A stretch of 58,515 nucleotides of DNA. Source: an uncultured Gammaproteobacteria bacterium (GTDB lineage: Bacteria > Pseudomonadota > Gammaproteobacteria > Nitrosococcales > Methylophagaceae). The notes below the pieces were generated by a model. That model searched no databases, was not told the DNA's origin, and saw only the letters and a program-made list of their open reading frames with translations. The translations under genes and the position numbers were made by a program. The stretch lies in contig CALCCU010000167.1 in the NCBI GenBank assembly GCA_937900515.1, positions 1 to 58,515 of the forward strand, in the 5' to 3' direction. Positions 1 to 58,515 of this stretch are shown here, piece after piece (positions within the stretch are counted from its first letter, which is position 1; each line of letters opens with the position of its first letter).

Positions 1-786
1 CTGGAAAGGTAATAAATCGTTTTGATTAAAATCTGTCCACGCAAGGAGTGGATTAAAGGTATTAATAAACCATATACGTGAGTCGAACCATAGAAAGAGA
101 AAATCATTTTTACTCTTATTTTTAATATCATGAAACACGGGCGAAAGATTGTAATTCAGAATAAGAACTCCTGACTGCAAACCTTCTAACTCACTTGTTC
201 TGAGTGCTACGCGAAGGGTTGGCTCAAGGGGTCTGACAACTTCTCCATTCTCTATATTTAAGTCTAATTCTGAGACAAATAACTCACTTATATTGTTATC
301 TATTGTATTTTTAAAGTAATAACGTTGAGCTTTGTTTTGGAGCCGATCGGGCGAGGTGATTTTCCATTCTCCCAGGACTTCGAGCTTACGATCAATGCGA
401 GCTCGTTCATCTCCTCGTTCATCAATCCAGCGAACTTGTGAGAGTAAACTATCGGTATCTATATGACTTTTAAAGAGGGTTTCAAGCTGATCACGTTTGA
501 GAGAATCATTTGATGATGATAATAATTGCTGTTCATTCAACGCACTTTTGAGCTTATAAATATCGAGTGCCATTCGATTAATATTTTTTTTGATCGTTTC
601 TATGTTTGATTGTTTAATATTTTCTAGCTCATGTTGAGCAAGTTGAAACGTTTCTTGATAATTCATTTGATAATTAGTGTAAAGCAATAAGCTAGATAAT
701 ATGAAAAGTATCAAGAATATTGCTGAAGCAATGATCAGGGGGCGATTTTGCCGAATGCTTGTAAGCTTTAATGATAATAGGTGCAT
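1..786 (-). CDS. Membrane-anchored periplasmic sensor protein, N-terminal part (runs off the left edge)
   Basis: An open frame without stop runs on the minus strand from an ATG at 786 to the window edge, giving 262 residues of a longer protein. Residues about 17-38 form a hydrophobic membrane segment preceded by basic residues. A helical periplasmic stretch follows, and then motifs QVRWIDERGDERARID and NKAQRYYF, which are typical of Cache/PDC-like extracellular sensor domains in diguanylate cyclases and histidine kinases. The output domain (GGDEF, kinase or methyl-accepting) lies outside the window, so only a sensor role can be claimed. The frame assignment is secure; the family call is by motif resemblance. 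Confidence 0.75.
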   Translation of the reverse strand, partial: MHLLSLKLTSIRQNRPLIIASAIFLILFILSSLLLYTNYQMNYQETFQLAQHELENIKQSNIETIKKNINRMALDIYKLKSALNEQQLLSSSNDSLKRDQLETLFKSHIDTDSLLSQVRWIDERGDERARIDRKLEVLGEWKITSPDRLQNKAQRYYFKNTIDNNISELFVSELDLNIENGEVVRPLEPTLRVALRTSELEGLQSGVLILNYNLSPVFHDIKNKSKNDFLFLWFDSRIWFINTFNPLLAWTDFNQNDLLPFQ

Positions 787-1154
787 TGCTACCACTTTGA
801 GGTTAGTTGCCGGACTGAACCAAAAATTGGCAGTGGCGTAGTAGAATCAAATATATAGCTAACTATAAGGTTTTGTAAATTATTTAACTAAGTAAGGCCA
901 CCTTTATCTGAGGTTCATTGTTCCTATAAGCGTAACTATCGGGAGTAGGATGGAGCATATGACCTACTGCATTAATGCTATTGAGCTTTTAGATCGAGGA
1001 AGGAAAAACTTATTCTAGCGACTGAAGTTTTCCATGCAGTTAGCGTTAAATAACCAGCTTAGCTATACTTAATCCAATGCTTAATAGGTAATTTCATTAT
1101 TAAGTCGAGCAGCAGTTGAGTAGGGCAAACGTAAGTAAGGGAGTCTTCGTTTTA
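787..1154. other. Intergenic region between divergent sensor and esterase genes
   Basis: This 368-base gap should contain both divergent promoters. A TATACT box near 1062 is a possible -10 for the esterase, but no convincing -35 accompanies it. An imperfect inverted repeat has arms GGAAAAACTT (1002-1011) and AAGTTTTCC (1025-1033). No T-run follows it, so it looks more like an operator or leader hairpin than a terminator. No coding potential is seen. Confidence 0.4.
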
Positions 1155-2081
1155 ATGAAAGTCAAAAGGATATGGTTTATTTCTTTATTACTCCACCTAG
1201 GCTTAGTGTTGACGGTGTTTTTTTCTTCGAGTTCTTTTGCTCTATCTAAAGATATAGTGTTGTTATCTGATATTGCTTATGGAGAATTCGAACAACAGAG
1301 GCTTGATGTATATTACCCTGCGGTGAAAAAGCAGGCGGCGCCAGTCATATTTATGGTTCATGGTGGAGCGTGGCGCTTAGGTGATAAGGCATCAAAAGCG
1401 GTTGTTAAAAATAAGGTGGCACACTGGGTGTCGAAAGGGTTTATTTTTATTTCGGTCAATTACCGAATGTTGCCTGAAGCACAACCACTTGAGCAAGCAC
1501 AGGATGTGGAAATGGCTATACGGTTCTCACAACAGCATGCTTATAAGTGGGGCGGTTCAGCAGAAAAATTTATTCTTATGGGGCATTCCGCTGGTGCTCA
1601 TCTAGTTTCACTTATCTCAGCCCGTCAGAATGACGACATAACACCTTGGTTAGGAACTGTTTCGTTGGACTCAGCTGCTTATGATGTTGAGAAGATAATG
1701 AACTCAGATAATATCCCTAGTTTTTATGAAAAAGCATTTGGTTTTTCCTCTGTCTATTGGATGACCGCATCTCCTAGTCATGCGCTAAGTAAAACGATGC
1801 CTCCATTTCTGGCTGTGTGCTCAACAAGCCGGAAAGACGATGCTTGTTTACAGGCAAAAACCTTTGTTGAAAAAGCACTGCAATATGGGACTGATGCACA
1901 GGTCTTACCGGTGACTTTTTCTCATAGAAAAATCAATGTGAAGCTTGGGGCGGACTATTGCTATACGCGAGATGTTGATGCGTTTATTAAGACGTTACAT
2001 CCAAGTGTTGAGGCTCTGCTAAGTAGCGAACAGCGTCCGCAAAGGTGGTCAACGAAACAACAACGCTGTGTTGATGGGTAA
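1155..2081 (+). CDS. Secreted alpha/beta-hydrolase (carboxylesterase/lipase-like)
   Basis: The 308-residue protein starts with a signal peptide (MKVKR, hydrophobic core, SSFA cleavage region around residue 30). It carries the HGGAW oxyanion-hole motif and the nucleophile elbow GHSAGA, as in BD-FAE/hormone-sensitive-lipase-like esterases. A His in SHRKIN near the C-terminus is a plausible catalytic His. The track start is a TTG at 1116, but the ATG at 1155 is preferred: it has AAGGGAG at 1137-1143 and begins a clean signal peptide. Two C-terminal cysteine pairs may form disulfides in the periplasm. The substrate is unknown. It stands alone, convergent with glcF. Confidence 0.8.
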   Translation: MKVKRIWFISLLLHLGLVLTVFFSSSSFALSKDIVLLSDIAYGEFEQQRLDVYYPAVKKQAAPVIFMVHGGAWRLGDKASKAVVKNKVAHWVSKGFIFISVNYRMLPEAQPLEQAQDVEMAIRFSQQHAYKWGGSAEKFILMGHSAGAHLVSLISARQNDDITPWLGTVSLDSAAYDVEKIMNSDNIPSFYEKAFGFSSVYWMTASPSHALSKTMPPFLAVCSTSRKDDACLQAKTFVEKALQYGTDAQVLPVTFSHRKINVKLGADYCYTRDVDAFIKTLHPSVEALLSSEQRPQRWSTKQQRCVDG

Positions 2082-2154
2082 TAACTCATCAAGTTCAATG
2101 TGCCTCACTACGCAATAAAATCATTGAAGTCGGCAGCGTTGGATTTATAGACAT

Positions 2155-2184
2155 CTCAACGCTTCATTTTCAATGTTGAGTTTA
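2155..2184 (+). terminator. Weak hairpin downstream of the esterase
   Basis: CTCAAC (2155-2160) pairs with GTTGAG (2175-2180) and is followed by TTTAAG. It sits between the convergent esterase and glcF genes. The short stem and poor T-run make it only a possible terminator. Confidence 0.25.
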
Positions 2185-2241
2185 AGTGCTGAACTCCCTA
2201 CCTCATCAGTAGCTAAGTTGTTCCCAATATGGAAGCAATGC

Positions 2242-3405
2242 TTAATCAGCTTTAGGTTCTAGCAACTCGATCCAATGTCTAACGGGTGTTTTTGTACCTT
2301 TCGAAAGGTGCAATTGGCAGCCGACATTTGAGGTGACGATAATGTCAGGCTGAGATTGAGTTAGGTTTTTGAGTTTATTATCTCTGAGTTGCTTTGATGT
2401 TTCTGGCTCAAAAAGTGAGTAAGTACCCGCTGACCCACAACATAAATGAGAGTCTGTAATAGGTGTTAATTCATAACCTAGTGTTGTTAATAAGCGTTCT
2501 ACTAAATTAGGTAGTTTTTGACCATGTTGCAGGCTGCAAGGGGCATGGTAAGAGACGTTTACAGCTTGGTGTTGTATTGGTGACAAGTCTTGGTTTATAA
2601 GAAATTCAGCAATATCTTTGGTTTTTTCAGCTACAGTGCTTGCTTTTAAATAGTAGTCGTCGCTAGGTGCAAACAGCGTGGGGTAGTCTTTTACCATTAC
2701 ACCACAACCACTTGCTGTCGAGATGATTGTTTCTATGCCTGACTCAATGCTTCGCAGCCAGTTGTCAATATTCGCTTTGATTCTTTCTAAGGCTACTGTC
2801 GGTGCTGCGTTATGGTGATCGATTGCACCACAACAGGCTTGTTGTGATGTTTCATCCACTTGATAACCAAGCGTGCTTAGTACATTTTTCGTAATGTGGT
2901 TTGTATTGGGTGTTAAAGCTGGTTGTACGCAGCCTGTTAATAACAGCACTCGTCCGCGTGTGACTTGTGGTTTTATAACAGGACTTTTAATTGCTGATTG
3001 TTGTGCAAAGGGTTTGCTTAGATTGACCAGTGCAGGCTTAGTTAAAAATCGACGAATGGTAGAACGACTTGCTTTTTGCCATAAAGAACGTTTGTTTTCG
3101 AGTAGTTCGCGACCAATGCCGACAAGTTCACTGTATTTAACCCCAGAAGGGCAGGTGGTTTCGCATGATCGGCAGGTTAAGCAGTGATCAAGATGTTGGA
3201 GGCTGCTTTTACTGGCCTGATTATTTTCTAAGGCAGACTTGATGAGGTAAATACGACCTCTTGGTGAGTCGAGTTCATTACCGGTTAGTTGATAAGTAGG
3301 GCAAGTTGCCAAGCAAAACCCACAGTGAACACAAGCGCTGATGATGTCTGCTGCTTTTTTTCCATGAGCACTATCGGCTAGGTGTTCAGATAGTTTGGTT
3401 TGCAT
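2242..3405 (-). CDS. glcF: Glycolate oxidase iron-sulfur subunit GlcF
   Basis: This 387-residue protein is the electron-transfer subunit of membrane-associated glycolate oxidase, which oxidises glycolate to glyoxylate and passes electrons to the quinone pool. Near the N-terminus are two 4Fe-4S ferredoxin motifs, HCGFCLATCP (about residues 27-36) and CLTCRSCETTCP (about 75-86). Two CCG-type heterodisulfide-reductase-like domains follow, with ACCGAIDHH and LCCGSAGTYSL. Length is close to the family norm of about 400. Its ATG overlaps the glcE stop by one base (TAATG), indicating translational coupling in a glcDEF operon read on the minus strand. Confidence 0.93.
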   Translation of the reverse strand: MQTKLSEHLADSAHGKKAADIISACVHCGFCLATCPTYQLTGNELDSPRGRIYLIKSALENNQASKSSLQHLDHCLTCRSCETTCPSGVKYSELVGIGRELLENKRSLWQKASRSTIRRFLTKPALVNLSKPFAQQSAIKSPVIKPQVTRGRVLLLTGCVQPALTPNTNHITKNVLSTLGYQVDETSQQACCGAIDHHNAAPTVALERIKANIDNWLRSIESGIETIISTASGCGVMVKDYPTLFAPSDDYYLKASTVAEKTKDIAEFLINQDLSPIQHQAVNVSYHAPCSLQHGQKLPNLVERLLTTLGYELTPITDSHLCCGSAGTYSLFEPETSKQLRDNKLKNLTQSQPDIIVTSNVGCQLHLSKGTKTPVRHWIELLEPKAD

Positions 3406-3974
3406 TAGACAAATCTTCCGTTGGGGTCAAAAACCTGTTTTAAATTTTTCTCAATCTGCTGCCGAACTTTGGATGGTGTCTGCTTTATAGTGCCGGTCGA
3501 AGTGGCGACAGGATAGGCTTTTGGTAGTACTCTAAAGCTAATTTCACATACAGCGACTAACTGTCCTTTTGAGCCAACAAGTAGGCGAGAGACATCATAA
3601 CCGGCCACATTTTTCATCACTTTTCCGCCAAAGTTTAATATTCGACCCTGACCATCAATGACTTTGACTCCTAATACAGCATCACGTAATTCGGGGCTAC
3701 CAATTGCATAGGCACCACCGATGGTTGTTGAAGCTGTGTTTTTGATAGAGAAGGGTAATATTTGCTCATTGTGGGCAAGAATGCTTTCTATATAGGTGAT
3801 TGTTGTACCTGCTTTGACTGTCATCACTAACTCTTCTGCTTGATAGCTGACAAGTCCTGAATAGGCAGACATATCAAGTGTATTTAGGTGATTGCTTTTC
3901 AGTTGACTATTATTACCAATTATTTGTAACTGTTCGGCATCGAGTATTTGTTGTTGTATTTCTTCAATATTCAT
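3405..3974 (-). CDS. glcE: Glycolate oxidase FAD-binding subunit GlcE, internally shortened
   Basis: Only 189 residues, against about 350 for E. coli GlcE as remembered. The FAD-binding PCMH part is recognisable: GTTITYIESIL, TTIGGAYAIG, then a GKVMKNVAGYDVSRLLVGSKGQL-type segment (about residues 117-139). It ends with QQIEKNLKQVFDPNGRFV, which matches the last helix of full-length GlcE. The roughly 150-residue middle, corresponding to the substrate-side domain, is absent. It is not displaced by a frameshift, because the next gene overlaps directly. It is placed between glcD (4-base gap) and glcF (1-base overlap), so it is probably still made as part of the complex. The identity is firm; whether the reduced form works is inference. 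Confidence 0.85.
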   Translation of the reverse strand: MNIEEIQQQILDAEQLQIIGNNSQLKSNHLNTLDMSAYSGLVSYQAEELVMTVKAGTTITYIESILAHNEQILPFSIKNTASTTIGGAYAIGSPELRDAVLGVKVIDGQGRILNFGGKVMKNVAGYDVSRLLVGSKGQLVAVCEISFRVLPKAYPVATSTGTIKQTPSKVRQQIEKNLKQVFDPNGRFV

Positions 3975-3978
3975 ACGA

Positions 3979-5409
3979 TTAGAAGCGTTCTAGTTCAGGG
4001 TGAGGCAGCTCATTATTATGAACATGCATATTACCTAGTTCTGCACAGCGGTGTAGCGTAGGAATGGCTTTACCCGGGTTGAGTAGGGATTGAGGATCAA
4101 ATGCCGCTTTGATTTGATGAAACACCTCTAATTCATCAGCTGCGAATTGATGGCACATCGCATTAAGCTTTTCTATGCCAACCCCATGTTCACCTGTGAT
4201 CGAACCACCCACATCAACACAGAGTTTTAATATCTCTGTACCTAACGCTTCTGCTTTTTCAATATCGCCTTCAATACTTGCATCATAGAGGATAAGGGGA
4301 TGTAAATTACCGTCACCAGCGTGGAATACATTGGCGACACGAAGTGCGTAGTGCGCTGATAATTGTGTGATATTTTCCAATACATCTGCCAAGTAATGTC
4401 GTGGAATCGTACCATCCATACAATAATAGTCTGGCGATAAGCGGCCGACAGACGGAAAAGCAGACTTACGGCCTTGCCATAGTGTTAAGCGTTCTTGTTC
4501 TGAGTTGGCTACCTTGATCGTTGCTGCTGTCGAGAGCAGTGCTAGTAGCTTTGTAAGCTCTTGTTCAACATTGTCGTGATCACCATCAAGCTCGCAAAGT
4601 AGCAGCGCTTGGGCATCACGAGGATAGCCCGCATGGGTAAAGTCTTCAGCTGCACCGATTGCAAATTGGTCCATCATTTCTAAACCTGCAGGGATAATGC
4701 CCGCTTTAATTATGTTTGAAACCGTATTCGCACAGTCGCGAACATGATCAAAGCTAGCCATAACGAGTTGTACGCGTTCAGGTTTAGGTGTGAGTTTTAC
4801 GGTAACTTCAGTGATAATACCGAGTAAGCCTTCTGAGCCATTCATTAATGCTAATAAGCCGATACCATCATCATTACGATGTAGGATTAATTCTTCGCCA
4901 TCAATTGTTAGCATTTTTATGGCGATGACATTATGCACGGTGAGGCCATATTTTAAGCAGTGCACTCCCCCCGAATTTTCAGCAACATTACCGCCGATAG
5001 TGCAAGCAATTTGTGATGAAGGATCGGGAGCATAGTATAAATCATGCTGTGCGACGGCTTCGCTAATCGCAATATTACGAACGCCAGGCTCTACAACTGC
5101 TGTTTTTGCTTGTGGATCAATCGTTTTGATTTTGTTCAGCTTAGATAAGCCGAGTACAATACTATTATCTAAAGGCAGTGCGCCGCCAGCTAGGCCTGTA
5201 CCAGCGCCACGACTGACGATAGGAGTATTATGTTTATTACAGATCTCGATAACTATTCGGATTTGTTCAATATTTTCTGGGAGCACCACCGCGAGTGGCT
5301 TTTGTCTATACATGCTAAGCCCATCACACTCGAAAGGGCGGGTCATTTCATCGCCATGGATGACAATGTGTTCAGGAAGGGCTGCCAATAATTCTTGAGT
5401 AATTTGCAT
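3979..5409 (-). CDS. glcD: Glycolate oxidase catalytic FAD subunit GlcD
   Basis: The 476-residue flavoprotein of the VAO/PCMH family oxidises glycolate (or D-lactate-like 2-hydroxy acids) within the GlcDEF complex. The FAD-binding half contains SRGAGTGLAGGALP (about residues 65-78) and a CTIGGNVAENSGGVHCLKYG segment (about 135-154). The C-terminal half has VFHAGDGNLHP and GSITGEHGVGIEKL, the conserved metal/substrate region of GlcD and D-lactate dehydrogenases. It is the first gene of the minus-strand operon. No Shine-Dalgarno precedes the ATG at 5409, and the nearest -10-like box is only about 10 bases upstream, so the message may be nearly leaderless. Pairing with a glyoxylate aminotransferase favours glycolate as substrate. 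Confidence 0.94.
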   Translation of the reverse strand: MQITQELLAALPEHIVIHGDEMTRPFECDGLSMYRQKPLAVVLPENIEQIRIVIEICNKHNTPIVSRGAGTGLAGGALPLDNSIVLGLSKLNKIKTIDPQAKTAVVEPGVRNIAISEAVAQHDLYYAPDPSSQIACTIGGNVAENSGGVHCLKYGLTVHNVIAIKMLTIDGEELILHRNDDGIGLLALMNGSEGLLGIITEVTVKLTPKPERVQLVMASFDHVRDCANTVSNIIKAGIIPAGLEMMDQFAIGAAEDFTHAGYPRDAQALLLCELDGDHDNVEQELTKLLALLSTAATIKVANSEQERLTLWQGRKSAFPSVGRLSPDYYCMDGTIPRHYLADVLENITQLSAHYALRVANVFHAGDGNLHPLILYDASIEGDIEKAEALGTEILKLCVDVGGSITGEHGVGIEKLNAMCHQFAADELEVFHQIKAAFDPQSLLNPGKAIPTLHRCAELGNMHVHNNELPHPELERF

Positions 5410-5422
5410 AGGTATTTATAAT
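5395..5422 (+). promoter_or_regulatory. Sigma70-like promoter for the glyoxylate aminotransferase, overlapping the glcD start
   Basis: TTGAGT at 5395-5400 and TATAAT at 5417-5422 are separated by 16 bases, giving a predicted start near 5429 and a leader of about 25 bases. The -35 lies over the first codons of glcD. On the minus strand the same AT-rich core reads TATTAT with an upstream TTTAGT 16 bases away, so the two divergent transcripts probably compete for one site. Confidence 0.55.
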
Positions 5423-5454
5423 AACTGCTTTAATCCAGAACTAAAAGACCTATT

Positions 5455-6573
5455 ATGCAATCATTTAATCCACCCGTTAGAACCCTTATGGGGCCTGGTC
5501 CATCTGATGTTCATCCTCGTGTTTTACAGGCGATGGCTCGTCCAACGATAGGTCATTTAGATCCTGCTTTTATCGGCATGATGGAAGAAACTAAGGAAGC
5601 TTTAAAGTACGCATTTAAAACTGAAAATGAATTGACGATGCCCGTGTCAGCCCCTGGTTCTGCAGGTATGGAAACGTGTTTTGCTAATTTAGTTGAACCG
5701 GGCGATAAGGTCATTGTGTGCATTAATGGTGTGTTCGGTAATCGAATGAAAGAAAATATCACCCGTTTTGGTGGTGAAGCAGTGGTGGTTGAAGATAAGT
5801 GGGGAGAAGCTGTTTCGGTTGATAAAGTTGAGCAAGCCTTAAAAGATAATCCTGATGCTAAAATTGTTGCATTTGTTCATGCTGAAACATCTACAGGGGC
5901 TATGTCTGATGCCAAAGCAATTTGTGCTCTAGCCGCTCAGCATGATTGTTTAAACATTGTAGATACAGTGACTTCGTTAGCAGGTAGTGAGTTACGTGTT
6001 GATGAATGGGGTATTGATGCTATCTATTCCGGTACCCAAAAGTGCTTGTCTGCTCCTCCAGGCATTTCACCAATTAGCTTTAGTGAACGTGCGATTCAAA
6101 AATTGAGTAATCGTAACACTCCGGTAACGAGCTGGTTTTTAGATTTAAACTTGGTTATGGGGTATTGGGGCAAGGGGGCTAAACGTGCCTACCATCATAC
6201 TGCCCCAGTTAATACTTTATATGGGTTACATGAGTCTTTAGTTATGTTGACGGAAGAAGGACTCGAAAATGCTTGGGCACGACATTCAGCTAACCATGAA
6301 GACCTGAAACATAATCTTGAGGCTATGGGAATGAGCTTTGTTGTAAACGAAGGTGATCGCTTACCTCAATTGAATACCGTTTGGATCCCAGAAGGTATTG
6401 ATGATGCCGCGGTACGTTCTAGATTGCTGAACGAATACAATCTAGAAATTGGTGCGGGCCTTGGCGACTTAGCTGGTAAAGTATGGCGCATTGGTTTGAT
6501 GGGCTACTCGGCTAGAAAAGAAAACGTCGTATTAGCAACAGCAGCATTAAAAGAAGTGTTAGCCTCACAATAG
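5455..6573 (+). CDS. Class V aminotransferase: serine/alanine-glyoxylate aminotransferase
   Basis: This 372-residue PLP enzyme transaminates glyoxylate to glycine using serine or alanine. The PLP lysine is in SGTQKCLSAPPG (around residue 198). The downstream YHHTAPVNTLYGLHESL segment and the C-terminal GAGLGDLAGKVWRIGLMG segment match AGXT and bacterial serine-glyoxylate aminotransferases. It starts 45 bases from glcD on the opposite strand, which fits a glycolate salvage pathway: GlcDEF makes glyoxylate and this enzyme converts it to glycine. Serine versus alanine preference cannot be read from sequence with confidence, so no symbol (sgaA/agxT) is fixed. A strong terminator follows at 6601. 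Confidence 0.9.
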   Translation: MQSFNPPVRTLMGPGPSDVHPRVLQAMARPTIGHLDPAFIGMMEETKEALKYAFKTENELTMPVSAPGSAGMETCFANLVEPGDKVIVCINGVFGNRMKENITRFGGEAVVVEDKWGEAVSVDKVEQALKDNPDAKIVAFVHAETSTGAMSDAKAICALAAQHDCLNIVDTVTSLAGSELRVDEWGIDAIYSGTQKCLSAPPGISPISFSERAIQKLSNRNTPVTSWFLDLNLVMGYWGKGAKRAYHHTAPVNTLYGLHESLVMLTEEGLENAWARHSANHEDLKHNLEAMGMSFVVNEGDRLPQLNTVWIPEGIDDAAVRSRLLNEYNLEIGAGLGDLAGKVWRIGLMGYSARKENVVLATAALKEVLASQ

Positions 6574-6600
6574 TTAAATTAAAAAGTTTATATGCTTATT

Positions 6601-6636
6601 AAGCCCTAATGCTAGGACATGTATTGGGGCTTTTTT
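6601..6636 (+). terminator. Rho-independent terminator after the aminotransferase
   Basis: A 12-pair stem, AAGCCCTAATGC with GTATTGGGGCTT including two G-U pairs, is closed by an 8-base loop and followed by a TTTTTT run at 6631-6636. It lies 27 bases after the stop codon. Confidence 0.9.
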
Positions 6637-6799
6637 ATGAGAAGAAGTTATGGATATATTAAGGTAATTCACTAATTTTATTTAAATTTTGCAAGAAAAG
6701 TGTAATATTTAACGGGTAGCATTGATAGATTGCTCATATCAGAAGTCCTTGTTACTGCCTGATATTGAACTATCAATAACTGAATTGAATTAGGGTGAA

Positions 6800-7555
6800 A
6801 TGGAAACAATTGCATTTTTTAATTTGAAGGGCGGTGTAGGGAAAACTACATCTGCAGTTAACATTGCATGGCATGCTGCCAGTGAGGGCATTCCTACCCT
6901 GATTTGGGATCTAGATCCTCAAGGCGCGACGAGTTGGTTATTAAAAAGTAAAGTTAAAACCAAGCATGAGCCGAAACGTTTTTTATCAGGGAAAACACCT
7001 ATTGGTAAGTTGGTGAAATCAACAGACTATAGCAATCTGGATATTATTCCTGCGGGGTTTTCATATCGAAACTTCGAGCAACAACTGTTAGAGACCAGCT
7101 CGCAAGGAAAGAAAAACCTCATTCAGAAAATGATTGAACCATTTGGTGAGCATTACGCTTTGGTGATTCTGGATTGTCCTCCGAGTTTCTCATTATTAAC
7201 CGAGCAAGTCTTTGATACTGCTGATGCGTTATTTATACCCATTATTCCTACGCATTTATCACTGCGTACATTTGAACAGACCTATGAGTTTTTCAAAGCA
7301 AATAAGTTAAAACCAAAACGCTTACATGCTTTTTTCACTATGGTTGATAGAAGAAGAACCTTGCATCGAGTGATGCTACAACACCCCCCAGCTGTATTAA
7401 AAAATAGGTTAGCAACAGCGATCCCCTATGCAGCTATTGTGGAGCAAATGGGTGAACAACGAGCTCCTCTTCCAGCATTTGACACTACTACTGTTGTGAG
7501 TAATGCCTATAAACAATTATGGCTTGATATTAAACAGACATTAAATGAGCTATAA
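6800..7555 (+). CDS. ParA/MinD-family ATPase, orphan
   Basis: The 251-residue protein has a deviant Walker A with signature lysine, KGGVGKTTSAV (residues 10-20), and a Walker B region VILDCPPSF (about 132-140), typical of ParA/Soj-type ATPases that position cargo by ATP-dependent dimerisation on nucleoid DNA or membrane. The ATG at 6800 is preceded by AGGGTG. No ParB, parS-like cluster or flagellar/chemotaxis cargo gene lies next to it; upstream is a terminated metabolic gene and downstream a diguanylate cyclase. It may position one of the neighbouring signalling proteins, but this is speculation. It lacks an N-terminal HTH, so it is a small ParA (type Ib-like). Confidence 0.85.
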   Translation: METIAFFNLKGGVGKTTSAVNIAWHAASEGIPTLIWDLDPQGATSWLLKSKVKTKHEPKRFLSGKTPIGKLVKSTDYSNLDIIPAGFSYRNFEQQLLETSSQGKKNLIQKMIEPFGEHYALVILDCPPSFSLLTEQVFDTADALFIPIIPTHLSLRTFEQTYEFFKANKLKPKRLHAFFTMVDRRRTLHRVMLQHPPAVLKNRLATAIPYAAIVEQMGEQRAPLPAFDTTTVVSNAYKQLWLDIKQTLNEL

Positions 7556-7728
7556 ATACTAGGCAATATCAATTTATCTAGTATTATGAATAGCTACGAA
7601 GAGTAATGAAGTTTAATTTACAAGGATGTTGGTCGAGTATATGGTTATAGAATCGATACAGATGAAGGACTATGTAAATGCTTTATAAAATTGTAATCCT
7701 GACATAATTAACGCAAGTTGTTATAGCC

Positions 7729-9645
7729 TTGTTTGCTAAATTTCACCAGTCATTGACGAGTACAACATTATTGAGCATGGGGATAAGAATATCTCTTGTG
7801 ATCACTGTTTCTGCATTATTTAGTTACTACCATATCGAAGAGCTTCTTCAGCAGCAAACCCTAGACAAATTACAAAATTACATTACTGAGCGAACAGCAA
7901 AAGAGTCAGCAATTTTCAAGTTGGCAGAAGACAATCATCTCGTCTTTAGTCACGCTTTTTTAGAGGCCTGGTCAGAGCGTAAGTCTTCTCGAACCTCTTC
8001 TCGTTTTGATCAGCTTTTTATTCGAGATGAGAACGGTACTACTCGTCTTAGTAATAAAGCGTTTACGGGGTATGAGCGCCATTCAGCTTCTGGAGATTAC
8101 CTTGGGCAGTCTAAATGGATCTCAGGTTTTATCGGACGAGGAGCTCCCATTGATTCTGCAGAATTTCAGAATAGGTTGTTATTAAGTTATGACTTAGTCG
8201 ATGCATTTGGATTAAGTTGGTCAAATCGTTTTGCTAACACCTATGTGTCGATGCCTGAAGGTGTGAATATTGTTTATTGGCCTGAGCTAAATTGGGCGGA
8301 AGGCGCTAGTGCTGACTTAGATATTCCTAAAGAGGAATGGGTTTACATTGCTAACAAGGAAAACAATCCAACCAGAGAGTCTGTGTGGACGGGACTTTAT
8401 TATGACCAAACGGCAGATGAATGGATGGTTTCATGTGAGACGCCTGTCGATGACGCTAATGGACAGCATTTAATTAACATTGGCCATGATATTTTATTAA
8501 ATAATGTATTTCAGCGCGTGTTTAATGATCATCTTAAAGGCGCCCATAATTTTATTATTAGAGCGGATGGCCGCTTAATTGCACATCCTGCACATATAGA
8601 TGAATTAACCTCTCGTCGAGGTCTTCTTTCAGTTGATGAGTTATCTAACGAGGAGGTAATTAGTCAATTTGAGAGTATGCAGAAAGCATTGAAGCAACAT
8701 GGTGATACAACGACCATTACATTTGATGAGAAAACCGAGTCTTTTCTTGCTTTTAAAAATATAGATGGGCCCGAGTGGATTTTTGTTACGGTTTACCCTA
8801 AAACGTTATTAACTAGTCCAGCATTAGATACGGCATTATTTATCTTTATGTTGGGATTAGTATCTTTATTTGTCGAGTTAATAATGCTTTATTTGGTGTT
8901 AGTTCAAAAAATATTAACGCCAATGACTAAATTTGAAGGGGCATCTAAGCTCATTCAGCAGGGCGATTATAATTTGCATCCAGCATTAGATAGTCTGACT
9001 GAACTACGTCATGATGAAGTGGGTAGTTTGGCTGAAACAATGATTTCAATGGCTGACTGTATCAATGATCACGAGATTGATTTGGAAAACCAAATTAATC
9101 AACGAACTCAGCAGCTTGAAGAGGCCAAACAGTTAGCTGAGAAGCAGGCTCGAACAGATCCTTTAACTAATTTGGGCAACCGACGTGCTTTTTTTGAGTT
9201 AGGTTCACTTGAATTTGATACTGCTAGAACAAACAAGCAGCCTCTTTCGATTATTATGGTTGATCTGGATAGGTTTAAGTTTATAAATGATAACTATGGT
9301 CATGCTGCTGGCGATAAAGTTCTAAAAGAATGTGCTGCTGCAATAGTGGCGTTGTTAAGGCCTTCTGATTTGTGTGCCAGATTGGGAGGTGAAGAATTTG
9401 GCGTTTTATTGCCGAGGACAAATCTTGATGGTGCAGAATGTATTGCTGAAAGAATTAGAAAAAAATTAAAAACACTTAGGTTCGTTGAGGACGGCAAACA
9501 CTTTCAATTGACAGCCAGCTTTGGAGTTGCTGAGGTAATTGATATTCATACACACCTAGAAACAATAATTAAAGATGCCGATATTGCGCTATATCAAGCT
9601 AAAGAAGCGGGACGGGATCGTGTCGTTAAGTGTGAGTATGTCTAA
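7729..9645 (+). CDS. Transmembrane diguanylate cyclase with periplasmic sensor domain (Cache-GGDEF)
   Basis: The 638-residue protein has a membrane helix at about residues 17-33, a large periplasmic region (about 35-360) with dCache-like features, a second helix (about 365-390), a HAMP-like linker with coiled coil (ENQINQRTQQLEEAKQLAEKQA), and a C-terminal GGDEF domain. The active-site loop is GGEEF, and an RPSD inhibitory site precedes it by five residues (RxxD-N5-GGEEF), so active, product-inhibited c-di-GMP synthesis is expected. The start is uncertain: TTG at 7729 follows directly after an in-frame stop, and the next ATG is at 7777; neither has a clear ribosome site. It is followed by an HD-GYP gene and a hybrid kinase on the same strand. 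Confidence 0.9.
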   Translation: MFAKFHQSLTSTTLLSMGIRISLVITVSALFSYYHIEELLQQQTLDKLQNYITERTAKESAIFKLAEDNHLVFSHAFLEAWSERKSSRTSSRFDQLFIRDENGTTRLSNKAFTGYERHSASGDYLGQSKWISGFIGRGAPIDSAEFQNRLLLSYDLVDAFGLSWSNRFANTYVSMPEGVNIVYWPELNWAEGASADLDIPKEEWVYIANKENNPTRESVWTGLYYDQTADEWMVSCETPVDDANGQHLINIGHDILLNNVFQRVFNDHLKGAHNFIIRADGRLIAHPAHIDELTSRRGLLSVDELSNEEVISQFESMQKALKQHGDTTTITFDEKTESFLAFKNIDGPEWIFVTVYPKTLLTSPALDTALFIFMLGLVSLFVELIMLYLVLVQKILTPMTKFEGASKLIQQGDYNLHPALDSLTELRHDEVGSLAETMISMADCINDHEIDLENQINQRTQQLEEAKQLAEKQARTDPLTNLGNRRAFFELGSLEFDTARTNKQPLSIIMVDLDRFKFINDNYGHAAGDKVLKECAAAIVALLRPSDLCARLGGEEFGVLLPRTNLDGAECIAERIRKKLKTLRFVEDGKHFQLTASFGVAEVIDIHTHLETIIKDADIALYQAKEAGRDRVVKCEYV

Positions 9646-9793
9646 TAAGAATAACTATTTGAGCGAAGTTTGGAGTATTTTTCTGATACCTATATTTTTT
9701 CAGCTGGGTTAGACTCACCACAGTTATGCATAGATAAACAACCATTAAGAACAAGTGACTTGTATGCACTTGGTATTTATAGGAAGTGTTGGA

Positions 9794-10879
9794 ATGGTAG
9801 GAGAAATAGAACACAAAATATCACAGGCTAATGTTTTGATCGTTGATGATCAGATTGTGAATATAAAGCTGCTTGAGCGAATTCTAAGCCAGGCGGGCTA
9901 CACTAATATTTTTAGTACTACTGATTCACGACAAGTCATTGAGCTATTTAATCAGCATGATATTGATTTGTTACTACTTGATATTAGAATGCCTCATATG
10001 GATGGCTTTGAGGTGATGGCTAAGCTCAAAGAAGAGGTCTCCCCTATTTATTATGACTATTTACCCGTTCTCGTATTGACCGCTGAGCTGACCTCTGAAA
10101 CGAGAAGTAAAGCCTTAAGTGCAGGGGCAAAAGATTTTCTTACCAAACCGTTTGATCAGGTGGAAGCTTTACAGAGAATTAGCAATATTCTAGAGGTTCG
10201 GTTACTACATAAACAAGTACTTCAACAAAATTTAGAACTTGAATCACGAGTTAAAGAACGTACACAGGAGCTTGAAGATAGCCGTTTAGAAATTATTCGT
10301 CGCTTAGGTCTTGCTGCTGAATATAAAGATAATGAAACAGGTAATCATGTTTTAAGAATGAGCTTGTTTTCACAAATGTTAGCTAAAGCTGTAGGCTTAT
10401 CTGATGCGCAATCAGAAATGATATTACATGCCGCTCCTATGCATGATATTGGGAAAATTGGCATTCCTGATAAGGTGCTATTAAAGCGAGGCAAGTTAGA
10501 TGACGATGAATGGCGTATCATGCAGACTCATGTGGACATTGGCGTCGAGTTGTTATCAGGTAGTGATGTACCCTTGATGGTGATGGCTAAAAATATTGCT
10601 GAATCACATCATGAGTGGTGGGATGGAAGCGGTTACCCAAATGGTCTGGCAGGAGAAGCTATTCCTATCGAAGGCCGTATTTGTGCCTTATGCGATGTAT
10701 TTGATGCCTTAACCTCTGAGAGGCCTTATAAAAAGGCTTGGTCGATTGATGATGCGATTGGTCATATTCGACAGCGTAGTGGTAGTCACTTTGATCCAAG
10801 CTTAGTTGAAGTATTTGGTACTATTTTGGACGACATCTTAGTCTGTCGACAGCAGTACTTAGATAGTGCTGATGATTAA
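9794..10879 (+). CDS. Response regulator with HD-GYP c-di-GMP phosphodiesterase output
   Basis: From the ATG at 9794 (AGGAAG at 9781-9786), 361 residues: a receiver domain with DDQ acidic pocket, phosphoacceptor in LLLLDIRMPHMDGFEV and the LTKPFD lysine. A coiled coil follows (ESRVKERTQELEDSRLEIIRR), then an HD-GYP domain with HAAPMHDIGKIGIPD, SHHEWWDGSGYPNG and ICALCDVFDALTSERPY. All metal ligands and the GYP signature are visible, so hydrolysis of c-di-GMP controlled by phosphorylation is likely. A longer reading from TTG at 9755 is less credible. The adjacent GGDEF and hybrid kinase genes are natural partners. Confidence 0.92.
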   Translation: MVGEIEHKISQANVLIVDDQIVNIKLLERILSQAGYTNIFSTTDSRQVIELFNQHDIDLLLLDIRMPHMDGFEVMAKLKEEVSPIYYDYLPVLVLTAELTSETRSKALSAGAKDFLTKPFDQVEALQRISNILEVRLLHKQVLQQNLELESRVKERTQELEDSRLEIIRRLGLAAEYKDNETGNHVLRMSLFSQMLAKAVGLSDAQSEMILHAAPMHDIGKIGIPDKVLLKRGKLDDDEWRIMQTHVDIGVELLSGSDVPLMVMAKNIAESHHEWWDGSGYPNGLAGEAIPIEGRICALCDVFDALTSERPYKKAWSIDDAIGHIRQRSGSHFDPSLVEVFGTILDDILVCRQQYLDSADD

Positions 10880-10944
10880 GGTCATGTTTTTCTTTTCTCT
10901 GTATCTTTTCATGCTCGACCCTCCGTGTAGCTTAAGATTTGATC

Positions 10945-13701
10945 ATGTTTATTGGCCTTGATGAGTTACCTTTAGCATCGACAGTCTATCTTTCAAAGAC
11001 ATACGATCCTTTGTTGATTGGGGTATCTATTGTTATAGCCATTGTCTCTGCATTTACGGCTTTTGGAACTGCAGAGAGAGCCCTTAATAGCGAGACTGAA
11101 AAATATAAACGTTATTGGATATTATTCGGTGCAGTGTCACTCGGATTAGGTATATGGGCGATGCACTTTATAGGTATGCTTGCTATTAGATTGCCTGTAC
11201 CAGTTGGATATAGCGTCGGTATTACGGTTGCCTCTATCTTGCCAGGTATTGCTGCTTCAGGTGTTATTCTTCGGTCGATGGTTAATGGCTTAACAAGCTT
11301 TAAGCAAGCCATTTTGGGCGGTACACTCTTTGCTGGTGGTGTAACGGCAATGCATTTGATTGGCATGTCAGCTATGCAGATGAGTGCAATGATGCACTAT
11401 GAATGGCCCATTTTATTACTATCAGTATTGTCAGCTATTATTTTTGCAACGATAGGCTTACAACTTCAAGTTAGGGCTTTTACGATAGAAAAAAGCCATA
11501 TTTTCAATAAACATCAACTTGCAAGTGCCGTTGTAATGGGTATGGCTATTTCTAGCATGCACTATATGGCTATATATGCGACTCATTATTCGGCCACTGA
11601 ACGTACGGTTGAAGTCACTGGAATTAGCAGCCCAGCATTAGCGACAATCATCAGTATTTCAGTTTTATTTGTTATTTTATTATCATTTTTGATTCCGACA
11701 ATTCTAGCTGCGCAGTACAGGAGTGTGGCTGGCAGTCTTAGGCAAAAATTTGAATCTGAATTAGCTCGAAATCTTGCTATTACTGACTTGGCTTATGATG
11801 CATGGATCCACCTGAATTCTGATGGACAGGTTCTTGGTTGGAATAAAAGTGCAGAGGCTATATTTGGTTGGACTAAGCAAGAGGTTTTAGGGAAGAAACT
11901 AAGTAAGTTTATTATTCCTCATCACTATAAAGCAGCTCATGACAAAGGCTTTTCTCGCTTTCTTGAGACAGGAGAAGGCTCTGTTTTAAATAAAATTTTA
12001 GAATTAGAGGCTAAGGATAAATCAGGGCGACACTTCCTTGTTGAAATAACGATTACAACAATTTCGGTAGAGCAAGGTTATGAGTTCAGTGCTTTTTTAC
12101 GTGATATTAGTGAGCGTAAACAGGAAGAAAATAAGAATGCACAACTAATGCGTGAACTACAGTTTGAGCAGGGTGCCCTAGATGCTCATGCTATCGTTAG
12201 TGTGTTAGATGTTAACGCCAAGATTATTTATACCAACGAGAAGTTCGAGCGTATTAGCCAATATTCTAGAAATGAACTATTGGGAGAGCATTGCCGACTG
12301 CTCGAATATGAACAGAACAATACTTTAGTTTTTGAGAATCTGTGGGCCACTATTTCTAGTGGTGAAGTTTGGCATGGCGTTATAAAGAGTAAAGCAAAGG
12401 ATGGTTCGCCTTATTGGTTGTCGCTTACAATCGTACCTTTTTTGGATGAGCAGGGGCATCCTGTTCGTTATGTCTCAATCGGTACAGATATTACCAGCCA
12501 AAAGCTTTTGGAAGAAAAATATGAATTTGCAATGATTGATATATTGCGAGAGAAAAAGGTAGCAGAGCAAGCAAATAGGGCTAAATCAGACTTTTTAGCA
12601 TCAATGAGCCATGAATTTAGAACGCCTCTCAATGCGATCCTAGGCTTTGCTCAGTTGATTCAAACTGATAGGCAAGAGCCTTTAAGCGAAAAACACCAAG
12701 AGGATATTAAATATATTGTTGATAGTGGTAAGCACTTACTTTCTTTGATTAATAATATACTCGACCTCGCAAAAATTGAGGCGGGTAAAAGCGTCGTGTC
12801 TCTAGAAAGTATTCGACTTGATGATGTGATTAGAGATGCCGTTACTTTAGTCCATAATCTAGCCGAAGATAAACAGGTTGTGATTGAAATTATTGCCAAA
12901 GATTCAAGCTTAATCGCTATTGCTGATTACACTAAATTAAAACAGGTGCTGACTAACCTAATAAGTAATGCCGTTAAATATAACCGTGAAGGCGGTAAGG
13001 TTAGCATTGATTATTACCTCCATAATGTAGATCGCATACATATTGTTGTGGCTGATAATGGTTTTGGTATTGCTAAAGAAGATCATCACCGAATATTTAG
13101 TGCTTTTGATCGTTTGGGTCAAGAAACTTCAAGTATTGAAGGTACAGGCGTTGGCTTAGTGGTGACTAAAAACTTAGTAGAGTTAATGGGAGGCTCAATC
13201 GGTTTTGATAAGGAGCGTACTCAAGGCGCCTCTTTTTGGGTTGAACTTCCTCCTGCTATGGGTGAGCAGGCTGATGATACCACTGTAGAGAAATTTCATG
13301 TGGAAGACCTAAAGGCAGCACTAACTGGAGAAAAACAGGTGTTATGTGTTGAAGATAACCCTGTAAATCAAGAGTTGATGGTTTCTTTTTTGGCGACAAC
13401 ATATCCTGATGTCAATGTTCAACATGCGGTCTCAGCAGAGCAGGCTTGGCGCTTACTCGAACAAAACAGTTATGATCTTATTTTGATGGATATCAACTTG
13501 CCGGAAATGGACGGGATTTCCTTAGCCAGTAAGATTCGTGATTTACCCGCTCCTAAGTCAACAATACCTATTATTGCTGTCAGCGCCTTAGTGTCATCAA
13601 CTAATGCAGATGAGCTAGGAGGGGTATTTGATGCTTACATCACCAAGCCTGTTGACTTTAATCTACTCAGAAAATTACTAGAAGAATATTTGAATAATTA
13701 G
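10945..13701 (+). CDS. MHYT-PAS-PAS hybrid sensor histidine kinase with C-terminal receiver
   Basis: The 918-residue membrane protein starts with a seven-helix MHYT sensor (about residues 15-255) holding the repeated motifs MHFIGMLA, MHLIGMSA and MHYMAIYA, a family proposed to bind copper and sense diatomic gases. Two PAS domains follow (about 270-390 and 395-520), then a HisKA domain with ASMSHEFRTPLN, a HATPase with ISNAVKYNREGG, DNGFGI and GTGVGLV, and a receiver with CVEDNPVNQE and LILMDINLPEMDG. It lacks an Hpt domain, so phosphotransfer would go through a separate Hpt or act as a sink. The ATG at 10945 is preferred to TTG at 10939. It lies 65 bases after the HD-GYP regulator, which is its obvious candidate partner. 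Confidence 0.92.
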   Translation: MFIGLDELPLASTVYLSKTYDPLLIGVSIVIAIVSAFTAFGTAERALNSETEKYKRYWILFGAVSLGLGIWAMHFIGMLAIRLPVPVGYSVGITVASILPGIAASGVILRSMVNGLTSFKQAILGGTLFAGGVTAMHLIGMSAMQMSAMMHYEWPILLLSVLSAIIFATIGLQLQVRAFTIEKSHIFNKHQLASAVVMGMAISSMHYMAIYATHYSATERTVEVTGISSPALATIISISVLFVILLSFLIPTILAAQYRSVAGSLRQKFESELARNLAITDLAYDAWIHLNSDGQVLGWNKSAEAIFGWTKQEVLGKKLSKFIIPHHYKAAHDKGFSRFLETGEGSVLNKILELEAKDKSGRHFLVEITITTISVEQGYEFSAFLRDISERKQEENKNAQLMRELQFEQGALDAHAIVSVLDVNAKIIYTNEKFERISQYSRNELLGEHCRLLEYEQNNTLVFENLWATISSGEVWHGVIKSKAKDGSPYWLSLTIVPFLDEQGHPVRYVSIGTDITSQKLLEEKYEFAMIDILREKKVAEQANRAKSDFLASMSHEFRTPLNAILGFAQLIQTDRQEPLSEKHQEDIKYIVDSGKHLLSLINNILDLAKIEAGKSVVSLESIRLDDVIRDAVTLVHNLAEDKQVVIEIIAKDSSLIAIADYTKLKQVLTNLISNAVKYNREGGKVSIDYYLHNVDRIHIVVADNGFGIAKEDHHRIFSAFDRLGQETSSIEGTGVGLVVTKNLVELMGGSIGFDKERTQGASFWVELPPAMGEQADDTTVEKFHVEDLKAALTGEKQVLCVEDNPVNQELMVSFLATTYPDVNVQHAVSAEQAWRLLEQNSYDLILMDINLPEMDGISLASKIRDLPAPKSTIPIIAVSALVSSTNADELGGVFDAYITKPVDFNLLRKLLEEYLNN

Positions 13702-13787
13702 TCGGTCTTAAACTTCTTATCCTCGCTGTTTGAACCCAGCAATAACTATTCTTACTGACTACCTTTTGATGCCATAATGTTTATATA

Positions 13788-13806
13788 CCATAAGAAAGTC
13801 TTATGG
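13788..13806 (+). repeat. Perfect 7-base inverted repeat between the hybrid kinase and fba
   Basis: CCATAAG (13788-13794) and CTTATGG (13800-13806) flank five bases. No T-run follows, so it may be an operator or a weak transcript-end hairpin. It is 157 bases before the aldolase start. Confidence 0.4.
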
Positions 13807-13831
13807 TTAGGATAAAAAGCTTTGAGTATCA

Positions 13832-13888
13832 ATTATGAATTATTTCCCATACACTCAATGTGGGCTATAAATTAACGATTATGAATTA
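13832..13888 (+). repeat. Two direct copies of an 11-base motif upstream of fba
   Basis: ATTATGAATTA occurs at 13832-13842 and again at 13878-13888, 46 bases apart, 75-131 bases before the aldolase ATG. This is the position expected for a regulator binding region of the fba-fbp-tpiA group. The region is AT-rich, so chance cannot be excluded. Confidence 0.4.
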
Positions 13889-13962
13889 AGCGTCATTTCC
13901 CTGAAATAATTAATCATTAGTGTATAGCTCGACTACATTTATCTTTATGAAAAGGTGATTTT

Positions 13963-15030
13963 ATGGCACTAGTATCAATGCGACAATTGTTAGATTATGC
14001 AGCTGAAAATCAATTTGCCATTCCTGCATTTAACGTCAGCAATATGGAGCAAGTTCAAGCTATTATGCAAGCAGCTAATGCTGTTGATAGCCCTGTAATA
14101 TTACAAGGTTCAGCTGGCTCACGTCAGTATGCTGGTGAACCCTTCTTACGTCATTTAATTCTAGCAGCGATTGAAGAATATCCCCATATTCCTGTGGTGA
14201 TGCATCAAGATCATGGATCGGCTCCTGCAGTTTGCGCCCGTTCAATTCAATCTGGCTTTAGTTCGGTCATGATGGACGGCTCAATGATGGCAGATATGAA
14301 AACACCGTCGTCGTTTGACTACAATATGAATGTGACACGTACCGTATCGGAAATGGCACATGCGTGCGGAGTTTCTGTTGAAGGAGAGCTGGGCTGCTTA
14401 GGTTCTTTAGAAACGGGCATGATGGGTGAAGAAGATGGCCACGGTAGCGATGCAAAGTTGGATGCGAGTCAGTTACTAACCGATCCTGATGAAGCCGTAG
14501 AGTTTATTAAGCAAACCCAAGTCGATGCCTTAGCGGTTGCGATTGGTACCAGTCATGGTGCTTACAAATTTACTAAGCCACCCACTGGTGATGTTTTAGC
14601 GATTAGTCACTTAAAAACATTGCAACAACGTCTACCTGAAACGCATTTTGTTATGCACGGTTCAAGCTCAGTGCCTCAAGATTGGTTACAAATAATCAAT
14701 AATTACGGCGGTGATATTGGTCAGACATACGGTGTACCCGTTGATGAAATTGTGACTGGTATTAAGTATGGCGTAAGAAAAGTAAATATTGATACCGATC
14801 TAAGAATGGCATCGACAGGAGCCATTCGTCAGTATCTTGCTTTAGAAGAAAATGCAGCAGATTTTGATCCTCGTAAATTCTACAAAGCAGCAACTGCAGC
14901 GATGCAGGGCATCTGCCAAGCACGTTATGAAGCATTTGGTAGTGCTGGTCACGCCAGCAAAATTAAGCCAATTTCTTTACAACAAATGGTTGATCGTTAT
15001 CAGTCTGGAGAATTAGCGACACCTGTTTAA
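13963..15030 (+). CDS. fba: Class II fructose-bisphosphate aldolase, Calvin-cycle-type
   Basis: The 355-residue zinc-dependent aldolase interconverts fructose-1,6-bisphosphate (and sedoheptulose bisphosphate in this subfamily) with triose phosphates. Zinc/catalytic motifs are VMHQDHG (about residues 78-84), [21 protein letters not shown] and [10 protein letters not shown], with substrate-binding [12 protein letters not shown]. The length of 355 and the [13 protein letters not shown] start match the CbbA-like (type B) group rather than E. coli FbaA. AAGGTG precedes the ATG. It heads a same-strand set with fbp (80-base gap) and tpiA (44-base gap), implying an operon for gluconeogenic, Calvin or RuMP-type carbon rearrangement. 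No RuBisCO is in the window. Confidence 0.93.
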
Positions 15031-15110
15031 TTAACTACATAGTCTTTTACTTAAGGTAATTGAAACCATTCATTATTACATCGCATCAGAAAATATGGAG
15101 AAGCGAAACA

Positions 15111-16112
15111 ATGAGCACACAAACAACCTTAACCCAGTTTATTATTGAGCAACAACGTAAACTGCCTGAAGCATCCGGCGACTTAACATTACTTATTAAT
15201 GATATCGCCGCAGCATGTAAACGTATTTCTCACACGGTCAACCGCGGATCAATGACCGGTATGTTGGGTAGTGCGGAGACAGAAAATGTTCAGGGCGAAA
15301 CTCAAAAACAGCTTGATATCATTACAAACGATATTATGGTTGAGGCACTTGATTGGACTGGGCACTTATCTGGCATGGTGTCAGAAGAAGTCGACGATAT
15401 TATTCCTATTCCTGAGCAATTCCCTAAAGGGAAATATTTAGCCTTGTTCGATCCCTTAGATGGCTCATCTAATATTGATATTAATCTCACTGTAGGGACG
15501 ATTTTTTCTATTCTTGCAGGTGAAGATGGCGCTGATGCACGCCAAGAAGACTTCCTACAAAAAGGTACTGAGCAAGTCTGTGCAGGGTTCGTACTATATG
15601 GCCCGTCAACGATGATGATTATAACTACAGGTCAAGGTGTAAACGGCTTTACCTTAGATCAAGATGTCGGTGAATTTATCTTGACTCATCCTCAAATGAC
15701 TATTCCTGAGGAGACTCAAGAGTTTTCAATTAATATGTCGAATCAGCGTTTTTGGGAGCCAGCAGTTCAACGCTATATTGATGAATGTTTGCAAGGCACA
15801 GAAGGCTCGCGCGATAAAAATTTCAATATGCGTTGGGTAGCATCAATGGTGGCAGAGGTTTATCGTATTTTGACCCGTGGTGGTATTTTTTTATACCCAG
15901 TGGATAACCGTGACAGTGGCAGAGCAGGCAAGCTTAGATTAATGTATGAAGCGAATCCTATGGGATTTATTGTTGAGCAAGCAGGTGGTATTTGTTCAAC
16001 AGGATATGAACGAATACTGGATATACAACCTACTGATATTCATCAGAGAGTCCCCGTTATATTAGGCTCGAAGAGTGAAGTTGAACGTGTGACTGCTTAT
16101 CATCAAGAATAA
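15111..16112 (+). CDS. fbp: Class 1 fructose-1,6-bisphosphatase
   Basis: This 333-residue enzyme hydrolyses fructose-1,6-bisphosphate to fructose-6-phosphate. It has the metal-site signature [21 protein letters not shown] (about residues 107-126) and the substrate-site region [21 protein letters not shown] (about 264-284). The ATG at 15111 is chosen because GGAGAAG stands about 10 bases upstream and the family start [10 protein letters not shown] follows; the longer frame from TTG at 15060 adds a basic stretch with no family match. It lies between fba and tpiA in one presumed transcript. Confidence 0.94.
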
Positions 16113-16156
16113 GTAAGCCACTGTGTAGATTGAGTATAAATAAAAGGTTAAAGATC

Positions 16157-16990
16157 ATGCGTAAACCACTTGTTGCTGGCAATTGGAAGATGAACAATCC
16201 CAATGAAAGCTCAAAAACGTTATTAGAAAATATATTAGAGCATTCAAAAATGTTGGATAGCGTATTAAAGGAACAGCATAGTGAAAGTGCTGTTGAAGTT
16301 GCACTATTTCCACCCTCTGTTTACTTAAGGGAAGCACAAGAGATCCTCACTGGGAGTAATATTCACTGGGGGACACAAAATGTATCGGCGTATGATGATG
16401 GCCCCTATACGGGAGAGATTTCAGCATCAATGATCAAAGGCTTTGGTTGTGATTATGTGCTTATTGGCCATTCTGAACGACGTTGCCTTTATGAGAAGCT
16501 GGAGTTAGACCAATTTGTATTGGATCAAATTGTTGCTCAAAAATATGAACGTGCAACCCTACATGGTCTGAGTCCGATAATTTGTATTGGCGAAACAGAA
16601 GAAGACTATGAGGCAGGAAAAACAGAGGAAGTGATTGCTCGCTTGTTAGATGTTCTTATAGAGCATAAAGGGGCTAAAGCCTTATCTCAAACAGTGTTGG
16701 CGTATGAACCTGTTTGGGCGATTGGCACTGGTAAATCGGCTACGCCTGATTGGGCGCAGGATGTTCATAGCTTTATGAGGCAACGAGTCGGCAAATCAGA
16801 TGCTGAAACGGCTGAGTCATTGCGAATTATATATGGCGGCAGCGTTAAGCAAGATAATGCTCGCGCGATATTTGCAAAGCCTGATGTTGATGGTGGGTTG
16901 ATCGGTGGTGCATCTTTAGATGTCGACCAGTTCATTCAAATCTGTTTTGCCGCTGCATTGCAAAATAGTACTGAGCGTAGAAGAGCATAG
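16157..16990 (+). CDS. tpiA: Triose-phosphate isomerase
   Basis: The 277-residue TIM-barrel enzyme interconverts dihydroxyacetone phosphate and glyceraldehyde-3-phosphate. Catalytic residues are seen in GNWKMN (Lys, about residue 11), LIGHSERR (His, about 110) and YEPVWAIGTG (Glu, about 190), with the phosphate-binding IIYGGSVKQDN loop. It is some 25 residues longer than most bacterial TPIs, with the extra residues near positions 30-45. The ATG at 16157 is preferred to the upstream in-frame codon at 16130. It is the last gene of the fba-fbp-tpiA set and is followed closely by a strong hairpin. Confidence 0.94.
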   Translation: MRKPLVAGNWKMNNPNESSKTLLENILEHSKMLDSVLKEQHSESAVEVALFPPSVYLREAQEILTGSNIHWGTQNVSAYDDGPYTGEISASMIKGFGCDYVLIGHSERRCLYEKLELDQFVLDQIVAQKYERATLHGLSPIICIGETEEDYEAGKTEEVIARLLDVLIEHKGAKALSQTVLAYEPVWAIGTGKSATPDWAQDVHSFMRQRVGKSDAETAESLRIIYGGSVKQDNARAIFAKPDVDGGLIGGASLDVDQFIQICFAAALQNSTERRRA

Positions 16991-16997
16991 AAGAAAG

Positions 16998-17036
16998 AAA
17001 AGCCCTCAGGCTCTTTTGAGTCTGAGGGCTTTTTTG
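16998..17036. terminator. Bidirectional rho-independent terminator between tpiA and the aldehyde dehydrogenase
   Basis: A 15-base stem (AAAGCCCTCAGGCTC with GAGTCTGAGGGCTTT, one G-U pair) has a tetraloop and a T-run (17030-17035). On the other strand the preceding A-rich AAGAAAGAAAA gives a U-rich tail, so it can end both convergent transcripts. Confidence 0.92.
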
Positions 17037-17064
17037 TTTTAGAAAGCGTGTCGATTAAGAAGGG

Positions 17065-18516
17065 CTACTGAATTCCTTTTGAGGTGATCACTATCATCTT
17101 CTCAATTTGCATATCTTCCATTGTGTATGGAACACCCCCAGTGCCTAGGCCGGAACTTTTAAGGCCTGCAAATGGCATCCAATCAACTCGGAATGCTGTA
17201 TGTTCATTTACCATAACCGCTGATGCGGCTAAACGAGCTGAAATGTACATCGCTGAATCAATATTTTGGCTATAAACTGATGCTTGAAAAGATACGTCTA
17301 ATGAATTCGCCTGTTCGATTGCTTGGTCTACATCACTGTATGGATAGATACATACAACAGGGCCAAAGATTTCCGAAGTCGACACTTTACTTTCCATGCT
17401 TGGGTTAAAAAGTACTGTTGGTACATAGCAATTATTCGGTAGTGAATACCCACCAAAAGACAGTTCAGCACCCATGTCAACTGCTTCTTGAACCCATGAA
17501 CTCACTCTTTCTAATTCGCTCGCTCGAATAAGTGGCCCTACTTCTGTTTGATCCGAAAGAGGATCGCCGACTACTAAGTTTTTGGCTGCTTTACTGAGCT
17601 TGTCGGCTACTTCACGAGCAATTGATTCATGCACAAATACGCGTTGAACAGAAACACATACTTGGCCAGCATGATAAAAAGCCCCTTTTGATAAGGCTGG
17701 AATAGCAGTTTCAAGGTTAGCATCTTCAGTGACAATTACTGGTGCAACACCGCCATGTTCCAATGCACAACGAGTGCCCGGAGATAGTTTTGAACGTAAA
17801 TACCAACCGACTCGGGCGCTACCGATGAAGCTAAAAAAACTTACGCGAGGATCAGTCACTAATTGCTCTGCAACTTGATGATTTTCAGTTAATACTGCTT
17901 GGCACCATGTTTCTGGTAAGCCCGCTTGATGGAAAATATCAACTAAACGAAAACAGGAAAGAGCAGTATCTTCAGCTGGTTTAATAATCACAGGGCAGCC
18001 AGTCGCAATAGCTGGGCCAATTTGATGTGCAATAAGGTTGAGTGGGTGGTTAAATGCACTAACGGCTACTACGACACCAATAGGCTCTTTTTTGAGCATA
18101 GTCATACGGTGCTCAGAAGCACCATTGATACCCATTGGGACGGGTTTACACGTTTGTGTTCTCAGTTCATCAACACAGATCCGAATACTATCAATACAGC
18201 GTGCCATTTCAACTTTTGAATCGATAAGGGGCTTACCACCTTCATTGGCTGAATTACGTGCTAGCTCGTCGAACTGTTCTTCCATTAATGTAATAGCACG
18301 TTCAAGTATGGCAATGCGTTGTGAGGTCGGCAGCCAATTGCTTCTATCACGATAGAGCGCATCTGCTGTGGCTAATGCTTCTTCAATATCATGCTCATTG
18401 GCTTTATCGGCAGTACCAATAACTTGTCCTGTATAAGGCGAAGTGATTTCATGTTTGCTGTCACTAGGCTTTATTGAACCAGCAACTTTTAATGGAAAGT
18501 GCTGAATATCATTCAT
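17065..18516 (-). CDS. NAD(P)-dependent aldehyde dehydrogenase, lactaldehyde-dehydrogenase-like
   Basis: The 483-residue ALDH-superfamily enzyme has the general-base Glu in CALEHGGVAP (about residue 249) and the nucleophilic Cys in FYHAGQVCVSVQRV (about 282). It also has VGDPLSDQTEVGPLI and a C-terminal FAGLKSSGLGTGG region. The GQVCVSVQRV form is typical of the lactaldehyde/short-chain branch (MJ1411-like and related), but the substrate cannot be fixed. Twelve bases separate it from the upstream ThDP-dependent synthase gene, so the two form one minus-strand operon. It may oxidise an aldehyde linked to that enzyme. Confidence 0.87.
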   Translation of the reverse strand: MNDIQHFPLKVAGSIKPSDSKHEITSPYTGQVIGTADKANEHDIEEALATADALYRDRSNWLPTSQRIAILERAITLMEEQFDELARNSANEGGKPLIDSKVEMARCIDSIRICVDELRTQTCKPVPMGINGASEHRMTMLKKEPIGVVVAVSAFNHPLNLIAHQIGPAIATGCPVIIKPAEDTALSCFRLVDIFHQAGLPETWCQAVLTENHQVAEQLVTDPRVSFFSFIGSARVGWYLRSKLSPGTRCALEHGGVAPVIVTEDANLETAIPALSKGAFYHAGQVCVSVQRVFVHESIAREVADKLSKAAKNLVVGDPLSDQTEVGPLIRASELERVSSWVQEAVDMGAELSFGGYSLPNNCYVPTVLFNPSMESKVSTSEIFGPVVCIYPYSDVDQAIEQANSLDVSFQASVYSQNIDSAMYISARLAASAVMVNEHTAFRVDWMPFAGLKSSGLGTGGVPYTMEDMQIEKMIVITSKGIQ

Positions 18517-18528
18517 GGTTTTATTCCT

Positions 18529-20169
18529 TTATAAAATGCAGAGTTTTTCTTTTAAACCTTCATTCAAAATTGAATGGTTTAGGGAGTAGTCAACTGCAAG
18601 TTCTATTAAATGCATGCCATCTGAGTTTAAGGCTTGTTGTAATGTTTTACGGAAGTCTGCATGACTGCTTGGTCGATGACCTGTTGCACCATAACTTTCT
18701 GCATATTTAACAAAATCAGGGTTAGCATAATCAAGCCCGAAATTATCGAAGCCCATGCCTTCCTGCTTCCACTTAATCATACCGTAAGCATTGTCATTAA
18801 GAATAATAACAACCATATTTAAACCAAGCCTGACAGCGGTTTCCATTTCTTGTGAGTTCATCATAAACCCACCGTCACCACATACAGAGATGACTTTTTT
18901 GTCGGGGTTAATGAGTTTTGCCAACATACCTGATGGGAGACCCGCTCCCATTGTAGCTAGGGCGTTATCGAGTAATAAAGTGTTGTTTTGGTAGCAAGGA
19001 TAGTTACGTGCAAACCATACTTTATAAACACCGTTATCTAGCGTGAGGATACCATCATCATCCAACTCTTCACGAATGATGCGGACCGCGCTCTGAGGCA
19101 AGAGTGGGAAGCGCTCATCAAGACTATATTTACCTATGCGTGATTTCACTTCTTGTTTCACGCGATAAAAATAGCTGAAATCCCATGTGTCTTGAGGGCT
19201 TAGTAGGTCTGTTAAGCGGTTAACAGAAGTCGCTATATCGCCCACAACATCTAGCTGCGGAAAGTAAACATCGTCAATTTCAGCAGGAGAAAAGTTGACA
19301 TGAACGACTTTCGGCCCATTTTCTCTCATGAAAAAAGGAGGTTTTTCGATTACATCATGGCCTACATTGATGATTAAATCAGAGCGATCAATTGCACAGT
19401 GTAAATAATCGTGATCAGATAACGCTGCGGTACCTAAATATGCATCATGACGCTCATCGATAACGCCTTTACCCATTTGAGTGTTGAAAAAAGGGATACC
19501 TGTTTTTTCAATAAATTTAAGTAAAGCTTTGCTTGCACGTTTTCTATTTGCGCCTGCACCAATTAATAATAAGGGCATTTTTGCCTGCTCTATCATTTTG
19601 ATAGCATTTTTTATGGCTGTATTATCGGCATCAGGGCGACGGGTGGGTGCGACTGTAAATAAATGAGTCTGTGCACTTTCATCAGCAATATCTTCGGGCA
19701 ATTCAATATGCACTGCGCCGGGGCGTTCTTCCATTGCGATTCGGAATGCTTCGCGAACAATTGAGGTAATCGTACTACCGTGAACGACTTGTTTGGTAAA
19801 TTTGGTGATAGGCCGCATCATATTAACGATATCAACAATCTGGAATCGCCCCTGCTTGCTGGCTTTGATTGGCTTTTGACCTGTAATCATCAGCATTGGC
19901 ATGCCGCCTAATTGGGCGTAAGCAGCTGGGGTGACAAAATTAGTCGCGCCTGGGCCTAGGGTTGATAAACAGACTCCCGGTTTTCCCGTTAAACGACCAT
20001 AGGTGGCGGCCATAAAGCCGGCACCTTGCTCATGTCGGGTGAGAATCAGTTTTATCGTTGAGTTTTTTAGAGAATCTAGAAAGTCGAGATTTTCTTCGCC
20101 GGGAATACCAAAAATATATTCGACGCCTTCATTTTCTAAGGCCTTAACAAATAAATCTGATGTTTTCAT
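18529..20169 (-). CDS. ThDP-dependent acetolactate-synthase-type enzyme (large subunit)
   Basis: The 546-residue protein has the three POX-family domains. The N-terminal part carries the conserved catalytic Glu in LTRHEQGAGFMAATYGR (about residue 47), which argues against glyoxylate carboligase, where this Glu is replaced. The ThDP/Mg motif GDGGFMMNSQE...NDNAYG is at about 430-465. Its GIPGEENLDFLDSL start matches a widespread proteobacterial group annotated as acetolactate synthase without an adjacent small (ACT) regulatory subunit. It is first in an operon with an aldehyde dehydrogenase. The ATG at 20169 fits the family start. Acetolactate formation is likely from homology but not proven; another 2-oxoacid decarboxylase/ligase activity is possible. 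Confidence 0.85.
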   Translation of the reverse strand: MKTSDLFVKALENEGVEYIFGIPGEENLDFLDSLKNSTIKLILTRHEQGAGFMAATYGRLTGKPGVCLSTLGPGATNFVTPAAYAQLGGMPMLMITGQKPIKASKQGRFQIVDIVNMMRPITKFTKQVVHGSTITSIVREAFRIAMEERPGAVHIELPEDIADESAQTHLFTVAPTRRPDADNTAIKNAIKMIEQAKMPLLLIGAGANRKRASKALLKFIEKTGIPFFNTQMGKGVIDERHDAYLGTAALSDHDYLHCAIDRSDLIINVGHDVIEKPPFFMRENGPKVVHVNFSPAEIDDVYFPQLDVVGDIATSVNRLTDLLSPQDTWDFSYFYRVKQEVKSRIGKYSLDERFPLLPQSAVRIIREELDDDGILTLDNGVYKVWFARNYPCYQNNTLLLDNALATMGAGLPSGMLAKLINPDKKVISVCGDGGFMMNSQEMETAVRLGLNMVVIILNDNAYGMIKWKQEGMGFDNFGLDYANPDFVKYAESYGATGHRPSSHADFRKTLQQALNSDGMHLIELAVDYSLNHSILNEGLKEKLCIL

Positions 20170-20517
20170 TCTAGATTGCCTCGTACTTGCTATTAAAATC
20201 TTATCTACACTGCTTTTGTATCATACTTTGTCGTTAAAAGTAACCTTAGTTATTACAGGTTCTGCCATCATTAATTGCGATAGTGATTCTTATGTCTATT
20301 GACAGTAATTTAGTGTGGTTATTAGGTTTAGAGTAGATTGGATGAAAGATGTAATAGTTTTGAATTGTGGTGGGCAAATAATATAAAGGTGAGCATGAAA
20401 GCTTAGTTGATATATTCCAGCTATTCTGTGTGTTTATTCGTTTTGTTATACTTCGCTGAATTATTTCCTAACTTTACGTTATTGAGCTTACATTAGGAAT
20501 TTGTAACTGAGGTTTTT
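20170..20517. other. Divergent intergenic region between the ThDP-enzyme operon and a small secreted protein
   Basis: This AT-rich 348-base region must hold two promoters. A perfect TTGACA occurs near 20299, but no good -10 lies 16-18 bases downstream. A TATACT box near 20449 is a possible -10 for the small plus-strand gene. No RNA structure or coding sequence stands out. Confidence 0.35.
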
Positions 20518-20850
20518 ATGCAAACGTTTATTTTTTCTTTTTTATTAGCACTATCAATCACTTCTTATGCTGGTGAACGATTAAAGACTATTTCTGGGTC
20601 AATGAAAGAGAGTAGTTCTAGTTGGTTCTCGCGTGATGATGAGAGTGATAAAGAACTTGAAGAGAAAGTGGCTGAGCCTATTCCTGAACAAGAACCACAG
20701 AAACTGGTTAATGCTGCGCCTACTAGCTATTATGATGAAGAAGCAGGCTGCTTAATGACGAAAGCGTATATCTTAGATGTTGAAAACCCAGAGCAATACG
20801 AACGTATAGAAGATTATCCCTACACTTATGAGTGTGCCATGCGTCGATAG
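20518..20850 (+). CDS. Small exported protein of unknown function
   Basis: A 110-residue protein with a short signal peptide (MQTFIFSFLLALSITSYAG, cleavage after about residue 18). It has a charged, Glu-rich low-complexity middle (about 40-65) and a C-terminal part with two cysteines (CLMTKAY and YTYECAMRR) that could form a disulfide. GAGG lies 8 bases before the ATG. I do not recognise the family. It is convergent with the glycosyltransferase gene, five bases apart, with no terminator between. Coding status rests on the signal peptide, ribosome site and clean frame. Confidence 0.65.
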   Translation: MQTFIFSFLLALSITSYAGERLKTISGSMKESSSSWFSRDDESDKELEEKVAEPIPEQEPQKLVNAAPTSYYDEEAGCLMTKAYILDVENPEQYERIEDYPYTYECAMRR

Positions 20851-20855
20851 TATGT

Positions 20856-22079
20856 TTAGTGCTTATTTTTCTCTGCGATCCACTGCGACATATACTTAGT
20901 GCTCATCATAGTGTGATGTTTTAACATGGCACCCGTAAAGTTATTTAAGCGATGTTGGCTTAAAGATTCCACCGTTTGTTCAATTTTATGGATTAGCTTT
21001 TCACTCAATAGCTCACCGTTATAACGTGTTTTCAATAGTGGCTCTGCGTGAGCTTGTAACTTCAACCACGTTTGTTCATTGCTATAGAGTTCAACGGCAG
21101 CAGAGATAAATTCGGCTTCATTCTTTGCAATGACTCCAGGCCAAGCTTCATTATCATGCATACCTTCACTACCGACAGGGGTGGTAATACTCGGCGTTTG
21201 AGTGATCATTGCATCTATCAATTTACCCTTTATGCCCGCTCCGAAACGGATCGGAGCTAAACAGACTCTTGCCTGTTCCATTACCTGATAAGCATCTTCA
21301 GCCCAACCTTTTATTAAAAAGCCTGTTTTGGCATTATGTAATGCCGTTGCTTTAGGTGGAGGATATGAGCCATAAATATGGCATTCAGCTTTTGGTAGTT
21401 GCTTTCTTATCTCAGGCCATAATTGCTGTAGATATAACACTGCATCCCAATTTGGAGCATGTCTAAAGTTACCAATGGTGATGAAATTATGACGTTCTGA
21501 GAATATTTTTCTGGTGGTTGGCAGTGAGTCATAATTAATTATGAATGGAATATGACATATTAAACTTGGGTTTATATTGAAAGTATCTACTAACAATTTC
21601 TGTTCGAAACTAGAGATGATGAGTGAAATATCACTGCGTAATATTGCTGCAATTTCACGCTTAGCTAGATCGCCAAATAAATCGCTTTTCTCAAGTTCTC
21701 GGCCGGCTTTAAGCGCTTGGTGACGAGCCTGTCGTAGGCATTGAAGGTCTTCTGTGTCTAATATTTTAAGGGCGTTAGGGCATACTTTATCTACTCTCCA
21801 GCCAAACTGCTCTTCCATCATAAAGCGATCAAACATGACAATATCTGGTTGATAGTCAGAAATATAGGCATCGAAGCTATCACAATTTAGTTGAATAGCT
21901 TTAGCAGTGATGCCATCTAGCGATAAATCAACCATATGTTCAGTTGTTTGTGCGGGAGAAGAAAATTCAACCTGCCAGCCTTGTTGTCGGTATAAACGAA
22001 GCAATGACATCATATGACTGCCAGCGGCAGAAGAGTTCGGTTCAGGCCAGACATAGCCGATTACTAATACTTTTTTCAT
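20856..22079 (-). CDS. GT-B glycosyltransferase
   Basis: The 407-residue protein has a GT4-like layout. The N-terminal Rossmann half starts MKKVLVIGYVWPEPNSSAAG, an ADP/nucleotide-sugar GT-B pattern. The C-terminal half has GNFRHAPNWDAVLYL, ECHIYGSYPPPKA, IKGWAEDAYQVMEQARVCLAPIRFGAGIKGKLIDAM (about residues 275-310) and a TPVGSEGM segment, equivalent to the donor-binding region. The acceptor and sugar are unknown. It is isolated from any polysaccharide locus in the window. It probably modifies an exopolysaccharide, lipid or protein on the cytoplasmic side. Confidence 0.8.
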   Translation of the reverse strand: MKKVLVIGYVWPEPNSSAAGSHMMSLLRLYRQQGWQVEFSSPAQTTEHMVDLSLDGITAKAIQLNCDSFDAYISDYQPDIVMFDRFMMEEQFGWRVDKVCPNALKILDTEDLQCLRQARHQALKAGRELEKSDLFGDLAKREIAAILRSDISLIISSFEQKLLVDTFNINPSLICHIPFIINYDSLPTTRKIFSERHNFITIGNFRHAPNWDAVLYLQQLWPEIRKQLPKAECHIYGSYPPPKATALHNAKTGFLIKGWAEDAYQVMEQARVCLAPIRFGAGIKGKLIDAMITQTPSITTPVGSEGMHDNEAWPGVIAKNEAEFISAAVELYSNEQTWLKLQAHAEPLLKTRYNGELLSEKLIHKIEQTVESLSQHRLNNFTGAMLKHHTMMSTKYMSQWIAEKNKH

Positions 22080-22170
22080 GGTGTAGATTTAAACATAGTG
22101 CTAATCAGTAACACTAGTTATATGTGAAAATGAGTACGCTTGTTTATTATGCGTTACTATTTTTACGGAG

Positions 22171-24108
22171 TTAATGTTTGAGTTGTCTGATTAATTCATT
22201 CAGTGCTTCACTGACATGGAGCAGACTGTCACCTGCATTTTTAATGTCAGAAATATGAGAATTAACGGCATCCGCTTTTACTTTAATACCATCTGTATTG
22301 CAGGCTATTTCATCAACAGTTGAGGTTTGTTCTTGGGTTGCTAGTGCAATGCCTGAGTTTAAGTTTTGTATTGAGTCAACCGCTACGATAACCGGTTCCA
22401 TGGCGGCTTCTGCTTCATAGGCTTGAGTTGCACAGTCCGATGCCGCTTTACTCTGGTTTTTAACTGTTTTTGTTGCTTCTGAACTGCTATCAATCACATC
22501 TTGAATAATGTCGTTGATTTCTTTTGTCGATTCGGTTGTGCGTGAAGCGAGTTGTCTTACCTCATCAGCAACAACGGCAAAGCCTCGACCATGTTCACCT
22601 GCTCGTGCTGCTTCAATAGCAGCATTTAATGCCAGTAAATTGGTTTGCTCAGCGATACCTTGAATAACTTCTAATACTGAGCCTATATTTCTGCCACTAT
22701 TCTCAAGCCTTACCATTACATCTTCAACAGCGATTAAATTTTCTGATAAGGTTTTGATGGCACTAGCTGTAACAGATAATTGTTGTTTGGCTGCGCTGGT
22801 GGCGGTGTTAGCGGTGTTGGCTGACTTAGAAGCGCTCAATGCGCTGTTCGCCACATCTTTAAATGAATATGAGAGTTGGGTTACAGCGGTAGCAACTTGA
22901 TCAGTGGCTATATTCTGTTGCTGAGTGACTTCCACAGCATTGGCTGAAATGGTTTGTACTTCATTAGAGGCGGATAAAATCTGTTCTGATTCAACAGTGA
23001 GCTGATCAATCAAGTTGGTTAAGTAGGTCTGCAATTGCAAGCCTGACTTTTCTACCGATTGTATTTCTTTGAACTTCAGGTTTGGATTTAACTGTTGATT
23101 GTGATTACCCTTAAGCAGCTGCCTAAAGAACAGTTCTAGCTGTGTCAAAAAGCCGATCATTTTGCTTTGTAATAAGAAGATAATTGCAACTGCGATGATG
23201 ACGAGGCTGATTGAAAGTAATAACATCATTTGTACTTGGTTTGTAATGTCATTTTTTATTAATTCGATTTGTTTCGAATAAGAAGTCAGTAAGTCAGACA
23301 ATGACTGGATAGACACATTTAAAGACGCACGCGCGTCACGCATTCGTTGTGTCATCTTAATCGTATTTTCAATTTCTTTATTGTAGCGATTTGTTAATGA
23401 AATGAACGAGTTTATACTTATTTCACCAATTTCTTCAGGCTCTTCTGCCATAAGTTCATCTTCGTCTACTTCAGTGTAAACTTCGAAGCGGGGTAGGTTT
23501 AATAGTACATTTGCATGTTCTGACAGCTCTTGATTTTTTGCTAATAAGGCTGTTTTTATTTTAGGATTTCGTGCATAAAAAAACTGCTGTCTTAATCGTG
23601 CTAGATTATTAATATCTTGACTCATTTGGGTCAGCGTCGTTAAAAATCTAAGCTCGATATCTTGCATGAAGCCATCAGCTTTTTGAGCGTAACTAAGCAA
23701 AATAGTTATATCGCCCGAACGTTCACGTTCGTTATTAATCAGTAAACCTTGTGGAACAGCAGCTAATTTACCTGCCGCTCTAATTTCATTAAGCCGTGTT
23801 TTTAGTGTTTTTACAGCAGATTTAATCTCTACGTTTTGCTGTTGGTCTAGCCAATTAATATCATCTGCGACTATTTGTTCAAGTGTCGTTTCGGCTTGTT
23901 GCAATAGTTCAGCATTACCGGAAGCTAAATATCGCTCTAATAGAATTCTGACATCGACATCAAATAAGGCTTTACGTTGTTGGAAGTCTTGGTTGATTTG
24001 ATAAGGTCTATCTAATTGTTTCCAGCCCCAAATTCCAATTGATATAGAAATTAAAATTAGTGCAATGATGGCCGAAATGAGAAGTTTTGATGCGGAAGTG
24101 AGTTTCAT
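22171..24108 (-). CDS. Methyl-accepting chemotaxis protein (chemoreceptor)
   Basis: From an ATG at 24108, 645 residues: a membrane helix at about 8-28, a long helical periplasmic domain (about 30-285), a second helix (about 290-312), and a cytoplasmic signalling domain. Its hairpin tip is conserved ([37 protein letters not shown], described by key positions about 485-520). No clear HAMP motif is seen after the second helix. It has no C-terminal CheR-tethering pentapeptide. No che genes are nearby, so it must feed a distant array. The in-frame TTG at 24117 adds only three residues. Confidence 0.9.
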
Positions 24109-24169
24109 TAAATACAACTGAAGCTAATAAATTTAAATTAGCCGGTAGTGTAGAGTTCAAGTATTACAA

Positions 24170-24190
24170 AACGATGACAGGCCTGTCGTT
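24170..24190. repeat. Palindrome between rarD and the chemoreceptor gene
   Basis: GACAGGCCTGTC (24176-24187) is a perfect 12-base palindrome, extended by imperfect AACGA/TCGTT arms. It sits 31 bases past the rarD stop on the minus strand and ends near TTTTG, so it may be a weak terminator or an operator of the receptor gene. Confidence 0.4.
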
Positions 24191-24220
24191 ACAAGGGGGA
24201 GTTGATGCAATAATAGGTTT

Positions 24221-25102
24221 TCATTTTTGTTTAGATAGTTTGACTAGTCCGATCGAAAACAGTATCAGAGCAATCCAGACTAGGCTAAAAGTGATCAGGC
24301 GTTCGGGTTGATAGCTTTCATTGAGTATAAAAATACCAATCATAAATTGAATGCTAGGGTTGATATACATGATAAAACCGACGGTGGATAAGTTGATACG
24401 CTGTGTTGCCATAGCAAATAAAACGAGGGGAAGTGCAGATATAAAACCGACACCCACGAGTAACCCCGTTTCTGTTAGTAAGTTGCCAAAGATAAGCGGT
24501 GTCGATTGGCTAAATAGTTGCCATCCAATCCAGAGGAAAGCGGGTAATAACAGCCAAATAGTCTCAATTGTCATGCCATTGATACCATCAATTTTGCAAT
24601 GCTTTCTTACCACTCCATATAAAGCGAATGCGAATGCAAGTACGATGCTTATCCACGGCAATTGACCAAAAACAATTAATTCCCATACGATTGCTAAACA
24701 TGCAATAAGGCCAGCTGACCACTGTAGTGGGTGCAAGGGATCTTTAAAGAACAGTTTGGCTAGAATGAGGCTTACTACAGGTGTCATAAAATAGCCCAAG
24801 CTTGACTCAAGCACGCGGTGATTACTGACGGCCCAAATATAGACCAGCCAGTTAATACTGATTAGTGCAGCAGAGGCTCCTAACCAAGCGATTAAGTTTT
24901 TATCTTTAAAAGCGGTAATTAACTTTTTGCCAGAACCTAATAATAGACCGACTAAAAGGGTTGCAACAAATGACCAGATAATACGGTGCACCAGCACTTC
25001 AACTGGTGAGACAGCAGCTAATGCATGGAAATAGAGAGGAAAAAAACCCCAAATTGTGTAGGCAGAAATCGCGAGGATTAGGCCCTGTGTATGTTTTTGC
25101 AT
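24221..25102 (-). CDS. rarD: EamA-family transporter RarD
   Basis: A 293-residue inner-membrane protein with about ten hydrophobic helices in two EamA repeats. The N-terminal KHTQGLILAISAYTIWGFFPLYFHAL and the YIWAVSNHRVLESSLGYFMTPV segment (about residues 98-119) are hallmarks of RarD. The transported substrate is not known for the family. Its start at 25102 is the first ATG in frame. It stands downstream of phrB on the same strand, but a gap of 143 bases suggests its own transcript. Confidence 0.9.
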   Translation of the reverse strand: MQKHTQGLILAISAYTIWGFFPLYFHALAAVSPVEVLVHRIIWSFVATLLVGLLLGSGKKLITAFKDKNLIAWLGASAALISINWLVYIWAVSNHRVLESSLGYFMTPVVSLILAKLFFKDPLHPLQWSAGLIACLAIVWELIVFGQLPWISIVLAFAFALYGVVRKHCKIDGINGMTIETIWLLLPAFLWIGWQLFSQSTPLIFGNLLTETGLLVGVGFISALPLVLFAMATQRINLSTVGFIMYINPSIQFMIGIFILNESYQPERLITFSLVWIALILFSIGLVKLSKQK

Positions 25103-25245
25103 GAAGGTTCACATCATTGTGAAAATGGGTTGCTCTCAGTTAATGTTTGAGCAAAGTGGTGATCATACCTGAAAAATATAAAATTAAGCATTTTGCTGGT
25201 GATTCTGATTTATACGAATTAGTAATAAAACGAGTATTTATAATA

Positions 25246-26646
25246 CTAGTTAGATGCCGTTTTAAAAGAAGCAAGCGCCCTCTCTCTCCCATACTTTAGA
25301 TCTATGATAGGGCTTGGATAGCTATCTGGTTTATCTTTATTAGGAAGGTGGATTTGTTTGTCATCAAGTGAATCTAATTGGGGAAGAAGGAACCGGATAA
25401 ATTTGCCTTGAGGATCGAAACGCTGTGACTGAGTGACAGGGTTGAATATTCTGAAATAAGGTACCGCATCTGTGCCTGTTGATGCAGACCATTGCCATCC
25501 ACCATTATTTGCTGCCAAATCACCATCAACCAGATGTTGCATAAACCAACGTTCACCTAGGCGCCAATCGATTAATAAATGCTTGCTTAAAAACATGGCG
25601 CATACCATGCGAAGTCGATTATGCATCCAGCCGCAGGTCAGCAGTTGTTTCATCGCGGCATCAATAATTGGGTAGCCTGTTTTACCTTGTTGCCAGGCTT
25701 CTAAATCACTCTTATCGTTACGCCAAGGTATAGCATCGGTATATTGTTTCCATGGCTGATGTTTACAAATGTAAGGGAAGTCAATTAACACATGTTTATA
25801 AAACTCACGCCATAACAATTCATTTTGCCAAACAGTCGCACCATCAGATTGTTCACAGTACTGTGTAGCCAGCTGCCAACATTGTTTTACTGAGATGACG
25901 CCACTATTTAAATATGGAGATAAAAAACTAGTGCCACGAACAGATGGAATATCACGGTTTTTCTTATAATCATGGATTAGATTAGTTGTGCAAAAATGGT
26001 GCAAGTTACTCGTGGCAACTTGTTCACCTGCAGGCCACATGGTTTGGATTGAGCTACTTACCTCTGGCCACTGTAGTTGCTCAATATTTTTCTGTTTAGC
26101 ATGGGTTGGTACTTGAATGTAGCTTTGTATGTGTGGTTTATAAGTGAGAGTGTCTACTTCATTTATTTGCAGTCGTGCTTGCTTAGCAAAAGGACTAAAT
26201 ACTTTAAATGGTTCACCTGCTTTAGTTCTAACACTAGCAGGGGGCAGTAATAATTGCTCATGGTAAGTATGACAAGCTATGTTTCTTTCTATGCATACAT
26301 TCTGCACGGCATGGTCACGGCGTTGCTCATTAATGGGGTATTCTTCATTAAAGTGAAGATCAGTTATTTTCCATGTTTGGCAAATGGAGATGATGAGCTC
26401 AGGCACTTCATCATAGCTAGCGACTTCAAAGAAATACAATGGGATATTGAGTTCTGCAAGCGAACGGTGAAGACACTCTAAATTACGTCGCCAAAAATCA
26501 ATTTTTACAGCGGCATCATCATGCTTAATCCATTGTTCTGGCGTAGCAATATAAATAGCAATGCTGGCTTGATTATTATGTTGACTGTGAAAAAGGGCTG
26601 GATTATCACTTATGCGTAGATCATTCCTAAACCAAACTAGCTGCAT
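25246..26646 (-). CDS. phrB: Deoxyribodipyrimidine photolyase (CPD class I)
   Basis: The 466-residue flavoprotein repairs cyclobutane pyrimidine dimers with blue/near-UV light. The N-terminal antenna-binding Rossmann domain starts MQLVWFRNDLRISDNPAL. The C-terminal FAD domain has TSFLSPYLNSGVIS, WQNELLWREFYKH, a TGYPIIDAAMKQL segment and WMHNRLRMV, and NNGGWQWSASTGTDA contains the conserved Trp and Asn region. The start is set at ATG 26646, six bases after the merR stop, rather than an upstream codon inside merR. It is third in the DUF523-merR-phrB operon, whose regulator probably controls it in response to light. Confidence 0.95.
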   Translation of the reverse strand: MQLVWFRNDLRISDNPALFHSQHNNQASIAIYIATPEQWIKHDDAAVKIDFWRRNLECLHRSLAELNIPLYFFEVASYDEVPELIISICQTWKITDLHFNEEYPINEQRRDHAVQNVCIERNIACHTYHEQLLLPPASVRTKAGEPFKVFSPFAKQARLQINEVDTLTYKPHIQSYIQVPTHAKQKNIEQLQWPEVSSSIQTMWPAGEQVATSNLHHFCTTNLIHDYKKNRDIPSVRGTSFLSPYLNSGVISVKQCWQLATQYCEQSDGATVWQNELLWREFYKHVLIDFPYICKHQPWKQYTDAIPWRNDKSDLEAWQQGKTGYPIIDAAMKQLLTCGWMHNRLRMVCAMFLSKHLLIDWRLGERWFMQHLVDGDLAANNGGWQWSASTGTDAVPYFRIFNPVTQSQRFDPQGKFIRFLLPQLDSLDDKQIHLPNKDKPDSYPSPIIDLKYGRERALASFKTASN

Positions 26647-26651
26647 AGTAA

Positions 26652-27557
26652 TTACTCTTTTTCCTTTAGATTCAACCAAGTTTTGAAGTTTTTTGATTCC
26701 CAGCAGCCTGATATATTTTCAATAGAATGCTGTGCTTCTAAATTAGAGAATATTTCTGAGTGTATAGAGGCTATAGCACCTGCTATAAATAGGTTTTTAT
26801 CCCACAAATTACGATGTTTATTGAATAGTTTTATATTGAGATCAGATAGCTTACTGTTTCCATAGACCAGTACAGGGCGATCATGGAGAGTCTCAAGGCT
26901 AACTAGTTCTGATAAGTCATTAAGTTGATTGATGGCATGAATGCGAACGCCAGATTGAAGTAATAAGCTATAAAGTAACCAATAGTCGAGTGTCTGCTTT
27001 TCATCATCTAGATTTATAAGCCAAATACTTGTACGTGATTTTTGTTTTTCCGCTCGTAAAGTCATTAAAGTGATTTGTCGTTGCCAGCATTGTTGCCACA
27101 GCTGCTGCTCTAATTGATAGCCAATAGCTTTGTCTTGCCAACGCCTCATTAAGCGCTGATGCAGTGAGCTGTATACCTGATTGCATAAGTACATAAAGGG
27201 ATGCGTTTTATTCAGCTTATCTAATAGCGGATTTAGACTATAAGGTTTGATCGCGATCAGGTTTTCTAACAGTTCGTCTTGAACTTGTTGCCATTCATGG
27301 CTTATATCTTGTGGTATTGGCGGTAAGATCTGCTTGGCGATTAAATCATCTATTTTGCTAATTTTGACACCACGATTAAGCCAATCAACAATCAGCTGAA
27401 TCTCAGCAATATTATCCTTGCTATATAAACGATGCCCTTTGGAGGTCCGCTTGGGTTTGATAAGCCCATAACGTCTTTCCCAAGCACGTAATGTGACTGT
27501 CGCAACACCAGTCTGTTGCGAGACTTCACTGATAGTTGCGTAATTGTTAGATTGCAT
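26652..27557 (-). CDS. MerR-family regulator, LitR/CarH-like without B12 motifs
   Basis: The 301-residue protein has an N-terminal MerR winged helix (ATISEVSQQTGVATVTLRAWERRYGLIKP, about residues 7-36, and GHRLYSKDNIAEI). A helical region and a Rossmann-like domain follow, arranged as in the photosensory B12 regulators LitR/CarH. The two cobalamin signatures are missing: the WxxxEH helix-bundle motif reads RWQDKAIGYQLEQQ with no His, and the ExHxxG-type motif reads DDEKQTLDYW. This fits class II LitR proteins, which rely on a separate flavin photosensor. It overlaps the preceding gene by 11 bases and precedes phrB, so it probably autoregulates this operon from the dyad at 28539. Confidence 0.85.
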   Translation of the reverse strand: MQSNNYATISEVSQQTGVATVTLRAWERRYGLIKPKRTSKGHRLYSKDNIAEIQLIVDWLNRGVKISKIDDLIAKQILPPIPQDISHEWQQVQDELLENLIAIKPYSLNPLLDKLNKTHPFMYLCNQVYSSLHQRLMRRWQDKAIGYQLEQQLWQQCWQRQITLMTLRAEKQKSRTSIWLINLDDEKQTLDYWLLYSLLLQSGVRIHAINQLNDLSELVSLETLHDRPVLVYGNSKLSDLNIKLFNKHRNLWDKNLFIAGAIASIHSEIFSNLEAQHSIENISGCWESKNFKTWLNLKEKE

Positions 27558-28491
27558 TTCTAAGACTCAAATCATCTGGGTAAGGTTGTAAATAGGCTTG
27601 TTTGGCAATATAGGGATCTGGGTGATTATTGAAATGATGTTGTAGCAGAGTAATCGGAACGATCAGTGGTATTTCTGCTAATCGATATCGCTCTATTAAC
27701 ATTGCAAGTTCTTGTTTTTCAGGTGAAGAGAGTACCTTTTTAAGATAGCCTTGAAGGTGCATCAACACATTGGTATGTGTTTTTCGAGTAGCTACTTTTG
27801 AGAGCGATGTCATCAGCATACCGAAGTAACGGTTGGCCAGTTCGTCAATATCGATATCGGCTTTATCAGCTAATAACTGCCCTAGTTCGACATAACGTGC
27901 AGGATCATGCGCCATTAGGCTATATTTATAACTGGAATGGAAATCTATAATCGCATGGTGGCTCAGTCCGTTTTGTTTGAGTAGTTGCCAATTATGATAA
28001 GCAAAAACGCGAGAGATAAAGTTTTCACGCAATGATGGGTCAGTGAGTCTTCCAGACTCTTCTACGGGAAGGTATGGATTGCTATCGGTAATCGCTTTGG
28101 CATACACCCCTCGACCAGGCTCTTGTGCAGGATAACCATTATCTTGATAGACCTTAACGCGAAATAGTCCACAACTCGGTGAGTTTTTCATAAAAATATA
28201 GCCACACAGATCTGAAACTTGTTTAGCTTTATCTTCGCTAAACTGTCTTAATTTTTCAGTGTGATTAATGCTGTTGTCATGAACTGCGACGACCTGAGGT
28301 GCGTTTATGTCACCGACTAAACGTATTGGTTTGCGTGGAATGCCTAAACCAATTGCGACTTCAGGGCATTCGGCAATAAATTCAAAATAGCGAGATAGAT
28401 CATTGCTACAAATACGTGAGTGTTTATGTCCACCATCAAATCGTACTTCATTGCCTAGTAGGCAACTGCTGATACCAACTTTAATCTTCAT
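27547..28491 (-). CDS. DUF523-DUF1722 (YbgA-type) fusion protein
   Basis: A 314-residue protein: DUF523 at about 1-150 (KVGISSCLLGNEVRFDGGHK, AECPEVAIGLGIPRKPIRL, FMKNSPSCGLFRVKVY with conserved cysteines) and DUF1722/YbgA at about 185-305. The start is ATG 28491, with AGGAG seven bases upstream; the longer frame begins inside the operator region and lacks family similarity. The biochemical role is unknown, but DUF523/YbgA genes recur next to photolyase and LitR-type regulators. It is first in the operon and transcribed from the shared control region at about 28.53-28.58 kb. Confidence 0.88.
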   Translation of the reverse strand: MKIKVGISSCLLGNEVRFDGGHKHSRICSNDLSRYFEFIAECPEVAIGLGIPRKPIRLVGDINAPQVVAVHDNSINHTEKLRQFSEDKAKQVSDLCGYIFMKNSPSCGLFRVKVYQDNGYPAQEPGRGVYAKAITDSNPYLPVEESGRLTDPSLRENFISRVFAYHNWQLLKQNGLSHHAIIDFHSSYKYSLMAHDPARYVELGQLLADKADIDIDELANRYFGMLMTSLSKVATRKTHTNVLMHLQGYLKKVLSSPEKQELAMLIERYRLAEIPLIVPITLLQHHFNNHPDPYIAKQAYLQPYPDDLSLRNAI

Positions 28492-28537
28492 TTCGTAACT
28501 CCTAGCGTTAATGAGGAGGTTAACAAGTGTTACAAAG

Positions 28538-28575
28538 TTGTACAAGAATAATTTTTTGTATAACATTGTTGTAAG
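28538..28575. promoter_or_regulatory. Dyad operator and divergent promoters of the putative light regulon
   Basis: TGTACA (28539-28544) and TGTATA (28557-28562) are separated by exactly 12 bases. As I recall it, the binding consensus of class II LitR regulators is T(G/A)TACA-N12-TGTA(C/T)A, which this matches fully. A plus-strand promoter coincides with it: TTGTAC (28538-28543), 17 bases, TAACAT (28561-28566), for the epimerase-hemH operon. On the minus strand TTACAA (28575-28570), 18 bases, TATTCT overlaps too. A bound regulator would block both divergent operons. Confidence 0.65.
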
Positions 28576-28598
28576 GCCATTTTAAAAGGCAGTTTGAT

Positions 28599-29504
28599 AT
28601 GAAATGTTATTTAATCCTTGGTGGAACAGGTTTGATTGGTTCTGCAATGTGTAAACACTTGCTTGATCAAGGTCACCAAGTCATGGTGATGAGTCGTGAT
28701 CCTGATAAAGTAAAAGCACAATTCGAAATGAAAGTGTGTCCGATACGCTCCTTGTCTGAGATTAGACCTGATGTGGTCATTGATGTTGTGATTAATTTAG
28801 CGGGTGAAGCTATTGCCGATAGGCGCTGGAGTAAAAAGCACAAAGGTGTAATTGAGTCGAGTAGGATTGGCTTAACGGAAAAACTGGTTGAGTGGCTAAG
28901 CGCTAGAGAGCAAAAACCAGAGTGTCTTATTAGTGGATCGGCTGTTGGTTGGTACGGTGATGGCGGCGATAAAATACTAATTGAACAGTCTACGTTTAAT
29001 GATGAATATACGCACCGCTTATGCGATGAATGGGAGCAACGGGCACTGCGAGCTGCTTCGCTTGGTATTCGTGTTTGTATTATTCGAACTGGGCTCGTTT
29101 TATCTGCAAATGGCGGCATATTGAAAAAAATGAGTCAGCCGATTAAATTTGGGGTAGGCGGTAGACTTGGCAGTGGTGATCAATATATGCCGTGGATACA
29201 TATTGATGATATGGTTGCAATATTAGACTTTTTAGTTGTGAACGAACAGCTGAAAGGGGTATTCAATGCTTGCTCGCCTAACCCAGTGAGCAATCGAGTA
29301 TTTACAAAAATACTTGCTAAAACAATGCGCCGCTATGCATTATTAGCAGTACCCGCATGTTTATTAAAAATACTATTAGGTGAGATGTCACGTCTACTAT
29401 TGACGGGGCAAAGAGCAATACCTAAGCATATGGTAGACAATGGTTTTCGCTTTACTTATCCAGAGTTGGCGCCTGCACTCAGTGCTTTATTAATTAAGAA
29501 ATAA
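28599..29504 (+). CDS. TIGR01777-family NAD-dependent epimerase/SDR protein (YfcH-like)
   Basis: The 301-residue extended SDR has the nucleotide-binding GGTGLIGSAMCKHL (residues 8-21), VINLAGEAIADRRW and SGSAVGWYGDGG with the conserved Tyr, then IRTGLVLSANGGIL and PWIHIDDMV, all typical of TIGR01777 proteins. The C-terminal DUF1731 segment (about 245-297) is present. The reaction is unknown. It starts 33 bases after the predicted -10 box and is followed by hemH after six bases. In several proteobacteria homologues are induced by light together with photolyase, which agrees with the shared promoter here. Confidence 0.88.
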   Translation: MKCYLILGGTGLIGSAMCKHLLDQGHQVMVMSRDPDKVKAQFEMKVCPIRSLSEIRPDVVIDVVINLAGEAIADRRWSKKHKGVIESSRIGLTEKLVEWLSAREQKPECLISGSAVGWYGDGGDKILIEQSTFNDEYTHRLCDEWEQRALRAASLGIRVCIIRTGLVLSANGGILKKMSQPIKFGVGGRLGSGDQYMPWIHIDDMVAILDFLVVNEQLKGVFNACSPNPVSNRVFTKILAKTMRRYALLAVPACLLKILLGEMSRLLLTGQRAIPKHMVDNGFRFTYPELAPALSALLIKK

Positions 29505-29510
29505 AATACC

Positions 29511-30518
29511 ATGACGAAAAAAGCCGTTTTATTAGCGAATTTAGGTTCTCCAGATAATACTGATGTGTCGTCAGTGAGACGCTACTTAAATGAATTTTTA
29601 ATGGATCGCTATGTGATTCAATTGCCGTGGATTCTACGTCGCTTGATTGTGAGTCTTTTTGTATTGCCTAGTCGACCGAAAGCGTCGGCTGAAGCCTATA
29701 AAAGTGTATGGATGAAGAATGGCTCACCTTTGATTGTGTTGTCTGAGCAATTAAAACAAGCAGTTCAAAAAAAGCTCGATATTCCTGTTGCGATGGCAAT
29801 GCGTTATGGTCAACCAAGTATTGAAAGTCAGTTGTTAGCATTGAGTCAGCAAGGCATTCAAGAGGTGCTTTATATTCCGTTGTACCCACATTATGCAGAA
29901 AGCACGGTGAAAACTTCTATTGAAGAAGCGAAACAGGTCATTGCGAAGCATAATTTATCGATTGAATTGAAAGTTGTTGCGCCATTCTACGAGCATCCAG
30001 CTTATATAGATGCTCTCGTTGCGAGTGCTAAACCTTATCTTGAACAAGATTATGATCATCTGATCTTTAGCTATCATGGCCTGCCAGAGTCACATATTAC
30101 AAAACTTGATGATTCTGGTCAGCACTGCTTGCAGCGCGGGGATTGCTGTCAGCAAGCTCATGAAGCTCACAAAACCTGTTATCGACATCAAGTGATGAGA
30201 ACGACCGCCTGTTTCTCTGAGCAAGCTGGCCTTGATCCGAGTAAATACTCGGTAGCCTTTCAATCGCGTTTGGGACGTGCGAAATGGTTAGGGCCCAATA
30301 CTGAAGACCGTTTGAGAGAATTAGCTGCGTCAGGCGTTAAAAATGTATTGGTGATTTGTCCCGCTTTTGTAACGGATTGTTTGGAAACATTAGAAGAAAT
30401 TGCTATTCGAGGCCAAGAGGTGTTTAGCGATGCTGGTGGAGAGAAGTTGACATTGATTCCTTGTTTAAATGATAACTCTGAATGGGTTGATGTAATTGCA
30501 TCATGGTCTAAAGAGTAA
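29511..30518 (+). CDS. hemH: Ferrochelatase
   Basis: The 335-residue enzyme inserts Fe2+ into protoporphyrin IX, the last step of haem synthesis. Family motifs are VLLANLGSPD (residues 6-15), the catalytic-His segment FSYHGLPESHI (about 190) and CPAFVTDCLETLEEIAIRG with the conserved Glu. An insertion after the His motif holds a cysteine cluster (CLQRGDCC...CYRHQ), seen in many bacterial ferrochelatases of this type; whether it binds a metal cluster is not shown by sequence. It lies six bases after the epimerase gene in the same operon under the LitR-like dyad. Light control of haem synthesis would limit photosensitising porphyrins. Confidence 0.94.
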   Translation: MTKKAVLLANLGSPDNTDVSSVRRYLNEFLMDRYVIQLPWILRRLIVSLFVLPSRPKASAEAYKSVWMKNGSPLIVLSEQLKQAVQKKLDIPVAMAMRYGQPSIESQLLALSQQGIQEVLYIPLYPHYAESTVKTSIEEAKQVIAKHNLSIELKVVAPFYEHPAYIDALVASAKPYLEQDYDHLIFSYHGLPESHITKLDDSGQHCLQRGDCCQQAHEAHKTCYRHQVMRTTACFSEQAGLDPSKYSVAFQSRLGRAKWLGPNTEDRLRELAASGVKNVLVICPAFVTDCLETLEEIAIRGQEVFSDAGGEKLTLIPCLNDNSEWVDVIASWSKE

Positions 30519-30745
30519 GTAGGTACTTTAAGAGTGAGTGTTATTTTCTATTGCAAAGCGACTAAATTCAGGCCGAATATTGCGTTAGATCAATGCATCT
30601 CATCAAGCGTTTAGCTAAAGTGGCGAACCGTTACAGATAATTTAAGCAAACAATTTACAGTTTTATTATTTTTCTGTAGTAAATGAACTGTCATTATTCT
30701 GTGATACGGTATGAATTATCTGTATGCAATGTAGGGTTATACGCC

Positions 30746-33136
30746 ATGAACGAAGCTTCTCCATCTGTTATTGATGAACTTGAAATAAATCAACTGCACG
30801 CCTATTGGCGGGCATGTAATTATCTTGCTGCCGGTATGATTTACTTGCAAGACAATCCCTTACTACGCGAGCCTTTAAAGCCAGAGCATATCAAGAATAG
30901 ACTGCTGGGACACTGGGGAGCGAGTCCTGGTCTGAGCTTCAGCTATATTCATATGAACCGTTTGATCAAAAAATATGATTTAGAGGCGATCTTTCTTGCA
31001 GGACCAGGCCATGGTGCTCCCGGTGTGTTAGCACCTGTTTATTTGGAAGGCACTTATTCAGAAGTGTATCCAAAGAAAAGTGAAGATCTGGCTGGTATGG
31101 AGCAGTTCTTTAAAGAATTTTCATTTCCTGGTGGTATTGGTAGTCATTGCACGCCAGAAACTCCAGGTTCCATCCATGAGGGTGGGGAATTAGGCTACAG
31201 CGTCTCACATGCATTTGGTGCAGCCTTCGATAACCCTGATTTGGTTGTCACGGTTGTAGTTGGTGATGGTGAGTCTGAAACAGGTCCTTTAGCAACATCT
31301 TGGCATTCTAATAAGTTTTTAAACCCTGTACGCGATGGTGCGGTACTACCCATTTTGCATCTGAATGGTTATAAAATAAACAACCCTACCATCTTGTCTC
31401 GAATTTCACATGAAGAGTTAGAGAGCTTATTTAAAGGCTATGGCTGGAAGCCGTATTTTGTTGAAGGTTCAGAACCAAAAGACATGCATCAGAAGATGGC
31501 TGAAGTCATGGAAAAATGTGTTTTAGAAATTAAATCTATTCAAGAACAAGCACGATCCTCTGATACTTTTGAACGACCACGCTGGCCGATGATTGTATTG
31601 CGTAGCCCTAAAGGTTGGACTGGGCCCGAATCTGTTGATGGTCACAAAGTGGAAGGGTTTTGGCGTGCGCATCAGGTGCCATTGGCTGGTGTGAAAGAAA
31701 ACCCTGAACATCTCCAACAGTTAGAAGACTGGCTCCGTAGCTACCATGCTGATGAATTATTTGATGATAATGGATCTTTATTACCTGAGTTAAAAGCACT
31801 TGCGCCAACAGGTGCTCGCAGGATGAGTGCTAACTTGAAAGTAAATGGCGGGTTAATTAGGCATGATTTGAACTTACCTGACTTCCAAGATTATGCTGTT
31901 CCTGTTGTGAATCCTGGTGATTCTCAAGTTGAAAATACGCGGCCTCTTGGTAAATTCTTGCGTGATGTTATGCAACGTAATGACACTAATTTTAGGGTGT
32001 TTAGTCCTGATGAAAACTCATCAAATAAGTTAGATAACATTTATGAGGTGAGCAAAAAATTATGGCTTGCTGATTACCTGCCTGAAGATCAAGATGGCGG
32101 ACAGTTATCGCGAGAAGGTCGAGTGTTGGAAATGCTGTCTGAGCATACCTTAGAGGGTTGGTTGGAAGGTTATTTGCTCACAGGTCGACATGGCTTTTTT
32201 TCTACGTATGAAGCCTTTGTTCATGTTATTGACTCAATGTTTAACCAACATGCGAAATGGTTGGATATTAGCAGCGAGATTTCATGGCGGGCACCGATTT
32301 CTTCTCTGAATTTACTGATCACTTCGACCGTGTGGCGGCAAGACCATAATGGGTTCACTCATCAAGATCCAGGCTTTTTAGATATTGTGGTTAACAAAAG
32401 CCCCAATGTGTGTCGAATTTATCTCCCACCTGATGTGAATACTTTATTATCAGTTGCCAATCATTGTCTTAAGTCGAAAGATTACATCAATGTAATTGTG
32501 GCAGATAAACAGAAGCATCATCAATATCTTGATATGGAAGATGCCATAAAACACTGCACAAAAGGTTTAGGAATCTGGGATTGGGCGAGCACTGATCAAG
32601 GTGTTGAACCTGATGTGGTGATGGTTGGCTGTGGCGATGTTCCCACGCAAGAGAGTTTAGCGGCGGTTGGTTTGCTGACTGAGTATTTCCCAAAATTGAA
32701 AATACGCTTTATCAATGTAATTGACCTGTTTAAGTTAATGCCAAGTTCAGAGCATCCACATGGTTTAAGTGATGATGATTTTGATGGTCTCTTTACCAAA
32801 GATAAGCCAATTATCTTTAACTTCCATGGATACCCTTGGTTAATTCATCGTCTGACTTATCGTCGAACGAATCACCATAATTTACATGTGCGAGGGTATA
32901 AAGAAAAAGGCAGTATTAATACGCCTCTTGAATTAGCGATTCGGAATGAGATTGACCGTTTCAGCCTTGCTATTGATGTTATTGATCGGGTTGAAGGATT
33001 ACAAACTATTGGTGCTCATGTAAAAGAGAAATTGCGTGATATGCAGATTGAATGTAGCCAATATGCTTATAAACACGGTGTTGATAAGCCTGAGTTTGCA
33101 GAATGGCAGTGGCCTGAGAAAACGAAATTAGACTAA
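30746..33136 (+). CDS. xfp: Xylulose-5-phosphate/fructose-6-phosphate phosphoketolase
   Basis: This 796-residue ThDP enzyme cleaves xylulose-5-phosphate or fructose-6-phosphate with phosphate to acetyl-phosphate plus a triose or tetrose phosphate. Motifs: [66 protein letters not shown], the ThDP-binding [20 protein letters not shown], and [17 protein letters not shown]. The start is ATG 30746, with AGGG nine bases upstream; the longer frame from 30683 has no family match. Length fits the family (about 790-800). Acetate kinase follows seven bases later, so acetyl-phosphate is probably turned into acetate and ATP. Confidence 0.95.
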
Positions 33137-33143
33137 ATTATTT

Positions 33144-34373
33144 ATGATGAAGCTTAATAATACGGACCAGCTGGTTTTGGTCATTAATAGTGGCAGTTCA
33201 TCGATAAAATACACGGTGTTTTCTTTTCCTAATGAAAGCAATGTGCTTCATGGTGAAATCAGTGATATTGGCTCAATTCATAGTTATCATCGTATTTATT
33301 TAAATTGTGTCGATACTGAACCAATGCTCATTGAACGAGATAAGGAGGTTTTTAAAACGCATGATCAAGGTTTTCATTCTATTTTAGACACACTGTCACG
33401 ATTTGATGAAACGATTGATGACTTAGAAATTTCAGTTATTGCTCACCGTATTGTTCATGGTGGAGATGAGTTTATTTCACCGACAGTGATAACTGATTCT
33501 GTTCTTAAGCAGTTAGATGAACTCCTCCATTTGGCACCCTTACATAATCCTAATAATATTTTAGGTGTAAAAATTTGTCACGATGCCTTCCCTTCTATTC
33601 CTCAAGTAGCCGTGTTTGATACAGCATTCCATCAAACACTGCCAGATTATGCTTATCGTTATGCCATTCCACAGTCATGGTATGAAGATTATAAAATTAG
33701 GCGATATGGCTTTCACGGTAGTTCGCATCAGTATGTAGCAACACAAGCGGCACAATTATTAGGGCGTCCTTTGGCTGATCTTAATTTGATCAGCCTGCAC
33801 TTGGGGAATGGGGCGAGTGCTTGTGCGATTAAACAAGGAAAAAGTATCGATACTTCAATGGGCTTTACTCCAATGGAAGGGCTTATTATGGGTAGTAGAA
33901 GTGGTGATATTGATGCTTCTATTCCTTTGTATATTCAGGAAATATCTGAGCTAACAGATGAACAATTAGAGCATATTCTCAATGAGCAGTCAGGTTTGCA
34001 GGCACTGGCAGGCAGTAATGATATGGCTGAGCTTTTGGAGCGAGAAAAAAAAGGTGATGACGCTGCCAAATTAGCCGTCGCTGCTTATGTTTATCGTATT
34101 CGAAAATACATTGGTTCTTATTTGGTAGCTTTAGGTCATGTTGATGCAATTATTTTTACTGCTGGCGTGGGTGAAAATTCTGCTGAAATTAGGCTGCGTT
34201 GCTGTCAGGATCTTGAACTGTTCGGAATTAAGATAAACTCAGATTTGAACGTAAAGCAGAACAAACTAATTAGTGATGTTAGTAGTGCGATAAAAATAAT
34301 GGTTATTCACACTAACGAAGAGTTACAAATTGCACTGGAAGCAAGACAAAAAATAATGAAAGATGTAAGCTAA
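33144..34373 (+). CDS. ackA: Acetate kinase
   Basis: A 409-residue ASKHA-fold kinase that interconverts acetyl-phosphate + ADP and acetate + ATP. It has INSGSSSIKY (residues about 14-23), VAHRIVHGG, FDTAFHQTLP, RRYGFHGSSHQYV, SLHLGNGASACAI, and FTAGVGENSAEIR. It directly follows xfp (7-base gap, start ATGATG), making an xfp-ackA operon as in bifidobacterial-type and methanotroph shunts. No phosphotransacetylase gene lies beside it. No rho-independent terminator is seen after the gene. Confidence 0.95.
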   Translation: MMKLNNTDQLVLVINSGSSSIKYTVFSFPNESNVLHGEISDIGSIHSYHRIYLNCVDTEPMLIERDKEVFKTHDQGFHSILDTLSRFDETIDDLEISVIAHRIVHGGDEFISPTVITDSVLKQLDELLHLAPLHNPNNILGVKICHDAFPSIPQVAVFDTAFHQTLPDYAYRYAIPQSWYEDYKIRRYGFHGSSHQYVATQAAQLLGRPLADLNLISLHLGNGASACAIKQGKSIDTSMGFTPMEGLIMGSRSGDIDASIPLYIQEISELTDEQLEHILNEQSGLQALAGSNDMAELLEREKKGDDAAKLAVAAYVYRIRKYIGSYLVALGHVDAIIFTAGVGENSAEIRLRCCQDLELFGIKINSDLNVKQNKLISDVSSAIKIMVIHTNEELQIALEARQKIMKDVS

Positions 34374-34427
34374 CGCACAAAATGAGTGCGGTGATGCTTT
34401 TTAGTGCGTACTCTACGGGTAGTTTTT

Positions 34428-34452
34428 ACTCTATGGAAATTTCACATAGAGT
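34428..34452. repeat. Inverted repeat after ackA
   Basis: ACTCTATG (34428-34435) pairs exactly with CATAGAGT (34445-34452) around a GAAATTTC core. No T-run follows on either strand, so a terminator is unlikely. It is 238 bases before the glutamine synthetase start and may be an operator. Confidence 0.45.
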
Positions 34453-34506
34453 GATAATGCCTTGATTATATTGGTTAAATCTGTTTATTAATACTGATTT
34501 TATAGC

Positions 34507-34522
34507 TGGTCTCATTATTGCT
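34507..34522 (+). promoter_or_regulatory. Possible sigma54 promoter upstream of glutamine synthetase
   Basis: TGGTCTC-ATTA-TTGCT gives the required GG-N10-GC spacing and TTGCT at -12, but differs from the consensus TGGCACG at three positions. It lies 168 bases before the ATG in a 316-base gap that otherwise shows only the inverted repeat at 34428. Nitrogen control of a glutamine synthetase makes it plausible; no NtrC site was recognised. Confidence 0.3.
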
Positions 34523-34689
34523 TCCATATTTTAAGATGTTTCATTCATACCTAGAAATATCCTGAGCGTACTCATCATGGTGAGGCTAAAGTGGAAATGA
34601 CGATCACTTCTTTTCTTTCACGTTAAAGCAGCCCATGATTTAGCTATTTTTATAGAGTTAGGTAACTTATTACAGATGAAGGAAAGAAA

Positions 34690-36864
34690 ATGAGTGGCAA
34701 TGAATCTCGCGTTCAAGCGATTTACCAAATTACAAACCGTGAAGCGACAGCCGTATCAACACCTGAGCCATTAGATAAAATTTGGGCCAGTAATGTATTT
34801 AGCTTAGCTACAATGGAACAATCTTTATCTAAAGCTGCATTTAAATCAATCAAGAAAACGATTCAAACGGGTGCTCCGCTTGATGCAACGACTGCAGAGA
34901 TTGTTGCTGCAGCAATGAAAGAGTGGGCCTTATCTAAAGGTGTTAAGTTCTTCTCACATATTTTCTACCCAATGACCAATATCACCGCTGAAAAACATGA
35001 TGGTTTTATTGTGACCAACTCAGATGGTAGCGCCATTACAGAATTTAGTGGCAGCTTACTGATCAAAGGTGAACCTGATGGTTCGTCCTTCCCTAATGGT
35101 AGTTTGCGTATGACCAATGCAGCACGTGGTTATACTGCATGGGATCCAACTAGCCCTGTTTATATTATGGAAACAGACAATGGTTCAACATTGATGATTC
35201 CTAGCGTATTCATGTCATGGACGGGGGAAGCGCTTGATAAGAAAATTCCATTATTACGCTCAAATGCGGCAATGGATAAAGCAGCTAAGAAAGTACTTAC
35301 TTTAATGGGCGAAACAGAAGTCTCGACTTTAAATTCAAGTTGTGGTGCTGAACAAGAATATTTCTTAGTTGATAGTAATTTTGCTAATGCTCGTCCCGAT
35401 CTGTTACTAGCTGGCCGAACATTATTTGGTGCTGCATCAGCTAAAGGTCAAGAATTTGATGACCATTATTTCGGTGCTATCCCTGCTCGTGTTCAGGTCT
35501 TTATGCAAGATTTCGAAGATCAGCTTTATAAATTAGGGATTCCCGCTAAAACACATCATAACGAAGTTGCGCCAGGTCAGTTTGAAATTGCACCTTATTA
35601 CGAAGCAGCTAATGTGGCGGCAGATCATCAGCAATTAATGATGACTTTAATGAAGAGTACAGCGAAGAAGCATGGTTTCCTTTGTTTGCTTCATGAAAAA
35701 CCATTTGCTGGAATCAATGGTTCAGGTAAACACGTTAACTGGTCTGTTGGTAACTCAACACAAGGTAACTTATTAGATCCAGGTAATACACCTCATGATA
35801 ATTTAAACTTCTTATTATTCTGTGGCGCCGTGATTCGTGGTGTGCATAAATTTGGCCCATTATTACGCGCAGCAATTGCTTCTGCTGCCAACGATCATCG
35901 TTTAGGCGCTAACGAAGCGCCTCCTGCAATCTTGTCTGTTTACTTGGGTGATCAGCTTGAGAAGGTCTTTAAGGATATCCAAGAAGGTAAAATTACATCA
36001 TCAGTAGGTGGTGGCGAGATGGACCTAGGTTTATCTCAAATTTTAAACTTCGAACGTGATCCTGGTGATCGTAATCGTACTTCTCCATTCGCATTTACAG
36101 GTAACCGTTTTGAATTCCGTGCAGTAGGTTCATCACAATCTGTTTCTGGCCCATTGGTCGCTATGAACACAATGTTGGCTGATTCATTATCTTGGATTGC
36201 TGAAAAACTAGAAGCAGAGTTAGGGAAAGGTACACCTCAACCTGATGCAGTTTTAGTTGTCTTGAAAGAGTTGATGGAACTACACGGTAATGTTGTTTTC
36301 GGTGGTGATGGTTATTCTTCTGAATGGCATACAGAAGCTGTCGAAGGTCGCGGCCTTAAAAACATTCCAACAACTGCAGATGCGTTACCAGCACTTAAAG
36401 AAGCCTCAGTTATCGAGTTATTTGAAAGCACTGGTGTATTGTCACCTGTTGAGCTTGAGAGCCGTTTCGAAGTCTATGCAGAACAATATGTTTTATCAAT
36501 TGAAGTTGAAGCTAAGCTCGTGATTGATATGGCTAAGACAATTATCTACCCAGCAGCAATGAGATATTTGTCTGAGTTATCTATTACTAGCTCAAGCATG
36601 GCTGAAATGGGTGTTGAGTTGGATAGTTCTGTTGCAAGGAAAGTGGCTACTGAATCTAACTTGATGATGGCGGGTGTTACTAAGTTGAGTGAAGCATTAG
36701 AGCAACACAACTTTGATTCTACTGAAGCGCATCTTCAGCACTGTGCTAATGAGCTACTTAGCTTGATGAATGAAATCCGTTCTCATGCTGATACGTTAGA
36801 AGCCGAAGTTGCTGATGAAATGTGGCCATTGCCTAAGTATCAGGAAATGTTATTCATCAAATAA
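34690..36864 (+). CDS. glnN: Type III glutamine synthetase
   Basis: The 724-residue enzyme makes glutamine from glutamate, ammonia and ATP. It belongs to the long GSIII class rather than the usual 470-residue GlnA. It has FPNGSLRMTNAARGYTAWDPTSPVYI, the metal-site CGAEQEYFLVD (about residues 219-229), HHNEVAPGQFEIAP (about 296-309), and GINGSGKHVNWSVG (about 345-358). Next comes GNRFEFRAVGSSQSVSGP, then a GSIII C-terminal helical region ending in EMWPLPKYQEMLF. GAAGGAAAG lies directly before the ATG. GSIII is commonest in Bacteroidetes and cyanobacteria and patchy in gammaproteobacteria. A strong terminator follows. Confidence 0.94.
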   Translation: MSGNESRVQAIYQITNREATAVSTPEPLDKIWASNVFSLATMEQSLSKAAFKSIKKTIQTGAPLDATTAEIVAAAMKEWALSKGVKFFSHIFYPMTNITAEKHDGFIVTNSDGSAITEFSGSLLIKGEPDGSSFPNGSLRMTNAARGYTAWDPTSPVYIMETDNGSTLMIPSVFMSWTGEALDKKIPLLRSNAAMDKAAKKVLTLMGETEVSTLNSSCGAEQEYFLVDSNFANARPDLLLAGRTLFGAASAKGQEFDDHYFGAIPARVQVFMQDFEDQLYKLGIPAKTHHNEVAPGQFEIAPYYEAANVAADHQQLMMTLMKSTAKKHGFLCLLHEKPFAGINGSGKHVNWSVGNSTQGNLLDPGNTPHDNLNFLLFCGAVIRGVHKFGPLLRAAIASAANDHRLGANEAPPAILSVYLGDQLEKVFKDIQEGKITSSVGGGEMDLGLSQILNFERDPGDRNRTSPFAFTGNRFEFRAVGSSQSVSGPLVAMNTMLADSLSWIAEKLEAELGKGTPQPDAVLVVLKELMELHGNVVFGGDGYSSEWHTEAVEGRGLKNIPTTADALPALKEASVIELFESTGVLSPVELESRFEVYAEQYVLSIEVEAKLVIDMAKTIIYPAAMRYLSELSITSSSMAEMGVELDSSVARKVATESNLMMAGVTKLSEALEQHNFDSTEAHLQHCANELLSLMNEIRSHADTLEAEVADEMWPLPKYQEMLFIK

Positions 36865-36973
36865 AATAGCTTAATTCTGAAAGCTCAGATCGTGAAATTA
36901 GGGGATCTGAGCTGACAGTATTTCGTTGAGTTAGATATTGGTGAGATTAATAACTGATTTGGAATAGAATCAA

Positions 36974-37008
36974 AAAAAGGCCCAGTTAAATTATAACTGG
37001 GCCTTTTT
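36974..37008. terminator. Bidirectional terminator between glnN and the Bax-inhibitor gene
   Basis: AAAAAGGCCCAGTTA and TAACTGGGCCTTTTT form a perfect 15-base stem with a 5-base loop, with T-runs in both directions. It ends glnN (plus) and the YccA-like gene (minus). Confidence 0.95.
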
Positions 37009-37038
37009 ATTTATGGTGTTTAAAAACTTTGCAACGCC

Positions 37039-37710
37039 CTAGTCATCACTACTCATTGCTCCGAGTAGATGTAATAAGCTAGTAAACAAGTTGAAGATAG
37101 ACACATATAACGTCACTGTTGCCATTATGTAGTTTGTTTCTCCACCTTGAATGATATTGCTTGTTTCATACAAGATTAATCCAGCCATTAATAAGACGAA
37201 CATTGCTGATACGGCAAGCGATAACCCAGGCATTTCGAAGAATATTGCTGCTAAACCTGCAACAAATCCAACTAAAATACCTACCATTAAGAAGCCCCCC
37301 ATAAAGCTGAAATCTTTACGAGTATTTAGCGCATACATCGATAGACCAATGAAGAGTGCTCCGGTTATACCCATAGCATTCATTACTATTTGCCCGCCAT
37401 TAGGCAGAGACAAGTAGCTATTTAGCATTGGACCTAATGTGTAGCCCATGAAACCTGTTAGGGCAAATACAAAGGCGAGTCCCGTTGAGCTGTCACGATA
37501 CTTAGATGTTAAAAAGAGTAAACCAAAATAGCCGCCAAGGGTCAGTAATATCCCCGGGTGAGGCAAGTTTAATACCATTGAAATACCAGCTGTTAGGGCA
37601 CTAAACAACAAGGTCATTGATAACAACATATATGTGTTACGAATGACTTTGTTAGTTGCTAATGTTCTCATTTGCTGCTGTTCGGCAGCAATCGATTTTG
37701 AAATACTCAT
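37039..37710 (-). CDS. Bax inhibitor-1/YccA family membrane protein
   Basis: A 223-residue protein with seven predicted membrane helices starting after a cytoplasmic QQMRTLATNKVIRNTYMLL segment. The family features are clear: GFMGYTLGPMLNSYL, LNTRKDFSFMGGFL and the C-terminal LYVSIFNLFTSLLHLLGAMSSDD, with acidic tail. YccA in E. coli modulates the FtsH protease; BI-1 relatives form pH-sensitive calcium leaks. The start is ATG 37710 with AAGGAG about eight bases upstream. It lies 24 bases after the hibernation-factor gene on the same strand, so they probably share a transcript. Confidence 0.92.
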   Translation of the reverse strand: MSISKSIAAEQQQMRTLATNKVIRNTYMLLSMTLLFSALTAGISMVLNLPHPGILLTLGGYFGLLFLTSKYRDSSTGLAFVFALTGFMGYTLGPMLNSYLSLPNGGQIVMNAMGITGALFIGLSMYALNTRKDFSFMGGFLMVGILVGFVAGLAAIFFEMPGLSLAVSAMFVLLMAGLILYETSNIIQGGETNYIMATVTLYVSIFNLFTSLLHLLGAMSSDD

Positions 37711-37734
37711 TGTGTTACTCCTTTAAATAACTAG

Positions 37735-38082
37735 TTAAGCACTTAGATAATTTCTTAACGGTCGTTGATGTCTAAGTGCTGATTGTTGGCGATCTACTTT
37801 TCTTTCTACTGCATTCCCGGCACGATCAATCGCCCTATCGATAGCGGCATACATGTCTTGTTCGGTATCTTCAATGATGACATCTGAAATACCAGGTAAA
37901 ACAACGTGGATATGGCATAGCTTATCTTCACCGCCACGAGGTCCATTTATATCTGACAGACGAACCACAATTCTGTTGAGGTGATCTTGGCAGCGAGAGA
38001 AAGAAGACTTTAATTTCTCTTCTGCATAAATTTTCAAAGCGTTTGTTAGCGTAAATGATCGTGCTTGAATATCAATTTGCAT
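37735..38082 (-). CDS. hpf: Ribosome hibernation promoting factor (short HPF/RaiA family)
   Basis: The 115-residue protein starts MQIDIQARSFTLTNALKIYAEEKL and contains RIVVRLSDINGPRGGEDKLCHIHVVLPG and DMYAAIDRAIDRAGNAVERKV, the S30EA ribosome-binding fold. It stabilises inactive ribosomes in slow growth. The ATG at 38082 is chosen because GAGGAG lies about seven bases upstream; an earlier in-frame codon at 38118 adds 12 unconserved residues. The long C-terminal dimerisation domain of long HPF is absent. It is divergent from the NhaR-like regulator, about 113 bases apart, and precedes the Bax-inhibitor gene. Confidence 0.9.
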   Translation of the reverse strand: MQIDIQARSFTLTNALKIYAEEKLKSSFSRCQDHLNRIVVRLSDINGPRGGEDKLCHIHVVLPGISDVIIEDTEQDMYAAIDRAIDRAGNAVERKVDRQQSALRHQRPLRNYLSA

Positions 38083-38195
38083 AATGTGCTCCTCGTTAGA
38101 AAATTTGTACGTTTGCATAATAAAAGAATTAGACTATATGTAAAATTCGAATTTTTTATGTATATAGTTCGAAAATATCGAGGTATTTATTAAGT

Positions 38196-39101
38196 ATGAA
38201 TTATAAACATCTACACTATTTTTGGTCGGTAGCCAAAGAGGGCGGGATTAAACAAGCGAGTGATCAGCTCAATCTGACACCACAAACAATCAGTGGTCAG
38301 TTGAGCCTGTTAGAGGATTATTACGGGGTCAAATTATTTAATAAGGTTGGCCGGACATTAGAGCTGTCTGACATTGGTCAGCAAGTTTTAAGTTATGCTG
38401 ACGAAATATTTTCATTAGGTAACGAGTTAGAGCAGATGATGAGAAGTTTGCCTAGTTACCGCCCAGAATTACTGAAAGTCGGCCTTGTCGATTTGGTGCC
38501 AAAATCAATTGCACATCAAATTCTCTTGCCGGCATTGAAATCAAGTAATGATATTCGAATGATTTGTCGAGAAGCTGATTTAGATACATTATTAGCTGAC
38601 TTAACGTTACATAGACTCGATTTGGTGATTGCAGAGCGAGCAATTCCTGAAAGCGTCAGTACGAGGGGGTATAGCCATAAATTAGGACAATCTTCAGTCA
38701 GCTTTTTTGCAAGTAAGCAGCTACAGAATCAGTTATCAGGTAACTTTCCTGAATGCCTGAATAATGCTCCTATGCTTCTACCCAACAGTGGTAATCAATT
38801 ACGTTCACATATTGACCAGTGGCTTACAAAATATCATCTGCAGCCTAGAGTAATTGCTGAATTTGATGATAGTGCTTTGATGAAAGCATTCGGCCAAGAG
38901 GGTGTGGGCATCTTTGTTGCACCAAGTGTAATTGAGCAAGAAGTTGAACAAAAACATAATGTAAAAGCAATCGGTAGGGTTGATGAAATACAGGAATCTT
39001 TTTATGTTATCTCTGTTGAAAAGAAAATTAAAAACCCTGTCGTGGCAGAGATTATTCAGAACGCAAACAGGTCATTATTTTCAAGTGAAACAAAGTTGTA
39101 A
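38196..39101 (+). CDS. LysR-family regulator, NhaR-like
   Basis: The 301-residue regulator opens MNYKHLHYFWSVAKEGGIKQASDQLNLTPQTISGQLSLLE, matching NhaR, the sodium- and pH-responsive activator, in its winged HTH. A periplasmic-binding-type effector domain follows at about 90-290. No nhaA antiporter or osmC is adjacent. Its divergent neighbour is the hpf/BI-1 unit, which could be its target, as LysR proteins often control the divergent gene. The ATG at 38196 follows an AT-rich leader with GAGG about ten bases upstream. Confidence 0.88.
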   Translation: MNYKHLHYFWSVAKEGGIKQASDQLNLTPQTISGQLSLLEDYYGVKLFNKVGRTLELSDIGQQVLSYADEIFSLGNELEQMMRSLPSYRPELLKVGLVDLVPKSIAHQILLPALKSSNDIRMICREADLDTLLADLTLHRLDLVIAERAIPESVSTRGYSHKLGQSSVSFFASKQLQNQLSGNFPECLNNAPMLLPNSGNQLRSHIDQWLTKYHLQPRVIAEFDDSALMKAFGQEGVGIFVAPSVIEQEVEQKHNVKAIGRVDEIQESFYVISVEKKIKNPVVAEIIQNANRSLFSSETKL

Positions 39102-39264
39102 AATTTCAATGTTGCAATGGATAAATATTTTAATGTTTAATTTACGGAAAAGAGGATGACGAGTCATTTTCATATGTTTATCAAAACAAGGATGTTTGTC
39201 CCAGAAAAGACGGGTATATATCCTTAAATATTATCTGCTATCTGGATTTTTTAAGGTTTTGTGA

Positions 39265-39270
39265 TATAGT
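39265..39270 (+). promoter_or_regulatory. Extended -10 element of the ANTAR-GGDEF operon
   Basis: TGATATAGT (39262-39270) fits an extended -10 (TGnTATAAT-like). No good -35 is seen, which extended -10 promoters tolerate. A start near 39277 would give a leader of about 60 bases containing the hairpin at 39293. Confidence 0.45.
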
Positions 39271-39292
39271 TTGCATTAACTTGGAACCCACG

Positions 39293-39331
39293 CCCTGTTT
39301 CAGTTTTAGGATTCGTTCGTTACGACAGGGA
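39293..39331 (+). promoter_or_regulatory. Leader hairpin that would cover the ribosome binding site of the ANTAR gene
   Basis: CCCTGT (39293-39298) is the exact complement of ACAGGG (39325-39330), and the latter contains the AGGGA Shine-Dalgarno that serves the GTG at 39338. The 26-base loop includes a small CGT-N5-ACG helix directly stacked against the 3' arm. The layout suggests translational control, for example by temperature, a ligand or the ANTAR protein itself. It does not match the classic dual-hexaloop ANTAR target nor the c-di-GMP riboswitch core. Confidence 0.5.
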
Positions 39332-39337
39332 ATAAAT

Positions 39338-39988
39338 GTGAACACGAAACGCTACTCTCCACTAACAGTTTCGATCTATGGAGATCACTCTGATGATTTT
39401 GTTTGTCATCAGTCAGTTCTAAATGAGCAGGGCTATAAGATTCAAGCCTACGATGATTGTAAAGAATTCCTATCAAAATCAAGCTCAACTGATATTTCAA
39501 TTATAAGTTTGTCCTTGCTGGAAAATTTTGATGCGGATAGTGTGGCCGGTTACTCGGAACCCTTTATTGTCTATGATTTTTCTACAGACTTCCCTTTCAA
39601 CAATGCCAACCCTTTTGTTTATGAAGCTGTGGGATATTTTATTGAAAAACCGAGCCCAAGAGATATTGGTCTAAAGGTAGAGGTAGGATTATTACTTCAC
39701 CAAGAGAGGCGAAGAGTTAGCCAAAGATTACTCGACTTAAATCAAAAGTTTGGAACAAATCGTGATATTGGCATTGCAACTGGAATTGTATTTTCACTGA
39801 GTGGGTTATCAGTACAAGAATCGTATGACTTATTACGAAAAATGGCGAGAAATAAACGATGTAGGGTGAGTGACATTGCCAAGGCTTTAATTAGTAATCA
39901 AGCTACGCAAGCTAAACTTCATGATTTCGAATCATTAACACACTGGCTCAGTGATTTAGTTCTGATTAATCTTGATAGAGATAACTGA
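39338..39988 (+). CDS. ANTAR-domain RNA-binding regulator with degenerate receiver
   Basis: From a GTG at 39338 (AGGGA six bases upstream) 216 residues. Residues about 8-120 resemble a receiver (VSIYGDHSDDF, a FIEKPSP lysine loop), but the phosphoacceptor position reads ISLSLL without Asp, so it is probably not phosphorylated. Residues about 148-205 form an ANTAR domain (LNQKFGTNRDIGIATGIV, LSVQESYDLLRKMARNKRCRVSDIAKALI), the three-helix RNA-binding module of antiterminators such as NasR and AmiR. Its stop overlaps the next gene's ATG (TGATG), indicating coupled translation with a diguanylate cyclase. The longer frame from TTG 39281 is disfavoured because it would run through the leader hairpin. 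Confidence 0.78.
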   Translation: MNTKRYSPLTVSIYGDHSDDFVCHQSVLNEQGYKIQAYDDCKEFLSKSSSTDISIISLSLLENFDADSVAGYSEPFIVYDFSTDFPFNNANPFVYEAVGYFIEKPSPRDIGLKVEVGLLLHQERRRVSQRLLDLNQKFGTNRDIGIATGIVFSLSGLSVQESYDLLRKMARNKRCRVSDIAKALISNQATQAKLHDFESLTHWLSDLVLINLDRDN

Positions 39989-42069
39989 TGTTATCTAAAG
40001 TCAGGATGCCAGCGATGATTTCGCTGTTGTACTTTTTCTTTGCACTCATATCATTCAACTTTTCTACCATTGCGGGGGGGAGTGCCACATTAATATGGTT
40101 ACCCTCCGGCTTAGCCATTGCAGCAATTTTAGCCACCGGTCCAAGAGTATTAATTGGGATCTATATTGCTGGTGTAGCCGATAGTTTATATATAGGTAAT
40201 AACCTCGATATTTCTTTGTTGTTTGCAGTCGCAAATACGTTAGAACCGCTAGTTGCATTACTTATTCTTAAGAAACTTCCTTTTTCTAAAAAGCTCGATC
40301 ATTACGAAGACTATTTATATTTAATTGCTGCTGGAATGGTGGGAGCAATTGTGAGTGCTCTTATAGGTGCTATTACTCTATTTACTCATGATTATATTAG
40401 TATGGATGAGTTCTTAACCGTGATGATCAATTGGTGGAACGGAAATGTGATTGGCGTTGTTCTGCTTGGCCCTTTATTACTAATGCTGATTCAAACTTCT
40501 TTTCATTCATTAGTAAAAGATCGTAAGTTGGAGTTCGGGCTGTTGATGTTAGCGGTGAGTTATATATCTGTAACCGTTTTTGCTGGTTTCAATTTATTTG
40601 GTGGAGCAGTAGTCAGTAATTATTCTCATCTGGCCTTGGGCGCCGTTATATGGACTATCATTCGATTTAATCATCAATCGCTAGCATTGATAATTATGTT
40701 GTTCTTTTCTGCTGGGGTGTGGGGGTTTGTTCACCACCAAGGCTATTTTTTTGATGGAATAGCGTTTATAGAGAAAAATATCGATCTCTTGTTTCAGTAT
40801 ATTTTTGTGGTTAGCGCAGGAACGATGGGGCTTGCTTATACCCTTAAGCAGCAGCGAACATTATCTCAAGCCTTAATTAAGAGCAAAACGGAAGCTTATA
40901 TCTGTAACCAAGATAATTTACAGTTAGAATTTTTGAACCTATCCGCTCGAAGAAATCTGGGTATAGAGGGTAAAAGTTGGCAAGGATTGAGTTTAGTTGA
41001 TCTTCAAACTGAAGAAAGTAAAGCGCAATTATTAGACTCTTTAGAAAAGTTGTCTAAAAGTGATAGTAAGCACTTAGTCTACCAAGGATGGCACCAACGC
41101 TTTGATGATACTTCCTATCCGGTGGAAGTAACAGTAGAACAAATCGAGCAGTCAGGACAATGTTCTTATCTAGCTACAGCGATTGACATTAGTGATCGTA
41201 TCGAGCAAGAGTTATACAAAGATTTAGGGGATAGTGTGTGTCAGCATTCTACACAGGGTGTGGCTATCTGTGATGAAAATAACCAAATAATTCGCGTGAA
41301 TAAGGCTTTTACACAAATTACAGGCTATAGCGAAGAAGATGTTATGGGGAAAAACCCAAATATTCTTCGTTCAGGTAGCCACGATAGGTCTTTTTACGCG
41401 AGAATGCGGCGAGAGTTTGAGAAGAGTGGAAGCTGGAATGGTGAGCTATATAACAGACATAAGCAAGGGCACCTTTACTTAGCTAAACTCACTATTAAAC
41501 GGCTTATGCATTCTGTTGGTAAAAAAGTACATTATGTAGCGATGTTTACCGATATCACTGCTGAAAGAGAACAAACTTTACAGCTAAAGCATCATGCGGA
41601 ACATGATTTATTGACAGCCTTACCGAATAGAATTCGACTACAACAAGAGTTTTCTTATACATCGGCATTAGCTAATCGTCATGATCAAAAACTAGCCTTA
41701 TTATTCTTAGACCTAGATGGATTCAAACCAGTTAACGATCTGCATGGTCATAGTCTCGGTGATAGTGTTTTACAAGAAGTTGCAAACCGTCTGAAGAGTT
41801 CAGTACGAGAGACTGACATTGTTGCGCGTGTCGGTGGTGATGAATTTGTTGTTTTAATGGGCAGCTTAGAGCAAGGCCATTCTTATCAAATATTAGCTGA
41901 AAAGATAAGGAAGACCATTGCTGAACCAATCCATATTGATGGCAAAACAGTGCTGTTATCTGTGAGTATTGGTGGTGCTGTTTATCCTTCTGATGCTAAG
42001 GATTTAGATGGGCTGATTTCTATTGCTGATGAAGCGATGTATAGTGATAAGCAATCAAAAAATAACTAA
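39988..42069 (+). CDS. MASE1-PAS-PAS diguanylate cyclase
   Basis: The 693-residue protein has an N-terminal MASE1 membrane sensor of about eight helices (residues 5-290; TLIWLPSGLAIAAILATGPRV). A first PAS follows (about 305-405), then a second PAS with the typical TQITGYSEEDVMGKNPNILRSGSHD (about 440-465), and a GGDEF domain (about 530-690). The active loop is RVGGDEFVVL, preceded by an RETD inhibitory site five residues upstream, so active, feedback-limited c-di-GMP synthesis is expected. It overlaps the ANTAR gene by one base. No EAL domain follows. The ligand of MASE1 domains is mostly unknown. Confidence 0.92.
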   Translation: MLSKVRMPAMISLLYFFFALISFNFSTIAGGSATLIWLPSGLAIAAILATGPRVLIGIYIAGVADSLYIGNNLDISLLFAVANTLEPLVALLILKKLPFSKKLDHYEDYLYLIAAGMVGAIVSALIGAITLFTHDYISMDEFLTVMINWWNGNVIGVVLLGPLLLMLIQTSFHSLVKDRKLEFGLLMLAVSYISVTVFAGFNLFGGAVVSNYSHLALGAVIWTIIRFNHQSLALIIMLFFSAGVWGFVHHQGYFFDGIAFIEKNIDLLFQYIFVVSAGTMGLAYTLKQQRTLSQALIKSKTEAYICNQDNLQLEFLNLSARRNLGIEGKSWQGLSLVDLQTEESKAQLLDSLEKLSKSDSKHLVYQGWHQRFDDTSYPVEVTVEQIEQSGQCSYLATAIDISDRIEQELYKDLGDSVCQHSTQGVAICDENNQIIRVNKAFTQITGYSEEDVMGKNPNILRSGSHDRSFYARMRREFEKSGSWNGELYNRHKQGHLYLAKLTIKRLMHSVGKKVHYVAMFTDITAEREQTLQLKHHAEHDLLTALPNRIRLQQEFSYTSALANRHDQKLALLFLDLDGFKPVNDLHGHSLGDSVLQEVANRLKSSVRETDIVARVGGDEFVVLMGSLEQGHSYQILAEKIRKTIAEPIHIDGKTVLLSVSIGGAVYPSDAKDLDGLISIADEAMYSDKQSKNN

Positions 42070-42100
42070 AAAAGCCTCCTTTTGTATGGAGGCTTTACAT
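42065..42100. terminator. Hairpin between the convergent MASE1-GGDEF and chemoreceptor genes
   Basis: AAAGCCTCC (42071-42079) pairs with GGAGGCTTT (42088-42096). The T-run is better on the minus strand, so it chiefly ends the chemoreceptor transcript, but it lies just after the GGDEF stop and may serve both. Confidence 0.85.
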
Positions 42101-42123
42101 ATAGTAATTTATAAAGGAAGGTA

Positions 42124-43824
42124 TTATTTAACCTTAAATTGACTCACCATTGTTTGTAATTTCTCACTGAGTCCTGCTATTTCCTGGCTAGCTCGAGATA
42201 CTTGTTCTGAGCCGTCAGCAGTACTTTCAGACACCTGTTGAATATTAAGTACATTATTATTGATTTCATTTACCACTTGGCTTTGTTGTTCAGCCGATGT
42301 TGCAATGAGCGTATTCATCTCTGTAATGGAGCTGACAGATAATGTAATTGCATTCAGTGAGTCGGTTGCATTGACTGCTTTATTCACTAGACCCTCAATA
42401 CTGCTTTTATTTTGCCCCATAGATTTCACCGCATCATCAGAACCTTTTTGTAAGGCTGAAATTAACGACTCGATTTCATGTGTGGAATCTTGAGTTTTTT
42501 GGGCTAGAGAGCGTACTTCATCTGCAACTACTGCAAAGCCTCGTCCTTGCTCGCCTGCTCTTGCAGCCTCAATAGCTGCATTCAGTGCGAGCAAGTTAGT
42601 TTGTTCGGCAATACTTTTTATAACATCAAGAACTGTACCGATGTTTTCGCTATCAGATTTTAGATTTCTAATAACTTCAGTTGAAGTGTTTATTTCAGCT
42701 GACAGATCATTGATAGAGTTAACAATGTCTTCTACAGCCTTACGGCCCATTTTAGAGTCTTTATCGCCCTGTAATGCTGCGGAAGAGGCCTTTTCTGCAC
42801 TGATGGCTACTTCTTGAACGGTAGCTGTCATTTGTGTGATTGCAGAAGCTACTTGAATGGTGTCATTTTTTTGTTGAGCAATATTGTTATTAGTTGAAAC
42901 ACTGACTACCGATGTCTCTTCAGCGGAGGTAGATAGCTGCTCTGAAGAATCAGCGATACCTGAAACTAAACCTTGTAGCTTTTCAACAAAATTATTGAAT
43001 GTTTTACCCATTGCTCCCACTTCGTCTTCACTTATAAAGTTCATACGTTTAGTTAGATCATTATTTTGGGCCATGCTGTTTAAGGTATTCATTACTTCTT
43101 TTATCGGTGAAACAATGGCTTTAATAATTATTTGAGAGATAAGTACGCCAATTAACAGTGAAGCAATCGATATAGCGATCAGGCTAAATAAGCTCGCATT
43201 CTGAACATTTTTGGCATTTTCAACTGTACGCTGAGTAATGTGATCGAGACTTACTTGCATAGTTTCCAAGTCCGCAAACAAGCTCGCCCCTATTTGCTCT
43301 AACTTGGCTTGTTCTTCATCAGATAAATAACCACCACCAGCCATACTACCACCACGCTTAATTACTTTAACAACGCCGTCAACATAAGCCTGATAATCGC
43401 TTTGCTTGAGCATAACTTGCCCTGTGTATTCCTTCAAAGTCATAATATCTTGACGAAGATCATCTTGAAGAGGCTGCGCTTCTGCAGTATCTAAAATAGC
43501 AAGACTATCTTTTAAGGCCAGCTCATTCAGTGCAGTTATATCTGTCAATGCCTGTATATGTTCTTTAATTATTTTTCGCCTTGCACCAGACTTGGCTGCA
43601 CGTTGTATTCTCTCAAGTCGAGCTTCTTTTTGAAGTTGGAGTTTACTTGTCGTGGCAACAAGCTTTTCAAGTGGCATCGCAATATCATTCAGAACATTAA
43701 ATTCAGACGCAATATCATTCATTTTGAAAATGGCAAATGTGGAGATGATGATCTGTGTTAACCCCAGAATAATTACAATAGTAAAAATTTTTCTGCCGAT
43801 AGGAAGGTTATTGATCAATTGCAT
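42124..43824 (-). CDS. Methyl-accepting chemotaxis protein with HAMP domain
   Basis: The 566-residue receptor has a helix at about 12-32, a small helical periplasmic sensor (about 35-205), a second helix (about 210-235), HAMP (about 235-290; [23 protein letters not shown]), and a methylation/signalling domain. The tip is conserved, with [20 protein letters not shown] in its centre (about 400-420). A possible sigma28-type -10 (ACCGATAT, 43865-43858 on the minus strand) precedes it, but the -35 match is poor. The sensor carries a Gly-rich RGGSMAGGG loop (about 155-163). No che genes are nearby. Confidence 0.92.
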
Positions 43825-44203
43825 TATTAGGATTCCTCAAAAAAGCTGTTGAATAATATATCGGTTTTATCTTCATTATCATGAGTTTTTATTTGGTATT
43901 CAAGCATGCTTGGATGCGTAACCATAGTAAAAAAACAAGTACTTATTTTGTAATTATAACCTAATATTAGTTAATCCTAATAAGCGTTAATCATATCTTT
44001 GAGTTTTTAAATGGGGAAAAGTTGATGATTAATAATGGATATTCTTAAGTGGTTCTGACATCTTAATGAAGATGTTGAGTATTGAAATCCTTATCAAATT
44101 TCAAAGTATTTGCGTTGATTTCGCTCAAAAGTATCAGGGAAGTTTTAGCCTTTAGCTTTAACCAAGAACGAACTCAGCTAGGTCATAAAAAAGCCCAAGC
44201 CTG
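43825..44203. other. Intergenic region between chemoreceptor and RIO kinase genes
   Basis: The 379-base AT-rich gap holds the chemoreceptor promoter region and the 3' end of the RIO kinase transcript. Apart from a sigma28-like -10 candidate at 43858-43865 no feature stands out. A short open frame at 44082 on the plus strand continues antisense into the kinase and is not considered coding. Confidence 0.4.
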
Positions 44204-45055
44204 TCAATCATCATTCTCACGTAAACGTTGTAGTCGCGCTTCTTCTTCAGCAAGGATTGACTTGATTTCAAGCATCACACCGTCGACATCCGCTGCTTGC
44301 GTATCTTCTTTAAAATAACCTGTTAACTTAGTATCTGCTTGTAATTGACCATTCTCAAACAGCGACCATATTTCTTTGCCGTAGCGACTATTGAGTAATT
44401 CTGGGGCATATTGGGCATAGTATCGCGTCATATTCTGCACATCGCGCTCTAACATTGATTGGGCATTATTATTCGCGGCGGCATTTACAGCCTGAGGTAG
44501 ATCAATGATGACTGGGCCATTTTGATCGACGAGAACATTAAATTCTGATAAGTCACCATGTACAATTCCAGCACAGAGCATTTTCATCACCGAATGCATT
44601 ACGATTAGGTGGTCTTCTACGGCTTGCTCGGCTGTCATCGTTATATCATTAAGACGAGGAGCAACTTGACCATCTTCATCGGTGATCAATTCCATCAATA
44701 GCACGCCATTAAGGCAATCATAAGGTTGAGGGACTCGGACCCCCGCCCCTGCGAGTAGGTATAGCGCATCTACTTCGGCATTTTGCCATGTTTCTTCTTG
44801 TTGCTTACGGCCAAATTTAGATCCTTTTTCCATGGCACGGCCTCGTCGGCTATTACGAACTTTTCGACCTTCTTGATATTGGACGGCTTTTTTGAAGCTA
44901 CGCTTGACTGCATCTTTATAGACTTTGGCACAGCGTATTTCTGTACCGCATCTTACGACATAGACATCGGCTTCTTTACCACTCATTAATCGTCGAACAA
45001 CTTCATCGACTAAGCCATCATCAACAAGCGGTTGGATTTGTTTTGGTATCTTCAT
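44204..45055 (-). CDS. RIO-family (RIO1-like) serine/threonine protein kinase
   Basis: The 283-residue protein has the RIO1 ATP site SGKEADVYVVRCG with catalytic Lys in CAKVYKDA (about residue 44). The catalytic loop is IVHGDLSEFNVLVD (about 162-175) and the metal motif VIIDLPQAV (about 178-186), where the usual DFPQ is DLPQ. RIO kinases are universal in archaea and eukaryotes, where they act in ribosome maturation, and are found in a subset of bacteria, where the role is not clear. Basic RKVRNSRRGRAMEKGSKFGRK (about 64-84) replaces the eukaryotic loop and may bind RNA. It stands alone on the minus strand. Confidence 0.9.
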   Translation of the reverse strand: MKIPKQIQPLVDDGLVDEVVRRLMSGKEADVYVVRCGTEIRCAKVYKDAVKRSFKKAVQYQEGRKVRNSRRGRAMEKGSKFGRKQQEETWQNAEVDALYLLAGAGVRVPQPYDCLNGVLLMELITDEDGQVAPRLNDITMTAEQAVEDHLIVMHSVMKMLCAGIVHGDLSEFNVLVDQNGPVIIDLPQAVNAAANNNAQSMLERDVQNMTRYYAQYAPELLNSRYGKEIWSLFENGQLQADTKLTGYFKEDTQAADVDGVMLEIKSILAEEEARLQRLRENDD

Positions 45056-45090
45056 AATTTTGAGTCTTACCCTCTATATCTTACTCAATA

Positions 45091-45144
45091 AAAAAGCCTA
45101 AGTAGTCATATACTACAGTAGCTTTTATATTTTGCTACCTAGGG
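45091..45144 (-). repeat. Degenerate copy of a tRNA-Leu 3' end and terminator
   Basis: On the plus strand 45121-45144 reads GCTTTTATATTTTG, C, TACCTAGGG. It matches 56443-56466, the 3' end of tRNA-Leu(UAA) plus its downstream flank, at 23 of 24 bases and in the same orientation. The adjacent 45091-45126 segment is an imperfect hairpin with a T-run on the minus strand, placed as the terminator is placed next to the real tRNA. No other tRNA parts (T-arm, anticodon arm) are preserved. Confidence 0.6.
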
Positions 45145-45326
45145 TCTAAACCTAACAAAGGTGAGGGAATTAACTGGGAGAGCATCTTTATAGGGTTTGT
45201 TTCATTGAACATTGGAACTAACGCTAATTTAAAAACACTAATAACAAAATTGTGTTCATTTTCTTGTGATGTTGAATTAATATCAAGTGATTGAACTCTC
45301 CACATTACAAGGACGAATTGCTCATT

Positions 45327-46406
45327 ATGACCACTCGCTATAACGCAGAACGTAGTCTATTTGTCTTGTATTTATTTTGTCTGTCAGTACTTTTATCTAC
45401 GGTCCAAGCTCAAGAAAACATAGTTGTTGATATTGTTAAACCTAAAATATCTGGCAATAATCAAATTTTCGTATTTTCTGGAACAATAACAGCAAAAAAA
45501 CAGAGTATGTTGTCACCTCGCGTTGATGGTTTAGTTAATGAGGTTAGTGTTGACTCAGGTAGCAAGGTCTCAAAGGGCGATGTCTTACTCGAACTCGATA
45601 CGGTTATTATTCAGAAGCAGCTTAATCAGATCAAAGTTAATGTTACAAAAGCAATGATCGAACGTGATGAGGCACAGAGAGTTGTGATAGAAGCTGAACG
45701 TTTAATCTCAAATAAACATATTCCTCAAAATGAGTTGGCTAGACGTAAGGCAAACTTAGAATTAAAAAAAGCTGAAGTTTTAGCGATTAAAGCATCACAA
45801 GAAACAATGGAAGAAACGCTTCGTCGGCATCAACTCATTGCCCCATTTTCGGGTGTGATCAGCCATAAAATGACAGAGGCTGGAGAATGGGTAAGCCGAG
45901 GAGAAGCTGTTCTAGAGTTAGTTGGTCTTAATGACATTAGGCTTGATGTTAATGTACCTCAGGAACATTTTTCAGCTCTTAAAAAAGAAACGATTGTGAG
46001 GGTTATTTCTGACGCCTACCCGAACCAGTCTATAGCAGGAAAAATTCAAGCTATTGTGCCGGTAAGTGATGCTCAATTAAGGGCTTTTTTAGTAAGGGTA
46101 GCCATAGATAATAGTGAGCTTTCTCTTATGCCAGGGACGTCTGCAGTAGCTCAATTTGAAGTTCAACGTGCGAATAATCACCTTCTTATTCCGAGAGATG
46201 CGTTGTTGAATAACCCCGACGGAAGCGTTAGCGTTTTTATCATTGAGAATGACAAAGCCTATCGTCGAAAAGTTGAGCTTGGAAGGACTATGGATAACGG
46301 CGTTAATATTGTGAAAGGTATTGATGTTGATGATCAGGTTGTTATTCGAGGTAATGAAGTTTTATATGACCAGCAACCTGTCCGCATCAATCAAATCAGA
46401 GATTAA
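45327..46406 (+). CDS. RND efflux periplasmic adaptor (membrane fusion) protein
   Basis: The 359-residue protein has an N-terminal signal peptide (cleavage near VQA-QEN, residue 29). A lipoyl/barrel-sandwich half carries GTITAKKQSMLSPRVDGLVNEVSVDSGSKVSKGDVLLELD (about 50-90), an alpha-helical hairpin follows (about 95-165), then the second lipoyl half APFSGVISHKMTEAGEWVSRGEAVLEL and beta-barrel domains. It links an inner-membrane RND pump to an outer-membrane channel. The ATG at 45327 is preferred over a TTG at 45291 because the signal peptide then lies at the N-terminus. The pump gene follows six bases later. Confidence 0.9.
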   Translation: MTTRYNAERSLFVLYLFCLSVLLSTVQAQENIVVDIVKPKISGNNQIFVFSGTITAKKQSMLSPRVDGLVNEVSVDSGSKVSKGDVLLELDTVIIQKQLNQIKVNVTKAMIERDEAQRVVIEAERLISNKHIPQNELARRKANLELKKAEVLAIKASQETMEETLRRHQLIAPFSGVISHKMTEAGEWVSRGEAVLELVGLNDIRLDVNVPQEHFSALKKETIVRVISDAYPNQSIAGKIQAIVPVSDAQLRAFLVRVAIDNSELSLMPGTSAVAQFEVQRANNHLLIPRDALLNNPDGSVSVFIIENDKAYRRKVELGRTMDNGVNIVKGIDVDDQVVIRGNEVLYDQQPVRINQIRD

Positions 46407-46412
46407 ACGAGC

Positions 46413-49400
46413 ATGCTGATAGCACCGATTAATCATGGAAAGTTACTGACTGTTATTGTCTTAATAATAATGGTATTAGGGGTTTCGGCAGCCTATCGTA
46501 TCCCCGTGCAAATGATACCTGATTTAGATGTACGGACTATCAGTGTCATAACAAGCTGGCCGGGTGCAACGCCACAAGATATTGAAAAAGAGATTATTTT
46601 AGAGCAAGAACGTTACCTTAGTAGTGTTCCTAATTTAGTGAGAATGAAATCTCTGGCAGAAACAGCTCGAGCGAACATTCAACTAGAGTTTCCTTTTGGT
46701 ATTGATATCAATGAAACCATGATTGCGGTCAGTAATGCATTAAGTCAGGTTTCAACGTACCCAGAAAACGTCAATCAGCCACGTTTAATTAGCAGCTCTT
46801 TTTCTGAGAATGCATTTATGTATTATGCCGTCACGCCTGTTGCTGGTAATCCACATAATTTAGACATGCACATGGTGACAGACTTTATCGATGATGAAGT
46901 GCGCCCGCGTATGGAGCGCGTTCAAGGTGTTTCGAGTGTAAGGTTACGAGGCGGCGCTGAAAGACAAATCCAAATCCATGTCGATCCTGAGAAACTAGCA
47001 AATAGAGGTTTATCGTTAACAGATGTCAGAACTGCTATCCGAGAACGAAATCATGACACTTCTGCTGGTGATTTAAATGAGGGTAAACGTCGTTACTTAA
47101 TCAGAACGGTGGGACGTTTTAAGGATATTGAAGAATTAAAGCAGCTCATTGTTCTCCATGGAAATAACACCGATATTAGGCTTGAAGATGTGGCTGAGGT
47201 CAAGCTAGGCCATTATGAGGTATCTGGCGTTGCTATCGTCAATAATGAACCTGCTTTAACCTTAGCTGTCAGGCGTGAGTCTGGCTCAAATGTAATCAGT
47301 ATTAAACAATCGATGATTGAGGTCGTTGAAGATATTCGGCTGAATCAATTAGAGTCAAATGGCTTAACTATAAATCTCATTGGTGATGATGTACGTTATG
47401 TTGAAGCTTCAGTTGATAATATCAGCCGTAACTTATTACTTGGCGGCATATTAGCAACACTTATTCTTTTTTTATTCATGCGTTCTGCCCGTGTCACTCT
47501 CATCGGTCTGATGGGGATGCCCATTTGTACTGTTGCTGCATTTATTGGTTTATTAGCGTTTGATCGTACTATCAATGTGATATCGATGGCGGGTATTGCT
47601 TTCGCCATTGGCATGACGGTCGACAATACTATTGTTGTATTAGAGAGTATTGAACAGGCTCGCAGGAAAGGGTTGCAAGGTCTGCAGGCAGCTATTGAGG
47701 GGATTCAAAATGTTTGGACGGCGGTTCTTGCCTCTAGTTTGACTACAGTACTAGTGTTTGCTCCTGTGCTATTTGTTGAGGAAGAAGCCGGGCAACTGTA
47801 CTCAGACATTGCAATTGCAGTATCAACCGCCATTTTGGCATCCATGCTTTATGCGGTTGCAGTTGTACCTGCTGCATCAGCCCATTTTGGAGCTGTGAAA
47901 AAACAAGCACTTAAAGCTGCTAATAGTGGGGGCATGCTTTTACGAAGCATTTATTGGGTTGGTTCAACATTCTTTAATCGACTAGTCATTCTTACTGTTA
48001 TTCCTATATTCACAATAGGTGTTGCATGGTTCTTTTTACCTGCAGCTGAATATCTCCCTGAAGGTGAGGAGCCAAAAGCCTTTAGCAGAATGATTGCGCC
48101 ACCTGGTTATAACTTCATTGAAATGAAGCAGATAGGTGATGAGATTAGAGAGCACTTATCTCTTGCCTTACATGCAGATCCTCAAGAGTTTGATGATGGC
48201 AATATTCAATTACCCTCATTGAAATATTATTTTCAGCGCATAGGTCCCGGGTACGTTTGGGTGATGGCTGAGCCGACGCGACCTGAAGACTTAGAGACGA
48301 TGATGCAAACCTTCACTCATATGTTTAGAAGTTATCCAGGCATGCGAGGCTTTTCAAGTAGAGGCTCTATCATATCGAGTAATGATGGCGGCTCAAGAGC
48401 AGTTAATCTCGATATCTCAGGTGCAAATCAAGCTGAGTTATATCAAACAGCTCAAAACGCGCTGCTTAGGGCAGAAGGTATGTTTGAGGGTGTACAAATC
48501 ACCTCTGACCCTTCTGCATTATCACTTGACCAGCCCTTGATTGAAGTGCGTCCTCGTTGGGAGCGTCTAGCTGAACTAAACATTGATGCTAATGATTTTG
48601 GGTATAGTGTTGCTGCTCTTAGTGATGGTGCTTATGTTGATGAGTTTTTCTTAAACGATGACAAAGTCGACATGTTTTTATTTAGTAATGCTGGGCAGAA
48701 TCAAACACTATCGCAACTTGCTATTCAGCCGATCACAACACCTTCTGGTAAGGTACTGCCACTCAATGCCTTAGCCGATATAATTGAAACAGTAGATAGT
48801 GATGAATTAAGACGTATTGATGGACGACGTACGGTTACTTTATTTATTATCCCGCCACGTGATATCGCGTTGGAAACTGCGGTAAATATCGTTCGAAATG
48901 AAATGATACCTGAGATGCGAGCTGCTAGCGAAATTGGTAAAGGTGTTTCTATTAGTATTTCTGGAGCAGCAGATCAGCTCGATGCAACCCGTGAATCTTT
49001 ATCCAGTAATTTCATCATTGCTTTAATTCTTATCTACTTACTTTTGGTCGCGATATTTAAGCATTGGTTTTATCCTTTTTTGATTTTAGCAACGGTTCCA
49101 CTAGGTATTGCTGGTGGTATTATCGGCTTAGTTGGCGTGAATGCTTCAGGGCCTTTATTTTCAAGTCTCGGTCTTATGCCTCTGATACAACCATTTGATA
49201 TGATCACTATGCTTGGTTTCATTATATTGTTAGGTACGGTCGTTAATAACCCTATATTGATTGTAGAGCAGGCTCGAAAAAATTTAATGGATAAAGCATT
49301 AGATATAACTGATGCAGTAAATCAAGCAGTAGCAACACGACTCCGTCCCATTTTAATGTCGACTGCAACGACTATTTTTGGTTTAGCACCTCTTGTGTTT

Positions 49401-49547
49401 ATGCCGGGGGCGGGTACTGAGCTTTATCGAGGTGTTGGTATTGTAGTGTTAAGCGGCATCTTTTTCTCGACACTAGTGACATTATTCTTTTTGCCAACTT
49501 TGATTATCACGCTTTTTAGCTTACAGAAAAAATTTAGAAAAGCATGA
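46413..49547 (+). CDS. RND-family efflux pump, inner-membrane subunit
   Basis: The 1044-residue proton-driven transporter has the twelve-helix AcrB-like architecture: helix 1 near the N-terminus, a large periplasmic loop (about 35-330), helices 2-6, a second periplasmic loop (about 550-860) and helices 7-12. Motifs include ISVITSWPGATPQDIEKEI, GMTVDNTIVVLESIEQARRKG (TM4, with the conserved Asp) and GFIILLGTVVNNPILIVEQARKN. Substrates cannot be read from sequence. The operon has adaptor and pump but no outer-membrane TolC-type gene, so an unlinked channel must be used. No divergent regulator gene is adjacent. Confidence 0.93.
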   Translation: MLIAPINHGKLLTVIVLIIMVLGVSAAYRIPVQMIPDLDVRTISVITSWPGATPQDIEKEIILEQERYLSSVPNLVRMKSLAETARANIQLEFPFGIDINETMIAVSNALSQVSTYPENVNQPRLISSSFSENAFMYYAVTPVAGNPHNLDMHMVTDFIDDEVRPRMERVQGVSSVRLRGGAERQIQIHVDPEKLANRGLSLTDVRTAIRERNHDTSAGDLNEGKRRYLIRTVGRFKDIEELKQLIVLHGNNTDIRLEDVAEVKLGHYEVSGVAIVNNEPALTLAVRRESGSNVISIKQSMIEVVEDIRLNQLESNGLTINLIGDDVRYVEASVDNISRNLLLGGILATLILFLFMRSARVTLIGLMGMPICTVAAFIGLLAFDRTINVISMAGIAFAIGMTVDNTIVVLESIEQARRKGLQGLQAAIEGIQNVWTAVLASSLTTVLVFAPVLFVEEEAGQLYSDIAIAVSTAILASMLYAVAVVPAASAHFGAVKKQALKAANSGGMLLRSIYWVGSTFFNRLVILTVIPIFTIGVAWFFLPAAEYLPEGEEPKAFSRMIAPPGYNFIEMKQIGDEIREHLSLALHADPQEFDDGNIQLPSLKYYFQRIGPGYVWVMAEPTRPEDLETMMQTFTHMFRSYPGMRGFSSRGSIISSNDGGSRAVNLDISGANQAELYQTAQNALLRAEGMFEGVQITSDPSALSLDQPLIEVRPRWERLAELNIDANDFGYSVAALSDGAYVDEFFLNDDKVDMFLFSNAGQNQTLSQLAIQPITTPSGKVLPLNALADIIETVDSDELRRIDGRRTVTLFIIPPRDIALETAVNIVRNEMIPEMRAASEIGKGVSISISGAADQLDATRESLSSNFIIALILIYLLLVAIFKHWFYPFLILATVPLGIAGGIIGLVGVNASGPLFSSLGLMPLIQPFDMITMLGFIILLGTVVNNPILIVEQARKNLMDKALDITDAVNQAVATRLRPILMSTATTIFGLAPLVFMPGAGTELYRGVGIVVLSGIFFSTLVTLFFLPTLIITLFSLQKKFRKA

Positions 49548-49577
49548 ATGCCAAAACAATCTAATACTACTTTAAGG

Positions 49578-50330
49578 TTAGCTCCAGAGAGTATTCACCG
49601 GCGTATCTGGTTTTAAGTGAGTTGCACATTGTGCTTGCAGTAATTCGGCGCAAGCCAACGCATCCGTCATGGCGTGATGTTGCCGATAATAAGGTAAATG
49701 ATAGCGAGTGCGACTGTCTGTTAAGCGGATTGAGGCTGGCTTTCGACTTAGTAGAAGCCGCCAGATAGACTTATTTATTTTACGGCAAAAACGTGCCTCT
49801 AATGCCATGGTATCAATAACGGGGAATTCAATTCCTTCGTTAATATGGCGTTTAAGCGCTGCATTGAGAAAGGCCCGTTCGATAGGACTATGATGCACAA
49901 CGATGATTTTGCCCTGCAAGTGTTGCAGTAATTGGTCTATGACAGTAGAAAAATCTGGAGCATCTGCCACAGCTGAATGGGTGATGCCATGCACCACAAC
50001 AGATTTTGAGCGTAACTGGCTATCGGGTTTCACAAGCCAGTGTTTGGCATTAGCACAGCGGATACGCGTTGTGCTCATATCAACTAAGCCAATACTGACA
50101 ATGCTATCATTATTTACGTCTAGGCCCGTTGTTTCGAAGTCTAAGGCTACCATAGGTACATCACTTATCGGTGTGGAGCCAGCGACAATGCCACTTTGAT
50201 AAAATGCTTTTAATGCTGGATATTTACAGGTCTTTTCTAATAGTTCAAAGCGTTTTGTCCAGTCAGTATGTTTAGCTTTGGGCGAGGGTTGAGCTTCACC
50301 AGTAAGTTGATTTTTACCGAGGTAGAACAT
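49578..50330 (-). CDS. DnaQ-like 3'-5' exonuclease
   Basis: The 250-residue protein carries the DEDDh exonuclease motifs: ExoI MVALDFETTGLD (about residues 61-72), ExoII in VVHHSPIERAFLNAAL and ExoIII HAMTDALACAELL (about 218-230). It is related to the polymerase III epsilon exonuclease but is a stand-alone version. The N-terminal about 55 residues lack the motif and end in a helix (TDWTKRFELLEKTCKYPALKAFY). It is placed nine bases after the cNMP-CBS-DUF294 gene, a pairing seen in many gammaproteobacteria, so the two are probably functionally linked, although how is unknown. Confidence 0.9.
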   Translation of the reverse strand: MFYLGKNQLTGEAQPSPKAKHTDWTKRFELLEKTCKYPALKAFYQSGIVAGSTPISDVPMVALDFETTGLDVNNDSIVSIGLVDMSTTRIRCANAKHWLVKPDSQLRSKSVVVHGITHSAVADAPDFSTVIDQLLQHLQGKIIVVHHSPIERAFLNAALKRHINEGIEFPVIDTMALEARFCRKINKSIWRLLLSRKPASIRLTDSRTRYHLPYYRQHHAMTDALACAELLQAQCATHLKPDTPVNTLWS

Positions 50331-50339
50331 ATTGGGTTC

Positions 50340-52220
50340 TCAATTGACTCTGCCAGGTTGATACTTGAACTTCATAAACCGCTGGGCACTACTTAATATT
50401 TGAAAGGCTTCTTTGAGGTTTTTACGTTCAAAATCAGATAGGTACTCAGGCTCAATATTGTTGTCTGGCTCATGATTTAGTTGAATATCTAAGGCTTGAT
50501 GACGAATCCTAACCATCGCAATAAATTCAAGGGAATCGCGCAAATCTTGTCCTCTGCCAGGCGGTAAAATTCCTGCCTCAAAAATATCTTCTAGTCGCTC
50601 AAAGGTATTGCGTGCGGAGGAGCCCACAGCCAATGCATGCACACGGACAAGATCAGCGAGAGGAGCGGTGCCTCGGCGTTTCATATTGATCGAGTTCGTT
50701 TGACGACCATCTGTTTCCATCACAAAGTCTTTGAAAAAGCCTAGGGGTGGCGTTCTAAGCAAGGCATTACGAGCCATACACGCTAAGAAGCGAGAATTTT
50801 TATTCGATTTCTGTCTGATTAAGCGGTTTAGCTGTTCTGCCCATTGGATCTGGCCCCATACGCCTTCGAGATCGAAGAAAATAGCACTATGTAATAATGA
50901 CTCTGCACTAGGTTGCTCTATCCATTGGCTAAAGTATTGTTGCCAAATAGCTAATGGTTGCCGCCAGCGAGAGTTGGTAGCCATTATATCTCCAGTGCAA
51001 TAGCTATAACCACATCGAGCTAAACCGTCGCAGACAAAACTGGCCAGCGCCGCAAAATATTCATCATGTAAAGAAGGTTGAAAACTGTTATCGAGAATAA
51101 TGGCATTGTCCTGATCAGTCACAATGAGTTGTTCACCCCTAGCCATAGATCCTAAAGCCAAAAAGCAATAAGGCACAGGAGGAGGTCCTAAGTGGATCTC
51201 AGCTAGTTCACACAAACGTTGCTTAAAGCTGCGACCTACCACAGCCATTGCATTACCAATCATTTGTGAATTGGCATCTTGCTGAACCATGCGTGTGAAA
51301 CACTCTTGTACGCCATTGGTAAGGGCGGTTAACTCATCAAGGCTTTGGGCACTAAAAATATTTTTTACTAGAAATAAACTGTTTTGTGACTCGTAACGTA
51401 AAATATCGAGGTGGCTTATCAATCCAATTGGCCGGCTCTTCTTTAGTACGGGTAAATACTGCACATTGTGTTTTAGCATGAGCATCATAGCTTCAAATAT
51501 AAACTGATTACTCTGAACATAGATTAGTTCTGTATTCATGATTTCTGCTACAGGAATGTCGCAGCTAAAACCTTCAGCAACTAGGCGCCGACGAATATCT
51601 GAGTCTGTAACAATGCCAATAACAGGGAGAGATTGCTCTGTTTGGTCTTCTTCAGAACGAGTAATTAATAATGACGAGACGTTTTGTTCTGTCATCTGGA
51701 TAGCTGCTTGGTGCACAGTGGTAGAGCTGCATACAGTAACCGGTAAAGAGGTGATTAAAGTCTCTACTTTAGCGGTCAGTAAGGTGTTATCGTCTTCGCG
51801 TTTGGCTATTGATTGACGTAAACGTGTTTGATCCTCTACCTCTACATAATCTGCAAAACCCTCAAAATTATCAAATAGATAATTGAATTTTTCTTTGCCA
51901 ATAAGGTAGACCAGCGTGTCTTCAAATGCGATAACGGGAAAACGAATCGGACGATTGTGCATTAAACTTTGTTCGCCAAAAAAATCGCCAGCTTCTAAGC
52001 GATTATATAATTGCCCATCCCGACGAAAAACTTCTACTGCACCACTGCGGATTACATACCATTGATAATTGTCTTGGCCTAACTGCAAAATAGTTGACTG
52101 CGCTCGGTAATAAGCAACTTCAACATTATTGGCAACGCTGGCCAATTCCTCATCAGGTAAACTTGAAAATGGTGGGTGACGCCGTAAAAAATCTAACACT
52201 TCGGATTGTTCAATCTGCAT
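50340..52220 (-). CDS. cNMP-binding, CBS-pair and DUF294 nucleotidyltransferase-like signalling protein
   Basis: The 626-residue protein has a cyclic-nucleotide-binding domain (about 10-130; RLEAGDFFGEQSLMHNRPIRFPVIAFED), two CBS repeats (about 155-280), and a DUF294 nucleotidyltransferase-like domain (about 325-450) with ALGSMARGEQLIVTDQDNAII. A DUF294 C-terminal helical domain (about 480-620) ends it. The GSxxRGEQ...TDQDNA pattern retains the acidic residues of nucleotidyltransferases (GlnD-like). Cyclic nucleotide or adenylate binding probably controls an uncharacterised transferase activity. ATG 52220 lies 76 bases downstream of the BCCT stop on the same strand. Confidence 0.92.
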   Translation of the reverse strand: MQIEQSEVLDFLRRHPPFSSLPDEELASVANNVEVAYYRAQSTILQLGQDNYQWYVIRSGAVEVFRRDGQLYNRLEAGDFFGEQSLMHNRPIRFPVIAFEDTLVYLIGKEKFNYLFDNFEGFADYVEVEDQTRLRQSIAKREDDNTLLTAKVETLITSLPVTVCSSTTVHQAAIQMTEQNVSSLLITRSEEDQTEQSLPVIGIVTDSDIRRRLVAEGFSCDIPVAEIMNTELIYVQSNQFIFEAMMLMLKHNVQYLPVLKKSRPIGLISHLDILRYESQNSLFLVKNIFSAQSLDELTALTNGVQECFTRMVQQDANSQMIGNAMAVVGRSFKQRLCELAEIHLGPPPVPYCFLALGSMARGEQLIVTDQDNAIILDNSFQPSLHDEYFAALASFVCDGLARCGYSYCTGDIMATNSRWRQPLAIWQQYFSQWIEQPSAESLLHSAIFFDLEGVWGQIQWAEQLNRLIRQKSNKNSRFLACMARNALLRTPPLGFFKDFVMETDGRQTNSINMKRRGTAPLADLVRVHALAVGSSARNTFERLEDIFEAGILPPGRGQDLRDSLEFIAMVRIRHQALDIQLNHEPDNNIEPEYLSDFERKNLKEAFQILSSAQRFMKFKYQPGRVN

Positions 52221-52296
52221 GATCCTGCTCCATCATATGAGTTAGGCTCGTCCTCAACCCTCACTAGGTTGAGGCGAGCCTATATCAAGTCTCATG

Positions 52297-53925
52297 TTAT
52301 CTAGGCTCTGACATCAACCCTTTAAGCGTCGAAAATGAAGCAATCAGTAGCACAATTGTAAATGGTAAGCCGGTCGATACCGCCATAGCTTGTAGGGCAA
52401 CTAATCCACCACCTAAAATAAGCGCTATCGCCACTAAGCCTTCAAATGTACACCAAAACACACGTTGCGGCGTAGGAGCATCGACTTTTCCTCCTGCAGA
52501 AATCACATCAATGACCAATGAACCTGAATCTGAAGATGTCACAAAGAAGACAATCACTAAGATAATCGCAATAAACGATGTGATTTCAGACAGTGGTAAT
52601 GCATCAAGCATATTAAATAACTGCAGAGGCAGCTCACTTTCAGCGACTTTTTGGTATCCCTCAGAGACAACTTGATTAATGGCTGTTCCACCAAATACAG
52701 TCATCCAGAATGCACCCGCAAGAGAAGGTATCAATAATACTGAAATAATAAATTCTCGTACGGTGCGACCTCTAGAAACACGGGCAATAAACATACCTAC
52801 AAAAGGACTCCAGGATATCCACCAAGCCCAGTAAAAGGCAGTCCAGCCAGATGAAAAATTACTGTCTTCACGTCCAACTGGGTTAGCTAATGCAGGCAAG
52901 TTTTTCACATAGGAAAGAATGTTATCAGCAAAACCATAAGTAATAGCTAAAGTTGGACCAACTATTAATACAAAGACTAACAATAATAACGCTAGAACCA
53001 TATTGATTTCAGATAGTTTTTTTACGCCGGCATCTAACCCTTTGACTACTGAAATAAGGGCTAGGGCCGTGATGCCGATGACTAAAACGATCTGAGTCGT
53101 TTCGCCTAACGGAATATCAAATAAATAGTTTAGACCTGATGCTGCTTGAGAAGCCCCCAACCCTAATGAGGTTGCAAGTCCAAATAAGGTTGCAAGTACA
53201 GCTAAAATATCAATGATATGTCCCGGCCATCCCCAGACTCGTTCACCTAAAATTGGATAAAATACTGAGCGAATGGTGAGAGGCAAGCCTTTGTTAAATG
53301 AGAACAAGGCCAAGCCTAGCGCCATGACGGCGTAAATAGCCCATGGATGCAGCGCCCAATGATAAATTGTAGCCGCCATCGCAAGCCGTTCAGCTGACTC
53401 CGCGTCACCAAGTGCGGCACCTAAAGGCGCCCAATCTGTTCGGATACCTCCTTCTGTTGATGTACCAGCAAACGAGGTGCCAAAATGAGTTAACGGCTCT
53501 GAAACGCCGTAGAACATCAAGCCAATACCCATTCCAGCAGCAAATAGCATTGAAAACCAACTTAAATAGCTGTAGTCAGGTGTCGCTTCGGTACCACCAA
53601 GACGTACGCGTCCTAAGGGTGAAAAAACGAGTCCAATACTGATCAGAACAAAGATGTTGGCAGCACTAATAAAAAACCAGTCAAGATTCGTGGTTAGCCA
53701 ACTTCTAATACTGCTAAACAGCGGTTCGGCTTGTTGTTGAAAAAGCAAAGTCAATGCTACAAATGCAATGACCATGATCGCAGAGACAGCAAAGACTCTA
53801 TTGTGAATATCTAAACCGAACGGGCCTACATTGACTACAATATTGTCTTGGCCTATTTGATAATCGGTATCTATTGGGGTGACTTCGCCATCAGGAACCA
53901 TAGGGTCCTTATTGTCTGTCATCAT
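52297..53925 (-). CDS. BCCT-family betaine/carnitine/choline transporter
   Basis: The 542-residue permease has twelve helices. BCCT hallmarks are GMGIGLMFYGVSEPLTHF (about residues 130-148), HWALHPWAIYAVMAL and the Trp-rich segment WTAFYWAWWISWSPFVGMFIARVSRGRTVREF (about 350-381). It imports quaternary amines such as glycine betaine, choline or dimethylsulfoniopropionate with Na+ or H+. The N-terminal cytoplasmic tail is about 45 residues; the C-terminal tail is nearly absent, so the osmosensing tail of BetP-like carriers is missing. The start is ATG 53925, with AAGGAT about six bases upstream. It follows the porin gene by 40 bases, suggesting a joint uptake operon. Confidence 0.92.
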   Translation of the reverse strand: MMTDNKDPMVPDGEVTPIDTDYQIGQDNIVVNVGPFGLDIHNRVFAVSAIMVIAFVALTLLFQQQAEPLFSSIRSWLTTNLDWFFISAANIFVLISIGLVFSPLGRVRLGGTEATPDYSYLSWFSMLFAAGMGIGLMFYGVSEPLTHFGTSFAGTSTEGGIRTDWAPLGAALGDAESAERLAMAATIYHWALHPWAIYAVMALGLALFSFNKGLPLTIRSVFYPILGERVWGWPGHIIDILAVLATLFGLATSLGLGASQAASGLNYLFDIPLGETTQIVLVIGITALALISVVKGLDAGVKKLSEINMVLALLLLVFVLIVGPTLAITYGFADNILSYVKNLPALANPVGREDSNFSSGWTAFYWAWWISWSPFVGMFIARVSRGRTVREFIISVLLIPSLAGAFWMTVFGGTAINQVVSEGYQKVAESELPLQLFNMLDALPLSEITSFIAIILVIVFFVTSSDSGSLVIDVISAGGKVDAPTPQRVFWCTFEGLVAIALILGGGLVALQAMAVSTGLPFTIVLLIASFSTLKGLMSEPR

Positions 53926-53965
53926 ATTATCCTTGTGAATTGTCGTTAAAAAATGTCAATAAAGC

Positions 53966-55270
53966 TTAGAAGTAATAGCCGATATTGATGTTGAATCGTT
54001 GCTCATAGTCGTTACTATCACCAGAAGCACTTCCACCTACAAAGGGCTGGTTTTTAGCATGAACCCAGTCAAAATAAGTGAATAGTCCACCTGCAGCGAT
54101 TGACATACCAGTAACATTCATTACGGTATTGGCCGTATTGTCTGACTTATCAAAAACAATGCCGTAGTTATTGTAAAACTGGATCGCGGTAACGGGGCCA
54201 AAGTTCACAGCCCAATCGTAAGCAAGGTTAACCGTTGCTGATGTTGCTTCAGCTGCAATCGAGTCATAAAAGGAATAAGAACCAACGGCAATTCGATCAA
54301 CTTGAGCAATGTCATACTCATATTGGCTGTATTGAAGTTGCATGTGCCAATTATGGTACTGGCTATTAGTATGTATTGCCCATGCGGTATAGCTTCCAGC
54401 ACGGTTACTGCCATCATGAATGCCACCTTTTAAACCAGAAACACCTACTTCTGTAGCAAGGTCGCCTTGGTTAAAGTGATATGCAAATCGACCTGTAAAG
54501 GTATTATATTCACCGAGCTGTTGGCTTGGTTCATCATAAATTCCATCACTGAGCGTGCGGCTACCGACGATATCATACGAATAGCGATCTGATCGATTAT
54601 CGACATAACCATCGACACCACCTAACTCATCGTTTTTAAAGAAACCTAAGTCTAACTGCCAGTTATCGGCAATGGTGCGTTTAAATACGATACCTAAATC
54701 ATAGTCATCTTCTAAACCAAGGTAATAATTTGTACTGAAAAAATAGTTTTGTGAGTTATACGGGCTGTTACCAAAAGGTACTTTAGTAATACCCAACTCA
54801 GTTTGCCACCTGTCATTAATTTGATAGCCGACATAGGCATATTTTATGGCGGTCATATAATCAAAAAAGCGGATTTCACCATTGAGTGAAACATCGCCAA
54901 TTTCACCATTCAAATTGAGGCGGAAAATATCAAAGTCAAAATCGCCACCACGATTTTTATTGCCTTCGTTATATGATGTATAGCTGTAGTTGGTACGAAT
55001 AGCCCCGCCAACGGTAATACCGTCTTTTGAATCTTCGGCAGGGGCTACCTCTATTTGTTGTTGTGTTGCTGTGATAGCTTCAGCATTAATGGCTGTTTGT
55101 GATGTGGCGGCATTAGATTGTGCTTCTAATGTATTTAACCGATCTTGCAGCGCTTGAATTTGGTTTTTTAAACTAGCGAGTTCAGCTGCAGATACGGTAG
55201 CGTCTGCATAACTCGGACTAACGAATGAACTTGCCAATAAAGCGGTTAGTAGATGGTGTTTAGGTATCAT
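53966..55270 (-). CDS. Outer-membrane porin with N-terminal coiled coil (DcaP-like)
   Basis: The 434-residue protein has a signal peptide (cleavage after SYA, about residue 22). A short coiled-coil segment follows (AAELASLKNQIQALQDRLNTLEAQ, about 27-50) and then a Tyr/Asp-rich beta-barrel ending in the terminal aromatic NINIGYYF, the usual outer-membrane insertion signal. The coiled-coil-plus-barrel order resembles DcaP-type trimeric porins. It precedes the BCCT transporter, so it probably admits the same small osmolyte or nutrient. The precise family is uncertain. Confidence 0.82.
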   Translation of the reverse strand: MIPKHHLLTALLASSFVSPSYADATVSAAELASLKNQIQALQDRLNTLEAQSNAATSQTAINAEAITATQQQIEVAPAEDSKDGITVGGAIRTNYSYTSYNEGNKNRGGDFDFDIFRLNLNGEIGDVSLNGEIRFFDYMTAIKYAYVGYQINDRWQTELGITKVPFGNSPYNSQNYFFSTNYYLGLEDDYDLGIVFKRTIADNWQLDLGFFKNDELGGVDGYVDNRSDRYSYDIVGSRTLSDGIYDEPSQQLGEYNTFTGRFAYHFNQGDLATEVGVSGLKGGIHDGSNRAGSYTAWAIHTNSQYHNWHMQLQYSQYEYDIAQVDRIAVGSYSFYDSIAAEATSATVNLAYDWAVNFGPVTAIQFYNNYGIVFDKSDNTANTVMNVTGMSIAAGGLFTYFDWVHAKNQPFVGGSASGDSNDYEQRFNINIGYYF

Positions 55271-55559
55271 GTGTTTCCCTTTAATGAAAAATAATAGGGT
55301 GTCAATGAGGCTAATTTATATGGGCTGACAATAACGTCTTATGCCTCACACCCAGAAAGTTTCCACGGTGTAAACAGAGGCGGAGATGAAATACAAAAAT
55401 GTATTTCGAAGTAAATATTGTGTTAGCGTTTATGACGCAGAAATACTCACATAGCTTTATGTTACCGTGAGTTACACATTATGGCTACAAGCAATAATCT
55501 TAATAATTGCTAAAAAACTCAAAAGGATAGATAACTGACTCACTTCTAAAGGGGGAGAA
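55271..55559. other. Promoter-proximal gap upstream of the porin gene
   Basis: This 289-base region separates the porin start from the end of a small exported-protein gene, both on the minus strand. It must contain the porin-BCCT promoter. No clear box pair, operator or structure was found by eye. Confidence 0.35.
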
Positions 55560-56003
55560 TTACAGGCGATTAGATTCAGTATAATCTTCAAGGAATTCCT
55601 CTATTAGGGACTCAATATCATCATGAAGTTCTTCGATATCAGTAATATCTTTGACGTAGCGCCCCCAGACAAAACCATCTTTGCTATAGCATTGATTCAT
55701 GGCTATATAGTGGACTTTTCGGCTGAAATCGAGATAAAGAAGATACTTACCAGACTGTTGCTCTACACGTAGAAATAATTGTGCATCATCACGCTGGCCT
55801 TTCTCAATATTAGCATTGGATAGGCTCTGATCAATGATTGCTTCGAGTCGGTTTATATCTATGCCCATTGGTTCAATGGTATAGATAATATAAAGTTGTT
55901 GGGGATTGTCTATTTCCAATCCTGTGCCGGGATTTCCAATCGCCACTAACGCATGTAAAAAGAGAGCCGCTGAAAGGAGTGCACAAATACCGTGTTTAGC
56001 CAT
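55560..56003 (-). CDS. Small exported protein of unknown function
   Basis: A 147-residue protein with a signal peptide (MAKHGICALLSAALFLHALVAIG, cleavage about residue 23). The mature alpha/beta part has regular strand-like segments (QLYIIYTIEPMG, AQLFLRVEQQSGKYLLYLDFSRKV) and a C-terminal acidic helix (IEELHDDIESLIEEFLED). I do not recognise the family; homology to a periplasmic or lipoprotein-like domain is possible, but there is no lipobox. It is alone between the porin and the small membrane protein. Confidence 0.7.
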   Translation of the reverse strand: MAKHGICALLSAALFLHALVAIGNPGTGLEIDNPQQLYIIYTIEPMGIDINRLEAIIDQSLSNANIEKGQRDDAQLFLRVEQQSGKYLLYLDFSRKVHYIAMNQCYSKDGFVWGRYVKDITDIEELHDDIESLIEEFLEDYTESNRL

Positions 56004-56178
56004 AAGTCATAATGCTCTGAAGAGGTTTAGATTTAATATAACAAAAAAACGGCACCTAAAAATAGAACTGGGTTTCATATGTATTGTTATCTAGACCTTG
56101 AGTAGCAAGAGCATGCTAGTTAAGTAAGCAAATAGTTTTAATAAAAAAACAGTAATTTATATTATCGATAATTACTGA

Positions 56179-56355
56179 CTAATGTTTGTCTCGATGACTT
56201 TTTACACCTTGATTACCAAGTTGAGTGTCAGAGTCTCTTGGGTCATCAAGTGTTGGGTCGTTTTTCTTGACCTCAGAGTCCATTAGCTTTTTAAATATGA
56301 ATCCAACAACCACGACTAATAAAACGACAATGGCGACTATTGTAGATTTTTCCAT
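56179..56355 (-). CDS. 58-residue single-pass membrane protein
   Basis: An ATG at 56355 with AAAAGGG six bases upstream opens a 58-codon frame ending at TAG 56179-56181. Residues 5-21 (TIVAIVVLLVVVVGFIF) form one membrane helix after MEKS. A Lys-rich junction and a soluble, strongly polar Asp/Lys-rich tail (PTLDDPRDSDTQLGNQG) follow. Such small proteins are often overlooked. Function is unknown; the C-terminal tail would be cytoplasmic if the short N-terminus is outside. It lies between the exported-protein gene and tRNA-Leu on the same strand. Confidence 0.65.
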   Translation of the reverse strand: MEKSTIVAIVVLLVVVVGFIFKKLMDSEVKKNDPTLDDPRDSDTQLGNQGVKSHRDKH

Positions 56356-56412
56356 CTTAAACCCTTTTAGTTAAAAATATTTCAAAGCGAATGGTTATGA
56401 CATTACAGACAT

Positions 56413-56443
56413 AAAAAAACCCCAACACGGTTAAGTATTGAGG
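56413..56443 (-). terminator. Terminator of tRNA-Leu
   Basis: On the minus strand CCTCAATAC and GTGTTGGGG form a nine-pair stem with two G-U pairs and a six-base loop, followed by TTTTTTT (56419-56413). It starts about 12 bases after the encoded CCA. Confidence 0.8.
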
Positions 56444-56454
56444 CTTTTATATTT

Positions 56455-56541
56455 TGGTACCTAGGGCCGGAATCGAACCGGCACGGCCGTGAAGCCGAGG
56501 GATTTTAAGTCCCTTGTGTCTACCAATTTCACCACCCAGGC
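56455..56541 (-). tRNA. tRNA-Leu (anticodon UAA)
   Basis: The minus strand folds into an 87-base tRNA: acceptor GCCTGGG with CCTAGGT, D arm containing AAATTGGTAGACA, anticodon stem AGGGA/TCCCT around loop CTTAAAA (anticodon TAA), long variable arm typical of class II tRNAs, T arm GCCGG-TTCGATT-CCGGC, and an encoded CCA. The overall pattern closely follows E. coli tRNA-Leu(UAA). Confidence 0.97.
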
Positions 56542-56549
56542 ATCCGAGT

Positions 56550-56579
56550 ATTATAACCGATGTTTTAATGACTTTTCAA
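56550..56579 (-). promoter_or_regulatory. Sigma70 promoter of tRNA-Leu
   Basis: On the minus strand TTGAAA (56579-56574), 18 bases, TATAAT (56555-56550) stand directly before the tRNA, leaving a leader of only 1-3 bases. The following CTCGG is a GC-rich discriminator as in stringently controlled tRNA promoters. Confidence 0.8.
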
Positions 56580-56731
56580 AGTTTTTATCTTAGTTTTTCA
56601 CGCGAGGCAGTGATATTGACTATTATATTTACAGATTTAGGTGGGAATGCTTATATTTAGGTGGCTAAATCTCATCTATTAAGTACAAGTTCTCAGTCGT
56701 TGAAACACTGATTATCGCCACTTTGGCAAGC

Positions 56732-56971
56732 TTAATAGGTAGCAGTTGATTTCCTGCTTAGTCTCCATGGGGGATCAAATTTGTACTGTTTCAGCCAATG
56801 GGGGAGGGCCTTTGCAAGCACTGATCTCTGTACGCAGTCATAGCCGATAGGGATTAGTACAATACCATGCGATGTTGTTTCAACGCCTTTCGCAATGACT
56901 TCTCGATTGAATGCTTTAGACAGTGAGATAATGCCTTCTACCAATGCTGAGTTATCTGGATTTATATTCAT
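56732..56971 (-). pseudogene. Decayed C-terminal fragment of an EAL-domain phosphodiesterase
   Basis: The 79-residue reading contains NREVIAKGVETTSHGIVLIPIGYDCVQ, which matches the end of EAL domains (viAEGVEt...L..lGcd..QG), followed by ALPHWLKQYKFDPPWRL, like the domain's last helix. AEGVE is changed to AKGVE, and the segment after the Gln is scrambled (RSVLAK for GY...a.P). The EAL, DDFG and metal-binding parts are missing, so it cannot be catalytic. The 5' portion is lost, possibly in the events that left tRNA fragments nearby. Confidence 0.75.
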
Positions 56972-57032
56972 GTCTTTAACTTGAACTCACCTCAAAACAT
57001 CATGCTTTGATTGGTCCTATTTCTACTTGGTA

Positions 57033-57977
57033 CTAGTTTTTAGTCTCGTCATTTAATGTTATTTCAGACTTTGATTCCATCATGGAGACATCGAAAGGTT
57101 TGCTGTCCTCTCCGAAATAAATCGTGCTATGTGGGAATGGGATTTCGATATTAGATTCATCGAATACAAGTTTTACTCGTCTTAGAAATTCACGGCCTAC
57201 AAACCATTGTTTAATAGGTTGTGTTTTAATTCGGCCTTTGATGACGACGGCAGAATCGCCAAGTTTATCCACACCAAATATTTCTGGTTGCTCAATAATA
57301 AAGTGTCCGTATTCATCGTCAGATTGCATTGTCTCTAGGACTTCCTCAATCTTGTTAATAACATTATCGGTATTTTCTTTATAGGCAACACCAATATCAA
57401 ATACATAGGCTGACCAATCATTAGTCATATTGCTTAGTGAAGAAATATTGCCATTCTGGAAGTAGTGAACGATGCCTTGCAGATCTCTTAAAACGGTTGT
57501 TCTCATGGTGATTCTTTCTACTAGCCCTGCCGTGTTATTGATGATTGCAACGTCGCCAACACGAATTTGGTTTTCAAGAATCATAAAGAAACCAGAGATA
57601 AAGTCTCGCACCAAGTTCTGAGCACCAAAACCAATTGCTAGGCCCAAAATACCTGCACTCGCCAAGATCGGACCGATTTCAAGGCCCAGTTCTCTCATAA
57701 TCACAAGTGTCATGGTTACCCAAAGAATGACTAAGACAATTTGTCTGAGTAATCGAACAATCGTCTCAATTCTTTTGGTGGCTTCTAATGCTGTTTCACC
57801 ATTTTCAGACGCGTGATTTTCCCAGAAGCTCTCGAGTCTGAATAATGTTTTTTTAAGAATAACGCTCAGCGCCCAGCCAAGAAAAAGAACGAAAATGATA
57901 CGAACTGAACTGTTCAGCACTGCAGTGTAATTAAGGTTTTCAATTAACTTTTGAAGTAGATCCATTGATAAACTCAT
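57033..57977 (-). CDS. MscS-family mechanosensitive channel
   Basis: From an ATG at 57977, 314 residues: helices at about 20-42 and 75-98, then the pore helix and beta domain EIGPILASAGILGLAIGFGAQNLVRDFISGFFMILENQIRVGDVAIINNTAGLVERITMRTTVLRD (key positions about 98-160). The Gly/Ala-rich TM3 plus GFGAQNLV and beta-barrel entry are diagnostic of MscS. It releases solutes on hypo-osmotic shock and complements the BCCT osmolyte uptake system. A longer start, GTG at 58019, is possible (328 residues); neither start has a clear ribosome site. Confidence 0.9.
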   Translation of the reverse strand: MSLSMDLLQKLIENLNYTAVLNSSVRIIFVLFLGWALSVILKKTLFRLESFWENHASENGETALEATKRIETIVRLLRQIVLVILWVTMTLVIMRELGLEIGPILASAGILGLAIGFGAQNLVRDFISGFFMILENQIRVGDVAIINNTAGLVERITMRTTVLRDLQGIVHYFQNGNISSLSNMTNDWSAYVFDIGVAYKENTDNVINKIEEVLETMQSDDEYGHFIIEQPEIFGVDKLGDSAVVIKGRIKTQPIKQWFVGREFLRRVKLVFDESNIEIPFPHSTIYFGEDSKPFDVSMMESKSEITLNDETKN

Positions 57978-58149
57978 AAGTTGGGTGATGTGAAAATGAA
58001 GTGTCTTTGAATCTGACACTGATAGCAGGTGAAAGTTTTCAAAATAGATGACTAGACAACCGATGTTGACTACTTAGCCTGAGGAAACACTATTTAACTT
58101 ACCATCAGTGTGAGAAGCTTGCAAATTGAGATAGGCTCATGAATATATT

Positions 58150-58179
58150 AGTATCTAGGGCCGGAGTCGAATCGGCACA
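58150..58179 (-). repeat. tRNA-Leu 3'-end remnant
   Basis: On the minus strand this 30-base stretch matches the last 30 bases of tRNA-Leu(UAA) (T arm, acceptor 3' strand and CCA) at 26 positions: GTGCCGATTCGACT then CCGGCCCTAGATACTA. The first half of the tRNA is absent, so it is not a functional gene. It is the second tRNA-Leu fragment in the window. Confidence 0.7.
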
Positions 58180-58196
58180 GGTGGAGAAATAATGAC

Positions 58197-58515
58197 CTAG
58201 TCCTGAATATCCCCTACTGAAGCGACAACTGCTGAAGGCAGGTCAGACAGTGACGCTAGAGCAATTTCTTGAACCTGTTTAGATGGTAAGATCTTTCCTG
58301 TGACTTTTGATGGTAGAGCCCTAGTAGCCGTTGCTGATGCGACAACGGTTGGGTTATATCCCAAGCTAAAGGCACCTCGAGCAGTTGAACTTACACACAT
58401 ATGAGACATAAAGCCGGTAAGAATAAGGTTACTTATATCTGCCTGTTTCAGTAATTCATTCAATTCGGTTTGTACAAAAGAGTCTGGATAGTTCTTAGTA
58501 ATTACTACTTCATTA
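58197..58515 (-). CDS. Isochorismatase-family cysteine hydrolase, C-terminal part (5' end beyond the right edge)
   Basis: The minus-strand frame is open to the window edge, adding EVVITKNYPDSFVQTEL before the first in-window start codon. About 105 residues are visible, including LILTGFMSHMCVSSTARGAFSLGYNPTVVASATATR. This matches the catalytic-Cys region of isochorismatase/nicotinamidase-like hydrolases (G...CV..TA.da...Gy). The N-terminal Asp of the catalytic triad lies outside. Substrate is unknown. Confidence 0.82.
   Translation of the reverse strand, partial: NEVVITKNYPDSFVQTELNELLKQADISNLILTGFMSHMCVSSTARGAFSLGYNPTVVASATATRALPSKVTGKILPSKQVQEIALASLSDLPSAVVASVGDIQD

Follow-up and report, generated by a model that had tools for sequence, protein, structure and literature searches.

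A predicted LitR-type operator at a divergent rudS-merR-phrB operon in an uncultured lineage of the Methylophagaceae

The region between two divergent gene arms on a contig of an uncultured gammaproteobacterium of the family Methylophagaceae (a stretch of 58,515 bases, here called the window) carries the dyad TGTACA-N12-TGTATA, which is very probably the operator of the MerR-type regulator encoded beside it. This prediction of MerR binding follows from the distribution of the site because, among the relatives searched, the dyad occurs only where merR is present. We hold with good confidence the fuller reading, in which this cis-encoded MerR shuts the rudS-merR-phrB operon from the dyad, probably hinders the opposite arm, and is released most likely by light or photo-oxidation. 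The analysis showed in silico the dyad, its association with merR, a conserved leftward promoter, the content of the operon, and the fold of the regulator. The design is already known from Pseudomonas, and the operator prediction is sound and ordinary in kind; what it adds is that a light-repair switch studied experimentally in Pseudomonas extends into a different gammaproteobacterial family, represented here by an uncultured lineage in which operator, regulator, and target operon keep company. A question that follows is how a signal reaches a LitR-type repressor that has neither the B12 histidines nor a short LOV partner. A literature search listed no work on this operator for the lineage of the window, and the terms "Methylophaga," "photolyase," and "MerR" together returned no paper.

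Genes of the two divergent arms

The left arm is a contiguous operon on the minus strand, rudS-merR-phrB, whose genes overlap head to tail, by 11 bases between merR and rudS and by 28 bases between phrB and merR. The first gene, rudS (27547..28491), encodes a protein of 314 amino acids with a 2-thiouracil desulfurase domain (DUF523; Pfam PF04463) and DUF1722 (PF08349), the architecture of the RudS tRNA 4-thiouridine desulfidase. Its start is the ATG at 28491, where homologs begin aligning, and the start at 28566 in the open reading frame list is an upstream in-frame ATG. The second gene, merR (26652..27557), encodes a protein of 301 amino acids with a MerR DNA-binding domain (Pfam MerR_1), a four-helix bundle, and a Rossmann-like domain, and the third, phrB (25246..26679), encodes a deoxyribodipyrimidine photolyase recognized by Pfam and by NCBIfam NF007955 (527 bits against a cutoff of 506). 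The initial annotation of this DNA had recognized the LitR-like regulator and the photolyase but did not mention rudS, the first gene of the operon. RudS is described as clearing tRNA of the near-UV-sensitive base 4-thiouridine and as frequent in light-response operons (PMC11417400). On the plus strand, the right arm begins with a gene for a TIGR01777/YfcH-family NAD-dependent epimerase-like oxidoreductase (28599..29504; TIGR01777, 341 bits, cutoff 207), followed by hemH, which encodes ferrochelatase (29511..30518; TIGR00109, 255 bits, cutoff 125); both matches exceed their cutoffs, in agreement with the epimerase and ferrochelatase assigned earlier.

Sequence and rarity of the dyad

The intergenic region between rudS and the epimerase gene is 107 bases long, and the predicted MerR/LitR-type site, to which no strand is assigned, occupies 28539..28562, with TGTACA at 28539-28544, 12 intervening bases, and TGTATA at 28557-28562. 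It begins 47 bases from the rudS ATG and ends 36 bases from the epimerase ATG; the sequence from 28538 to 28566 is TTGTACAAGAATAATTTTTTGTATAACAT. The initial annotation had described an exact fit to the published class II LitR consensus, T(G/A)TACA-N12-TGTA(C/T)A, and this was confirmed; the site also has the extended form TGTACAA-N10-TTGTATA.

The pattern TRTACA-N12-TGTAYA has a single exact match in the 58.5-kb window, where dinucleotide shuffles lead one to expect 0.03. The plain consensus is found at two places in the whole 2.75-Mb genome, the other of which is inside an open reading frame of 352 amino acids that looks NtrB-like by eye, and the extended pattern TRTACAA-N10-TTGTAYA occurs once; scanning the inverted form of the pattern yielded only the palindromic place already found. 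When two mismatches were allowed in the extended form, the genome contained 36 places, compared with 47 for the reversed control. The bare motif is by itself a weak case and only modestly improbable genome-wide, because its second genomic place lies inside an open reading frame and the two-mismatch scan stays at the control level; it is for the latter reason that we name no other regulon member in the window's genome. The sole site above background in this genome is the one at 28539-28562. The only intergenic place with one mismatch (C12:12660) lies upstream of an unrelated open reading frame of 131 amino acids and is probably due to chance. The genome scan proposed by the initial annotation found no other promoter site ahead of folE, cryptochrome, or carotenoid genes, and the regulon recognizable from the sequence is this one region.

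Co-occurrence of the dyad with merR

Full-length merR orthologs (E below 1e-80) are present in 13 of 57 family genomes, all of the window's genus, while 31 other family genomes have weak matches only (E of 1e-5 or worse), mostly to the N-terminal part. A scan of the same 57 genomes for TRTACAA-N10-TTGTAYA gave 21 places in 13 genomes, which are exactly the 13 that bear merR, so that 13 genomes have both the dyad and full-length merR and the remaining 44 have neither; the reversed control gave one match in each of two genomes. The probability of such a coincidence is 1/C(57,13), or 4e-13, on the assumption of independent genomes, but the genomes are related and represent fewer than 13 independent events. 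At the merR loci themselves, which account for 15 of the 21 places, all 13 merR operons have the dyad in their control region, including 5 without the rudS-epimerase pair of the window type, and phrB follows merR in 11 of the 13 in the stretch that was read. The initial annotation had named nonconservation in close relatives as the finding that would speak against the site and had pointed to the regions upstream of orthologous merR-phrB loci; the dyad was found in every merR-bearing genome of the family and upstream at each of these loci.

The idea that the dyad is a meaningless near-palindrome that arose by chance in A+T-rich promoter DNA might draw on the two genomic places of the plain consensus, one of them within an open reading frame. 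It was rejected on the co-occurrence of dyad and merR across the 57 family genomes, and the fixed half-sites around varying spacers and the recurrence of the dyad in other families also speak against it; we consider it extremely improbable.

A search with rudS over 95 relatives gave matches in 41 genomes, from which the best 30 loci were read. The order rudS-merR-phrB is found in 8 of these best 30 (L003 to L010), all of the window's genus, and the same 8 carry the dyad at the same position. The other 22 have no adjacent merR, and none of them has the dyad, although 17 retain the divergence of rudS from epimerase-hemH. Five of the 22 belong to the window's own genus and have lost both the dyad and merR at this locus, and three of these five genomes (G011, G012, and G013) keep merR elsewhere; because of these losses, rudS is not an obligatory target.

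Between rudS and the epimerase gene, some of the merR-less relatives (within L011 to L032) have a different stretch in common, for example CTTGTATAGAGTCATAACAGCTGGCAAAGTTTAC in L014, L015, and L024, which is perhaps another kind of control element.

Related dyads in other gammaproteobacteria

One scan of GTDB genomes provided 80 named loci, 4 from the window's lineage and 76 from outside it, the latter mostly from Pseudomonas, with the rest from Halomonas-type and further Gammaproteobacteria. Of the 80 loci, 73 have the plain dyad, as do 69 of the 76 outside the lineage (the exact dyad is missing in 7 of the 80), counts that are not independent since many of the outside loci are closely related. 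Over the 80 loci there are 127 plain-dyad sites and 1 match for the reversed control, and the spacing peaks sharply at 12, with 5 sites at a spacing of 11 and 10 at 13. The rudS gene directly precedes merR in 66 of the 80 loci; a site lies within 200 bases of rudS in 59 of these 66, and 42 of the 66 have two sites. In the remaining 14 loci, a site is within 250 bases of merR in 9.

Class II LitR proteins of Pseudomonas (PplR1 to PplR3 in P. putida KT2440 and PmlR1 and PmlR2, with PmSB-LOV, in P. mendocina) resemble the window's MerR in their MerR helix-turn-helix (HTH) and in a CarH-like C-terminal fold without the B12 histidines, and the consensus T(G/A)TACA-N12-TGTA(C/T)A is likewise placed at the promoter -35 element, as described in PMC9758184. 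In the same account, the P. mendocina class II LitR binds the consensus and, in the dark, represses a light-induced operon with phrB and pmlR1, and blue light raises phrB about 28- to 33-fold and pmlR1 6- to 10-fold (PMC9758184, Table 1). The Pseudomonas operon also contains rudS, litR, and phrB, with epimerase-hemH near in many species. In contrast to the usual two sites in Pseudomonas, the window has a single dyad; its operon is reduced to rudS-merR-phrB and is directly divergent from epimerase-hemH, and its MerR shows 28 to 35% protein identity, falls in a separate clade, and has no short LOV partner that we could find.

A second counterpart is the blue-light operon of Vibrio cholerae comprising merR (VCA0056) and phr (PMC5241685), whose relatives in Salinivibrio and Aeromonas records share the order rudS-merR-phrB. 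All nine Vibrionaceae and Aeromonas stretches read (L231, L232, L234, L235, and L239 to L243, from Vibrio, Photobacterium, Salinivibrio, and Aeromonas; V. cholerae was not among them) have tandem TRTACA-Nx-TGTAYA pairs upstream of rudS. The dyads are of the same TGTACA type as that of the window, but there are two of them, and the spacing is mostly 11 or 13: Vibrio and Photobacterium have 11 (apart from a single 12 in L239), Salinivibrio has 12, and Aeromonas has 13. A predicted operator is thereby supplied for the rudS-merR-phrB operons of the Vibrionaceae and Aeromonas, and the occurrence of such sites at the same operon in Pseudomonas and the Vibrionaceae, together with the co-occurrence of the dyad with merR, bears out the initial proposal of a LitR-type operator for the cis-encoded MerR. 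The V. cholerae response is described as including a ChrR/sigma-E arm (PMC5241685), and the functions of class IV LitR, which occurs mainly in Vibrio, are called unknown in a passage of PMC9758184.

Fold and class of the MerR protein

The N-terminus of the window's MerR matches the MerR HTH family PF13411 with 66.7 bits (cutoff, 21.6). An AlphaFold model built from 41 sequences (mean pLDDT, 87) consists of the HTH, the four-helix bundle, and the Rossmann-like domain, and its 12 best matches in the PDB are all TtCarH chains (E values of 1e-11 to 1e-8); the C-terminal part of the model superimposes on TtCarH at 3.8 Å over about 200 columns. The overall fold and the HTH are thus like those of CarH and class I LitR, whereas the cobalamin histidines are absent from the window's MerR; the operator type of CarH and class I LitR also differs from the window dyad. 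In TtCarH, the EEH and GERHEIG stretches contain what we take to be the histidines that contact cobalamin, and no histidine occurs at these places in the window's MerR or in the other 12 members of the genus. A B12 photosensor of the class I LitR/CarH kind was rejected on account of these missing residues. The same stretches are not kept in the Pseudomonas-type rows of the regulator alignment, which took in 40 of the 80 named loci (L117, L124, L132, and L181 are among those left out); the Caballeronia row keeps both.

Model and sequence support the assignment of the window's MerR to the LitR/CarH family as a putatively B12-less member. The class II trait of a four-helix bundle that is kept together with a predicted lack of B12 binding is found here, and a Rossmann-like domain is modeled as well. 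The published statements differ, as class II LitR is called B12 dependent in PMC11417400 and lacking in B12 binding in PMC9758184; the sequences agree with a class II LitR that would not bind B12. Membership in class II is supported by the operator, the operon, and the nearest matches outside the lineage, which are from Pseudomonas and Halomonas, whereas the tree does not place the protein inside the Pseudomonas clade: in 47 rows (midpoint rooted, with long branches, and drawn from 25 of the 80 named loci, with PplR and PmlR not among them), the window's MerR falls in its own 14-row clade (100/99), apart from that of the Pseudomonadaceae, and the deeper nodes, where long branches meet, do not settle how the two clades are related.

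In P. mendocina, a short LOV protein brings about the release of class II LitR (PMC9758184). The window's own genome, which is 96.8% complete, has 45 places matching PAS_9, none of them in an open frame of fewer than 264 amino acids, and a search for the CRFLQG pattern gave no short LOV protein in any of the 13 merR-bearing genomes of the genus. Two matches to this pattern, in G004 and G010, fall in short frames unrelated to LOV domains. A narrower LOV pattern with Asn before the Cys matched in none of the 57 family genomes but is too narrow, since the short LOV protein in L185 has Asp at that place. The CRFLQG search was also run on seven control genomes with merR of the Pseudomonas/Halomonas type: two have a short LOV protein, a third has a LOV domain within a long sensor, a fourth gave a false frame, and the other three gave no match. 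As judged by pattern searching, hosts of this kind commonly lack a short LOV protein, and having one is not a strict trait of the family. Because the B12 histidines are missing and no short LOV protein was found in these searches, the sensor would be either another protein or MerR itself.

Predicted promoters and possible control of the two arms

The predicted promoter of rudS-merR-phrB (28517..28545, minus strand) has a -35 element, TTGTAC (28545-28540), that overlaps the rudS-proximal half of the operator, a spacer of 17 bases, and a -10 element, TAACCT (28522-28517), which is weak in the window but lies in the extended form TGTTAACCT. In nine aligned control regions (eight from the window's genus and L105), the pattern TTGTAY-N14-TGnTAnnCT, reading into rudS, is kept in all nine while most bases between vary, and the half-sites of the dyad are likewise fixed while the spacers differ. 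A rightward promoter, TTGTAC (28538-28543)-N17-TAACAT (28561-28566), had been proposed in the initial annotation wholly over the dyad (28538..28566, plus strand). These hexamers are present in the sequence, but conservation on the epimerase side of the nine loci is confined to bases that also belong to the dyad, and the rightward -10 hexamers read TAACAT, TAGATA (three loci), TAACTT (two loci), TAATAA, TAGTAT, and CAACTA. As drawn, the rightward promoter is less probable than the leftward one because its -10 element varies, whereas the extended -10 element of the latter is conserved throughout.

The same operator and repressor might serve a regulon consisting of rudS-merR-phrB only, with epimerase-hemH expressed independently of MerR, and we regard this as a real possibility that falls somewhat short of an even chance. 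It is the leftward promoter alone that is conserved with the dyad, the right arm gets by without this control in the 17 loci that keep the divergent arrangement in the absence of merR and the dyad, and in genome G019 the epimerase gene is away from two dyads, behind other genes. However, the epimerase gene of the window starts so close to the dyad that its promoter must overlap or cross it, and outside the lineage a dyad is present no more than 250 bases upstream of the epimerase gene in 13 of the 62 loci in which the start of that gene could be seen. These 13 dyads support right-arm control only loosely because they also face a divergent gene, FAD-oxidoreductase-like in the examples read, and that of L137 is the site before rudS. 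Shutting of both arms from one site, as the initial annotation suggested, is geometrically likely, and it is from this geometry that epimerase-hemH becomes a candidate for control by MerR.

Proposed mechanism and inducing signal

In the mechanism that we favor, MerR would bind TGTACA-N12-TGTATA, cover the leftward -35 box, and thus shut rudS-merR-phrB, its own gene included (autorepression). Bound MerR would probably also hinder epimerase-hemH, since this arm starts 36 bases beyond the site. An inducing signal, most likely blue or near-UV light or the resulting photo-oxidation, would make MerR let go, and its release would allow the synthesis of photolyase for DNA repair, of RudS, which would strip tRNA of photosensitive 4-thiouridine, and of further MerR. 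Binding, repression, and the signal are inferred from the Pseudomonas counterpart, and the response to light would follow from Pseudomonas and from gene content.

MerR may instead answer to a related stress (singlet oxygen, peroxidized lipid, or nitrosative stress) and not to light, as a photo-oxidative-stress regulator of the kind proposed for the MerR of V. cholerae, which is thought to act through reactive oxygen (PMC5241685). The lack of B12 histidines in MerR and of any photoreceptor partner in the PAS_9 search of the window's genome and in the LOV pattern searches would fit such a signal, as would the occurrence of the dyad, in other genomes of the genus, at genes for a membrane oxygenase, ferredoxin, reductase, and glutathione transferases. 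In opposition to this, a photolyase, which is useful only in light, adjoins merR in 11 of the 13 loci, and the Pseudomonas counterpart is induced by blue light (PMC9758184); we consider a signal other than light unlikely.

Sites away from merR in the genus

Six of the 21 extended-dyad places in the family genomes are away from merR, all of them between genes. In G013, a dyad precedes a gene for a desaturase-fold membrane oxygenase. In G019, one dyad separates a vWA/CbbQ-type pair from an operon that encodes this oxygenase together with a ferredoxin, a reductase, and a glutathione transferase, an arrangement found in part in G023 as well, and another precedes glutathione-transferase-type genes. 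Two dyads with differing spacers (L092:4381 and L095:4452), one in each of the genomes G012 and G013, are in the gap between genes that look like rlmE and ftsH. The assignments of NtrB/NtrC, FtsH, RlmE, "AlkB-like," and "Trp-rich" were read by eye, without a family scan. In five genomes (G011, G012, G013, G019, and G023; stretches L091, L093, L094, L096, and L097 to L101), a dyad adjoins the oxygenase gene, whole or as a fragment, in places together with ferredoxin, reductase, glutathione transferases, and the vWA/CbbQ-type pair. The AlkB/desaturase-like oxygenase was rejected as a necessary partner of the regulator: the window's genome has no copy of the gene, five merR-less genomes (G003, G016, G017, G036, and G045) have it, and in the merR-bearing genomes G002 and G010 the only dyad is that at merR.

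It is tempting, though decidedly speculative, to see in this genus a distinct clade of B12-less and LOV-less LitR repressors that read the Pseudomonas class II operator, would receive a light or photo-oxidation cue by another route, and in some species may have been rewired from DNA and tRNA photorepair to the oxygenase with ferredoxin, reductase, and glutathione transferases. If this were true, the operator would be an ancient gammaproteobacterial light-damage switch in which the sensor has been swapped and the spacing has shifted by single bases, with the window's genus having the 12 bases of Salinivibrio and Pseudomonas, between the 11 of Vibrio and Photobacterium and the 13 of Aeromonas.

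Other features of the genome

Contig 12 of the same genome contains an open reading frame of 228 amino acids (L188:312-998, minus strand) made up of 15 WYxAN repeats. It matches no Pfam family (best match, E of 0.45), and queries for "WYEAN" and "WYxAN" turned up no peptide paper; the product could be a repeat peptide or a multi-core precursor. In the window itself, the stretch at about 39.7 to 43.1 kb (L070) is 100% identical, in inverted orientation, to contig 121 (L069) over at least 3,309 bases, which reflects either a duplicated piece or an assembly effect.
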